Shown: one piece after another, positions 1 through 64,000 of the stretch
How positions within the stretch are numbered: the first letter of the stretch is position 1
Layout: each line of letters begins with the position of its first letter
Source: Dysidea avara
Lineage: Eukaryota > Porifera > Demospongiae > Dictyoceratida > Dysideidae
Direction of reading: 5' to 3'
NCBI RefSeq assembly: GCF_963678975.1
Contig: NC_089276.1
Span: forward strand, 22,241,059-22,305,058
Length of the DNA: 64,000 bases
The notes under the pieces: model-generated
Database searches by the model: none
What the model saw: the letters and a program-made list of their open reading frames with translations, nothing else
Told to the model about the DNA's origin: nothing
Translations under genes and position numbers: made by a program

Positions 1-1553
1 AAATACACAAATATATTAGAAACCAAATCCTAAATCCAAAATCATGTAAAAATAAAGGAGAAAGTGAGTTTAACAAAGTAGACAATGATCGATCATGAAT
101 AACTAGAACAAGATGTAGATCAACAACTGTACAGGTAGTTACTAGTTAGCAATATCACTAAATGCTTTTAAAAATACATAAAGATTGGGAGTCTCGTATA
201 CGCCAGTTTGGTGCTTTGCTTGGGCATTGGCAACCCCTCTGGTACACCATTTCTGTGTTTTGCGTGGGCGTTGGCTACCCCTCGGGAAAAATAAAATAAT
301 GAAAGACTATACAGAAGCTGATCTGTACAGAAGATGAACCCTGCACAGCTACGTGGGCTTCTTTTTACAAAGCATACACTCACCTTATTTGCACATTGCC
401 CAATCATCATCATGGACGCTTCCACCTCCCACCGTGCACTAAAGTAATAGAAACAAACATCATTAAATAATATAAGCATTAATATTATTATAGCATAACA
501 CAGCAGCACAATATTACAGCATGATAAACAAACCAAAGTATTTATACAGAAAACTATGTCATAGACATTTAATCGTCTTTGAGCAAGGCCATTTTAACGA
601 AGGCGCAAATTGGGCGTGGGCGTGGGCGGGCAATTCATTACATTCTTTTCGCCGTTTATAACTATCACTGGCAAACTAATGCATATACTATATCAAAGAA
701 CGTATATATTTAAACAGTTGTATGATACTTATAGACTGTTTTTTCACTGTCAACCACTTCTTGCGCGTGGGCGGCTCACCACCCCTCCCCTCCGCACCCT
801 CCCACCCACCCACCCCCTATATGATATACGTGCTATACAGCTGAGCATATAAAAGTTGCTAAAATTAACAGGTTTTTGTAGAATCAATTTTATTTTTAAA
901 ATTCTAATTGAACAAACAGTACATTTTCATACTGTAGCTGAATGACATTAAAATACATTGAATTGTCTGATATGAAACATTGATAATGTATACCACATAC
1001 TTCTAGATCTGTTTTACAATAATTCAAAAGCTATAAACTTAACATCACTGACTCCAGTTACATGAGGACACGTATAACGTATAACTTCAAACATGCAGCC
1101 ATGACCTAACTGACCATGCATGCCCACAATGAACAACTTAAGGAACACATAATATATTATGGCTGGCTACCAAATTGAAACAATATCTTGTTGTATATTC
1201 CTGTGAGGTTAGCAGAGCCAGAAGGGAGCACAGGGAGCACGTGCTGCTCCCAACCTAAAAAGTTTCTTTTCTATATGCACAAGATCAATATTGATACTTT
1301 AATAAAGCAGTCAGTCAAATACTCTAACAGAACAGTCACTGTATGTACTATTGAGAATACTTCACTGAAAATGAAACTTTCACACATTTAACTATGTATA
1401 GCTAGCTAGCCTGTTCAGATTATTAATATTTTTTTTGCATACGTTAGTCCTTTGCATGTACTTCATTCTTATAATATAATTGCTTTAGGCTCTTAGCTGA
1501 ACTCATGACTGTCACTGATCCCTACAGGCAGCTACTTACTTTAATGTATACTA
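1..1553. other. No convincing gene; one possible orphan exon
   Basis: I see no recognisable protein, RNA gene or element in this stretch. One detail is worth recording. On the minus strand 384-438 has the look of a 55-base internal exon: it is preceded by a pyrimidine-rich tract ending in TTTAG and followed by GTGAGTG, and it stays open in one frame. No partner exon was found, so it may be chance. A single copy of the dispersed CTCTATTAGAG-type motif lies at about 1318-1340. Confidence 0.4.
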
Positions 1554-1561
1554 TTTAGAAG

Positions 1562-1974
1562 TAGGGCTGAGCAATAGTATCGATAGTGCGATATATCGCG
1601 ATAGTAAATCACTATTGTTGTCGCGATAGTAGGGATATCACTATCATGATAGTTATGATAAGCTCAGATCTGCATTAAAATGGTATTAACAACCCTTCCA
1701 TACTGTTTTACAGTTGGTATTACCAGCTTTCTTACAAAGGAGTGGCCTGTAAAAGCTTTACCAAAAGTCCACATTCCATCAGCCGCCCACGCAGTTAATT
1801 AACAAATGTCCTGTGCATGCAAAATAACTTTCTATATGACTGCAAATCATAGCTATACAACTAAGACTTTGTTAAGAGCAAAGTGTTTCATAAACTATCG
1901 GGATAGCATTCACTATCGCGATATTTAATGAGTAACTATCGTGATAGTAAAATTTTTACTATCGCTCAGCACTA
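1562..1974. mobile_element. hAT-like non-autonomous DNA transposon, 413 bp
   Basis: The ends are TAGGGCTGAGC and, inverted, TAGTGCTGAGC. They are followed inward by runs built from CGATA/TATCG. Directly outside both ends is the same 8-base word, TTTAGAAG (1554-1561 and 1975-1982), the target-duplication length typical of hAT transposons. There is no transposase reading frame, so this is a MITE-type passenger. The element at 10480-11741 has the same ends and also an 8-base duplication. Confidence 0.85.
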
Positions 1975-1982
1975 TTTAGAAG

Positions 1983-2698
1983 GTATATTTAAACTATACC
2001 GTACTTCAAAAATTTTACATGTAAACTTCTGGGGGACCCAGACCCCCAGCTTTACATAGCTACCTACTATATGGCACACTCCTAATCAAACCCTGGATCC
2101 ACCCCTGACAGTATACTAATTATTCATGCAGGCATGCTGTGAATTCCTGCATGATGATATTTAGAGCAGGAGATTCATGTGAGGATACCAATTTGTTAAA
2201 GATATGCATAGATCAAGCACATGCACTCCTCAAAATAATGATTTTAGAAAAGCAATTTGATACAATTTCAAATACATTGTAAACCTTTAAACAAGCTCTT
2301 TCAAGGGAAAATTACTGATTGATGTTTGGTTGACTCAATGAATACATACAGTGTGTTGTTGCAAGCAGATAAGACTCAAGTTGATGAACAGCCTGCAACT
2401 GCCATATAGGTACTCAAAGGCTTTATTTAATGTGTAGAATTTCAAATCATACTATTGCAGATCACTCTTTACAGCACTATAATGTCACCCAGCACCGGGA
2501 ATTTTTTTACTCAAAAATGCTGGACAATTTATATTTTCATAAGAAACAAGGCTAGGTATAGTTGCTAAACTTTGAAACCTTTACAGATGTACTGCAGAAA
2601 GTAAATGTATTAACTTGCACCTAGAGTATGGATCAGCAGTGTGGGACTCCTACTTATTCATAAAAGGATGCACACAGTCTTGAGATATACAATGACAT
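1983..2698. other. No gene seen; relic of a transposon end
   Basis: Nothing codes here. At about 2025-2108 a segment with a GGGGGACCCAGACCCCC hairpin ends in GGATCCACCCCTG. Similar hairpin and GGGGCGGATC-type sequences occur near 32,490 and 34,625-34,730, so this is probably one end of a dispersed DNA transposon. The rest is unassigned AT-rich sequence. Confidence 0.35.
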
Positions 2699-2709
2699 GC
2701 TGCCTGTTG

Positions 2710-3540
2710 GCCCGATCAAGACACACGGTAGTGTGTCGTGCGGCCCAAGAAGCTGGCGCGCCACACCCGTGAGTATATTGACAGGAAGAACGAAAACGTC
2801 ATTTTCACACATTTGTATCTCGGTGATCACTTATCTGATTGGAACCAAATTTGCTACACAGTTGCCCGCCAGCCAAGGGAGTCTACATTCCAAATTGGAA
2901 GGAAATCGCTCCAGCCATTTCCGAGATACGAGCCGCCAAAGTTTCGTTTTTTTTCTTCGTTTTTTTTTTCTTCTTCGTCTTTTCGCACACTTGCAAAAAT
3001 TGCTATAACAAGCAAACGCGTACTCCGATCGCCTTGAAATTTGGCACACAGAAAGGGAGTCCAACGGCGAATCCTAGCAACAAATTTGGTACAAATCCGA
3101 TGAATGGTTCAGGAGTTATGACCGATTATTCGCGTAAAACAAGATCGATTTGTTGTCACGCCTACAGGGTAAACCGCTTCATGGAATGAGTTGAAAATTG
3201 CTATGTAGATGGAGTAACCATCGTAGGAGTGCCTTTTGGTGGTTTGAAAGGAATCGAGATAAAGACCACGGAGATATGATACAAAACCCAACCTGTGTCA
3301 CAATTACGCGATCGTTTTTTATGAATAAAAAAGTATTAGTTTTCACGCCTACTAGGCAAACCGCTTAGAGCAATGAGCTGAAATTCGGTGTATAGCTGGA
3401 ATAATCTTCATAGAAAGTCCTTGCAGTAGTACAGAAGAATCGGATTACAAACCACTGAGTTATGATTCGAAAGCCAACTCCGTGTAGCAAATGCGAGATC
3501 GAGATACTCTAATAGAACAGTCACCCTAATAGAGCATTCG
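2710..3540. repeat. Dispersed repeat family R, copy 1 (about 0.8 kb)
   Basis: One end carries ACACACGGTAGTGTGT, a short hairpin, followed by GTGCGGCC. The other end is GAGATACTCTAATAGA, the dispersed near-palindromic motif, here present twice in a row. The copy at 42,746-43,388 has the same order of blocks: the hairpin end, GAGTATATTGACAGGAAGAA, a T-rich tract, CACACTTnnCAAAAATTGCTATA, GGCACA, GGAGTTATGA, TACAGGGTAAACCG, then the motif end. A short piece of the hairpin end also lies inverted at about 22,895-22,935. The family codes for nothing I recognise. The class of element is unknown to me. Confidence 0.7.
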
Positions 3541-3579
3541 GCTAATTTATTTATTCCATTATAGAATTTTATTACATCA

Positions 3580-6500
3580 CAAGTTATTCTGTAGGGAGTT
3601 CAGCTGCAAACAGTTAATCTTATAGACAGTTCAGCAAGAAGACAGTCACCATGTGGAGAGTTATGCAAATATATCACTATAGAGATTCAGAACATTACAA
3701 GTCACACTGAAGAAAGTTCAGCTATAAACAAGTCATGCACTGTGTAGAGAATTCAGCTACAATTAAGTCACTCTCTAGAGAATTCAGTTACACAGAATTC
3801 AGCTACACACAAGTCACTGTGGAGAGAGTTCAGCTACAAACAAATTACCCTTTAGAGTGATCAGCTACAAACAAAACACTTTGCAGGGTGTTCAGCTGCA
3901 ATAAATCAACCTTTAGAGCGATCAGCAATGAACAAATCTACCTGTAGAGAGATAAGCTAGAAACAAATCACCCTGTAGAGAGTTCAGCTACAAAAAATCA
4001 CCCTGTAGAGACATCAGCTACAAACTACACACAATGTAAGGAGTTCAGCTACAAATAAATCACCCTGTAGAGAGTTCAGCTAAAACAAATCAACCTGCAG
4101 AGAGATCAGCTACAAACAAATCACCTTTTAGATAGTTCAGCTACAAACAAATTACCTTGTAGAGAGATTGGCTACAAACAAATCAACCTGCAGAGAGATC
4201 AGCTACACACAATTCAACTTGTATAGAGATCAGCTACAAACAAATCACCCTGTAGAGAGATCAGCTACAAACTAGACACAATGTAAGGAGTTCAGCTACA
4301 AGCAAATCACCCTGTAGAGAGTTCAGCTACAAACAAACCAACCTGTAGAGCGATCAGCTAGAAACAAATCACCCTGAAGAGAGGTCAGCTACAAAAAATC
4401 ACCCTGTAGAGATATCAGCTAGAAACAAATCACCCTGAAGAGAGGTCAGTTACAAAAAATCACCTTGTAGAGAGATCAACTACAAACAAAACACTTTGCA
4501 GAGAGCTCAGCTACAAACAAATCAACCTGTAGAGAGATCATCTAGAAACAAATCAACCTGCAGAGTGATCAGCTACAAACAAATCAGCTTGTAGAGAGAT
4601 CAGTTACACACAAATCAACCTGTAGAGAGATAAGCTAGAAACAAATCACCCTGTAGAGAGTTCAGCTAAAACAAATCAATCTGCAGAGAGATCAACTACA
4701 TACAAATCACCATATAGATAGCTCAGCTACAAACAAATTACCTTGTAGAGAGATCGACTACAAACAAATCACCCTGCAGAGAGATCAGCTACACACAAAT
4801 CAACTTGTATAGAGATCAGCTACAAACAAATCACCCTGTAGAGAGATCAGCTACAAACTAGACACAAAGTAAGGAGTTCAGCTACAAGCAAATTACCCTG
4901 TAGAGAGTTCATCTACAAACAAATCAACCTGTAGAGCAATCAGCTAGAAAAAAATCACCCTGAAGAGAGGTCAGCTACAATAATCACCCTGTAGAGAGAT
5001 CAGCTAGAAACAAATCACCCTGTAGAGAGTTCAGCTACAAGCAAAACACCCTGTAGAGAGTTCAGCAACAAAGAAACCACCATGTAGAGAGTTCAGCTGC
5101 AAACGAATCACCTTATAGAGAGTTCAGCTACAAACAAATTACCTTGTAGAGAGATCGGCTACAAATTAATCAACCTGCAGAGAGATCAGCTACACTCAAA
5201 TCAACTTGTAGAGAGATTAGCTACAAACAAATCACCCTGTAGAGAGATCAGCTAGAAACTAGACACAATGTAAGGAGTTCAGCTACAAGCAAATCACCCT
5301 TTAGTGAGTTCAGCTACAAAACAATCAACCTGCAGTGAGATCACCTACAAAAAAGCACCTTGTACAGAGTTCAGCTACAAACAAATTACCCTGTAGAGAG
5401 ATCGGCTACAAACAAATCAACCTGTAGAAAGATCAGCCACACACAAATCACCCTGTAGAGAGATCAGCTAGAAACTACACACAATGTAAGGGGTTCAGCT
5501 ACAAGTAAATCACCCTGTAGAGAGTTCAGCTAAAACAAATCAACCTGCAGAGAGATCAGCTACAAATAAATCACCTTATAGACAGTTCAGTTACAAACAA
5601 ATTACCTTGTAGAGAGATTGGCTACAAATTAATCAACCTGCAGAGAGATCAGCTACACACAAATCAACTTGTAGAGAGATCAGCTACAAACAAATCACCC
5701 TGTAGAGAGATCAGCTAGAAACTAGACACAATGCAAGGAGTTCAGCTACAAGCAAAATCACCCTTTAGTGAGTTCAGCTGCAAACAAATCAACCTGCAGT
5801 GAGATCACCCACAAAACGCACTTGTACAGAGTTCAGTTACAAACAAATTACCCTGTAGAGAGATCAGGTAGAAGAATTCACCTTGTAGAGAGTTCAGCAA
5901 CAAAGAAACCACCATGTAGAGATTTCAGCTGCAAACAAATCACCCAGTAGAAAGATCAGCTAGAAGAAGTTACCTTGTAGAGAGTTCAGTTACAAAGAAA
6001 CCATCATATAGAGAGTTCAGCTACAAAGAAATTACCCCATAGAGAGTTCAGCTAGAAGAAGTCACCTTGTAAAGAGTTCAGCTACAAAGAAACCATCATG
6101 TACAGAGTTCAGCTACAAAGAAACCACCATGTAGAGTGTTTAGCTGCAAAAAATCACCTGTAGAGAGTTCAGCTAGAAACAAATCACCCTGTAGAGAGAT
6201 CAGCTAGAAGAGGTCACCTTGTAGAGAGTTCAGCTACAAAGAAACCACCACATAAAGAGTTCAGCTGCAAATAAATCACTTGTAGAGAGTCCAGCTACAA
6301 GTAAATCCCCCTGTAGAGGGATCAGCTAGAAGAAGTCACCTTGTAGAGAGTTCAGCTACAAAGAAACCATCATGCAGAGAGTTCAGTTACAAACAAATCA
6401 CCCTGTAGAGAGATCAGCTAGAAGAAGTTACCTTGTAGATAGTTCAGCTACAACAATTCACCCTGTAGAAAGATCAGCTAGAAGAAGTCACCTTGTAGAG

Positions 6501-7235
6501 TGTTCAGTTACATAGAAACCATTATGTAGAGAGTTCAGCTGCAAACAAATCACTCTGTAGAGAGTTCAGCTACAAAGAAACTGCCATGTAGAGAGTTCAG
6601 CCTCAAACAAACCACCTTGTAGAGAATTCAACTACAACAAATCACCCTGTAGAGAAGAAGTTACCTTGTAGAGAGTTCAGCTACAAAGAAACCATCATGT
6701 AGGGAGTTCAGCTACAAAGAAACCACCATGTAGAGAGATCAGCTGGACAAAGTCACCTTGTAGAGAGTTCAGCTACAAAGGAACCATCATGTAGAGAGTT
6801 CAGCTGCAAACAAATCACCTGCAGAGAGTTCAGCTAGAAACAAATCACCCCGTAGAGAGATTAGCTGGACAAAGTCACCTTGTAGAGAGTTCAGCTACAA
6901 AGGAACTATCATGTAGAGAGTTCAGCTGCAAACAAATCACCCTGTAGAGAGTTCAGCTACAAAAAAATCACCCTGTAGAGAGTTCAGATAGACGAAGTCA
7001 CCTTATGGAGAGTTCAGCTACAAAGAAACCATCATGTAGAGAGTTCTGCTACAAACAAACCACCATGTAGAGAGTTTAGCTGCAAACAAATCACCTGTAG
7101 AGAGTTCAGCTAGAAACAAATCACCCTGTAGAGAGACCAGCTAGAAGAGGTCACCTTGTAGAGAGTTCAGCTACAAAGAAACCATCCTGTATATAGTTCA
7201 GCTACATTTCAAGTCACCCAGTAGAGAGATCAACT
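3580..7235. repeat. Satellite array, 31-bp unit, about 3.6 kb
   Basis: The consensus unit reads roughly TTCAGCTACAAACAAATC followed by ACCCTGTAGAGAG, about 31 bases, so the array holds some 115 units. A variant word, (C/G)ACACAATGTAAGG, recurs near 4024, 4273, 4858, 5260, 5474 and 5721; the intervals are close to multiples of 31 (about 8, 19, 13, 7 and 8 units), which shows block duplication. From about 5860 a different subfamily with AAAGAAACCATCATGTAGAG dominates. There are no unique spacers, so it is a minisatellite. Open frames within it are by-products of the repeat. Confidence 0.95.
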
Positions 7236-7332
7236 GCAAAAAAATATCCTGTGGGGAATAATGGGCATGTAATAAACATATGTATATAATTTGTATAATT
7301 ACTAATAAAATCAAAAACAATTGAAGCATTAA

Positions 7333-7783
7333 AAATCTTCTTTAAGTTCTTTTCTTCTTCCTGTGGTAAAGAAAAAAACACATGGGTTAAAAAAGCCCCA
7401 AAGCCAGCCATAGGCCGGCTTTGCAGTATACAAATACAAAAAGAAGTGATATCTAATCAAAAACAGCCAAGCTGTAAAAAAAGGTGCGGCCCCCAAAAAG
7501 GCCATGGTGAAAAAAGATGTGAAATCCAAGGTGGCGGCCAAGAAATGGCTGTGATGGTAGGTTAATGGTTACATTTTAATAACGACAATTCAGGTGAATT
7601 TTGTGCCGCTTGGTCTTGGCACCAAATTCACCTGAATTGTCGTTATTAAAATGTAACCATTAACCTACCATCACAGCCATTTCTTGGCCGCCACCTTGGA
7701 TTTCACATCTTTTTTCACCATGGCCTTTTTGGGGGCCGCACCTTTTTTTTACAGCTTGGTTGTTTTTGATTAGATTAGATATA
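7333..7783. mobile_element. Foldback (hairpin) element, family F1
   Basis: From 7448 to 7783 the sequence is a near-perfect inverted repeat of about 160-base arms around a 10-base loop at 7608-7617 (arms end GTGCC and GGCAC). The arms contain AACAGCCAAGCTGTAAAAA, GGTGGCGGCCAAGAAATGG and a GGTGAATT end. The left flank from 7333 (AGCCAGCCATAGGCCGGC) also belongs to the family, as related copies at 44,265-44,600 and 59,600-59,830 begin the same way. There is no coding capacity. The arms are so alike that the insertion is likely recent. Confidence 0.85.
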
Positions 7784-8240
7784 ACAGCAGTGTTTCATCT
7801 ATGTTAGCAGATTTGCAAGGGTCTTCTCTCCAACAGTACCAGCACCGACAATACATGACATATTAAAATTGTTTTACAGCAACTTACTCTTCATCAGTTT
7901 TATGGACTACTTTACGAACATCAGTCACTACCCTCACCATTTCATTTACAACAAATCACTACCTATTACTACCCTAGATCTAGCTATCATGACTGGAATA
8001 GCCGGTCTAACAATTCAGTATTTTTGTCTGTTTTGTATACATGTCCATAATTTAATACTAATATGGCTAGTACCAAGTGACATTATTGAATCCCAATCAC
8101 AAGCAATATAATGACATCAGTATTATTTTGTGACTACTTATCTGAGCATATCCATTTGTAGCTAAAGTGTGATTTTATCAGTGAAATCATACAGCATAGC
8201 GGTGCGGTACATTTAAACCACAGTAGCTCAGTCCTTGGCT
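7784..8240. other. No gene or element recognised
   Basis: An 80-codon open frame lies here, but its composition is ordinary and it has no recognisable domain. No repeat could be identified. Confidence 0.4.
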
Positions 8241-8250
8241 GTGAAAATAT

Positions 8251-8593
8251 CCTAATAGAGTAGTCAGTAACGAAAACCGCTGGAATAGGTTGCTACAGTA
8301 CCTTGTTGCCCTGTTAGTTTGTGTTTTCTACGTCCGGTTTGGTCTTAACGTACCGTGTTCAAAGATTCCAATGGCTGTCGACAAGATTCCTTCAGTGACG
8401 ACCACGTGGTGACGACTCCGCCTGCATAGTGAGATAGTGAGCAGGTGAGCGAGATAGTGAGAGTGAGATTTTCAGCGCGGATCTCTAGCGTTGTTTGGAA
8501 CACTAGTACTGTGGCCCACAGTACTAGTGTTCCTCACAGTGTGGGTAATTTAGTAGTATTTAGCTCTGGTTCGCGGATTTTTTAAGTGTCACC
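8251..8593 (+). promoter_or_regulatory. Probable 5' leader and promoter of the PHD-finger frame, with motif copy
   Basis: The stretch starts with a copy of the dispersed motif (CCTAATAGAGTAGTCAG at 8251-8267). It then becomes more GC-rich and contains short GAGATAGTGAG repeats at 8431-8468 and a palindrome at 8497-8533. It ends at the start codon at 8594, which has a good context (CACCATGG). No TATA box is evident. The role is inferred from position only. Confidence 0.4.
8497..8533. repeat. Perfect 37-bp palindrome upstream of the PHD-finger start
   Basis: The 18-base arms, GGAACACTAGTACTGTGG and its complement, flank a single C at 8515. It ends 60 bases before the ATG at 8594. If transcribed it would form a very stable leader hairpin; as DNA it could bind a dimeric factor. 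No similar palindrome was seen elsewhere in the window. Confidence 0.9.
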
Positions 8594-9115
8594 ATGGCAA
8601 CCATTACCCCTCGACCACGTAGCAAGAGAAAACGGCCGCGGCAGAACTTACCGGGCAACAACACGACAGTATGTCCAGTTTGTTTAGACCCTATTATCGA
8701 TGCCACTGAGGAAACAGAAGGCCAGGAAGCAATCTTTTGCGAAAGTGCTTGTAACTCCTGGATCCACCGTCAATGTGCCGGCCTATCTCAAGCTCTTTTC
8801 AAGAAATATGAGGAGAGAGAAGATCCATTTTACTGCCCCCATTGCCGACTGATTATACAGGATACTCAACTGCGGGAGTTAAGGTCTATGGTGGAAAACT
8901 TATCCATGGAGGTAATTGTATTGAAAGCAATTGTATCATCATCATCTGGTCACCAAACAAATCTGGAACCATCTCATCAGGATACACAGACAAATGCTAC
9001 TGTCTCTGCTCCTACACAAGGAACTTCTTCCACCAATGAGACAAGTGGACCAGATGAAGGAGACCGTAAGATGTTCATTGTAGTAATTTACAGCATAATA
9101 GAACAGTCTCCTTGA
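8594..9115 (+). CDS. PHD-finger protein, probably first coding exon
   Basis: The frame encodes 173 residues. A basic start (RPRSKRKRPRQ, residues 7-17) is followed by a PHD zinc finger at about 27-84: CPVC, FCESAC, WIHRQC and FYCPHC supply the Cys4-His-Cys3 ligands. After it come a short leucine-rich helix (about 90-113) and a Ser/Thr-rich tail. PHD fingers usually read histone tails in the nucleus. In sponges and cnidarians this same CPVC...FCExxC...HRQCAGL form is often found in the first protein of LINE retrotransposons, so that origin is a serious alternative to a host gene. A splice donor (GACC|GTAAGA) follows 9065; beyond it the sequence looks non-coding, so the last 16 codons may be intron. 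A possible next exon with matching phase is 13192-13261, which is weak. Confidence 0.7.
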   Translation: MATITPRPRSKRKRPRQNLPGNNTTVCPVCLDPIIDATEETEGQEAIFCESACNSWIHRQCAGLSQALFKKYEEREDPFYCPHCRLIIQDTQLRELRSMVENLSMEVIVLKAIVSSSSGHQTNLEPSHQDTQTNATVSAPTQGTSSTNETSGPDEGDRKMFIVVIYSIIEQSP

Positions 9116-10479
9116 CATGATTGTTTAATTAGAATGTATTAGGTGAATGTTCCTATTCCGTTCAACCAAAATCTATTTCACAAAGAATTAGTTTTGAGTA
9201 TAATTACTTGATATTGGTGTATGGGATACAAATTGATCAAAAACAGGAAGATGAATTAATCTCTAACACCTTGCAACATCATAGCTGCTATTACTGGTGA
9301 AAATGTATTTTTGTAGTATTACCACTACAGACCAATTTGTGCTACGTAGGTTGTATATCAGTTGTTAGTAGTGATATTTAGGTAAATACCAGTTTTGATG
9401 ATGGTTGAGTTTTTATGCTGTCTACCCTCCCTGTGGGCATGTTTCATCCCATGGTTAGAGGGTAAACAAAATTTGACAATAATATGTTTGTAGACAGGTG
9501 GTGGTATAGACAAATTCTGTACACAGGTTACCTGAGTCTTGTTGAACTACTGTAGGTGTTTGTACTTTCATTACTGCCTACAACAAACTTTCTCACATAT
9601 TGTGAGTAATGCATGCACAGTCAATGTTAATAATTATAGTGTGTGTTTGTGTATTGTAAACTTTCCATTTAGATTATAGATGACTCAAATATCTATTTGT
9701 AAATTTGAGTGTACATTTAACACTATAGCTAGAGAACTTTTCTGCCCTCATCCTTGCCAGCTCCTGGATCTACCCCAACTCCCATGTGTGTGTGTATTCA
9801 GTTTTAAAAGTTGTCTCAGGGCAAGGTGTCCACTGACTTATCGATGTTTAGTCTTTGACATTGCATCATCATGGCTTATAGAATAATAGACTCAAAGTAT
9901 CATCAACAGTAGCTGCAGTGCTACAAGCCAGTTCTGTAAAGAAAACTGTAATCTGAATCTTACAAATGAAACTACCTAATCCAGTAATGGATTGATAAAA
10001 AAAGTAGATTCATAAAAATGGAATTCAAAAGGAGATATAGGAACAAGATAAGATACATTACCACTCCTAAGTGATCTTGTTTTGTTTTTCCCCCATTTAA
10101 ATTCCAATTTCTTATTTGTCTAGTTATAAAGTTAGCTAAGAGCTTGTAAACAGGAGCGATATAATTCATTGCTATGTGTGAATAATGTGATATTAAAAGT
10201 AGTAGCCATGAAATGTCCGTAATGACATTTGATTGATTTGTTATCATTGTCACAACACTTTCTTAGCTGTCGCCTGATGTCACATTGTTGACATCATCAT
10301 AGCCACTCTTAAGACTACACATTGTTGTAGCTTAGGCATTTCTTTTGTGTGGAAGCCACCAACTGGCTTTGCAGTTTGCTACACTTTCTACAGGTATATA
10401 CAGTGATATTGCCAGTTGTTCATGTGCCAGTATTATATTAATTGTTCAACATTTGATGCATAACTAGTCTAGTCTTGTG
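9116..10479. other. No gene recognised; possible intron of the PHD-finger gene
   Basis: The sequence is AT-rich with no coding stretch I can support. If the donor at 9066 is used, this would be intron. A short GTGTGTGT run lies at 9787-9795. Confidence 0.35.
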
Positions 10480-11741
10480 TAGAGCTGAGCGATACTGCCA
10501 TTTTAGTATCACGATCGATACTAAAGCCACTATTCACGATACTTACAAATATGTCAATCATAGCTGGTGCTACTAGTGTATTCCTCAGTATTCCTGCAGG
10601 AAGTCTTTAAAAGTAGCATCAAACTAGGGGAGTTTGTAAAAGATGGAATAAGGAAAAGCGGAATAATGGAATAACTTGCATCACAATGAACGGGCATTTA
10701 TATGGCTTATGCAATGTTAGGGTGATTGTACTGTTACAGCTGTGAACTCATCCCTCGTAGATATCCTTACAATGTAGGGTGATTGCGTGTACTGTTACAG
10801 CTGTGAACTACACTGCTTCGTCACTCATAGATGTCCTAGCGAAATGATTACTATACGCTCTTACTACTACTGTATGTAGCTAAGCTAGAATATACAGTAG
10901 TTAGCTATTAGTTTCGTTTTCGAGTCTTCATCCTTCCAGTGGAGGGATGAAACAAAACGGCTGTCACACCCCCTTTTGCTTGCGACATTGGTACCATACT
11001 TTACATACAGTAGTAGCTAGTAAGAGCTATAATCAAATGTAATTTTGCACTTCGTAAGCGGGTACTGTATGTTAAGTATGGTACCAACATCATGAGCAAA
11101 AGGGGGTGTGACAGCCGTTTCGTTTCATCCCTCCACTGGAAGGATGAAGACTTAAAACAAAACTAATAGCTAACTACTGTATATTCTAGCTGTGCTAGCG
11201 CAATGATACTTAGCTACATACAGTAGTAGTAAGAGCATATAGTAATCACTTCGCTAGGACGGCTATGAGCGACGAAGCAGTGTAGTTCACAACTGTAACA
11301 GTACACGCAATCGTCCTAACATTGCAAGGATATCTACGACGGATGAGTTCACAGCTGTAACAGTACAATCACCCTAACATTGCATAAGAAGCCATATTGA
11401 TATAAAACGCCCATTCGTTGTGACTCGAGTTATTCCGCTATTCCGTTATTCCTTAGTTCCGCCTTTTACAAACTCCCTCAAACTAGCCACTGTCATCCTT
11501 GTTTATAGTAACAGTTATTGTAACACATGCTTTGAAGTTATGTTATGGTGTTCACACCTCTCTGCAGGGGTAACCAGGTTATGACTTAAAGGATTCTTGA
11601 GCCTAATACAGCATAACAAATGGATTTTAATGACAGTAATGTACAGCATGGTATCACGATAGTTAATAACAAAATATCGCGATATCGATACTTTCAAAAT
11701 ATCGCGATATATCGCTAAAACGGTAGTATCGCTCAGCCCTA
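10480..11741. mobile_element. hAT-like element with a nested foldback insertion
   Basis: The ends are TAGAGCTGAGCGATAC and, inverted, TAGGGCTGAGCGATAC. Flanking them on both sides is the 8-base word GTCTTGTG (10472-10479 and 11742-11749). Taking out the nested foldback (10628-11477 and one copy of its 9-base duplication) leaves about 0.4 kb, close to the 413 bp of the related element at 1562-1974. No transposase is present. Confidence 0.85.
10628..11477. mobile_element. 850-bp foldback element inside the hAT-like element
   Basis: Arms of nearly 400 bases run inward from GGGAGTTTGTAAAAG and its complement. They read through blocks such as TGTACTGTTACAGCTGTGAA and GGGGGTGTGACAGCCGTTT to a centre near 11,030-11,070. 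A 9-base word, TCAAACTAG, flanks it on both sides (10619-10627 and 11478-11486). Nine-base duplications and very long inverted ends are typical of Mutator-like elements, but no transposase is present to confirm the class. Confidence 0.8.
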
Positions 11742-11942
11742 GTCTTGTGTAGCTAGACCCTATTTCTCTGCACGGTGCCTAGCTTATAATCAATGCAAAG
11801 AAATAGGATCTGGCTATGACTAGCCAATCTATTAGAGTATCTTGATCATGCATTTACATGTGTTGGTATTTCATTATAATCTTGTACGTGTTATTTCATT
11901 AATGACAGATTGTACCTTGATAGTCCACCAAGCTCTGCAAGA

Positions 11943-12134
11943 TACCGTATAGCTTAAATATTTTGAGGGAGGAACTTTTTGCTGATTTTGTGGATTTGAG
12001 GGTTACCAGCAAAAATGTTATCCTTGAAATGTTTAGTCCTCCATATAGTCTGGGAGTGTTTGCAAATCCGCGAAAATTTTATTTTTAGCAACAATGCTCA
12101 AATTTGCCCCTCAAAACATTTAGGCTATACGGTA
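11943..12134. mobile_element. 192-bp MITE with TACCGTATAGC ends
   Basis: The left end TACCGTATAGCTTAAATATT and the inverted right end TACCGTATAGCCTAAATGTT match over about 27 bases and both begin at TA, suggesting a TA target duplication. Half-copies or relatives lie near 30,901 (CATATAGCCTAAATATTTCG) and 55,604-55,808. It contains no gene. Confidence 0.75.
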
Positions 12135-14105
12135 GTTTTCAACGATTGGTTTGGACAGTATGTAGTTGTCACAAGAAAAAATGAATTTGCAATTTTTTTG
12201 AAACTGCATATAATTTTTAGTGCGTTATATCTGTAAATGTTGCATGTAAATGCACTGCAATATACTCTTATTTGAAAATTTTGGAATGTTGCATGCGTAA
12301 ACTGTGGCTCCTTTTAAAAGTATTGTGTTGTAAAAGAAGAAAAACAAGAAGTTTAAAAGATATTATGTGAAAAAAGACAAAATGTGACCTACTGAGGAAA
12401 AACCAGACTTGTTCGAACTTCATTTTACAATCTTTTTGCTGTCTAGAGGTAAAAACCAATGGACTGTTAAAGTTTCAGCCTTATCTGGTAAGTGCTTTCA
12501 GAGTTATAGCAATAGACAACAAAGAAAGTAAAACAATCAATTTGTACAGTGCCCATATATGGGGAAAAACTACAGTCACTTGTTTAATCAATCATAATCA
12601 TGTCTCGAGTGCAATGGGCTACATAGTTGGGACTTGTGTTATTCTAGCCTAAATACACCTAAGCAAGAAGTTAAGGTTGTTCAAGCTTGGAAACGGTGAT
12701 ATTAAAGTTATGTTTTACTGCAACGTAACTAAACACATGTACCTCACGTTTGCTTCACGGTACAGAAACAAAACAAAGATATTCTTGCTCTCCATGAATA
12801 GGCGAATCCATTGTTCTATTAGATATCTCAGTTTGTGAGCGATAAAACATGCGTAAAATTATTTATGTAGCACAATTTTTACTTAATGTATTTCAATTGC
12901 ATTTATCTAAATATGCAAACAAGTCGGGTTTTCGTTCAGCGGGTCACAAATTTTAAAGGTGTGTAGCTATTTAGCACAAATCTGGTTTTGGAAGTGCAAG
13001 GGAATTTTTTTCTCCAAAATGGTCCATTGCTATCAATTGCAAGCTATACAGATGCAAAAAAGAAACATTTGTCTTCTGTGTAGTACACACTTAAAGAACC
13101 ATACTATGATTATACATGTGTTTGCTTTACAGCAGCTTATATAAAACATGGGTTGACTGATGTGTGTTGTTTTTTTAAAATTCCTTTATAGAGACATGGG
13201 AGATGGACAGAGAGACATTTGTCAAGCCAGCCATGGAAGTGATGGTGTATACAGAGTTGATGTAAGGACAAGTGAATTAGCTACCTTTGGCCAAATTACA
13301 TTCTGATAATAGGGATGAACCTGTGTCAGTTTCACATGTAAATTATACTTTTGATTTTTTTACACTGTACGGGTACGTATGTACTGTATATGAATCACTA
13401 AAATTTAATGATGAAAACAGTCACAATCATTGTATAGACTTTAGTATAACTCTGTGTAATGAATGGGCTTCAGTTATCCGAACAAGTTCAGTTATCTGAA
13501 CACTTTTATGATTAAACTAGTACACAGGTGTTCGGATAATGGAGGTATTGATTTTATAGAAGTCCAGTTTACCTGGTTGGTGAAGACTGAGTGTTTCGGT
13601 AAAACCATGAAGCATAACTAGTGGTAAATAGAAGAATTTCCTGGAAAAAAAATACGTGGGGCAAAAGTTTTTATCCCTAGTTACAATCTAGGTTGACAGT
13701 ACTGAACTCATACAGTATGCTAGCCTCATAGCTGTGTCTGAGACTTCTGAGTTAGTAATGTGAAGCCAATTCACTTGCAAAATTATCGGTGACTACAGTA
13801 GAGATATACCAGGTGAGTATTGCAAGTTGATGCTGTACATTTTGTAGTTAGGACTCACAACTTTTTTTCATGCACTTTTCGATATAAACATGAAACTTGG
13901 TAGACAGTTTATGTGTACCATAAAGGTCATTTTGGGATAGGAAGCCACCTTAGGTTTATAGAAATTCACCTGTATTATGTTAATGTTGTAACAACACAAA
14001 AACAACTTCCGTTTGTAAGCATATACCTATTTATACACACCAAATATAGTAGCCCTGTTCAGTTCTAAAAGGAAGAAAAATGTTCACAAAAAAGAATTTA
14101 CTCAG
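12135..14105. other. No supported gene; possible exon and pogo-like relic
   Basis: At 13192-13261 a 70-base segment is bounded by a pyrimidine tract ending in TATAG and by GTAAGG; it is open in two frames and its phase could continue the PHD-finger exon. I give this about one chance in five. At about 13,470-13,545 the sequences CAGTTATCCGAACA and GTGTTCGGATAATGG face each other, resembling Tc1/pogo-type ends. The rest looks like intron or intergenic sequence. Confidence 0.3.
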
Positions 14106-17100
14106 TTATGAGACATCATCTTGTAGGAACTCTCTCATGTACTGATTGACCAGATCAGGACGATCTTGTTGTACCCAATGACTGCACTTGGGAATGTGTC
14201 TGGTTGTCAACACATCACATCACTGTTGTTATGGTAAATAACTTACTTTACTATGAGGTTGGTGGCTACTAAATTGTGTTGGTCAGCCATTTCTAATAGA
14301 AAAGCACCATCATCATCACCCTGTGGATGAACAAACACAACACATAGAACAAGTTGTACATTGATTGTAAACACTAGTATGCATTCAAAATCACTAATGT
14401 TTCAAGGATCCAATTGATAAAAAGCAGCATGAATATGTTATCTAACCATGTGGCAAATCCCTACACATTGGCAGGTGATCACTTCAATGCCAAGTATATA
14501 TAGGGATTTTCCTGTATAGGTCAACAAAGTCTTCTGTTTTTTTTCCTACTTAACCCCATGCATTCACTGCCAATTCATTATAAACAGCAATCTATTGCTT
14601 CTGTCAAACGTTATAGTAGCCCCTGTATCTATCCTACAGTGGTCCAGTCACATCCTTAAGTGACTGGGAAAAGGATAACCAGTCCCTCATGCACTACTGT
14701 GGGTAACGTGATATCACTGCACACTTTTGGTGGTTGATAATTAGCACTGAGACAACAATTAAGTGCTGGTCACTGTAAAGTGTTATCAAGAGTTCATAAT
14801 ATATATACTGAGGAGAGTGTCCTACTCTCATATACCCCTGTAGAAGGGCATATCGTGAAGTTATGACGTAGCACTTCTGAGTTCACCTATTTTTATAATT
14901 AATTAATGATATCATTAGTCGCATGAACATGGTATCGATTGAACGCGTGCCTAACAACGTCGCTAGCAACCAAATTAACTCCAGCTCTAAATGTTTCTCA
15001 CTGAACTACAATCGTTCCTTCATGGGTTAAGATCGCTTTGTAGGCATTTCTTGTTAGGCCATTTGCGAATACGGCTATCCTGAGCATCACAAGTGTGAAA
15101 TGGTGCTAACAATTTTTGCATTTTTACGGCTGCCAGTATATCACAAACCACAACATCTTGTTGTTATGTCATAACTTCATGATACGCCCTTCTACAGGGG
15201 TATATGAGAGTAGGACACTCCTCAGTATATATACATATATATATATTTATGAACTTTTGGTGTTAGTAATAATAACCCCCCCCCCCAAAACACCTTTGCT
15301 GTAAAAAAAGGTGTGTCCAAGAAACTACAAGTATCTGTAACCCCATGTAAAACAGATAAGCTGTAGAAAAACACTCCATGAAATTAATGGGTAACTGAAA
15401 GCCGATATCTAGAGCGGCCAAGAATCAATAATGTTACTACAACTGACTATGATTACCAAAGAATACCTTGGCTGTAAAACAAGTAAATAAAAGTAACTGG
15501 CAACCAAAACAGCTGACATCTGAAGCGGCCAAGAATAAAAGTTAAGATACAACTTACTACAATTATAAACTTGCAACATTGAATCTTAATCATTCAACTG
15601 TGTTCTATACATTCACCCTTGCTACATCCTAAATTAATTCTTTGTAAGCTGGTAATTTGGCTGCCTTTTTCAATAGTCAGAGTAAAGAAAAAAAGGCGGC
15701 CAAATTACCAGCCAATTAGAATTACAAAGAATTAATTTAGGATGTAGCAAGGGTGAATGTATAGAACACAGTTGAATGATTAGGATTCAATGTTGCAAGT
15801 TTATAATTGTAGTAAGTTGTATCTTAACTTTTATTCTTGGCCGCTTCAGATGTCAGCTGTTTTGGTTGCCAGTTACTTTTATCATAGATGTACTATACAC
15901 ATAGGGATTGGAAACGGAACTCGCGCACTATAACATCCGTGTTTCGGTTTGTGTCATAGTGCGATTGCTAAGGACGATGATGGCGAGCAGGTGTGTCCGT
16001 AGTTTGTTTGTCGCTAACTTCACTTCAGGATGAAGCAGTTAAGTCTCCCAGGACAATAACAAAAGTTTGAAGAGTTTGCAAGAGCCGTATTTCAGCGAAT
16101 TTTCGGTAGTGACACACTGGACGCTGGTGCATGATTTATCCAGTTTGTTTAGTGACTGATTTCAACGACCCATGACCTTGTACTGAGTCGTATATTTGAA
16201 AGAACGGACTTTAGAGTATTCCATACCATACCATACTGTCCTGAAAGTGTGTCTGCAACTAGCTAATAGAACACTTGGTCCACCAAGCCACATTCTTCAA
16301 TTCCCAGTCCAGGTCATTCTATGATTTCATAGATTTGCAGGAGGCCTGTATGGAAGCTTCAGTGCTTACGTGGCATTATACTACAAAGTGGATAAACATG
16401 ATTGATTGGTCCCAGTATGACTTCAGTTAATTACACAAGCCATTCACCATTGCTACAGAGTTGGCTAAAGGTAGCCGCACCAGTACAGGCAGACTGTGTT
16501 AAGTCGACATTCCTCAGGGCAGTGCATTGGGCCCTCTTATTTTTAATATATGTTAATGACTTACCATCTCAAGTCACCGGTGGTTTACTGCTACAGTATG
16601 CTGACGATACCACTATTATATGCAGTGCACCTACTAAGGATGATGTAGCTTCATTGATGAATAGTCAGTTGAAGTTAATTGACCAGTGGACCAGTGCTAA
16701 TAAGATGACAGTGAACTACAGCAAGTCATCTGTCATGTGGTTTAGAGTGTCTAATAGAAGATTGCCACATGGTTACCCACCAATTATGATGGATGATGTT
16801 ATACTATCTGTGGTTCCCAAACAGAAATACCTTGGTCTGATATTTGATGAGCGTTTAACATGGTATTACCATGTCTCAAAAGTGTGTAAATCCATGTCAT
16901 ACTATCTGCATTTGCTTTGTAAACATCGGCATGTCCTTACAGATGACTTCTTGAAAACTCTTGCAGAAAGTTTAGTTTTTTCTCACTTGATCTATTGCCT
17001 GCCTGTGTGGGGTCCTTCATTGCCACATTGTTCATTTGAATGCATCAAACGTATGCAGAACCGTGCTGTCCGTTTGTGTAGATGTCTTCACAAGTATGAC

Positions 17101-20100
17101 CATGTTAGTCATCATTACCACTCATTGAACTGGTTACCTTTTGAACTATTAGTCCAGTATCGCTCTCTTTGTGCTCTGCATAGAATGTTCAAGTACCAAC
17201 GTTTACCATTAGATCCACCAATTGTGTTTGGTAGTACACACTCCTACCATACTAGAACTTTTGCAATTTTTGCTCAGCTGATGCGATGTTGATTGTCTTT
17301 TGCACAAAAACATTTTAGATATAAGTCAACTATGTGGTGGAATGCTTTACCTGAGGAAATGGTGATGGCAAGAGATTTTTCTGATGAACTGTTTTTATGT
17401 TTATTGTCAGTTACTTAATTGATTTTGTAATTATTTTCTGTATGTTTTGTGTTGTATTCTTGTGGTTGTATCATGTGTCATGTACTATATACCATAATGT
17501 ATGTGTTTTTTTTTGTTGTGTGTACTCAACCAGGGAAGAACGGCTGGTGCCGACTGGTTTTGAGTTTAAATTATGTATCAAATCAAATCGACAATCCCTC
17601 ACACTAACTAACAAAGAAACCATACACTTTGAATATTTTAACTGTACAGTAATATGTGTACGTTGAATTATGTGTGCAATGTAGCTAGCTATAAATGTTT
17701 ATGTCACTTCTTTTGAAAGTACACGTACTGTTTAAACATATAATTTGGTAGTGCATCTTGAGCTCTTGCTTGTTGGTCATCAGTACACTGTCATTTGGTG
17801 TTCTTTGATGGATGTCTAATCATGTGGCTTGGATGATTTCTTCAAAATTGTGTGTCTTATTAGAAGATTCTGTCTTTCATCCCCGTGCCATAGAGCTTTG
17901 GTTTCAGAGCAATCCAATACACACTTTACACCCCCCAAGTGTGGTAGTAGTTGATGGTATGGTAAATTGATATCTAGCATTGGTCATGGGCCTACTAAAA
18001 GTCCACAAGTGTAAAGTGGTAAGCAGTAATTTTATACAATATGACAATTGATACAATAACTCCAAGTTGCCTATTACACTACACACTTGATACAGATTTC
18101 AAAACAAAGCTACCTAAGCTGCTTCCCAACACAGAGAATCTGTGAAAAGTCTACAAAAATGAGACAGTGTGGCCATAACATAATTCGCTTACCTCTTGAC
18201 ATACTGGTGGCTTGTTTATTACGAACAACAGCCTCTTGTGGTTGCACACGCATTCCTGTTATTGTGTACAAGGCTAGGTTAACCAATTCATCAAGTTAAA
18301 AGTCGACAAATTGCTAATAGTTGGCAAATAAAGCCATTAGAAATAATATCGCGCTCGTAACTACGGACAGTATCTATGGCGACTAACTAGCGCAAGCGAA
18401 ACATGGATGATTTTTTGAGCTCATTACGTCACATTGGGAATTTGTACAGAGACGTCACGTGAGTTACTTCCGTTTCCAATCCCATTGTAAAGTTTAGTAT
18501 ATTTATGCTTTATTTACCTGTTCTACAGCCAAGGTATTCTTTGGTAATCATAGTCAGTTGTAGTAACATTATTGATTCTTGGCCGCTCTAGATATCAGCT
18601 CTTTCAGTTACCCATTAATTTCATGGAGTGTTTTTCTACAGCTTATCTGTTTTACATGGGGTTACAGATACTTGTAGTTTCTTGGACGCACCTTTTTTTA
18701 CAGCAAAGGTGTTTTGGGGGGGGGGATATCACTAATTTTTGTCAGTTATATAATTTACAGACCCAATGTTCAAGCCATGGGGGGGTGTATGATGAATTCT
18801 GCCTTGTAGAGGTGTTGCAACCAAACAGAAATCTGCTGATAGGTGGTGAGCATATAACATACATGCCTCTAGTAGCTATTAATTTTTTATTAGGTACAAG
18901 GGCCAGTGGAAATTACTGGTCATGCCAAGCAATAATGCTACAGTCAGGGTAACCAATGCAAAGATGCGTGTAAAGTACTTATTCGCAAAACATGCTTTTC
19001 TAGGTGATCTTGGGGAATACCACCATATTGAAATTTCAACTCTGAGATTGCATCTGGGATCTGGGAGTGTTTCCAGACAGAGATGTATATTGTTCAATGA
19101 CTGTTCTATTAGAGTATTTTATTGCCTGACTGTTCTATTAGAATATTTATTGCTTGACTGTTCTATTGGAGTATATCAATCATTCTGTACTTGTCAATGA
19201 ATAAAACCTGCTATGACCACTGCCATAGTGCCCTGAGGACGACCTATCAACTTGGTTTGCCACTTGTAGAGCTAGATGCTTTGCTAAGGGTTATGAAAGA
19301 GATCACAAACATTGTACTATTATTTTTATTTCACTACATACAAACACATGCTTACATCATATAAAAGCACAAGACGCACACAAAATGTGCCAAACACTAT
19401 ACACACATGTTCACAAACATACACCACATATTGGTTGTACTCAAGTTAATATCACATCTCTTGTGAAATGCTCTTGTAGGAGAGATGGTAGTGCCTTTAC
19501 TTGGTGCTAAAAAGTTCTTGCAGAAAAGAAAATTGTGTTGTAGATACTGTTTAGTGCCGGTTAATTACACATGTCACTCTATAGTTAAGCCATGAGGATA
19601 TCCAAGCAAGCGTCTTTGGTGTTGCGACTGATGTTCCAAGTTAGTTGTATGTGTGTTTAATTTAAGGTTAAGTTCAGTGCCTGCTTGTTCTTTTACAGGT
19701 CTCACTTAACCATGCAGACATCTGAATATTGTGAAAGCTGTGTGGAACAACCCCAACTCATATACACAATCATTAACAACCCCGAACCACATGCATATGT
19801 ACATTCAAGCAATCTGTTACAAAAGTTGAAAGCCACAACACAAGCTCATACCAGCAAACCACGAACCACATTCCAGCAATTTGTTACAAACTTTGTTGCA
19901 CCATGGCATGTGCATAATGATCAATTAATGAAAGCCACAACACAAGCTCCATGGTGCATTAATGGAAATAAATAAGTTCCACCTGACTGACAATTATCAC
20001 GTGACCTATTTAGGGGATAGCCCTTGGAAAGACCCTGCACAGTAACACTTCAAGTGAAAAGTGAATGACACTTGATACGCGATTTATATTACTATTGATG

Positions 20101-23100
20101 GCAGTCCATGCATATGTCTTGAGAGAGAAGTATAATATTATTAAACACTAAAATACATTAAAGTACGAGTACCGCATTGTAGAGCCATAACCAAGAACAA
20201 GTTCCACTTGACTGACAATGATCACGTGGCCTATTTAGGGGAAATCTCTTGGAAAGTCCCTGTAACACCTCAAGTGAATACACGTGATATGCAGTTTACA
20301 TTAATTATTGATGGTAGTCCATGTCTTGAGAGGACTGAATACTACTAAATATTTGTTATATTGTAACTGGATTTCAATGGAGCGGCGAAGCGTACTTAAC
20401 TGATTTGAAACTAAGATACGTAGAGTCTACACCGCTTGAAGAAGAACATCGAGTGGATATTAAAGAGTCTCTGGCGAGAATACTGATGTCCTCAGCTCTT
20501 CGTGGAGGTTCAGTAATGAAAAGAGGAGTGGAGGTTAGTAACGAAACGAGGAGTGGAGGTTCAGTAACAAAAGGAGGAATGAAAAAAATGAGGCTAGTGT
20601 GCAAAGTGCCACATCTATTCACACTGATTAACCGCGTGTATGCGATTGGTTTTTAGACTGTCAGACATCTGCACTGACTAGTGCAAGTTCACTGAGACCA
20701 AGCTGAAAACTTCTGTGATGGTACCAAGTTAATTGAGTAGCAGCAGGTACCAATATTTTCCGCTTGAAATTATATCTCATGGATGGATTGTCAACAAGGT
20801 GTACTCGTACACTGAGACCAGACAGCTTTCATTGTCACTGTAGTGCCAATTTAGAAGTCCTGGAACTAGGTGGAAGAAGTAAGGTAATCTACATGATGCT
20901 GGTACAAAAATACTCTTTCACTTTGCATACTGGTCTTTATGTACAGTGAAACCTGTCTAATCAGGACACTGTGTAGTAAGGTCACTGCTGGGCCAACTTG
21001 TGAATCCTCAAACGTATTACCTCAAGGGTGTGATAAATTTTCAGTTCCCCAAATCTGTCATTTACGTAAAGTGACAGATTTTTAGCTGTATTGTATTTAA
21101 TGCCCACCTGTCTATTTTACAGGTACAGGGTACTTGGTCATAGCATGCGGTTCTCTTACTAGCAGTGCTACATACATAACTTGGCTAGAGCTGCTCTAAA
21201 CTTGGCAACTAAGATCAAGGTTCGGGGGATAAGTAGACAAAGGAATTTTATAATGTTATGTGTGTTCTTTAGTTCTCAATTGTCAAGTTTACATGGACTG
21301 TACACCAAGTGTGCGTGGACTGTAGTAACATCAAGGACGTTGTGGATCTTCAGGTCAGCAGTGCTACATACATAACCTGCTCTAAACTTGGCAACTAAGA
21401 TCAAGGTTCGGGGAGTAAGTAGACAAAGGAATTTTATAATGCTGTGTGTTCTTTAGTTCTCAACTGTCAAGTGTACGTGGAATGTACACCAAGTGTGCGT
21501 GGACTGCAAGGACATTGTGGATCTTCAGGTCAGTCTGTGTGTATACTAAGAAATTTTTATATTACCTCAAGGGTGTGATGAATTTTCAGATCCTCAAATC
21601 TGTCATTTGTGTAAAAAGTGACAGATTTTTAGCTGTATTGTATTTAATGCCCTGTCAATTTTACAGGTACAGGGTACTTGGTCATAGCATGCGGTTCTCT
21701 CACTAGCAGTGGCACATACGTAAAGATCAAGGTTCGGGGGAGTAATTTATATAGACAGAGGAATTATATAATGTTATGTGTGTTCTTTAGTTCTCAATTG
21801 TCAAGTGTACGTGGACGATGAGGCCTGATAAGATCTTGGCATTATATCTCAGTTGATTACAATCTTCTGAATTTCCAGGATGAGGCGTACAGTTGCGATG
21901 GGACTAACTACTGTAACCTGTCTTAGCATCCACCTGTATAGAAAGGCCACCTCTTTAAAAAGACCAGCTTTAAATTCCCCTAGTGAGAAGTTTATACACT
22001 AATTTACCTGTCTAAAGCAGCCACCTGCCTATTAAGGCCAAGAAATCTTGGCCCGAAGGTGACCGGCTTAGACAGTTTCCACTGTATCCCATTTTATTGT
22101 CAGAATTTTATTGTTAATGTCACGAACAATTAATGTGATATATTTTGTTATGTAACATGTGTATTAATTAAATGACATGCATGACGAAAGCCACAATGGA
22201 AGTGACTACTTGCTGTTGGAGTGGGTAATGCTATGTAACGAGCTGGTTTGAGCACCACCAGAACACAAGTTATTTTAATACACTGTACCGGGTCATGTGT
22301 GGTGTGGCAACAAGAATTATTCTTGGAACACCTTCTCTAGTGACGCTACGTTCCTGACGCTTTCACACTGGTTTATAAGACATCTGCCAATTATCAACGC
22401 ACGCATGAGGCGTGGCACTAAATGGAGTTTATAAGATTTCTGCTTAAAACACCTTCCCTAGGGAACTTACGGTTCTACACGCTTTTACAACTTGTTTATC
22501 AGACTTTAGGGCTTGTGTCCACATCGTGTCTTTAAAAGTTATTGTAGGGATTAGAGGTTTGATCGAAGAAAATATGCGTATGAACAAACCAGGATTAGAT
22601 AATGTCAGTGCTAGATGGACTGTATAAACATGGGTAAGTTGACTGGTATAAGGTGACGCTAGGTGTAACACAAGGTTGAGAAATAAAGCGAAATATGTCT
22701 AAATACGCGTTTAATACCGGTCGCAAGAAAACTACTACTACTACTACTACGAAAAAAGATTTTTTTATTACGTAACACAATACAAACCTATTGAGAGATG
22801 TTGCATAATTCAGGGATAATATTGTGAAACCGTCCCTACATGTAAATAACTCACAGTAGTGGCCATGTGTCTTTTAATTGGGCGTGCGCTTTGTAGTTTC
22901 TTGGCCGCGTGCCTCACTACCGTGAGTCTTGATAATAATAATTCTTTGAAGTGATATTGGTACTACTAATGAAGAAACAGCAACTGAGAAGATGGATATT
23001 TTATGGCTTATTAGAACAGCATGTTTCTACTTTCGTATGCCTCAAATCAGTGGCCTCAAGTGCATATGTATATATGCACACTTGCTAAGATGCCTGAAAA

Positions 23101-26100
23101 CCAGACTTGGAGATAATCACTTCAACTGTCAACATGTTTACTGTATTATTATAAGGCCATGAAAAGTCAATTATATGTTTCTGGTTCCCTTCCTGGTCAT
23201 TTTTTTTGCAGACTGAATTACACAATTACCATACAATAATTCATAACATTTTGTATCTGTTGAAAGGTTCATGTCTTGTAAACACTCTTTTTTTCTAATA
23301 AAGATGCACAAACTTTATGTTAACCTTGCTTTTTCCTATAATCCCATGTACTGCTATGTCAAATGTAGTGTACCACATCAAAAATTTGCAAAAAAAAAAA
23401 GAAAGCCTGGTCACTTGGTCAATTTGGCCTAATGTATTTCGCGGACTGGACTCATACACTGAGCTGGAAACAGCTTTTAACCAGTAATCCAGGCATTATC
23501 CATCTCTTGCAACACTGGAGACACCACTATCGAGCTACAACTGCTGGCACTGCTCTTCCTTACAAGTCAACAAACTAGCGCATGCACTAAATAATTAGAA
23601 TACACTTACAACACACTAGTACTAGCAGTGATAAAGCGTGATAGGGGCTATTGTTGTAGCGTAGGTGTCTTCCCTCTGTTGCTTCAGTACTTAGCACTAG
23701 TGTTTAGGGTTGTAGTGATGAGCCAATTTATTTGCATAGCCCCATCACCTCAAATTGCTGGGCGGTGCCACGCACCCATAGCTAACCTTCTAAGAATTAT
23801 TACTGGCAAATTTCTACAACCCTAGCACTAGTGCTAAAGCAATAATGGAAAACATCTACGCTTCAACAATAGCCTCTATCACGTTTTATCACTGCTAGTA
23901 CTCGTGCATCGTAAGTGTATTCTAATTAATTAGTGCACGTGCTGGTTTGTTGATTTGTACGGAAGCGCAGTACCAGCAGTACCAACAGTACCAGCAGTTT
24001 TAGCTCGATAGTGGTGTCTCCAGTGTTGCAAGAGATGGATAATTCCTGGATTATTGTTTAAAAGCTGTTTCCAGCTCAGTGTGTAAGTCCAGTCCGCGAA
24101 ATACATTAGGCCGGCCAATTTTGGGGAATTGGTAGGACCAGAAACATAGAATTAATTTTGCACAGCCTAAACAGTACTAGAATAAGTCATGAGATTTTAT
24201 GTGTGGTTTCAACCAGGCAATTTTTGTGCACTCTTATCATATCAAACAGTACGGTAGTACTGTTTAAGTAGGGTTTGCATCAAAAGTGACGTGTGCCGCC
24301 AAAAATACCGTCTTTAAAAACCAGCTTAGAAACTTCTTACACGATGAAAATCACCTTTACGGAATAATATTAGTCCATCTAACATCAAAAATAGCGTTAA
24401 AAACAAGAAAACGCTTACTGGCAGCCAGATATAGAATTTTTTTTAAAATTGCCAAAACTCGAAATTTCGTCTCTCACTGACTGACTGACTGACTGACTGA
24501 CTGACCACAGTTGCAAGCCTAGAGCCCAAACGAAGCAGCGCATGGTCACCATTTTACGCCACAACAACAAACTCACTGATGGGATGTGCCTTTTGGGGTT
24601 CCGACGAGTGTGTACCCTGTGTGCCTTGTATCTTCAATCAGGCTGCTTGTCTTCTTCTTCATCCAACGAAACCATATTGAAGCGTTAATTTTCCATATCA
24701 ACACTTTCTTTAAGCAGCATAATAGATGCCACAAAATTATTTAAGGCGCTTAGACTACGCTACTGTACGGAGGTACCGGTACTCCACGATAGGTCACAAG
24801 ATCACGCCCATTCTATTATCAATCAAGACCATGATGACCACACCCCCTTTTATGCTGTGACCACACACCTTCAAGTTGGTAGGCTGATTCGAGATACTCT
24901 AGTCTAATAATTGATCGAAACCATGATGACCACACCCTTTTTGGGCGAGCACACATCTTTGCAGGTTGACTCGAGATACTCTAACACAGCAGTCACCCTA
25001 ATAAAACAGTCACATATTTATAGCTAGCTGTATGCTTTAACAAAAAAAAAACTAAACAAACTAGTATCAAGAGTCATGTCCAGACTCTTGCTAGTATATT
25101 AAATATTATAAATTTAAAAATGAAGTAGGGTTCCAAGCGATAAAAAGTAGTGAAACAAGAGATGAAGCAATGGCAGCTATTACAGCATAGCTCAGTGTTA
25201 AATCCCTACTTTGGTATGATATAACAATTATTTTGTGTTCAATGCCAAAGTAGGGATTTCCCACTGAGCTATGCTGTAATAGCTACCATTGTTCATCTCT
25301 TGTCTCACTACTTTTTATCGCTTGGAACCCTACTTCATTTTTAAATTTATAATTTGTAATATACTAGTAAAGTTATATAATGGATCTGTGGTTGCCACTG
25401 TGTAAACAACAACTCAATAATCAAATTCCTTGTTCTATAGCAAGTAATTTGATATTAGTTTTATAGGATTATATTTAGTATAGTTTGTAAAATATAACAA
25501 TTTATTGGAGCCTCTACAAATTTGGCCTTTAACACACATAGTGTGTTACACAACAAAACATCTCAACCCCGAGTGGTGTAGTAGATGGAGAAGTGGTTTT
25601 TTTGATAACACATATATTATCAGACACACTTACCCATATTAGTAGGATAGGTTTCTCTATTTTATCATTGCTACGATGAGCGGTCCTTGCTCTGGTTTTA
25701 AATACCATACGATAATAGTTTAAAGCAGCAGTACAAGCCCCTGGCTTAGAAAATGTATACTTGAATGTTTCCATTACTTCTTTGGAAAACCCTTCTTTGT
25801 TTATCAAACCCTACACAATGATAGTACCAACACTACTTCATGTTAGCTACACACTTACCATTGGCTTTGAAAGGAAAACTCTTTCCAACATCTTGTAGTC
25901 CCTGGCACTCATCATAATCTCAGGAAGATACGGTAGTTGAAAGACAAAGATGTACTACCAGTGAAGATATAACGTGATCTATGTATAACAGTGACTAACC
26001 CAAGACTTCATCAGTTGTCCCCACTTGGAAAAAGCCTTTGCAAAAATTCTATGATGAGATTGATAGCTAGTTGATGCTACATAATCCACTCAACTAACTT

Positions 26101-29100
26101 GTGATGTGGAGAATTCATCATCACTAAATGATCAACCAACTCTGGATGACTATCAATCACCTTCCTGCAAAATTAATTCATACTAAATGACTAGAAAATG
26201 TAAGAAATTATGTTATAAAATTTTCAAGGTTTGATAGTAGTGGGGATTCGTCATATTATACCATTCAGCCGGCAGACTTTTTGAGAACAAAGTATGAAAA
26301 TATGTGACCACAACAAGTGATTGATAGCCTTGTGTGACACAACGGCAGAGTCTCCAACAATAAAGTGTCAGTTTTGCAAACATACACATGTACCTTGAAA
26401 AAAATTTAAAAACAGTAATTTTTTCTTACCAAGCAATACCTCCTCCCCAATCATGAGCCACTAACACACAAGAACTGTATCCTAGTGCTGGTATTAGTTC
26501 TGCTATATCTTGTGTTAGTTTGTCCAAATGATAATCTTTTTGATTAGGAGGTCTCTCTGTGTCCCCATAGCCTCTGTGTGAAGACAAACATGTGAGTTAC
26601 TAACAGACAAGCAAATGGAGTGTTACACCAGTAGCTATGGATAATGAGTTGAGGAGATTTTGCTAGTTGTTGTAAGTTGTTACGTGAATGATTTTGCTTT
26701 TGTCTTGAAGAGACCATGTAGCTTGGTTAACAGAGTAAAACACAATTCACATTTGAAATTAGTAATATTGTTTGGGAAGATTGGTTACAGACATACGCTG
26801 CAACACTTTCCAAGAATGGATCAGGAGCTGGCAAGGGGAGAGGCACACACAGGTTAAGATACAGTTGGTCATGGATATGGTGTAACGTGCGCTCAATTTT
26901 ACAATCAGATATTCAGTGTTTGATATTGCTTCTGATTGATCTAAATGTGATAAATAGAATAGTGGCATGCAATGTTGATTTTAAAGATCTAAAGTAGCCG
27001 ACTCAAATTCAAACACACTGGTATTGCAATGACTGCTTTATTAGAGTATCTTGAGTGTTTATATATTAAGGTTACGGTCAAGTCAATCTAGGTAAGCCAA
27101 CGTGGAAGTGGAAGGGAGTGCCATTAGGGCCGGTATAAAATTACTAAAATAATATCCAGGGAAGCCAAAGCGTGCACTGAAAAAATGTCATTAAGTGTAC
27201 CACATTGTGTAATATGCCATAAAATTTAAATGGAGATTGTGCCAAGGCTAGATTTTGTGTTTGGTTTTTAGTGCTATTTACCACTAGGGTAGCGTAAATG
27301 TTGTGTAAATGAGTTGATAAAAGCTTGTTAATATATTTGGTAATGGTTTAATTGTAGTATGGCAATGACTTCTTCTGTCTACAAGGCACATCAAGGTTAG
27401 CACTGTAATTAGTTCTGTAAGGCTTATAGCAAATATCAGCTTAGTGAAACAAAGCTTGTTGGGTGCTTATATCTGTGATACACTGTCAGTTCTGTTAGTG
27501 CGTGGCACTTGAATGACATCACCTATTATTTGTGGTTTCTTTGGCATTTCACTACAGTATACTAGTACTTCACGTCAGTTTTCTATAGTATACTACTAGA
27601 TAGGCTAGTTGTTGTGGCTTAGAACAGTTCAGTAGTAGTGGGTGCAGGGACAGATACCAAAAAAGTGCTTTTAATTACATTTTCTTAGCAATACTGGAAG
27701 GATTTGTGTGAAACTTTGAAAATTTAATAACTGTTTTCATGCACTACACTCTGATTGCTATCCCTGCCCATGTTGTCTGCTGGCTGTTTTTCACTAATCA
27801 TCTTGGTGAAAATGGTATTAGTTTCCCAGCAATTTGACCTGTAGTAATGCTTCGAAGCCCTTCACAAACCACACTATAACTCTTGAGCAATTAACACTAG
27901 CAGCTTCGAATTTCCCAACCTGTTAGACTAGTCTTTGGAAAGATGTGTGCGTATTATTAGCAAAGGCGAGTTATCACCGAAAATATAGCATGCAGAATTT
28001 TGTCTATTTCCGGTTGACCATAACCTTAATGTGGTTTTATTTATCTAATAATAATATTGTTAATTTTTGAGGACAAAAATTTCACAGACAGCCAACTGAG
28101 CCAGGAAAACATGAAATCCACAAAAATTATGCCACTCGAAAATTACGGTATCAGGTATTTGAGCATTTATAGTATTTGTTTTAGCAAAGGAAACCATACC
28201 AAGGTGTTAATCTTCATATTGACAATTTCCTTAGAGAGCTTACTTTGCTGTATATACAAGGGAGTATAGCCTTACTTATAAAGCAATTGCATGGTGACCA
28301 TACCAAGCCCGTACACTTAGAGCAGCATAGCAACCATGCCCCTTAATGATCTAGTTGCAATCAGCTGCAGTTTTTCAAAACATGGCAACCACGTCCCTCT
28401 CTGAAGTAAGGACTTATCCTATGGACTCAATTACTTACGACTTATTTGCTCACATTTCCTCCATGTAAAACAATGATACCATGATGCTACATTCTATTGT
28501 GGTAATGTACACATAAGCCTAGTTATTAATTTGAATTGTTTATCTTAATCATGTTCTACCACCACTCTTTGACAAATGAAACATCACTACAAGTACATAA
28601 GAATGTACAATACAATCCATAGCTTTCAGCAAGCAGTTGCACATACTACACTACATACACATGCTCACACACGCATGCAAGCACACACACTACACACACA
28701 CACATGCATGCACACACACACACACGCACGCACACACACGCACACACTACACTACACATATCACACACACATCACACACACACTACACTACACACATCAC
28801 ACGCACACTACACACTACACTGCACCACACATCACACACACACACACTACACTACACACATCACACACACTACACTACACACATCACACACAACACACAC
28901 ACACACACAAACACACTATACTACACTACACTACACTACATATATCACACACTACAGTACACACATCACACATACCACACACACACACACTACACACACA
29001 TACACTATACTACACTACGTATATCACACACTACAATACACACATCACACATACCACACACACACACACATACACTATACTACACACACACACATACACT

Positions 29101-30256
29101 ATACTACACACGCATACTAAACACAAGTCCACCTCAAGTCCACTGCTACTGCATAATAATCTCTACAAAATTCCAGTAACTGATATCTCCATGAGAACCA
29201 AAACTACACCACACAACAGAATCCATTTCATGATCATTTTTATATTATGTACATACCTCTGGGTAGCCATGTAAGAACAACATTAGGGGTTTTCCCTCAG
29301 TACCATTAGCAACATAATGGAACTTGATACCATTGGCTGTAACATACTTGTGAGTACCATAAGATGGATCTTGTAGGATTTCTGGTTGAACTGTGTGTCA
29401 GAATTTAATCAAATAACACATGTTCACCAATGCACGAATTATTACAAGCTAATCACATAGAAGACTACAGCTAAAGACACATGAACAATTTTATTGCCAT
29501 CAAAACATTAACAACAGTATATGCCTCGATCGATCATAACAACAGCCTCTAACATTTAAACAGAGAATTAACACAACAGAGAAAACAACAGTGTGCACCT
29601 CATCCAGGCCAGAGTACGGCTGTATGCAGTTGAACCTCAGTGGGACAGTAGGTCAGTCAGATGTCGACAGTCTATTTCTATTATAAGATTAGCAGCTTTT
29701 CAAGCCATTATTTGCCAAAAAGCTGCATAAAAGCATGCTTTCACTTGTATCTTCCTTTTTAAGTTGCAAAAATAACACAAACATGAATTTGTGCCAATTT
29801 GATAGCACTGCTGACACTGTTACAAGATGGCTTTTACTGAGCAAGTACAGAATGCAAGATATCCAACAGTAACCAGATGCGGGCGGTGGATGGGAAACAG
29901 AGAATATTGGAGTGGCCTAGTCATAGATTTATAAACCTATGGCCTAATGCTTTACAATCCATCCAAAGGAGTATTTGCGGCGTGCATGCGGGCGGGAAAT
30001 GAATCTACTTGGAGTGGCCGTATAAAAATGGCGAAATCCCAGACCGAGATTAGTGATGCGGCGGGGATCATTTCTCATTAGTATTCAAAACACGTATGCA
30101 GGTATGAAGGGGGAACAAATACTCACCATCTCGTTTCTTCTGGTGAAAAAAGGTCAGCGGATGTTTCACGAACTCACACATCGCCCTGAGTGCGGCACAA
30201 GAACCGAAAACAATGACCATACCGCAATACACTAATCCAAATATTAGCTTCTTCAT
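14106..30256 (-). CDS. Epoxide hydrolase (EPHX4-like), intact copy 1
   Basis: This is an alpha/beta-hydrolase epoxide hydrolase of 344 residues, expected to add water to epoxides from the membrane face of the endoplasmic reticulum. Exons in coding order on the minus strand are 30256-30127, 29390-29257, 29203-29133, 26573-26430, 26164-26099, 26048-26000, 25954-25859, 25810-25634, 14320-14247 and 14199-14106. All junctions are GT-AG and in phase, and the frame is unbroken. Residues 1-25 form a membrane anchor (MKKLIFGLVYCGMVIVFG). The oxyanion motif HGYPE ends exon 2, the nucleophile Asp153 lies in AHDWGG, the cap has FQLPYLPE and NYYR, the acid Asp293 is in WGDDD, and His321 is in CSHWVQQD. 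Exon 6 is one codon shorter than in the copy at 50,421-58,810. Intron 8 spans 11.3 kb because of transposon insertions. The final exon is inferred to use acceptor CAACCAG, the only one that keeps phase. Confidence 0.85.
14791..15255. mobile_element. 465-bp MITE with about 75-bp inverted ends
   Basis: The left end reads inward from AGTTCATAATATATAT through CTGAGGAGAGTGTCCTACTC and TACCCCTGTAGAAGGG to GAAGTTATGAC. The right end is its inverted copy, ending TTTATGAACT. It lies in intron 8 of the epoxide hydrolase, on the gene's 3' side. No coding capacity and no clear target duplication were seen. Confidence 0.75.
15883..18508. mobile_element. 2.6-kb insertion with inverted ends and TTTAT duplication
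   Basis: Inverted ends of about 38 bases, diverged outside but identical over GGGATTGGAAACGGAA, bound the segment; TTTAT flanks both sides (15878-15882 and 18509-18513). The regions just inside the ends are promoter-like: CpG-containing, with CACGTGAG and ACTTCCGTTT near 18,455. The only coding relic inside is the reverse-transcriptase fragment at 16,402-17,430. Whether the element carried the LINE fragment or the fragment landed in it later is unclear. Confidence 0.65.
16402..17430 (+). pseudogene. LINE (non-LTR) reverse-transcriptase fragment
   Basis: The conserved block LLFLIYVNDLPSQ, then the catalytic YADDTTI, followed by NKMTVNYSKS, KYLGLIFDERLTW, ESLVFSHLIYCLPVWGP and RMQNRAVRLC, identify the second half of a LINE reverse transcriptase of the Jockey/CR1-related kind. 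It is broken. The motif PQGSALGP lies just upstream in another frame near 16,515-16,540. After the stop at 17,292 the usual C-terminal TMWWNALPEEM continues in a different frame (about 17,320-17,420). The endonuclease and first protein are absent. It is a dead fragment within intron 8 of the epoxide hydrolase, in the opposite orientation to that gene. Confidence 0.9.
18726..19975. other. Intron sequence with a triple copy of the dispersed motif
   Basis: No gene can be supported. At 19,098-19,180 three copies of GACTGTTCTATTAGAGTAT-like sequence follow one another at intervals of about 30 bases. A 96-codon open frame at 19,685-19,975 has no recognisable features. Confidence 0.45.
19976..20350. 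repeat. Two direct copies of a unit of about 230 bp
   Basis: The blocks AAGTTCCACCTGACTGACAA, ATCACGTGACCTATTTAGGG and TATTGATGGCAGTCCATG appear first at 19,973-20,125 and again at 20,207-20,330 with many differences. The second copy lacks short internal stretches. Function unknown; the sequence lies in intron 8 of the epoxide hydrolase. Confidence 0.7.
20351..20941. other. No gene recognised; short GGAGGTTCAGTAA repeats
   Basis: At 20,503-20,580 the words GTGGAGGTTCAGTAA and GTGGAGGTTAGTAACGAAA recur three times and give a low-complexity open frame. Nothing supports a gene. Confidence 0.4.
20942..22086. mobile_element. 1.1-kb element with TACAGTGRAAACC-type ends and internal duplications
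   Basis: The left end TACAGTGAAACCTGTCTAA and the inverted right end TACAGTGGAAACTGTCTAA look like Tc1/pogo-type termini starting at TA. Inside, one block (TCAAGGTTCGGGG ... GTGTGCGTGGACTG) occurs at about 21,186-21,355, 21,375-21,535 and, shortened, 21,722-21,820. A second block (ATTACCTCAAGGGTGTGAT ... AGCATGCGGTTCTCT) occurs at 21,017-21,160 and 21,562-21,705. No transposase was found. Confidence 0.7.
22087..23416. other. No gene; fragment of repeat family R and a TAC microsatellite
   Basis: Apart from a short (CTA)n run at 22,728-22,750 and an inverted scrap of family R near 22,895-22,935 (GCACTACCGTGAGTCTTGAT-like), nothing is recognisable. It is part of intron 8 of the epoxide hydrolase. 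Confidence 0.45.
23417..24121. mobile_element. 705-bp foldback element
   Basis: Arms of roughly 300 bases run inward from TTGGTCAATTTGGCCTAATG and its complement through CGCGGACTGGACT, CTGGAAACAGCTTTTAA, TTGCAACACTGGAGACACCA, GATAAAGCGTGATAG and CTAGCACTAGTG to a centre near 23,760. No coding content. It lies in intron 8 of the epoxide hydrolase. Confidence 0.8.
24243..24690. repeat. Dispersed repeat family with ACTG run, copy 1
   Basis: The segment opens with ACAGTACGGTAGTACTGT, has AAAAACCAGC near 24,317, a run of seven ACTG units at 24,478-24,505, and TGTGCCTTTTGGGG near 24,587. The copies at 37,566-37,880 and 53,592-54,010 have the same order of blocks. No coding capacity is shared between copies. 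The class is unknown; the ACTG run could be an expanded internal microsatellite. Confidence 0.6.
24691..25090. other. No gene; tandem-like segment ending in the dispersed motif
   Basis: Between 24,820 and 24,990 a block of about 100 bases (GATCGAAACCATGATGACCACACCC ... CGAGATACTCTA, in part) occurs twice in a row. It ends with two motif copies at 24,964-25,010. The rest is unassigned. Confidence 0.45.
25091..25367. mobile_element. 277-bp hairpin element
   Basis: Arms of about 125 bases (CTAGTATATTA, AATGAAGTAGGGTTCCAAGC, GATAAAAAGTAGTG, AGCATAGCTCAGTG) surround a 30-base loop near 25,220. A degraded relative lies at about 30,655-30,860. It sits about 270 bp beyond exon 8 of the epoxide hydrolase, inside its intron 8. 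Confidence 0.8.
28640..29118. repeat. Compound (CA)n / CACTACA tract, about 480 bp
   Basis: Nearly pure CA-rich sequence mixed with CTACACTACA and ACACATCACAC words. It lies in intron 3 of the epoxide hydrolase just beside exon 3. A shorter tract lies in the same position next to the broken exon 3 at 47,490-47,660, so it predates that duplication. Open frames on it are artefacts of composition. Confidence 0.95.
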
Positions 30257-31000
30257 TTGGCTTCGCTTTAGACCTCACTTCGTAATATTGTCATCAAATG
30301 ATTTCATCAAAGAAATTGATGTAGGCGTGGCATATATTTCTTATGCGCGCTTATAATGGTGAACAAGATAAAAGGATACAGTGCAAAACAATATTAAATT
30401 ACAAAACAAATGAAATAAAAACACCCAGCAAAACGTTAAATATTTGAATGTATTTGTACAACAGGAAATTTTAACAGGGAAAAGTTGACCATAAATCTGT
30501 TAACTTTTACACTGGGCTCGCTTTTACAATGAAGTAGCTCAGTAGCTAAATAAGAATCCAGAAAAGAGATAGCTATGATATGTGATGGTTAGTTAGCTAC
30601 GTAGAAAAATACCTAAATTAGCAGGTTATTACAATTAATGTGTTAATTCCAATGCCAAAGTAGGGACTTTCCTAGTCTTGTCAACACAGACTGTATTTTT
30701 TTCTTTTGCATGTCATTTGGTCGTTTCCCAACCACATGACAAAAGAAAATAATAGTCTATTGACAAGAGTCACGAGACTAGGGACTTTCCAACGTAGCTA
30801 GCTATGATGCCATCATTCATATCTTTTGTTCCATTGCTTTTTGTTGGTTGGATCCGGCCAGGAACCTTTAGGGGAAGGGGGATCCTCACTGTTCAGTACT
30901 ACCATATAGCCTAAATATTTCGAGGGGAAAATTTTTTGAGGTTGAGCAATGTTGCTAAAGTCAAGGATAGATCTTACCATATGTACTTAAACAATAGATG
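30257..31000. other. Upstream flank of epoxide hydrolase copy 1; degraded hairpin
   Basis: No other gene is seen. At 30,672-30,787 facing arms, CCTAGTCTTGTCAACA and TTGACAAGAGTCACGAGACTAGG, form a hairpin. Near 30,901 a half copy of the TACCGTATAGCC-type MITE is present. The promoter of the hydrolase must lie just above 30,256, but no clear box can be named. Confidence 0.45.
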
Positions 31001-31388
31001 GCCTCAATGTTGCAGGGCAGGTTTCACTGAAGAAAACCTTTGACATTGTTAGCCTTCATTGTGATTTCTCTTTTATGTTCATTTCATGTTAGGTGCCTAA
31101 GTATTTAGCATGAGGTACTTCCCTAATTTTGTATGTAGTAAGACATGTGGTGCTTTATTAGTAGTGACTCTAAGAAACTCAGATTTTGGAAGGGTTAAAT
31201 AATATCATGTTCCATTTCTTAGCCTTTTGTTCTAAGATGTTTAAGTTGGCTTGTAACTGGAAGCAATCATCTGGTGTTGCGATGGTTGAATACAAAAGTA
31301 CATCATCAGTGTGAAGTAATATAGGAATGGTAATGGAGAAGTGATGTTGGTTGTAGAGCTGTAATGGACGTCTATGATAACCATGCAT
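31000..31388 (-). pseudogene. Second LINE reverse-transcriptase relic
   Basis: The minus strand reads TDDVLLYSTIATPDDCFQ and NILEQKAKKWNM, then FNPSK. This is the FADDVLLY active-site region of a LINE polymerase with its first residues changed. Below 31,179, in shifted frames, PHAKYLG and MKANNVKGFL continue the same protein. Stops and frame changes show it is dead. It resembles, but is not the same family as, the fragment at 16,402-17,430. Confidence 0.75.
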
Positions 31389-31487
31389 GCATAGGGATGT
31401 CTGCTATTGACACCAGTTTTAAAAAAAACTTAAAAAAACCTTTAGTAAAAAAAAAATGTAGAATAAAAAGAAAGAAAAGAAAGAAAG

Positions 31488-31522
<35 letters not shown>

Positions 31523-31689
31523 TAAACAGTATATCCTCAACCTGAGACTATATATAGTCAAGGTTCATAACTCTCTCATTTCATTTAAAAAAATAATAAA
31601 TGTCGTCGGTGAACTGAGATGTCAATTGGCACCTTGAGGAATAATGTATACAATTATGATAAAATCAGGCAGCATAATGTAGTCCCCAT

Positions 31690-32027
31690 GTGCATCACCA
31701 TTAAGTATCATCCAGAGTTGGTTGATCATTTAGTGATGATGAATTGTCCACATCATAAGTTAGTTGAGTGGATTACGTATAACATCAACTAGTTGTACTT
31801 CTCATCACAGACTTTTTAGAACGACTATTTCTTCCAACTGGGGACAACTGATCTTGGGTTATATCAAGAGTCCATAACATAGACCACACTATATTCACTA
31901 GTAGTATACATCTTTGTTTTTCAATTGCCATACCTCCCTGAGACTATGATGAGTGTCAGGGACTACAAATTGTTGGAAAGAGTTTTTCTGTCAAAGGCAA
32001 TATACGTGTGTAGCTAACATGTTCTAA
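31690..32027 (+). pseudogene. Epoxide hydrolase exons 5-7, inverted and broken
   Basis: Three exon relics lie on the plus strand, opposite to the intact genes: exon 5 at about 31,691-31,759 (CATCCAGAGTTGGTTGATCA), exon 6 at about 31,813-31,855 and exon 7 at about 31,908-32,006 (GACTACAAATTGTTGGAAAG). Introns of the usual length separate them. Exon 6 has lost part of its start and the donors are damaged (GTTATA, TACGTG). After exon 7 a little of intron 7 remains (GTGTAGCTAACATG), and at about 32,027 it joins intron 3 sequence in the opposite orientation. It cannot make an enzyme alone. Confidence 0.85.
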
Positions 32028-32062
32028 TAGACAAACAAATGGAGTGTTAAATCAGGATAATG

Positions 32063-33040
32063 CAGTGGCGTAGCCAGGAAAAAAATTTTACCGAGGCAAA
32101 GTTTATGCATTGACCTAATTAAAAAGGTCAGTCTGCTTCTGACTCAACTGATTCACGAATACTTTTAGGCATGGGTGGTACAGTATTTGCAGGTTGACTA
32201 TCTGGTTGGATGGAAGAATGACTCTGAGCATTTTTCTACATGCCATAAGTAATAGTCCAGCTTAGTTCATGCTACAGTATAGCTACCATGCTTCAATTTT
32301 TAGACTAGTTTAATTGCATTCAACACAACTTACTCCGGAGATATTAATTTTTGAGTGGTCAGGTCATCCACAGACTGCAATGGAGGTCATATCATGCACA
32401 CTATACTTTTTTATCGATGTGATGTTTAAGTCAGAGATTATCTCTTTCATGTGATGCTCAACTGCATGTGCTAAGCATGTCAAGCTAAGGAGTCTGGTGG
32501 CATGCTCCCTGAAGGAAAATTTTGAAAATATATGCTTTAAAATGGCATGTGGAGGCTATATTTTTGATTGTAACTGCGCGCTAATGCATATGATATGCAT
32601 GATCAATTAGCTCAATACAATATCATGCAGTTGACTCATTGGAACTTTTGAAAAGTAGACTAATGTAAAGAAAATTAACGTGCATAAATGTAAATGATTT
32701 AGACCAAGCAGTGTAATGAGAACAGTGGCTACAATCTGTACTGAACACTCTATTAGAGTATATTACGATGACTGCTCTATTAGAGTATATCGATCTTTTT
32801 ACAACTGAATTCAACTGAGCCGGTAGCTGAAAAGTGGTCCAGCACCATTTCACCATGGGCTCCAGCCCTGCTTAGTACTATAGCCATAGATTCTATTATG
32901 TGTGATACAGTAATGCTGTCTAGTAACGTTTGAGTAGAAAATCCGGGGTGAAAACTCAGGCCTGCTCATCAGTGCAGCCTGTTGAGAATTTTTACCGAGG
33001 CAGCTGCCTCGCGGTTGCCTCAATGGTAGCTACGCCACTG
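32063..33040. mobile_element. 978-bp DNA transposon with CAGTGGCGTAGC ends
   Basis: The ends are CAGTGGCGTAGCCA and, inverted, CAGTGGCGTAGCTACC; TAATG flanks both sides (32,058-32,062 and 33,041-33,045). It interrupts sequence that is continuous in intron 3 of the intact hydrolase (GGATAATGAGTTGAGGAG), so the empty site can be read directly. Inside lie a GGAGTCTGGTGGCATGC segment near 32,490 and a double copy of the dispersed motif at 32,747-32,793. Ends of this type occur in hAT and other superfamilies; the 5-base duplication fits some hAT lineages. No transposase. Confidence 0.85.
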
Positions 33041-33045
33041 TAATG

Positions 33046-35030
33046 AGTTAAGGAGATTGTAGTATATGCATAAAGTAAATTAATTATCATGTAGTTTTTG
33101 TACACTGTATGGTTTTGCTTTCATCTCGACTACAATATATTTTATTTATCACGATAGCTCAGGGATGCATATTAAAACCATGCAACTTGTTAACCGAGTA
33201 AAACATGCACAAATCATAATTGAAACTATGGGAAAATTGGTTATAAATGGATACATCCAGGAGCTGGCAAGGGAAGAGGCAGGGAGAAAATCTCTAGTTA
33301 TAGTATAGTGTAATGTGCACTCATTGTAATATTTCCAAAGATATTTTAGATGGTGCTTTATACAAGTGTTGGTATTTCATTAACCTGCACATGTGCAAAG
33401 GAGTAATCGATTTGCATGTCTGTTGTCATTGTCATTGTTGTCTGCATGTAAATCATGAGTTGAGGACAGGTATTTGAACACTCATAACCCAAACCAATAA
33501 GTAGAATTACCCAAAAAATGGCTTTAGTTTTTGTGAAGTTACTTCAAGGGCATCACAAATGGCATCTTTTCATTGAGTATTCTATATAAAGTACATATGT
33601 CTAGCATAGTGTCATACATCATGGATCTCAGAAATAAACAAAAATGTTTGCTTAAACGTGTAGGAGACTGACTGAAGGAGTACAGAAGAGGTATAACGCA
33701 TGCAGATTTTATGTACGTTCAATAGCTATATACAAAGTATATCAGCTGGCTGGTTAGTCACCTAGAGCACTACTCGAGCATCCCTTAGGATTCTTGCCCA
33801 TGCAGTCTAGAGTAAGGGATCTGAGGGCATGACAAATTTGTATGAATTAATGATGTTTCCTGTTTACCCTGTTTTTGTTCATATTAAATCTGCTGGATCC
33901 TTTCTGTAGTTAGTAGACCTTCATCGAGGACATTTCAATGATTTCATACCTGGATGAGTTCAGTGATGTAGCAGTACAGTCACATAATAGATGTATTAAG
34001 TGCCATGTGCTGATCATTATAGCGGTAGTCACTTCGATTCTTTCCAATGGACCAGTAGCTGCAGCTGATATATGTTCTCTGCACATATGCATAACTATAG
34101 TCTCCATTAACTAGCCTAGCTATATAGTTTGATAGATAATGGTTATCAGCAGACATTGTGTTTCTTCTACTACTAGCATGCACATGCACACACACATACA
34201 CACACACACACACAAACCTCAGGAATAATAACCTGCAGGAGGCTGCAGGTATGCCAATGATAGAATGTTACATGTATAAAGTTTAGATTTAAGGCACTAT
34301 AGGCAAATTTCCACATGTATGCTAAGAACTGTCAACCAGTTGAAGGCTCAGCTGGGCTCTGAGTTAAGTCACTTATGGTGTATCTTCACTCTTTGACTTT
34401 AGTCCCAGGATGCCCAGATATAGATGAGAAACCATGAATACATACATGACGGTACTGCAACAACTTTATAATTGAATTGCAAGGAGGTCTAACTACGTAT
34501 ACGTACTCTATATCAGAGTATATATATAAGTAAAATATAGGTAACAAATGACTAGTTATAATTTCGGCTTAATAATTTGATTTGAAGCGACTTTAAGCAA
34601 TTCTTAATTTGTGTACTAGCCAGGGGCGGATCTAGGATTTATAAAAGCTAGGGGGGGGGGCTAACTCAAGGTACTAATCTCTTGGATAGAGAATGCTGGA
34701 ACTAGGGGGTCTGGGGGCATACCCCCCTAGGAAAATTTTGAAAAATAGATGCTAAAATACTGCAATTTGGAGACATTTCCACATAAAATTCATAATATTT
34801 TCTACCTGTAGATATTTTATATACTGCCTTTAGATTATAGGTATGGTTCTCTGAAGCATTTTGCTAATGGAAACGTTTGGGTAGGTACGGACAACCAAGT
34901 ACATGATGCACCCCTCTCACAATTGCACAACACTGAAGAGGTGCATGTTAGAATAATAATGTTGAAAGTGGAAAATTTTGAAATTTGGACAATACAAGAG
35001 AGCATTTTCAATGGAAATTCACTACCAGAT
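33046..35030. other. No gene; remainder of duplicated intron 3, then repeats
   Basis: Up to about 33,360 the sequence follows intron 3 of the intact hydrolase (GAGCTGGCAAGG and neighbouring words). Beyond that, nothing codes. A short (CA)n lies at 34,190-34,214. From about 34,622 (GGGGCGGATCTAGG, then GGGGTCTGGGGGCATACCCCCC) a transposon relic related to those near 2,030 and 32,490 is visible. Confidence 0.45.
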
Positions 35031-35300
35031 ACAGTGCATGAAATTGCCATGAAAATAAACCATGAAATACCCATGAAAATACTTATGGCTTACCCCATGA
35101 ATTTTAACGTTTCATGGGTACTGCACCTATGAAATTTCTGCAACGCCATGAAAATACCATGATAATCTGATCTGGAGATGCATTTCATGGCCCATGAAAC
35201 AACCCATGGTATACCATGAATTGACTTTCATGGTACATTTCATAGGGACAGTTTAACATTTCATGAAAAAATCATAGACGTTTCATGGCATACTTAAAGT
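35030..35300. repeat. Dense cluster of CCATGAAA / TTTCATGG words
   Basis: In about 270 bases the word CATGAAAT or CCATGAAA and its complement appear some fifteen times in both orientations, with irregular spacing. The array is not a simple tandem repeat and could form many alternative hairpins. It lies about 0.5 kb upstream of the protease gene. Confidence 0.75.
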
Positions 35301-35806
35301 ATTGCCATACATATTAATTACACAAGTGAATGAAGCCCTTTAAACAGACCAATTCACTTCATTGTATGTATAGGTGCAGGCAGATTTGGAAAAATTCCAT
35401 AACAGAACCAACTACATGTTTCCAGTGAATGTTCTATTAGAGTAGTTAGCTGACTGCTCTATTAGAGTACCTCGATCTTGTACACCTCCAATGCTGATCC
35501 GGGTCCTTGTTGCATAAACTTTAGCATAAATCCACTAATAATACCTTTGAAAGATGTTTATAAGGTGGTTTTATGAGTATTTGTATTATTAGTGATCATA
35601 TAATTATGCTAAGACAAAATTTCATTATAAAAAAACTGGGACCATAAGATATAAAGAGTCGGACACTCAATAGAACAATCAGTTAATACGTAATAATAGA
35701 GTCATAATGAGTAATGTTACGTCACTATAGCGTCCGCGTTTTGCTTGCCGTTTGATGCTGTTTGCTCCTGCTGTTCTTTGAGCGTATCAACGTTTTCATT
35801 GTGACA

Positions 35807-41021
<5,215 letters not shown>

Positions 41022-41068
41022 GAAGGTTAGCATGCATGTGATAGCTGTATATGTAACTGTAATACAAG

Positions 41069-41239
41069 TACAGTATACTCTCGGTTATTTTTTCCATACC
41101 CTTGTTTATCCGAAATTGGAAATGACTCTTCTATTAGAGTAGTTTCAACAGAGCTTTGAATGCGCTTCAGTTATTCACTTTTGTCATTACCTGAGATGCC
41201 TCAGAACAAAGGGGTTTGGATAACCAAGGGTTTGCTGTA
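41069..41239. mobile_element. 171-bp pogo/Tc1-like MITE
   Basis: TACAGTATACTCTCGGTTAT and the inverted end TACAGCAAACCCTTGGTTAT begin at TA on both sides. A copy of the dispersed motif (CTTCTATTAGAGTAG, 41,129-41,143) lies inside. It starts 48 bases after the protease stop codon, so it may contribute to the 3' UTR. Confidence 0.75.
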
Positions 41240-42745
41240 TTACATAAAAATAAACTTTGCCTCAGGATCTAATTTCCTGTCTTCAGAGTCGGGGTGTATA
41301 TCCATGGTTCATGTGATATATAGCATGCCTCGTAATTAACACGCATGATGAAACACTAACACACCATACACACATAAAAACTAATTTAGTAAATGAACTC
41401 ACCATATTTGGCATAGTAGAGTTGTTCATAGGCTTCATCTCGTGACTGACAATGGATGATGGATTGTGGGACTTAGTAAACCTATTCTGTATATCTCTAA
41501 GACCAAGAGTATATAATGGGGATATACTCTTGCTAAGACTTGTCCATTTATATCAACAAACATAAGAGCAATGTTACCCATCATCGAAGTCATGAATTAT
41601 GTTTATAAAATGAATGAACTCTTACTGGCTGGGGTGATTGATCACCTGGCAGAGGGCTATTACTGTATAGCTGGAGAATTTGGTGAGTGAGTGGTGTTTC
41701 ACCAAACTAACATCCACCAAATTGTTTGTCCAATACAAATTTGTATTAGTTCTACAAAATTTGCCAAACTTTTTTCTTGCCAAATCCTATCATGGCAAAA
41801 TTCGCCAAAGTTTCCTTCCGCCAAACTTTCTGGCTATGTGGTAGTCTACGTGTTGGCTTGGGTCATCCCCAAACCACAGGTGAGTATTACATACTTACCT
41901 ATGATTTGAGGGCTATCTACACAGTTTTTGAAGCAACACAAGATCATAATATATATGCAACTGTGTTATGTCATAGGGTTGCAAGGAGTTGGGGATGTTT
42001 ACCATCTACAGTATATGTACATACTCTGTTGATAGTGGCCACCATAATACCATCAAGTAAGCTACAATTGTTTAACTTACAGCATGTACTAGTGTATACT
42101 GTATGTAGGTCAGTCTTCAAGTGTTGGCCATTGGGTATGATAAGTGGATGGATTATGTGTAGGGTATTTGTGTGGTGCTGAGTAGTTCACGTTGGTTACA
42201 TAGGAGGTGAGTTGTCAGTGTGCTGCAAGTACACTCACAACATGTCAGTCAACCTTTGTGTCATCATGTCCTACTCTGTGATGACTGTGATGAGATGAAT
42301 GAGGGAGGATCCATACAAAACTGTGTGGGTAGATATGATACATTTATGTGAAAGATACAGTACAGTTTGGTAGATACAATACAGTTATAATTTACAAAAC
42401 AATGTCACTGAGAGCGTGGTTGATCACATGCATAGCATTGTAAATCACCAGTCCATCTGTTTGTTCTATGACTAGATTGTATGGACAGTTGCTAATAACT
42501 TGAGACTAGAAGCATTACATAAAACAGTTGCTGTACATGTTAAATATATATACGTCTCGTAACTACTGCTGCAAAGTTACCTTTCAGAGTTTCCTTTCAA
42601 AGTTTCCTTTCAGATTTACAATAGATAGACCTATAGCTAGTGAAACTGTCTTTCCTCCACAGTGAATGGTTTACTGACAGTCACTCAGTATAAGCACTTA
42701 ATACAAAAAATACACCTCTGCCAACTGTTTCAACAGTATAATATA
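41240..42745. other. No gene recognised
   Basis: Open frames here (for example around 41,777-42,181) lack any domain. At 41,690-41,830 the words ACCAAA and GCCAAA recur about eight times; a related segment with GTTTGGTG lies at 54,640-54,830, suggesting a shared element. Nothing else is identifiable. Confidence 0.4.
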
Positions 42746-43388
42746 TCAAGACACACGGTAGTGTGTCGTGCGGCCAAGAAAGCCGGCAACCAAACCATGA
42801 GTATATTGACAGGAAGAAAGAAAACGGCTTTTTCATGTGTGCATAGCTCTCCAAAGCACACCATTTTTGTATTATAGCTGTCCCCCAGGTAGGGTACACC
42901 ACACAGCAAATTTGATTAAATTTGCAACAGCCATTTGCGATATATGGGCATTCAAAATTTTGTTTTAATTTCTTCATTTTTTTCTTCTTATACCGTATGG
43001 GGGGGTGTGCTATGGGGGCTTTGATTTCTTTCCACACACTTCACAAAAATTGCTATATAATGCAAACGTGTAACTCAATTGCCTTGATCTTTGGCACAAA
43101 TGAAGAACATGTAACGGTGGATTCACGTACCAAGTTTGTTGTAAATCTGAGGAATATTCAAGGAGTTATGAGCATTTATTCACGTAAAAAAGATCAACAT
43201 TCTGTCACGGCTACAGGGTAAACCGAGTGTAGAAATAACTTGAAAATTGGTGTGTAGATAGGCTGATCATCGTAGCAGTGCCTTTTGATAGTTTGAATGG
43301 CAATAGAGTTACAGCGACAAAGTTATAAAGCAAAAACCAAGCAAGTGTAAAATTGCGGGATTGAGATACTCTAACAGAGCAGTCACCG
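42746..43388. repeat. Dispersed repeat family R, copy 2
   Basis: It shares with 2,710-3,540 the ACACACGGTAGTGTGTCGTG end, TGAGTATATTGACAGGAAG, the T-rich tract, AAAATTGCTATA, GGAGTTATGA, TACAGGGTAAACCG and the final GAGATACTCTAACAGAGCAG. Just beyond its motif end lies a tRNA-like head (43,418-43,502), pointing toward it. Confidence 0.75.
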
Positions 43389-43417
43389 CAGGGTAAAAAA
43401 GGTGTACAAAAAATGTC

Positions 43418-43502
43418 GAAAAAATCTTACCAGAGTTTGAACCTAGGACCTCCATACCTAATACCTGCATCCTTAACCACTGAACCACTGCTACCTTGGC
43501 TG
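43418..43502 (-). mobile_element. tRNA-like SINE head
   Basis: On the minus strand GGTAGCAGTGGTTCAGTGG is followed by TTAAGGATG (A-box region) and GGTTCAAACTC (B-box), about 70 bases in all, then a T-rich tract. The order and spacing are those of a tRNA. A short T-rich spacer (about 43,389-43,417) joins it to family R. It differs from the SINE at 36,979. Confidence 0.65.
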
Positions 43503-43852
43503 ATTACCTCACTTAATTTCTGCTTTATAAATGAAATTTCTAGTTGAAATCTGCTTATAATCAAACGTTTGTAATTTCATAGATCTACCAATAGAAGTAC
43601 TAGATTGTTCTAGAACATTCTATGTATGTTCTATTAGAAGTACTCAAAAAATGTGTACTCTATTAGAGTATTGCAATAATATTATCAAATATTGAATTAA
43701 ATCATGCAATGAAATACATTTATAAGTCTGTCTTCAATATTAATCACATAGTGGTTTAATTTACCATACATTAGTCCCAATAGTAGGAGTGCAATTAATC
43801 CCAAATCGCATGTCCTTGTTTCTGTAATTGCACTGTAAAGTAGCCAATAAAA

Positions 43853-44030
43853 TAGCAGAATAACAGAAGCATTTTAAGTGCAACAAGAAAGTGATATAAT
43901 GAATAGCCAATCAAATAAGCTGACAATAGAAGCCTTTTAAATGCAACATATGTAGACATTTTGAGTAGCCAATCAGAATTGCTGACACGTGAAGCCTTTT
44001 AAGTGCAACAACAAATGATGTAATACAAAG
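43853..44030. repeat. Three direct repeats of about 60-65 bp
   Basis: Each has AGCCAAT, GCTGACA or a variant of it, GAAGCCTTTTAAGTGCAACA, then a variable part. The three copies begin near 43,853, 43,912 and 43,968. Confidence 0.7.
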
Positions 44031-44121
44031 AAGGATGATGCAATCACCTGGTAGAAGTTAATGGCCACATAGAACTGGATAGATGTGTACTACAAACCAC
44101 GAAGGGTGGTCACTATGTGAT

Positions 44122-44220
44122 TAGTAGGCAATCACACGCATTTTCGTGCAATTATGGAATAATTGTACTCGTAACAGCCAAAATTGCACTCAAATGTGTG
44201 TGATTACCTATACTAATCAT
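44122..44220. repeat. Short hairpin, about 100 bp
   Basis: TTAGTAGGCAATCACACGCA and the inverted TTAGTATAGGTAATCACACA face each other around TTGTACTCGTAACAG. Probably a small MITE. Confidence 0.65.
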
Positions 44221-44264
44221 CATTGTATCTACATAGAAAAAAAGAAATGTGAGTAAAAACAAAC

Positions 44265-44600
44265 CTCAAAGTCAGCCATAGGCTGGTTTTGGGGCCTTAT
44301 AAAGTACAAAAAGAAGTGAAATTCACACAAAAACAGCCAAGCTGTGAAAAAGTGGTGCGACCTTAAAAAGCCTGGGTGAAAAAAGTTTTGAATCAAAGGT
44401 GGCTACCAAGAAATGGCTGCAATGATGTTAATGCTAAAAAATTTTAATAATGGCTGTGTGCATTGCTAAAATTTATTAGCATTAACATCATTGCAGCTAT
44501 TTCTTGGCCGCCACCTTTGATTTCACAACTTTTTTCACCCAGGCTTTTTAAGGCCACACCACTTTGTCACAGCTTGGCTGTTTTTGTGTGGATTATAATA
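44265..44600. mobile_element. Foldback element, family F1, second copy
   Basis: AGTCAGCCATAGGCTGG, AAAACAGCCAAGCTGTGAAA, AAGGTGGC and AAGAAATGGCTGCAATGATG, then the same blocks inverted ending AGCTTGGCTGTTTTTGTGTG. The loop (TAATAATGGCTGTGTGCATTG) differs from the copy at 7,333-7,783. Arms show more differences, so it is older. Confidence 0.8.
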
Positions 44601-46486
44601 ACAGGAATGCACACATACTCAGCACGAGGTGGTGCATATGTGATAAAGCCGAGTGTTGCATCAGTCTTGAGATAGCCCTCCAGGTACTGTAATTTTCATA
44701 CACATGAACATAGGCATTGCAATTGCATTTTCAGTTGGAGTGTTAATCCAATAAATAGTTTATACAGCCATTAGACTCCACTGCATTGCTTTTCTGAGAA
44801 TATATATTATGTAGCTTGCATGGTGTTCAGACTAATACATAAACATGATGAAGCATGTACTACACAATTGTATGTGTTGTTCCCTAAAGGATATTTACCT
44901 ATATACTGAGAATGAAGTATTGCTGGAAGCAGTTAGTTTGTATATTACCTGCACCATCAAGATGAAGACTGACATACTATACGGTATGTAGAAAGTATGG
45001 TGAACCTTGTTGGTATTAATAAACCTTGTAAGCTGTAAAGCTGGCTTTAGACAAGTTTAGTGTTTTACATGTCTTAACTGAATTAAAATAGCATCTTTCA
45101 TTATCAGTACATTTTAATTTGTCTAATAGAACATTTTTTGTAAATTTTAAGTGACTGTTCTATTAGAGTATTTCAATCAACTTGTTACACATGTTTTGTT
45201 AATGCTTTAGGTCATTTTCTATTATTTTCAAACCACAAACCTGCAGTGGTGACCTATCTGCAGATTGATTTTCTAAAAGCAGTTTACCAATAGTTACTTG
45301 GAATTTTAATAATAGCTCAAACCAATCCTAAAAAAATTTATCCAATTCCTAAAAATAAATGTACTGTTGTATGTTTTTTTTTGTAGCCAAAGTATGTACA
45401 AGTTATTACAGTTTTTCTGGGGTGTGTAAAAGAAGAATAAGAAGACAATGGAGAAAGTAACATAATCAAGGAAAAATACAAAGAAGTTATGACAAACTTT
45501 GAAGGTGTAGGGAGTGTATATATGCCAAACGTGGCTAGATATTTGGTATTGGAATTTGTTTGAACCCAAGGAGATTTCCACCATCAAAAAGATTACCATT
45601 AGACATGAGGATTAAACTTCCCAATGGTATATGATAACAAGGTGTGTGGCTGCAGATGTCATTTGCACACAATTATGTATATTTGCATGCATATATACGT
45701 ACGCATGTGCTTACGTATAGATGGCTGGGTGTGTCATTGTATTTGTGTGTTTGCATATATATGGTGTACATGCATGCATGCATGTTAAGTTTCATATGCA
45801 AAATTATATTAAAAGTTTTGAACAAATTTTCTTTGCACAACTATATGTTAGAATTACTTGCCAATGACTTCAAGCATTAACTGTGTGGCTTACTGCCTTT
45901 AATATTGGCTTTTAACTTAGTGACACAACTAAATTTTTTTTACGCAGTGACTACCAGTATAGCTAAAACAGTCCGCTAGCATGTGTAAAATAATTTTTAT
46001 TTCAGTGTGAAATTATTTTTCTCATGATGATAATCATTTGCATGAAAATAAAGCAAATTACAATACAGAACCATAGAACCTGATTAGTGTACGAGCTTCA
46101 TCTAAACACTTTGCTGGCTATTGCTTTGTGTGCATTGTACAGTATAGTAACAACTTGCAATTGGCATATCACTATTGGACTGCTGGTAACTAAATTAAAG
46201 CATTGGTACTCTTTGTCTAAAGTTAATAACTATGACTTGTACAGTGTGTTATCTTTTATCTACCATATGTGTAAGTGAACTCCATTCACTCAGAGTTCTA
46301 TACTGTAACATTTACTCTAATTGAACAACCATATTTGCATTCGGATAATTGAGTGCTCAATTACATAATGCTTTGAGATATATGTTTTAACTGGCATGTT
46401 ACATGATGTATGGTCAGGAATACTATAACTGATTACAAATTATCCTGTGTCTGTAAATTCAGGCACTGTGTGTGTGTGTGTGTGTG
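44601..46486. other. No gene recognised
   Basis: AT-rich sequence with one motif copy at 45,149-45,180 and ATGCATGCATGC near 45,770. No domain, RNA gene or element end is evident. Confidence 0.4.
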
Positions 46487-46724
46487 TACCGTAAATCAGA
46501 AAAAATTCATTGTCAAAAATTTTCGTCTCTGGCTGTATCAATGAAAATTTAAATGATGAATTATTTTTAACTACTGTACGGATAATTTGTGCATATAAAT
46601 ATTAATGTATAGCTAGTTATTCCGTCAAAAATTTTTTGTTGATTATGCAAGCGACAAATACATGTAGCATCGAAATTTTAATAGACGAAAATTTTCTGCA
46701 TCGAAATTTTCCTGATTTACGGTA
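46487..46724. mobile_element. 238-bp MITE with TACCGTAAATCAG ends
   Basis: TACCGTAAATCAGAAAAAAT and the inverted TACCGTAAATCAGGAAAATT start at TA. Inside are inverted GAAAATTTTC-type words. It directly adjoins a short (TG)n run on its left. Confidence 0.85.
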
Positions 46725-47489
46725 TGTACTGTGTGGTAATGTATTATCTACTGTACGTGTGTCTATACAGGAGCATTTAGATCATATTCAATGTCTGATG
46801 TATAGTTTGTAACTAGTAGCTTACTATGTAAGGAAAGGAATGTTTCTGTCAACAAATTCCAAATCTCTTGATGATGAAAGTATCAGTATCGCTCGAGATT
46901 GGCTGGTGAGTTAATTGTACACAAAATGGCTACCATTTGCATATCTTTTTGTATTATTGTAAATTTTAGATTCCTGCTTCAGTCATAGTCTACTCCTGAT
47001 CTCATTCCCGAGCCTCAATGCTTTAAATGAACTAGAAATACAGCTTGTACATACCTGTGATTTCATGTGTGGTGGAGAGTGATGTTTGATTTGTTTAAAT
47101 TTTTGTATGCCATTATAGACTGCATTACATTTCTTCATATTTTGATGTCAGTGTTCAGCTGCATTTTAAATGAACATTTTACAATTGTATGTGTGTGAGT
47201 AAATGAATTGTTATTTGAATGCAATGCAAATTGATTTATAATATTCTGTAATACAGCACTGCTGTTGTTCACTCTGACTGCACATGTAGCTATCAGCTGT
47301 TTGCATAGGGTTATAGGCTTGGTAATATAGGAAGTCGGAATCTTTGTAAAGGTATTTCACCACAAGCTAGAATGTAAATATTTAGGCCATGCCAGATTAA
47401 TTTTCTGTTTCACAGATCTGGGAGGTCCTTTACATTGCTAAAAAAATTCTTAATAGGATGTGAGATCTTGGGTTATTGACAGTGACACA

Positions 47490-47550
47490 CTACACACACA
47501 CACACACACACACTACACACACATACACTACACACACACACACACACACA

Positions 47551-47592
<42 letters not shown>

Positions 47593-47660
47593 CACTATAC
47601 TACACACACACCAACACTACACGCACACTACACACACACACACTACACTATACTACACAC
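47490..47660. repeat. (CA)n tract beside the broken exon 3
   Basis: About 170 bases of CA-rich sequence with CACTACA words, equivalent in position to the tract at 28,640-29,118 next to exon 3 of the intact gene. Confidence 0.9.
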
Positions 47661-47896
47661 ACTAAACACAAGTCCACCTCAAGTCCACTGCTACTGCATA
47701 ATAATCTCTACAAAATTCCAGTAACTGATATCTCCATGAGAACCAAAACTACACCACACAACAGAATACATTTCATGATCATTTTGATATTATGTACATA
47801 CCTCTGGGTAGCCATGTAAGGGGATTTCCCTCAGTACATTAGCAACATAATGGAACTTGAAACCATTGGTTGTAACATACTTGTGAGTACCATAAG

Positions 47897-48310
47897 TTTT
47901 GCTAATTGCAAAATTCAATAGAACTTGGCTATAAAATTGTATAATATGATCCGCTTTTATTTGGAAGCGAAAATGGATAAAAGTTACCATGGGGATAACA
48001 GGGTAATCTTGTTTTAGAGCTCATATTGATGACAAGGTTTGCTACCTCAATGTTGAATTGTGATATCCTGAAGGGGCAGGTTCTTTCAAGGGTTGGACTG
48101 TTTGTCCATTAAAATCGCACATGATTATTTGAGTTTAGACTGGCGTGAGCCAGGTTGGTTTCTATCTTCAATTATAAAAAGAGTTCCGGTTATTTGGAGT
48201 ATGAAAGGAAAGAAAGTTAATTGTCCTCTGGTTAAAAAACAAATAGCAAAATCTAAATCCATCTGTCTAAAATTAAATTTTGTAAATAAGACTAATACAA
48301 AAATTTAATT
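47897..48310 (+). pseudogene. Nuclear copy of mitochondrial large-subunit rRNA (NUMT)
   Basis: The stretch reads as the 3' domain of a mitochondrial 16S/LSU rRNA. It has ATAATATGATCCGC, then ACCATGGGGATAACAGGGTA at the peptidyl-transferase region, TTCAAGGGTTGGACTGTTTG, CGTGAGCCAGGTTGGTTTCT and a GAGTATGAAAGG relic of the sarcin-ricin region neighbourhood. These are the most conserved parts of the molecule, recognised from memory. A lone fragment with no mitochondrial genes around it, next to a hydrolase exon relic, means insertion into nuclear DNA. The left limit is sharp at 47,896/47,897; the right limit is uncertain and could reach about 48,415. Confidence 0.85.
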
Positions 48311-48415
48311 AGAGATTACAAACATCTAAGAAAGTTCAGACATTTGCCTTCAAGATTAGGGGGCTTAGCTAGGTTACTAATTTTTTAATACAAAAAAACC
48401 AAATGAAGCAATTTG

Positions 48416-49550
48416 GTTGAATTGTATGTAAAATATAAACAGATGCAGAGGTGGGGGTGACTAGTAACTAGTTACACTGTAACTATTAGTAATTACGTTC
48501 GAGCACTTCAATTTTTGTGCTATGGCCACATTAAGTAGATACTTTCTGTTTACTGTTCTTCATGATTCAGCTTGAGTAACAGACGTAACAGTTGAAGCTG
48601 AGCTGAAATGGTAACAGAATCATTATTTTCAGAAAGTGTCCATATAATAATTATTGTAGTTCTCTTCTCCCTTGCTCTGGGCAAATAATCATATTACAAA
48701 AGTTAACAAACAAGCGTAACTTATTATGAAAGTAACTAGTAACTAGAATTAAATTATACTTAGTTACATTTTAAAAAGTAACTATATATAACTAGTACTG
48801 TACTCATGCATCAGTTACATGGGATAAAAGTAACTAGTAACTAGTTACTTTTCTGAAGGAACTACTCCAACTCTGAACAGATGTACATATTGTAAATTGG
48901 AGCTGAAGCTTGAAGAAACTTTGAAAAGTTGGGGGGAGGGCTAAAGACACAAACATATTAATTTTGCTAAAATATTTCAGTAGCTGTGCTGACATGCCCT
49001 CCAAGATAATTTCAAAAAAAATTATATAACAAATGACTGCTTTATTAGAATATACCCATTATGTAGGTGAATAATTTATGTGACTGCTGTATTAAAGTAT
49101 CTCGATCTCAAAGTTGGGGGGGGGGGTTAATCCTCTTTAGTTCCACCTCCCACCACCTGCACCACTGTACATTATAGCATGTAAGAAGTATTGGGTGCAC
49201 TACTATGCAAATGAACTGTCTATAGGCCAATAGGCTTTAATATATACTAAAAAAACATTGTCCTGAGTACACTGTATATCATAATAACTATTATGTTAAG
49301 TAGCACATGCATGGTAGCAAAAACTGAGGTGATTGCCTATTAAGTACATACATGTATTGTATTTACAGTATGGCCTGGAGGTATGATTTGAGCATATCAA
49401 ATGGGATTTGTCAAATCAGTATATCAAAATAAAAATTTTGTAATAATCATGCATTAAATTAATATCTGCTTTATTTCACAAACTCAGTCTGGTCAAACAG
49501 GTTGACCAAAAACAAAAATTCATTATTTCTTGCCTAATACAAAATACCGT
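48416..49550. other. No gene; ACTAGTAACTAGTTAC-type repeats
   Basis: Between 48,455 and 48,860 the words AGTAACTAGTTAC and TAACTAGTAAC recur in both orientations, likely the two ends of a small inverted-repeat element (48,456-48,870). Motif copies lie at 49,034 and 49,080. Otherwise unassigned. Confidence 0.5.
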
Positions 49551-50420
49551 AAACAGATGTTCACAAACCCCCACATTGCTCTGAGAGTGGCACACAATCC
49601 GAAAACGATGATCATACCATAATACACCAATCCAAATTATTAGCCTCTTCATCTGAAGGCCTTGATTCGTTGCAGTGGCATATTATTTTTAATCTTATAT
49701 CTGAACAAATTCATGTACGTGAATCACTGGTACCAGTTACATATAGCTGGCTAAATATATAATCCATCTTTATTGGGACTGATGGGACATGTTAACCATG
49801 CAGTGATAAAACTGAAGGTTGTAGAAATCTCAATCAGTCAGACAAGCATAAATGGATGGCTGCAGGATAGAGGCTGCCCTGGTTTCCTTTCTGCAACTTT
49901 TCAAACACACTTAATATAACATTTTAAAACAGGCTGTAGGACTTACAGCACTTGTGCTGTAAAGCCTTAATAAATAAATAGCAGAGAGAAAACCATGCAC
50001 CAATGATTAAAGATGACAATTTTGTATAACAACTGAATTAATACAAGTGAGTACTCCTATATAGATTTGAAATCCCAGGAAATAAGAATCCATAGGAAAC
50101 AACTTTCTTTGATTCTGTACAGTCCTGCTCCACATCACCAGTGTTATGAGATATTACTGTTAAACAGAAGGTACAGACTAGCCATTTTACAAAACAACTG
50201 AAGTATAGCTTTAACATTCAAATACGCACATGTGATCAATAGCTTTTTGTCTTGATTCTGTTGTGTAAATATTGTTAAACTAGTTATACCTTGAAATAGA
50301 ACACACTGGTACACACTGTATTAGCAAGTATTACACACATGTAATCATTCACATTACATAATGATTATCTACTGTCCATGTAATATTCTACACACCACAC
50401 ACTGTTGTTAACATATTCAG

Positions 50421-53400
50421 TTATGAGACATCATCTTGTAGGAACTCTCTCATGTACTGATTGACCAGATCAGGACGATCTTGTTGTACCCAATGACTGC
50501 ACTTGGGAATGTGTCTGGTTGTCAACACATCACATCACTGTTGTTATGGTAAATAACTTACTTTACTATGAGGTTGGTTGCTACTGAATCGTGTTGGTCA
50601 GCCATTTCTTTAACAAGTGCACCATCTTCATCACCCTGCATGTAAAACATTACCATATGGATCTTTTGAAGAATATTTCATTTACATCTATTCACATGGC
50701 AGGTTTCATGCACTATCTTAATAACAGTTAGACGTCAAGAACCAGGGTTCTACGGGATTTAGAAAACTCGAAGGCCCTGGGCTGTAGCGCCTGAGCGCAG
50801 CGAGGGCGCTACTAAGGGCCTGAGGGTTTTCTACATCCCGTAGAACCCAGTGGTTCTTGACGTCTAACTTATTTAGACTACAACTCGTTATTGTACCTTG
50901 AGTTGACAGCTGCTTGTAAATAGGAAATGTATGGCTAATTACTAGAAACAAGCCCTCTACACCTCCCTACATGGCGGGACCTCAGCGTGGCTGTTGCTAC
51001 CCGTTTAAATGCCCATGCGTTGCCAATGTTACAGGCGCGTGCTATGTATCGAAGTACTGGACTCAGCGAGTGGACTACAACTCATTGTTGCTGTTTTTGT
51101 GCCTCGACAGCTGCTTGTAAGCAAGTAATGTAGTGTTGATTAGTACAAACAAGCCCATTACACCTCCCTATAATTCAGTACGGCTGTTACTAGCCATTTA
51201 AATGCCCATGCGTTGCCAATGTTACAGGCGCGTAATTATCGTGTTTCGTATCGCCTCAGAGCGTGGTCTCTATTGGACATGACCGTGGCTCTACGAGATT
51301 TAGAGACCACGTTTTTAGCCAATCAAATTTCAGTATCAAACTTGTTGTAGTCTAATAATGTGTAGAATAGCATTTATATACACAATATTGGTAAGTACAC
51401 ATCAACATACATGTTGTGTATAGCAACAGCATATACTATGTATGTACATTATGTGCCAGGGTTGAAACTGGGTCAGTACTGCTGATTCAGGTGAACCACT
51501 GATCCAGAGAGCAATCTGGATTTGACTTGGGCCGGTTGTGACCCAAATTTGAGGTGTGCAATAAGACTTGCATTTTGGGTGCTCTACTAGTGCAATAAGA
51601 CATTGTTGTAAACACACATATAGTATGATAACTATACAGGTAAACTTTACAATTGAAGATCAGTCAGTGGACATGGTTCCATGTGAGTTTACAGACAGCA
51701 AAACACATTTCCTACAAGTGCGTGTGGCTTCCTATATACTAACCCACCTTACTGATAAATTACTATGGCTCCATGTATGCTGACAGACAGTAACACATAA
51801 ACACAATTAGTGGGCGTGGCTCACTGAGCTTATGTAGCAGGACTTGAATGTGACATACTAATATAAATTATTTATTTCACATGTGATCCAATCCAGGTCA
51901 GATTCTGATATTCTATAAAGTGGGTCGGACCTGGACAAAATGTTACCCAGGTGATCCAACCTGGTTTCAACCTTGATATGTACTGTACACTATTGTTGAA
52001 GAAAATGAATGAATCAAACAAAACTTAGTGAAATGATTGGCGCTATAAATAACATAGTTATGATACTGTCAGTAGACGAATGGCTTCATTTTTTGCACTA
52101 TATCAAAGTAAGGACTCCTTCTACAATACATCCATGTCTCATGCATACACAGTTAAAGCACTGCCATGTATTTTGTATGCACAAGGAGGCATGTCAATAG
52201 GCTAATACAGCACAAAGTGAAGCTGAATGCTGCATTAGCCTCGAGACACCACCAAATGCTGTATTTTTCATACACGGGAGGTGCTTTAAGTGTTATGTTG
52301 TACTTCCTGGTCTTCTTGTTTGAAACATCTATCTCATGTGCTTGAACCACTTTAATTTTCAGTGATTGGACTATCAGTAAGTGTTTATGTAATCTAGTCA
52401 TAGAACCAACCAGTAGTATTAGTCTGGCAGCGATTTACAATGACATATTACCTGAGTGAGGTTGTTTTCATAATATTCCATATGCATAACTGTTCTGCAA
52501 AATTGTACTGTATTTGCATAAGTGTACTGTATTTGCCTAATTATCTGCATATTAACTGTACTGTATGAGTCATACAGTACAGTTATGTAGCTAATTGGTA
52601 ATGGACAATACAGTACGGAGCGGTACTTTGATCCTCCCACACAAACTATGATATATTTTATAAATACACTATAGTTAAGTAAGAGTTTAAGTCAGTGTCA
52701 AATAGCCAAATGAATAAATACACGTCCTCTTTGTCAAAATACATCTGTAAAGCTACATGTTAAATTTCACTGTAGGTCCTATATAATATGGTGAGCTACA
52801 CAAACAGTCTAAAGTCTTGGTTGAGATTGAATCTGGCCATACTAACTCCATGAAGTTGCATAAAGTGCTAATAATAGTAATATTGTAAGACCTCATAAGT
52901 CTGATGAGTTGATGAGAACATTATTGATTGTGGGCCACCATACATACTGTACATATTATGTAAAATATAACCTTCAAGTTTTATCAATGCAGAAATAAAA
53001 GACAACTCATAACGATCATCTTACCCATATCAGTAGAACAGGTTTCTCCACCTTGTCACTGCTACGACGAAATGCTCTTCCAGTGGACTTGAATGCATTA
53101 CGGTGATAATTAATAGCAGCAGTGAAAGCTCCTGGTTTAGAAAATGTGTACTTAAAAGCCTCCATCACTTCTTTGGAGAACCCTTCTTTGTTCCTTAATC
53201 CCTAAACAACAACAACAACAACATGAATACCAAAATAGCCAATCAGTTTTAAAATGAAGAACAAGGTGCATGATAACCAAATAACAGTATGCTGTGGTAA
53301 TAGCTGTCATGTGTTTGATGCCACTTAAATGGCACTTTTAAAGTTGCATGGCCATAAGTTGGTGGCTGTAGGATTTCCGTAACTGGCACATGTGTTTAGT

Positions 53401-56400
53401 TAATTAAGCAATAATGGCATTGATTTAGTGATTCAAAATCTTCCCATGATTTGCATTATGAGCATCACCTGTAGATAAATGCCAGAAAAATTCAGATTTT
53501 GATTGGTCATTTTTCACTATATTTATGAGTAAACACATTCCCAGAATTTCTGGAGCTGTTCATGTTATTAGTTGGTCAAGTTCACTTTATCATACAGTAC
53601 GATAGTACTGTATAGTAGGGACCACAAAGGTGTAGGTGTGGCCCATGAAAAAAACATCACCAAAAACCAGCCTTGCTTTTCCCAGACGATGGTGAGGCAG
53701 TATTGGTTAGGCAAAACTAAGCCCAAACAAGCCTTGAGATTGACCTGAAACGCTTTCAGCAAGTTGCTACGGAATTTAAAAATAAATTATTTAACAGAAT
53801 TTTCTAGTGACTAACTGACTGACTGATTAAGTAACTGACTGATGCCTTTAGACAAGTGTAACTCGATATCAGCTAAGGCTACTGGCTTGTCACTTTGGCC
53901 TGAGAGGTGCCTTTTGGCATACCACAGTACGTACAATGTATTCTTCATGGACTTACCAGTGTCCTCCTTTGTGTCCCATTCAGTTGATTTGGCGGTAGCA
54001 CACGATGGCTTCCCCTTGTAACGGAAAGTGTCCATATTTTCATAGTGGTTACTTTGATTGCAAAGGTGCTTTTCGAACAGTTCTTGATTTGTAATACTGT
54101 GTAACGGGTCTAACATAGCTGACAATGGAGCGTAATGCATGGATACTTCACTTTTCAGACGATGATCGATACAGCTGGGGCATGCGGCACCATTTCTTTG
54201 GCAGCATGCATGGGCTCACCAGTCATAATAATATATTACAAAAAGTTAACAAACAAGCACACAAAAAAATTTGGAATTTTCAACTAGAGTAGGGACCATA
54301 GCACATTGATACAAGGTGCTGAAACAAACTGGAGTAGTGCATGATATTATATCACAGTAAAACAATAAGAAGTGTTAAGTAGGGATATAACACTTCTTAT
54401 TGTTTTACTGTGATTTGATATCATGTGATGCTATCTACACAAGTATGTGACGCTAGACAGACCAGACCTATAATTTCTAATAGAAGGGGTGGACATGCCA
54501 GACTAGGATCCAACATTGTGCAGTAAAATACAATCTGTATATTGACATGATGATCCTTGTCAGGCCTTTTCCATTTGTAGTTCCCATTACCACTTTCCGT
54601 TCTTGTTCCGTTCCCATTTTATTGACTGCAAGTATATAGCATAAATGATGAAAGTTTGGTGACATACGTTTGATGAATCAGCATCCAAAGTACGTAGGTT
54701 GGCAGATGAAAGTTTGGTGAATATATCATGCAGTCAAAAAAAATAACTAATTGGTAAACAAAGTTCCTTCGATTCACTAAATTTGCCCAAACTTAAGTCA
54801 CACCAAACTAACAACATTTACGGTACATGCAATAATGCTAAGAGAGAAAATGTAAAAGGTATGTAGGCATACACACTACACAAAAAGAAAAAAGTTACAT
54901 GAAAAGGGCGTAAAGGGCAATGGCATACAGATCACTAATCTAAGAGTCTATCACACTTGTCACAAATCAAAGCTACATGATCTGAATATGTAAATCATTA
55001 CAGTTTATATCTAACTAAAGACACATGGTCTTGTATTAACATTTACTTACCATTGCTTTGGAAAAGAAGACTCTTTCCAACAACTTGTAGTCCCTGGCAC
55101 ACATCATAATCTCAGGAAGGTACGGTAGTTGGTAGACAAACATGTACTGTCAGACACATGACATAATGACAAAGTGATCCATAATAGTACTACACTGACT
55201 AACCCAAGAGTTCATGAATTGCTTCCAGTTTGAGGACACAGTCTTCATGTATATTCTATAACGAAACATAAGGAATTACTGTATGTACAGTGACTTCCCA
55301 TTACTATACAAAACTGACTTGTAATGTGGACAGTCCATCACAACAAAACGATCTACCAACTCAGGATGACTCTGAATTAGTGTCCTTTACAACAAGGTAA
55401 TCAAATGAAATTTGTAAATACATGATGGTCTTTACCAGGCCAGCATTCCTCCCCAATCATGAGCCACTAACACACAAGAACTATATCCTAGTGCTGGTAT
55501 TAGTTCTGCTATGTCTTGTGTTAGCATCTCCAACTGATAATCTTTCTTGTGAGGAGGCCTCTCTGTGTCTCCATAACCTCTGTGTAGACACAAATATGTG
55601 AGCTACTGTAAGCGGGAAATTCTGAGGGGAAAATTTTTCACATCTGTGGATTGGTTCCAATCTGCAAAATATTCCCCATTTGAAATATGCGGCTTGGTCG
55701 AAATGGCATTGTTTGTAACATATGAAGAAGCAACATTTCCTCCTCAAAAATTTGAATAATAGCCATTCGCAAAACATTTCCCCCTCAAAAATATCTCACT
55801 ATGCAGTATCACATTACTCAATCAGCAATACTTCAACATACGTACTGAGCTGTCTTGAAATTTCATAATATTCTGCAGCACACTTAAATACCAATACACC
55901 TAGGCCTGCTTCTATTTAAATCAGTTGTAAACAGGGTATTATACTTCTTGTTTCAATGTTTTTACTCAGCGTTCTAACAGTTCACGCTGTGTTATACAAT
56001 ACTAGCACGGAAACTGTACATGTGAGTAATTAGCCACATGGATAAGTCCACAGGATATAACCTTTTACAAGAGAAATGGTGGAACTAAAGGTACAGTACA
56101 TAAACATACATGAAAGTTTACATATAACAACGGATGGGAATTATTCTCAGTTATTTCTAAGTCTGAGATATTTTGTACAAGAACTCATTGGTAAAACACT
56201 CAATTCCTCTAATAAAGCAATCTTTTTTGTCATTCTGTCGATAGAATATTTAAATACTACTGACAGATATCCAACTGACCACTGTTAGTTTACTGCTAGT
56301 ACATGTTGATGATGTACCTAAAATACTGCGCATTTTATTACACACTCTACACACATGCACATGTACAGACACAGAGTTAGATAGACATCACACATGTACA

Positions 56401-58810
56401 TACACTCGCACATACACACAGACCACAATGTATCTAGCACTATAATAGGTACTTGTACACACCTTAAGTCAACAGCTACTGCATAATAATCCCTACCAAA
56501 TTCTGGTAGCTGGAATCTCCAAGAAAACCAAAACTAAAGTAAGCAACAACAATCATAATATGGAAATGTTGCTTTGTTAACACAGACCTCTGGGAATCCA
56601 TGTAAGAACAGCATTAGGGGTTTTCCCTCAGTACCATTAGCAACATAATGGAACTTGATACCATTGGCTGTAACATACTTGTGAGTACCATAAGATGGAT
56701 CTTGTAGAATTTCTGGTTGAACTATATATTAAAAAAAACAACAGGCAATTAATGACAGTATGATGATGAGAGACGTCTTATTGATTGTATTAGGACAATA
56801 TACAACACAAGTACAGGGGTCTAGACTCAGGGGTACCATTCCCTGATACCAACATGATGGTCAATACAGGAGTCCTGGCAAGATCCTGTATGGGCAGGAG
56901 ACAGCAATGTGAGCAGCCTGCTCAAATAGGGACCTTATAAATTTCTGCATCACTTGATTAGCATTAACCACTTGGGCAATTGTGTCTGGCATGAAATGGC
57001 CAATCTCGATGGAAATGAGATTAACAGATAAGCCAGAAAGCTGAAGGTCATATTGTAAACAGCTATATTGATCTTACTTCCGAGCTCTAGCAACCAAAAG
57101 ATGTTTGTGAGGATAGTTTTTAGTTCGAACAAAACAGATGGAATTAATTATGAAACCCTTCCTGTGCTTAAGTATAATAAGTACAAGAAGCTGGCCAAAT
57201 TATAAATATACCATATAAGTAAGAAGCAGCAGGTTTTTTCAGCTGGTTACCAGCTGAAAAAACTTTGTAGCAGCTGCCTGTGACAGGTCACAAGTTTCAT
57301 TAGTTGTAGTAAGCCCTGTTCTACAAATTAAACCATTGCAAGACCTGACCTTCACTTAAGACTTGGTGCTTATTTCAGCCCAGCTTTAATACGGTATACA
57401 GTAGGCCTAGCTGGCTATTATACAGTAGCATATTTTATATTAGAGGTTTGCAGTTTCTCAAAAAAAGTCTTGACCTGAAACCAACCTCATAATACCTTCA
57501 TGGCTGCTAGGCAGTTCGTATAATGCTTACACTAGTACTATGTAACAGGCTGAACATAGCTAAAAACAGAACTTTACTTTTTTTCAGTGATTTAATTATA
57601 GCATTTAAACCAAGAGTTAATAATAGTGGAGAGTGTGTCTAACACAATACAGAGCCTCTGCAAATGATTTTGTGTGATTCAAAGGGATTCTCTCAGACAT
57701 GCTAACAAGAGCACACTGGCAGTAAAAGGAAATATGATTGCACACTGGAAGAACAAAGAAATGTGATGATTAAAACAATCTTCACATATAGAATATACTA
57801 CAAATCACAAAGTTTTACAGAGGAATCCTTTTCAATCACACTAAATCATTTGTAGAGGCTCTGTATTGTGCTCTCCACTGTTATTAACTCTTCATTTAAA
57901 CGGATGTCAAAATCCAGTCAAAATTTTCAGTCAGCTACATGAAATCTTTTAGTTGACATTTGGTCAGTAACATCTCAAGCTAAATGCAAGAACACATGTT
58001 AACATTATTCAAAGGAAGTGGTTACTGAACCGAAAGTTTTTTTTTTGTTTTTTGCGGATAACACAAAATAAACTGACAGTCATCCATCTACATGAACCAG
58101 TTGTATGTTAGGTTGGTATGCTCCCAGTATTCGACTTTAGGGCACTCCCCTAGTAATTGCCTAGAATATTCAACTTTAGGGCACACTACAAGTAGTACGT
58201 ATTAGCATTAGGGTTAGGGTCGGGTTCAGCTTTGGCTTCTTCTTCATCTTTAAGTTACGTTCTTCTTACTATAGTACAGCTTACTTCTTGACTCACATTT
58301 TTTATAAGATAGAAAAGTAGGGGAGGTGGGTACAGCTAGCAGTGATAGCACACTGACCCAGCACACCAGTTGTTCCCCAGATAAGTTTTGCGGGGTTTTT
58401 TTCTCTCGTTTTAGTAACCCTTTTTTCTGTCAGTTCAATACCCAGTACAGTTTATTGCACTGACTGTCCACTACCTTGTTAACACGTAAATGACAGCATT
58501 TAGTCTATTATTTTTAATTTAGCCAACATTTTAGTATGTTGATGCTCCAAGCCACGCACATGCGATAACAAGCTGCAAAGGATTTGGGCGTTACATGCAA
58601 GTGACATAGTTCATATAAGGCTATAAGGCATCAGCTTGTTATTAGAATACATGATCAATCGTGACAATTATCGCGCTCACCGTCTCGTTTCTTCTGGTGA
58701 AAGAAGGTCAGAGGGTGCTTCACAAACTCCAAAATCGCCCGAAAGGTAGCACAAGAACCCCAAACGACGATCATAGAATAATACAATAATCCAAATAGTA
58801 GTCTGTTCAT
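50421..58810 (-). CDS. Epoxide hydrolase (EPHX4-like), intact copy 2
   Basis: A membrane-anchored alpha/beta-hydrolase of 345 residues predicted to hydrate epoxides. Exons in coding order: 58810-58681, 56721-56588, 56533-56463, 55579-55436, 55384-55319, 55255-55204, 55146-55051, 53201-53025, 50635-50562 and 50514-50421; all GT-AG and in phase. Residues 1-25 (MNRLLFGLLYYSMIVVWG) are the anchor. HGFPE at 84-88 is the oxyanion motif, Asp153 in AHDWGG the nucleophile, YQLPYLPE and NYHRN belong to the cap (Tyr263 a likely epoxide-activating residue), Asp294 in WGDED the acid and His322 in CSHWVQQD the base. Length and architecture match EPHX3/EPHX4. The last two exons are nearly identical in DNA to those of the 14,106-30,256 copy while middle exons differ more, suggesting gene conversion or recent exchange at the 3' end. 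Confidence 0.9.
50727..51357. mobile_element. Composite hairpin element with two tandem units, in hydrolase intron 8
   Basis: It begins with a hairpin (50,727-50,870): GTTAGACGTCAAGAACCA, GGTTCTACGGGAT and GGCCCT, then the same inverted. Two direct copies of a unit of about 190 bases follow (from 50,877 and 51,073), sharing GACTACAACTC, ACAGCTGCTTGTAA, ACACCTCCCTA and ATGCCCATGCGTTGCCAATG. A second small hairpin (GTGGTCTCT ... AGAGACCAC) and an inverted TAGACTACAAC close it at 51,354. It has no gene. Confidence 0.75.
52554..52584. repeat. Perfect 31-bp palindrome
   Basis: AACTGTACTGTATGA, a central G, then its exact complement. Imperfect arms (ATTATCTGCAT / ATGTAGCTAAT) extend it outward. 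It lies in intron 8 of the hydrolase. Confidence 0.9.
53592..54010. repeat. Dispersed repeat family with ACTG run, copy 3
   Basis: ACAGTACGATAGTACTGT start, CACCAAAAACCAGCCTTGC, AAGCCCAAACAAGCC, a short ACTG run at about 53,811-53,845, GTGCCTTTTGG. An open frame of 109 codons on the minus strand (53,811-54,140) overlaps the copy; I do not recognise it and the other copies do not share it. Intron 7 of the hydrolase. Confidence 0.6.
54351..54414. repeat. Perfect hairpin with 27-bp arms
   Basis: Arms from ATCACAGTAAAACAATAAGA to GTGTTA and their exact complement surround the loop AGTAGGGATA. A further pair, CATGATAT / ATATCATG, extends it. It lies in intron 7 of the hydrolase. The small size and perfect arms suggest a recent MITE or a structured RNA segment. 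Confidence 0.9.
55604..55808. mobile_element. 205-bp MITE in hydrolase intron 3
   Basis: TACTGTAAGCGGGAAATTCT and the inverted TACTGCATAGTGAGATATTT start at TA. The inner GAGGGGAAAA-type words link it to the TACCGTATAGC-type element at 11,943-12,134. It begins 24 bases upstream of the start of exon 4 of the hydrolase, in the intron. Confidence 0.65.
57600..57905. mobile_element. About 300-bp MITE in hydrolase intron 1
   Basis: The arms start GCATTTAAACCAAGAGTTAA and, inverted, TTTAAATGAAGAGTTAATAA, and continue through GTGGAGAG, ACAATACAGAGCCTCTGC and AATCACAC-like words for about 95 bases. No coding content. Confidence 0.8.
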
Positions 58811-59599
58811 GGTGTCCAAGATGGTGCAATCTTCCTCGCAGTCTCAATCGAGGTCTTAATTTCCTTAGCTCGTGACCGGATCTCAGTGTCTAAGGGGGAA
58901 ATCCCAGGTGAAGCGAAGTTTCTCTTTCCAAATGATGCACTAGTCTTACCAGTTCTCGTGCTGCTGATTCAAGCGTGCTGACTTTTACCTCAAGACTTCT
59001 TGCGGTATTAGAACAGATCTAGGGGAGGTCGAACCATATGGTCGAACCGAGTCGAACTGGTCGACTCTAGGGCACACTCTAATTTAAGCGCTACTTACGC
59101 TGTAATCATGATCAGCTGGGTATTATTGGTCACTTCTACAAGAGCTAAGAAAAAAACGGACAAACAAACAAAAGAAGCCTACTTGTGCACACTTGTAGTA
59201 ACTAGCTATACCGAGACTTGAGTAGAATGCATTCATAAACATAGCTGGCTATACTGAGATGGATAACCGAAAAGCCAGTTGGCACTGTGTGTCCGAGGAA
59301 TGTAGACAGTAGACCACAACTATCAAACACTGAACTATGTGCAAGAGATCAACTAACTATTTGCTACTGGATCACAGATATAAAAGTCATAAGGCACCAA
59401 GAATACAAAAGGTGTCTTACTCAATTGTAAAAGTATAGCTAGTATCTACCAATGGAGAATCTAAAACATTCTATGTGTGTTCTGATCTTGGGAAAATGTG
59501 CACTCATTTTGCCAAAATAATAATCAAAATTAATGTATTATACTTTAACTTCTGTCTATAATTCCCATTGTAGCTATGTCTGCAGATAAGAAGAAATCG
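58811..59599. promoter_or_regulatory. Upstream flank of hydrolase copy 2; no other gene
   Basis: The promoter should lie just above 58,810. A C/T-rich minus strand and CpG-containing words are present, but no specific box can be named. The word CTTTAGGGCAC and relatives (TCTAGGGCACAC) occur on both sides of exon 1 (near 58,137, 58,172 and 59,067). The rest is unassigned. Confidence 0.35.
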
Positions 59600-59830
59600 G
59601 ATGAAACAGGCACCAAAGCCAGTTTATTATAGCTTTGGGATATTTAAAACACAAAAAGAAGTGAAATCCATACAAAAAAAATGGTGCAGCCTTCAAAAGC
59701 CTGAGTGAAAAAATTGTGAAATCAAAGGTGGCAGACAAGAAAAGGCTGCAATTTATAACGGCTGTGTGCAGTGTGTGCATTATTAAATTTATCTTTGATT
59801 TCACAACTTTTTCACCCAGATTTTTGAAGT
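59600..59830. mobile_element. Degraded foldback element, family F1, third copy
   Basis: GGCACCAAAGCCAGTTTATTATAGC, in part, AAAAAGAAGTGAAATCC, AAGCCTGAGTGAAAAAATTG and AAATCAAAGGTGGCAGACAA match the copy at 44,265-44,600. The right arm is shortened to ATCTTTGATTTCACAACTT and TTTCACCCAG. Confidence 0.7.
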
Positions 59831-61019
59831 TTAGACTACCAATTAATCGTTTGTGCATTCATGCATACTGACCAGTGATGGGGTGGCAATACAAGATAGC
59901 ATTATGTAATGCACTTTCATTGAATATACAGAGTGTATCATGCAGATGTTGATACTCGTAGGATCACATGTACACTGCTTGCTCCTATATAGGCCTGTCA
60001 TTGTATTCACATAATGTAATTATAATGATGAGATACCTTTTATTTTTAGGTAGGTAGGTAGGTATATAGTTCAGTAGTATAACACTCCCATTTGGTGATA
60101 GCCTTGTAGCATAACATAATAATCATGTTAGAGATCTAACTAGAAGCCTCCTCATATGATTGGTGGCCAGCTACTGTATAATACTGTATACATGATGAAT
60201 GACACAGAGATTAGTCAGGATGTACACATTGTCTACTTCAGTTGCTGCTCTGTTTATAGATCCATTCATTATGTTGACGGCATACAGTAGATCCTTATAG
60301 TTGCATGGTGTACCATTGAGTTGTAGCTACGTGACACAGCAACTAGTAGATGTCTGTTCGTGGGTGTTGTGTATAACACTAGCTACTTTGGAGATAGCTA
60401 CTTCCTTGGTTCATTGCATTGCTGCTGACTTTAGTTTAGACCCTAGCTAACTAACGGTGATGATCTATGAAAAATAGAAGGCCCAACTGAAAACCGTGAG
60501 TTTAGAGCTACTGCTTGTGAGACCTTGAACTTGATAGTGAAATTGTGAGACTCACAGTAAATCTGTGAGGATTGGCAGGACTGCAATGGACACCATCAAA
60601 AACAGGCAATCTTTGTTAATCATTTCCCTCTAGTTTTGATTTAGTATTTCATGCTGTCTAGGTGCCAATCCTGACTTACTTCCCATAACTTCAAGATATA
60701 CAGTAAGTATGTAGTTACTTTAGGTTATAAATATATACAAGTGTAATTACTTACAGTACATTTATATTATTATGTTCTGGCTGTTGGCAGTTTCCCACAG
60801 ACCTATTAATGCAGACCCATTATATATTAAAAGTCCCTTTAAATTAGTTACTGCATATATAGGGTAAATGCATGAAAAATAAAATACACAAATTACAATA
60901 TCTAAACAGTTCAATTGCTTTCTAATACATGTTAATGCAGAAGCAATAATAAACAGCACTCTAAATAAAACTATGTGCATAAACTTTTATACTAAACATC
61001 ATAACATGCAAACAACGAA
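59831..61019. other. No gene recognised
   Basis: AT-rich sequence downstream of the sacsin-like frame. A short (TAGG)n run lies at 60,050-60,063. The frame on the minus strand at 60,762-60,980 has no recognisable feature. Confidence 0.4.
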
Positions 61020-63988
61020 CTATTCATCTGTGATTACTTCTTTTATCATAAAGAAAATTTCCCTACAAAAATTTGCAGCCAAGTGAGCATCATTGACTGT
61101 TGAACCTTCTCCAGGCAAAGTAATAGTACTTGAAGTAGTTTCACTTGGATAATTTATGTGAGTATTATATTTCATTAAATGTTGTGTATGTTTAAGCAAT
61201 TCAGGCAAAAACTTCAGCTGAACCAAGATGTTTGCTAATATGGTTAGATCATGACTTTTCAAGCTAACTTCTCCAAGGCCACACATTGCATACATTCCAG
61301 CTTTCAGAGATTTTTCTGCCACCTCATAGGCTTTGGTACATATGACAGAAGATAAATTTGATTGTGTTGCAAGCTCAACATTTAGAGGGAGAACAGCCTT
61401 ATAATCATTTTCAGCAAGATTAATCCATTGTTTAGCTTTACTAATATCTATTTTAGGCTGTACTATATCAAAATGTATCTTATCCTTACTTTCTTCTGAT
61501 GCTTGAATCTTGTAAAATCCAGCAATGCGGTTTAGTTTACTAAATAAATTTTGTACCTTTGATACATAATCTCCTATTGCTTTCAAGCATTCTTTATTTG
61601 AGGGTAATTCATCTTCTGCCAAACCCTTTTCTAACCTGTCCATTTCTTGCATCACAAATAGATCTATACTTGTTGTCTTGCAGTATGTAGCAAGATGATG
61701 GTGCAAATATAACCTTTTAATTCCTCTTTCCCTCTGTTCCTGAGGCAACTGATACAATAGTTTGACCTGTGCTCTTATATCTGCAAAGAGAGAGTTTGAT
61801 AAAGATGACTTTCTTTCTGTTGCTAATGCTTTTGGATGTAGTCGACATGATTTTTTTGGTAGTGCAAACCTGTATAATTGCAATACATTGACCGTTGCTT
61901 GTTTCTCATCACTAATATGGACACAGTATTCCTTTTTAAAGTAATTCTCTGCAATATTTTCTACTTGATACAAAATTTGAGCATACACAAAACAAAAGCC
62001 TGACTTTTCAAATGCAACCACTTCTTCTGGTTCAAATTCATCTACAATACATTGTTGTAGAGTGTGATGCCAACATCTAGGTATGTTACTTCCTAGTTGC
62101 ATTCTGACAGCTTCCATTTTGATTGGGCCAGAACTTTCTTCATGTGTGACCCATTTCTCGATAACCTTTGCAACATCATCTAGACTTTCACAGGATAGCA
62201 TACGTCCAACAACAGTCCTCATTTTTTCTGCTAAGCTGGTATTAGTGACATTTACCTTTTGCAGTAGACTGTTAAGTAATTCTGCTGATAAATCTTCAAC
62301 TTCAAATAAGGAGGATAAATCATTAGTGAGACACAAAGTTGCTTCAACTTCGTTGTAGTGAAATTTCTTTGCTATTTCCTTCATTTCAATGATGATGCCA
62401 TTTAGTTCAAAGGTAGGTTTTACTTTGACTTCTTTCACACATACAGTTTTTAAGGTATGTTGAAATTTACTGACAACATCACTTGCAGCATTTCTTTTGC
62501 ACTTCATAGTAAGTTCAGTTATTGCAGTAAAAAAGTAAGGTGATTTTAGAACTGTTTCAATGAATGAAACTTTCCAACAGGGAGTTTCTAGTGTACTTTT
62601 ATTGTTTAAACTGTACTTCATAAGAGCACTAAATTTTTTAACCTTAGTGATGGGTGAATGCTTCACAATCTCTTCAACATATTTAAACTCCATGCCAACC
62701 AGTAGGAAGTTTTGGATAATCACTATGAATGTGTTTTAAATCATTTACTACTAGTTTTGAACAATCAGTAAAAACCTTTCTTTCATTCAATAAGTATATC
62801 ACACCAGATATAGAAACTGAGCTGTGGCTGTTACAAATTTTAGTCAGTGCTTCAGTTGCATTCATAGCTATACTCAAATCTTCTGAATGGACTGGATCTT
62901 CACCATACTGTTGCTTCATTGTTTGTAGTACAAATTGTATGTGACTAAGAGTTATGACAGTTTCCACACCAATAGCATGAAGAAAATAACTATCTAATTC
63001 CATGTCTAGTTTGTGCAAGTAAGGGCTGTATAGATTCACATCATGACTTCTCACTACTTGCTTAGGCATTGCAAGGAAATAGCTATTCTGATGTTTTACT
63101 GGAAATATGTTGTAGTGAACTAAATCTTCCAGAAATCTTGTAATACGCTGGCTTTGCAAGTATTTCAGAATTTTGTGCACAGCCATGTGCAATATTTGAT
63201 ACAAATCCTCAGAAATTTGTATTTGATGATTAGAGCTTTCATGACTAATCAATGACACATTTTTAAGGTTGCTTATGACTTCATCAGCTTTAGGGTGCTC
63301 AATGACATTCAAGTCTCTCAACCTAGATGATACCACTGAGTATCTTCCATCAGATGTGGGTAGTTGTACCAGTGGCATGCATGTCCAAACAATATATTGG
63401 TTGCTAATTGGTGAGGATCCTGCATGATAGCTTGGTTAAGGTGATACTCTGTTCAGCAATTTCTTTACCAGCCAGTAGCCTTAATCTATTAAGTTCAGGC
63501 ACTTCTTGAACAATAGCTATTTTAAAAGAAATTTCAGCTAGAAACCTTCGAGAATGAATACCAGTTCTCTCATACTTTCCTGTCTCATCTAGTATAACAC
63601 TTATTAATTGTTTAGAAGCTTCTTCCTTATTAGGTATATTTTCAATATCTTTACAGTACTGAATAAAATCTTTACAGGTTGGAACAGTCTTCAACCCATA
63701 AAATACTAAAAATTCTCTGTAGCATTCTTCCTGCAAGTATTTTGGTAAAATCATCTGGTCATCAACAAAAGTCTTGAACAATTCTAAACTGGGATCGTGA
63801 AAGTGATTTATCTCATGAATCCCAGTTGAACAGTGAATGCATTTTAAGGACTTTAGCTTACTAGTAAACAATTCTTTGCCTTTACGATTGTCAAATCTGG
63901 CTCCATGCACCTTTTCTGCCAAAAATTTTAGATGCCCAACCATTTCATCTTTGTCAAATTTATCAAAAGAAGGAAATATATATTTGCA
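61020..63988 (-). pseudogene. Sacsin-like protein, C-terminal part with J-like and HEPN domains, two frame breaks
   Basis: Three long minus-strand frames form one protein without introns: 63988-63404, then 63437-62683 (its first Met at 63378), then 62723-61020. At both joins, near 63,415-63,440 and 62,690-62,723, the reading shifts by +1. Word pairs such as SNQYIVWTCMPLVQLP before the middle part and YPKLPTGWHG...EFKYVEEIVK across the second join show that protein similarity to sacsin runs through. In the last frame a J-domain-like stretch (residues 319-366, RERGIKRLYLHHHLATYC) precedes a HEPN domain (427-563, KAKQWINLAENDY, CTKAYEVAEKSLKAG). Sacsin is a very large chaperone-like protein; its J domain recruits Hsp70 through HPD, which is absent here. 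An in-frame stop at 63,989-63,991 limits the upstream side, so this is broken, mis-sequenced or recoded. The window ends before the N-terminal repeats. Confidence 0.7.
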
Positions 63989-64000
63989 TTATATCTCATA

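Follow-up and report, generated by a model that had tools for sequence, protein, structure and literature searches.

A young copy of paralog sequence adjoins a mitochondrial-type rRNA fragment in a broken epoxide-hydrolase-like gene copy of the sponge Dysidea avara

The stretch of Dysidea avara DNA analysed in this study (64,000 nucleotides, hereafter the window) contains three epoxide-hydrolase-like gene copies, named A, B and C, all of which lie on the minus strand. Within copy B lies a fragment of a large subunit (LSU) ribosomal RNA gene. The features of the locus, with exon edges taken from splice sites in the aligned sequence, are as follows:

30,256 down to about 25,629, minus strand: copy A, which matches C over several exons
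29,133-29,390, minus strand: exons 2 and 3 of copy A, the source of the patch in B or its closest relative, from the alignment to the B piece
47,485-47,670, no strand: AC microsatellite bordering the A-like patch on its left (Tandem Repeats Finder, 47,485-47,662/47,670)
47,661-47,896, minus strand: young copy of part of gene A (the patch), which adjoins the rRNA; 231 of 236 aligned bases equal to A 29,116-29,363, plus 12 gapped positions
47,661-47,677, minus strand: patch, piece of intron 3, 17/17 identical to A
47,678-47,748, minus strand: patch, exon 3, 71/71 identical to A
47,749-47,801, minus strand: patch, intron 2, 51/53 identical to A
47,802-47,896, minus strand: patch, exon 2 minus its first 27 bp, 92/95 identical to A, plus 12 gapped positions
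47,897-48,384, plus strand: 3' part of a mitochondrial-type LSU rRNA gene, best read as a nuclear copy of mitochondrial DNA (NUMT), from Rfam, E. coli alignment and motifs; right end approximate
48,382-48,433, no strand: hairpin (inverted repeat) at the rRNA end, in mitochondrial spacer or nuclear flank
48,446-48,875, no strand: non-autonomous hAT-like element, with the 8-bp duplication AACAGATG at 48,438-48,445 and 48,876-48,883
49,526-49,655, minus strand: old, frameshifted exon 1 remnant of copy B, matching A exon 1 at 82/99 aligned bases
58,810 down to about 53,020, minus strand: copy C, which matches A over several exons

Peptides from these copies were compared with Pfam and the PDB, both at E values up to 1. 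Pfam returned Abhydrolase_1 for one of four peptides and nothing for the other three (exon 1, exon 2 and B exon 2), while 31 PDB sequences were retrieved, the best of which is an epoxide hydrolase (2.9e-4). Comparison of copies A and C revealed that exon 2 of A (29,257-29,390) and of C (56,588-56,721) agree at 123 of 125 compared bases, as against 76-91% agreement in four other segments (P from 0.005 to 4e-8 for the difference from exon 2). Exon 2 of A and C is thus likely to represent a gene-conversion tract between the paralogs, and this exon looks prone to conversion. A weak match between 53,588-53,671 and 24,240-24,325 was left unused as its position breaks the order of the remaining exons. 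An element of approximately 310-330 bp is repeated at 25,839-26,149, 31,708-32,021 and 55,045-55,377, including copies within the A and C gene regions. Elsewhere in the window, self inverted matches define large palindromes, perhaps foldback elements, at 23,426-24,112 (alignment length 720, 78%) and 44,320-44,594 (276, 88%), and a tRNA-like sequence at 36,981-37,053 (33.6 bits, uncalled by ARAGORN) is perhaps a tRNA-derived repeat or pseudogene.

An Rfam scan of the whole window gave two matches that reach the gathering threshold, the strong one being to LSU rRNA on the plus strand at 47,994-48,156 (126.3 bits, E 3.4e-37). In a scan of 581 bases, the bacterial LSU model aligned to 47,880-48,169 (142.2 bits, E 1.6e-44, with the match cut off at the 5' end of those bases), and the eukaryotic LSU model, applied to a smaller stretch, extended the match to 47,910-48,160. 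Rfam matches to U4, U6atac, EBv-sisRNA-1 and mir-1537 were under the gathering score and were taken as chance. The individual pieces were then assessed by alignment to one E. coli 23S gene, with 500 shuffles as the measure of chance. The score of the core (47,994-48,169; 102.5) was reached by none of the shuffles and that of the left 99 bases (47,897-47,995) by three, while the 3' part (48,170-48,390) was not significant against this gene (32/500), and neither were its halves (48,170-48,290, 393/500; 48,290-48,390, 129/500). The 3' part from 48,170 to about 48,384 was assigned as rRNA on motifs rather than on alignment score. The sarcin-ricin loop motif AGTAYGARAGGA has a single occurrence in the window (48,198-48,209; 0.03 expected); downstream of it lies ACATCTAAG, ending at 48,330, an arrangement seen in none of 100 shuffles, for a spacing range that was picked after the sequence had been seen; and an end of the form TACTAAT was recognised by eye near 48,380. 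An earlier sequence-only reading had placed the plus-strand 3' domain of a mitochondrial LSU rRNA at 47,897-48,310. The domain and its strand are confirmed by the bacterial-model match (142 bits, E 1.6e-44), and its sharp start by the end of gene homology at 47,896; the proposed end is probably too short, as the rRNA motifs run on, to about 48,384. The fragment would thus span, in natural order, the region from approximately E. coli position 2340 through to the rRNA 3' terminus. The eukaryotic alignment had at first suggested that the L1-stalk region is deleted, an idea that was abandoned since the bacterial model aligns 47,897-47,943 contiguously, although weakly. Positions 47,990-48,007 are one mismatch away from what we take to be the I-SceI recognition site; I-SceI targets this conserved rRNA stretch, so such a near-site is expected.

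The choice of a mitochondrial rather than a bacterial source is a judgement, which is based on the A+T-rich, divergent form of the rRNA and on its nuclear-looking surroundings. Bacterial rRNA matches, of which the best three of 5384 and the best ten of 462 records were considered, all fall in the 60-80% identity band. The listed 23S matches in E. coli genomes cover 47,972-48,167 at 66.2% identity with an E value of only 0.01, and the plasmid-borne rRNA matches among those listed display about 70% identity (E 1e-14). Pattern scans with degenerate rRNA-core patterns found no match in viral contigs or in genome contigs, and no mitochondrial protein gene was recognised by eye among 33 code-4 frames to the right of the rRNA.

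To the left of the rRNA, homology to copies A and C ends at 47,896 and the rRNA begins at the next base, leaving exon 2 of copy B without its first 27 bp. The sharp junction inside exon 2 that the sequence-only reading had described is therefore upheld, as is its view that the gene copy is broken: exon 1 of B (tblastn match at 49,526-49,636, 59%) carries at least one frameshift, and peptides of two later exons, taken from A and from C, found no match in B. The same reading had also placed the rRNA in an intron, which suits the remainder of the fragment, between exon 2 and the exon 1 remnant, and not its left end, which lies in exon 2. At the other edge of the patch, the AC microsatellite has a longer counterpart at the same place in copy A (approximately 28,640-29,115, by eye). 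A search to the right of the rRNA for the start of A exon 2 and for intron 1 did not find them (the best local score was 29, and 100 shuffles gave scores of up to 39), and the longest word shared with A on that side is 12 bases (null mean 10.2, maximum 14, in 200 shuffles). The patch is also not a perfect copy, as it carries three exon 2 substitutions and lacks 12 bases at places where A and C are the same. The direction of copying, from A to B, is indicated by these differences within exon 2 only (A equals C at the three sites where B differs).

To the right of the rRNA, the element at 48,446-48,875 has the ends CAGAGGTGG and CAGAGTTGG, whose alignment score of 34 exceeds the maximum of 500 shuffles (30) by a small margin. 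It is flanked by an 8-bp target duplication (AACAGATG, present twice) and has terminal inverted repeats (CAGAGNTGG ends), features that we take to be those of the hAT superfamily, hence its naming as hAT-like. Between the rRNA and this element, the hairpin at 48,382-48,433 has a fold z of -4.26, with one of 200 shuffles as stable, for a stretch that was chosen after the repeat had been seen. It may constitute a sponge mitochondrial hairpin element, by analogy with those which, in the part of PMC2800124 that was available, are present in several demosponges and lacking in four marine haplosclerids. The right end of the mitochondrial DNA would fall between about 48,384 and 48,437. Homology to an organelle gene (LSU rRNA, 142 bits) is hence combined, in the assembly, with nuclear DNA on both sides, namely a spliced gene copy on the left and the hAT-like element and exon 1 remnant on the right. 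The rRNA fragment is best read as a NUMT, and a NUMT of approximately 490-540 bp without function of its own, i.e. an ordinary type of genomic fossil, is the best explanation of these features.

The pieces that meet in copy B appear to be of different ages. The patch is 97.9% identical to A (231/236), as compared with 82.8% (82/99) for exon 1 of B, which lies 1.7 kb away (Fisher P 2.3e-6), and the difference persists when only the non-coding bases of the patch are considered (68/70 versus 82/99 for exon 1, P 0.003). On these alignments, exon 1 of B is far older than the exon 2/3 piece. For the rRNA, none of the 44 modelled base pairs within 47,994-48,156 is broken. In simulations of 4000 copies per divergence level, the chance of no broken pair was 0.34 at 2% divergence, 0.07 at 5%, 0.016 at 8% and 0.45% at 10%, which fits a young rRNA core that is comparable in age to the A-like patch and not to exon 1; the pair model covers the core, and 48,170-48,384 lies outside its coverage. 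In the left part of the rRNA, eight positions are marked as non-standard pairs in the bacterial-model alignment, reflecting either misalignment or decay. Furthermore, at 24 of the 92 columns on which the bacterial and eukaryotic LSU consensus concur, the window departs from them, and six of the seven CpGs common to both appear as TpG or CpA, and so does the sarcin-ricin CpG (relative to E. coli); the CpG ratio of the window is 0.39. These consensus differences are in part ordinary mitochondrial divergence and may in part be decay after insertion. The sequence-only reading had dated the rRNA event as later than the duplication. This holds to the extent that the rRNA did not arrive before the adjoining exon 2/3 copy, but is not supported for a single duplicate that was subsequently broken, as there are two ages. 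A single duplicate interrupted by an insertion indeed fits poorly, because the patch is much younger than exon 1 of B and because no A-like sequence was found to resume to the right of the rRNA. As the neighbours of one fragment can differ greatly in age, the rRNA alone does not date "the duplication".

The order, the identity and the two ages of these pieces are observed at the locus, and the following steps are proposed for their origin. A double-strand break would have occurred in the old pseudogene copy B and would have been repaired with copy A, some 18.5 kb away, as the template, through synthesis-dependent strand annealing or gene conversion. Copying perhaps started in the shared AC repeat and would have stopped early, inside exon 2, whereupon the new end would have been sealed by end joining to captured mitochondrial DNA, bridging to the far side of the break. 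That a break in the old pseudogene was patched by copying from A and that the copied end was joined to mitochondrial DNA is, on the sequence evidence, the account that we favour as on balance probable. The narrower proposal that the join at 47,896 stems from one repair event, i.e. that paralog synthesis was cut short and its end sealed with mitochondrial DNA, such that NUMT edges can mark aborted gene conversion, is put forward as possible rather than probable. Against the favoured account, a deletion that struck the NUMT at a later time would likewise have eliminated A-like sequence on the right-hand side, and the non-standard pairs in the left part of the rRNA and the 18.5-kb distance to copy A weigh against this account as well.

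The foremost alternative is that two events took place, in which A-like sequence replaced or duplicated exons 2-3 in B and mitochondrial DNA was later inserted at 47,896 with loss on the right. It predicts the same two ages, and end joining alone is, in the available part of PMC2567098, the usual mode of NUMT insertion; however, it needs a deletion that left nothing of the patch on the right side of the insertion, and the same source gives no deletion in 54% of numt integrations, for which reasons we regard it as rather unlikely. It was also considered that the A-like and mitochondrial pieces were both captured randomly at a break and came to lie near the old exon 1 remnant by chance. While chimeric captures of two donors are known (PMC2671141, as far as the part at hand goes), the A-like piece has the order and orientation expected of a gene copy relative to exon 1, so that homology-directed copying is favoured over random capture, which we deem improbable. 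An assembly chimera, in which real mitochondrial DNA or an A haplotype was joined to the locus, would be suggested by the fact that one flank nearly duplicates sequence located elsewhere in the window. This explanation is more doubtful still, given the three substitutions and 12 deleted bases by which the patch departs from A and C, and given the TpG or CpA at six of the seven shared CpGs and at the sarcin-ricin CpG, which hints at decay within a nuclear genome that is methylated, even if some of these may be lineage differences. Finally, a 23S fragment of a bacterium or symbiont is highly improbable: the best-scoring Rfam model is the bacterial one, yet among the bacterial rRNA matches listed, the best reach only 66-70% identity, over approximately 36% of the query.

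Much of what is seen here has parallels in other genomes. NUMTs have already been described in sponges and cnidarians (PMC12920757 and PMC3716686, each in the part available, with citation of Erpenbeck et al. 2011), and the latter source quotes a mean of 222 bp for those of Amphimedon queenslandica. As in the present case, a few hundred bases of mitochondrial sequence have entered nuclear DNA within or close to a gene; unlike them, the present NUMT adjoins a young paralog copy. In the portion of PMC2567098 consulted, NUMTs are characterised as end-joining patches. A survey of chimeric repair-mediated duplications in vertebrates (Pace et al. 2009, PMC2671141; available in part) found donors mostly within 5 kb and mentions captured mitochondrial DNA as known. 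The two cases share a break filled with copied nearby DNA and a second donor, and at the present locus two donor copies are likewise joined, one of them nearby (the A-like copy and the rRNA). In the survey, however, the two donors both come from the nuclear genome, the close one from within 5 kb, whereas at the present locus mitochondrial DNA is the second donor and the nearby copy is 18.5 kb off, beyond the 5-kb class. Similarly, the mosaic mitochondrial-plastid insertions with long homology of Portugez et al. 2018 (PMC6215612, in its accessible part) are composite and combine end-joining with homology-based steps, but their pieces are organellar, whereas one piece here is a copy of a nuclear gene. 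Among the listed titles and abstract openings of papers that combine NUMTs, strand annealing and gene conversion, none was seen to report a NUMT located where a paralog conversion tract ends, which is a thin basis for absence.

A single NUMT matters little by itself, and only the history of the junction goes beyond the routine. Should the one-event reading be true, the locus would provide a natural example of homology-directed copying and mitochondrial-DNA end joining within one repair, and such cases would be searchable genome-wide as NUMT edges that coincide with the ends of young paralog tracts.
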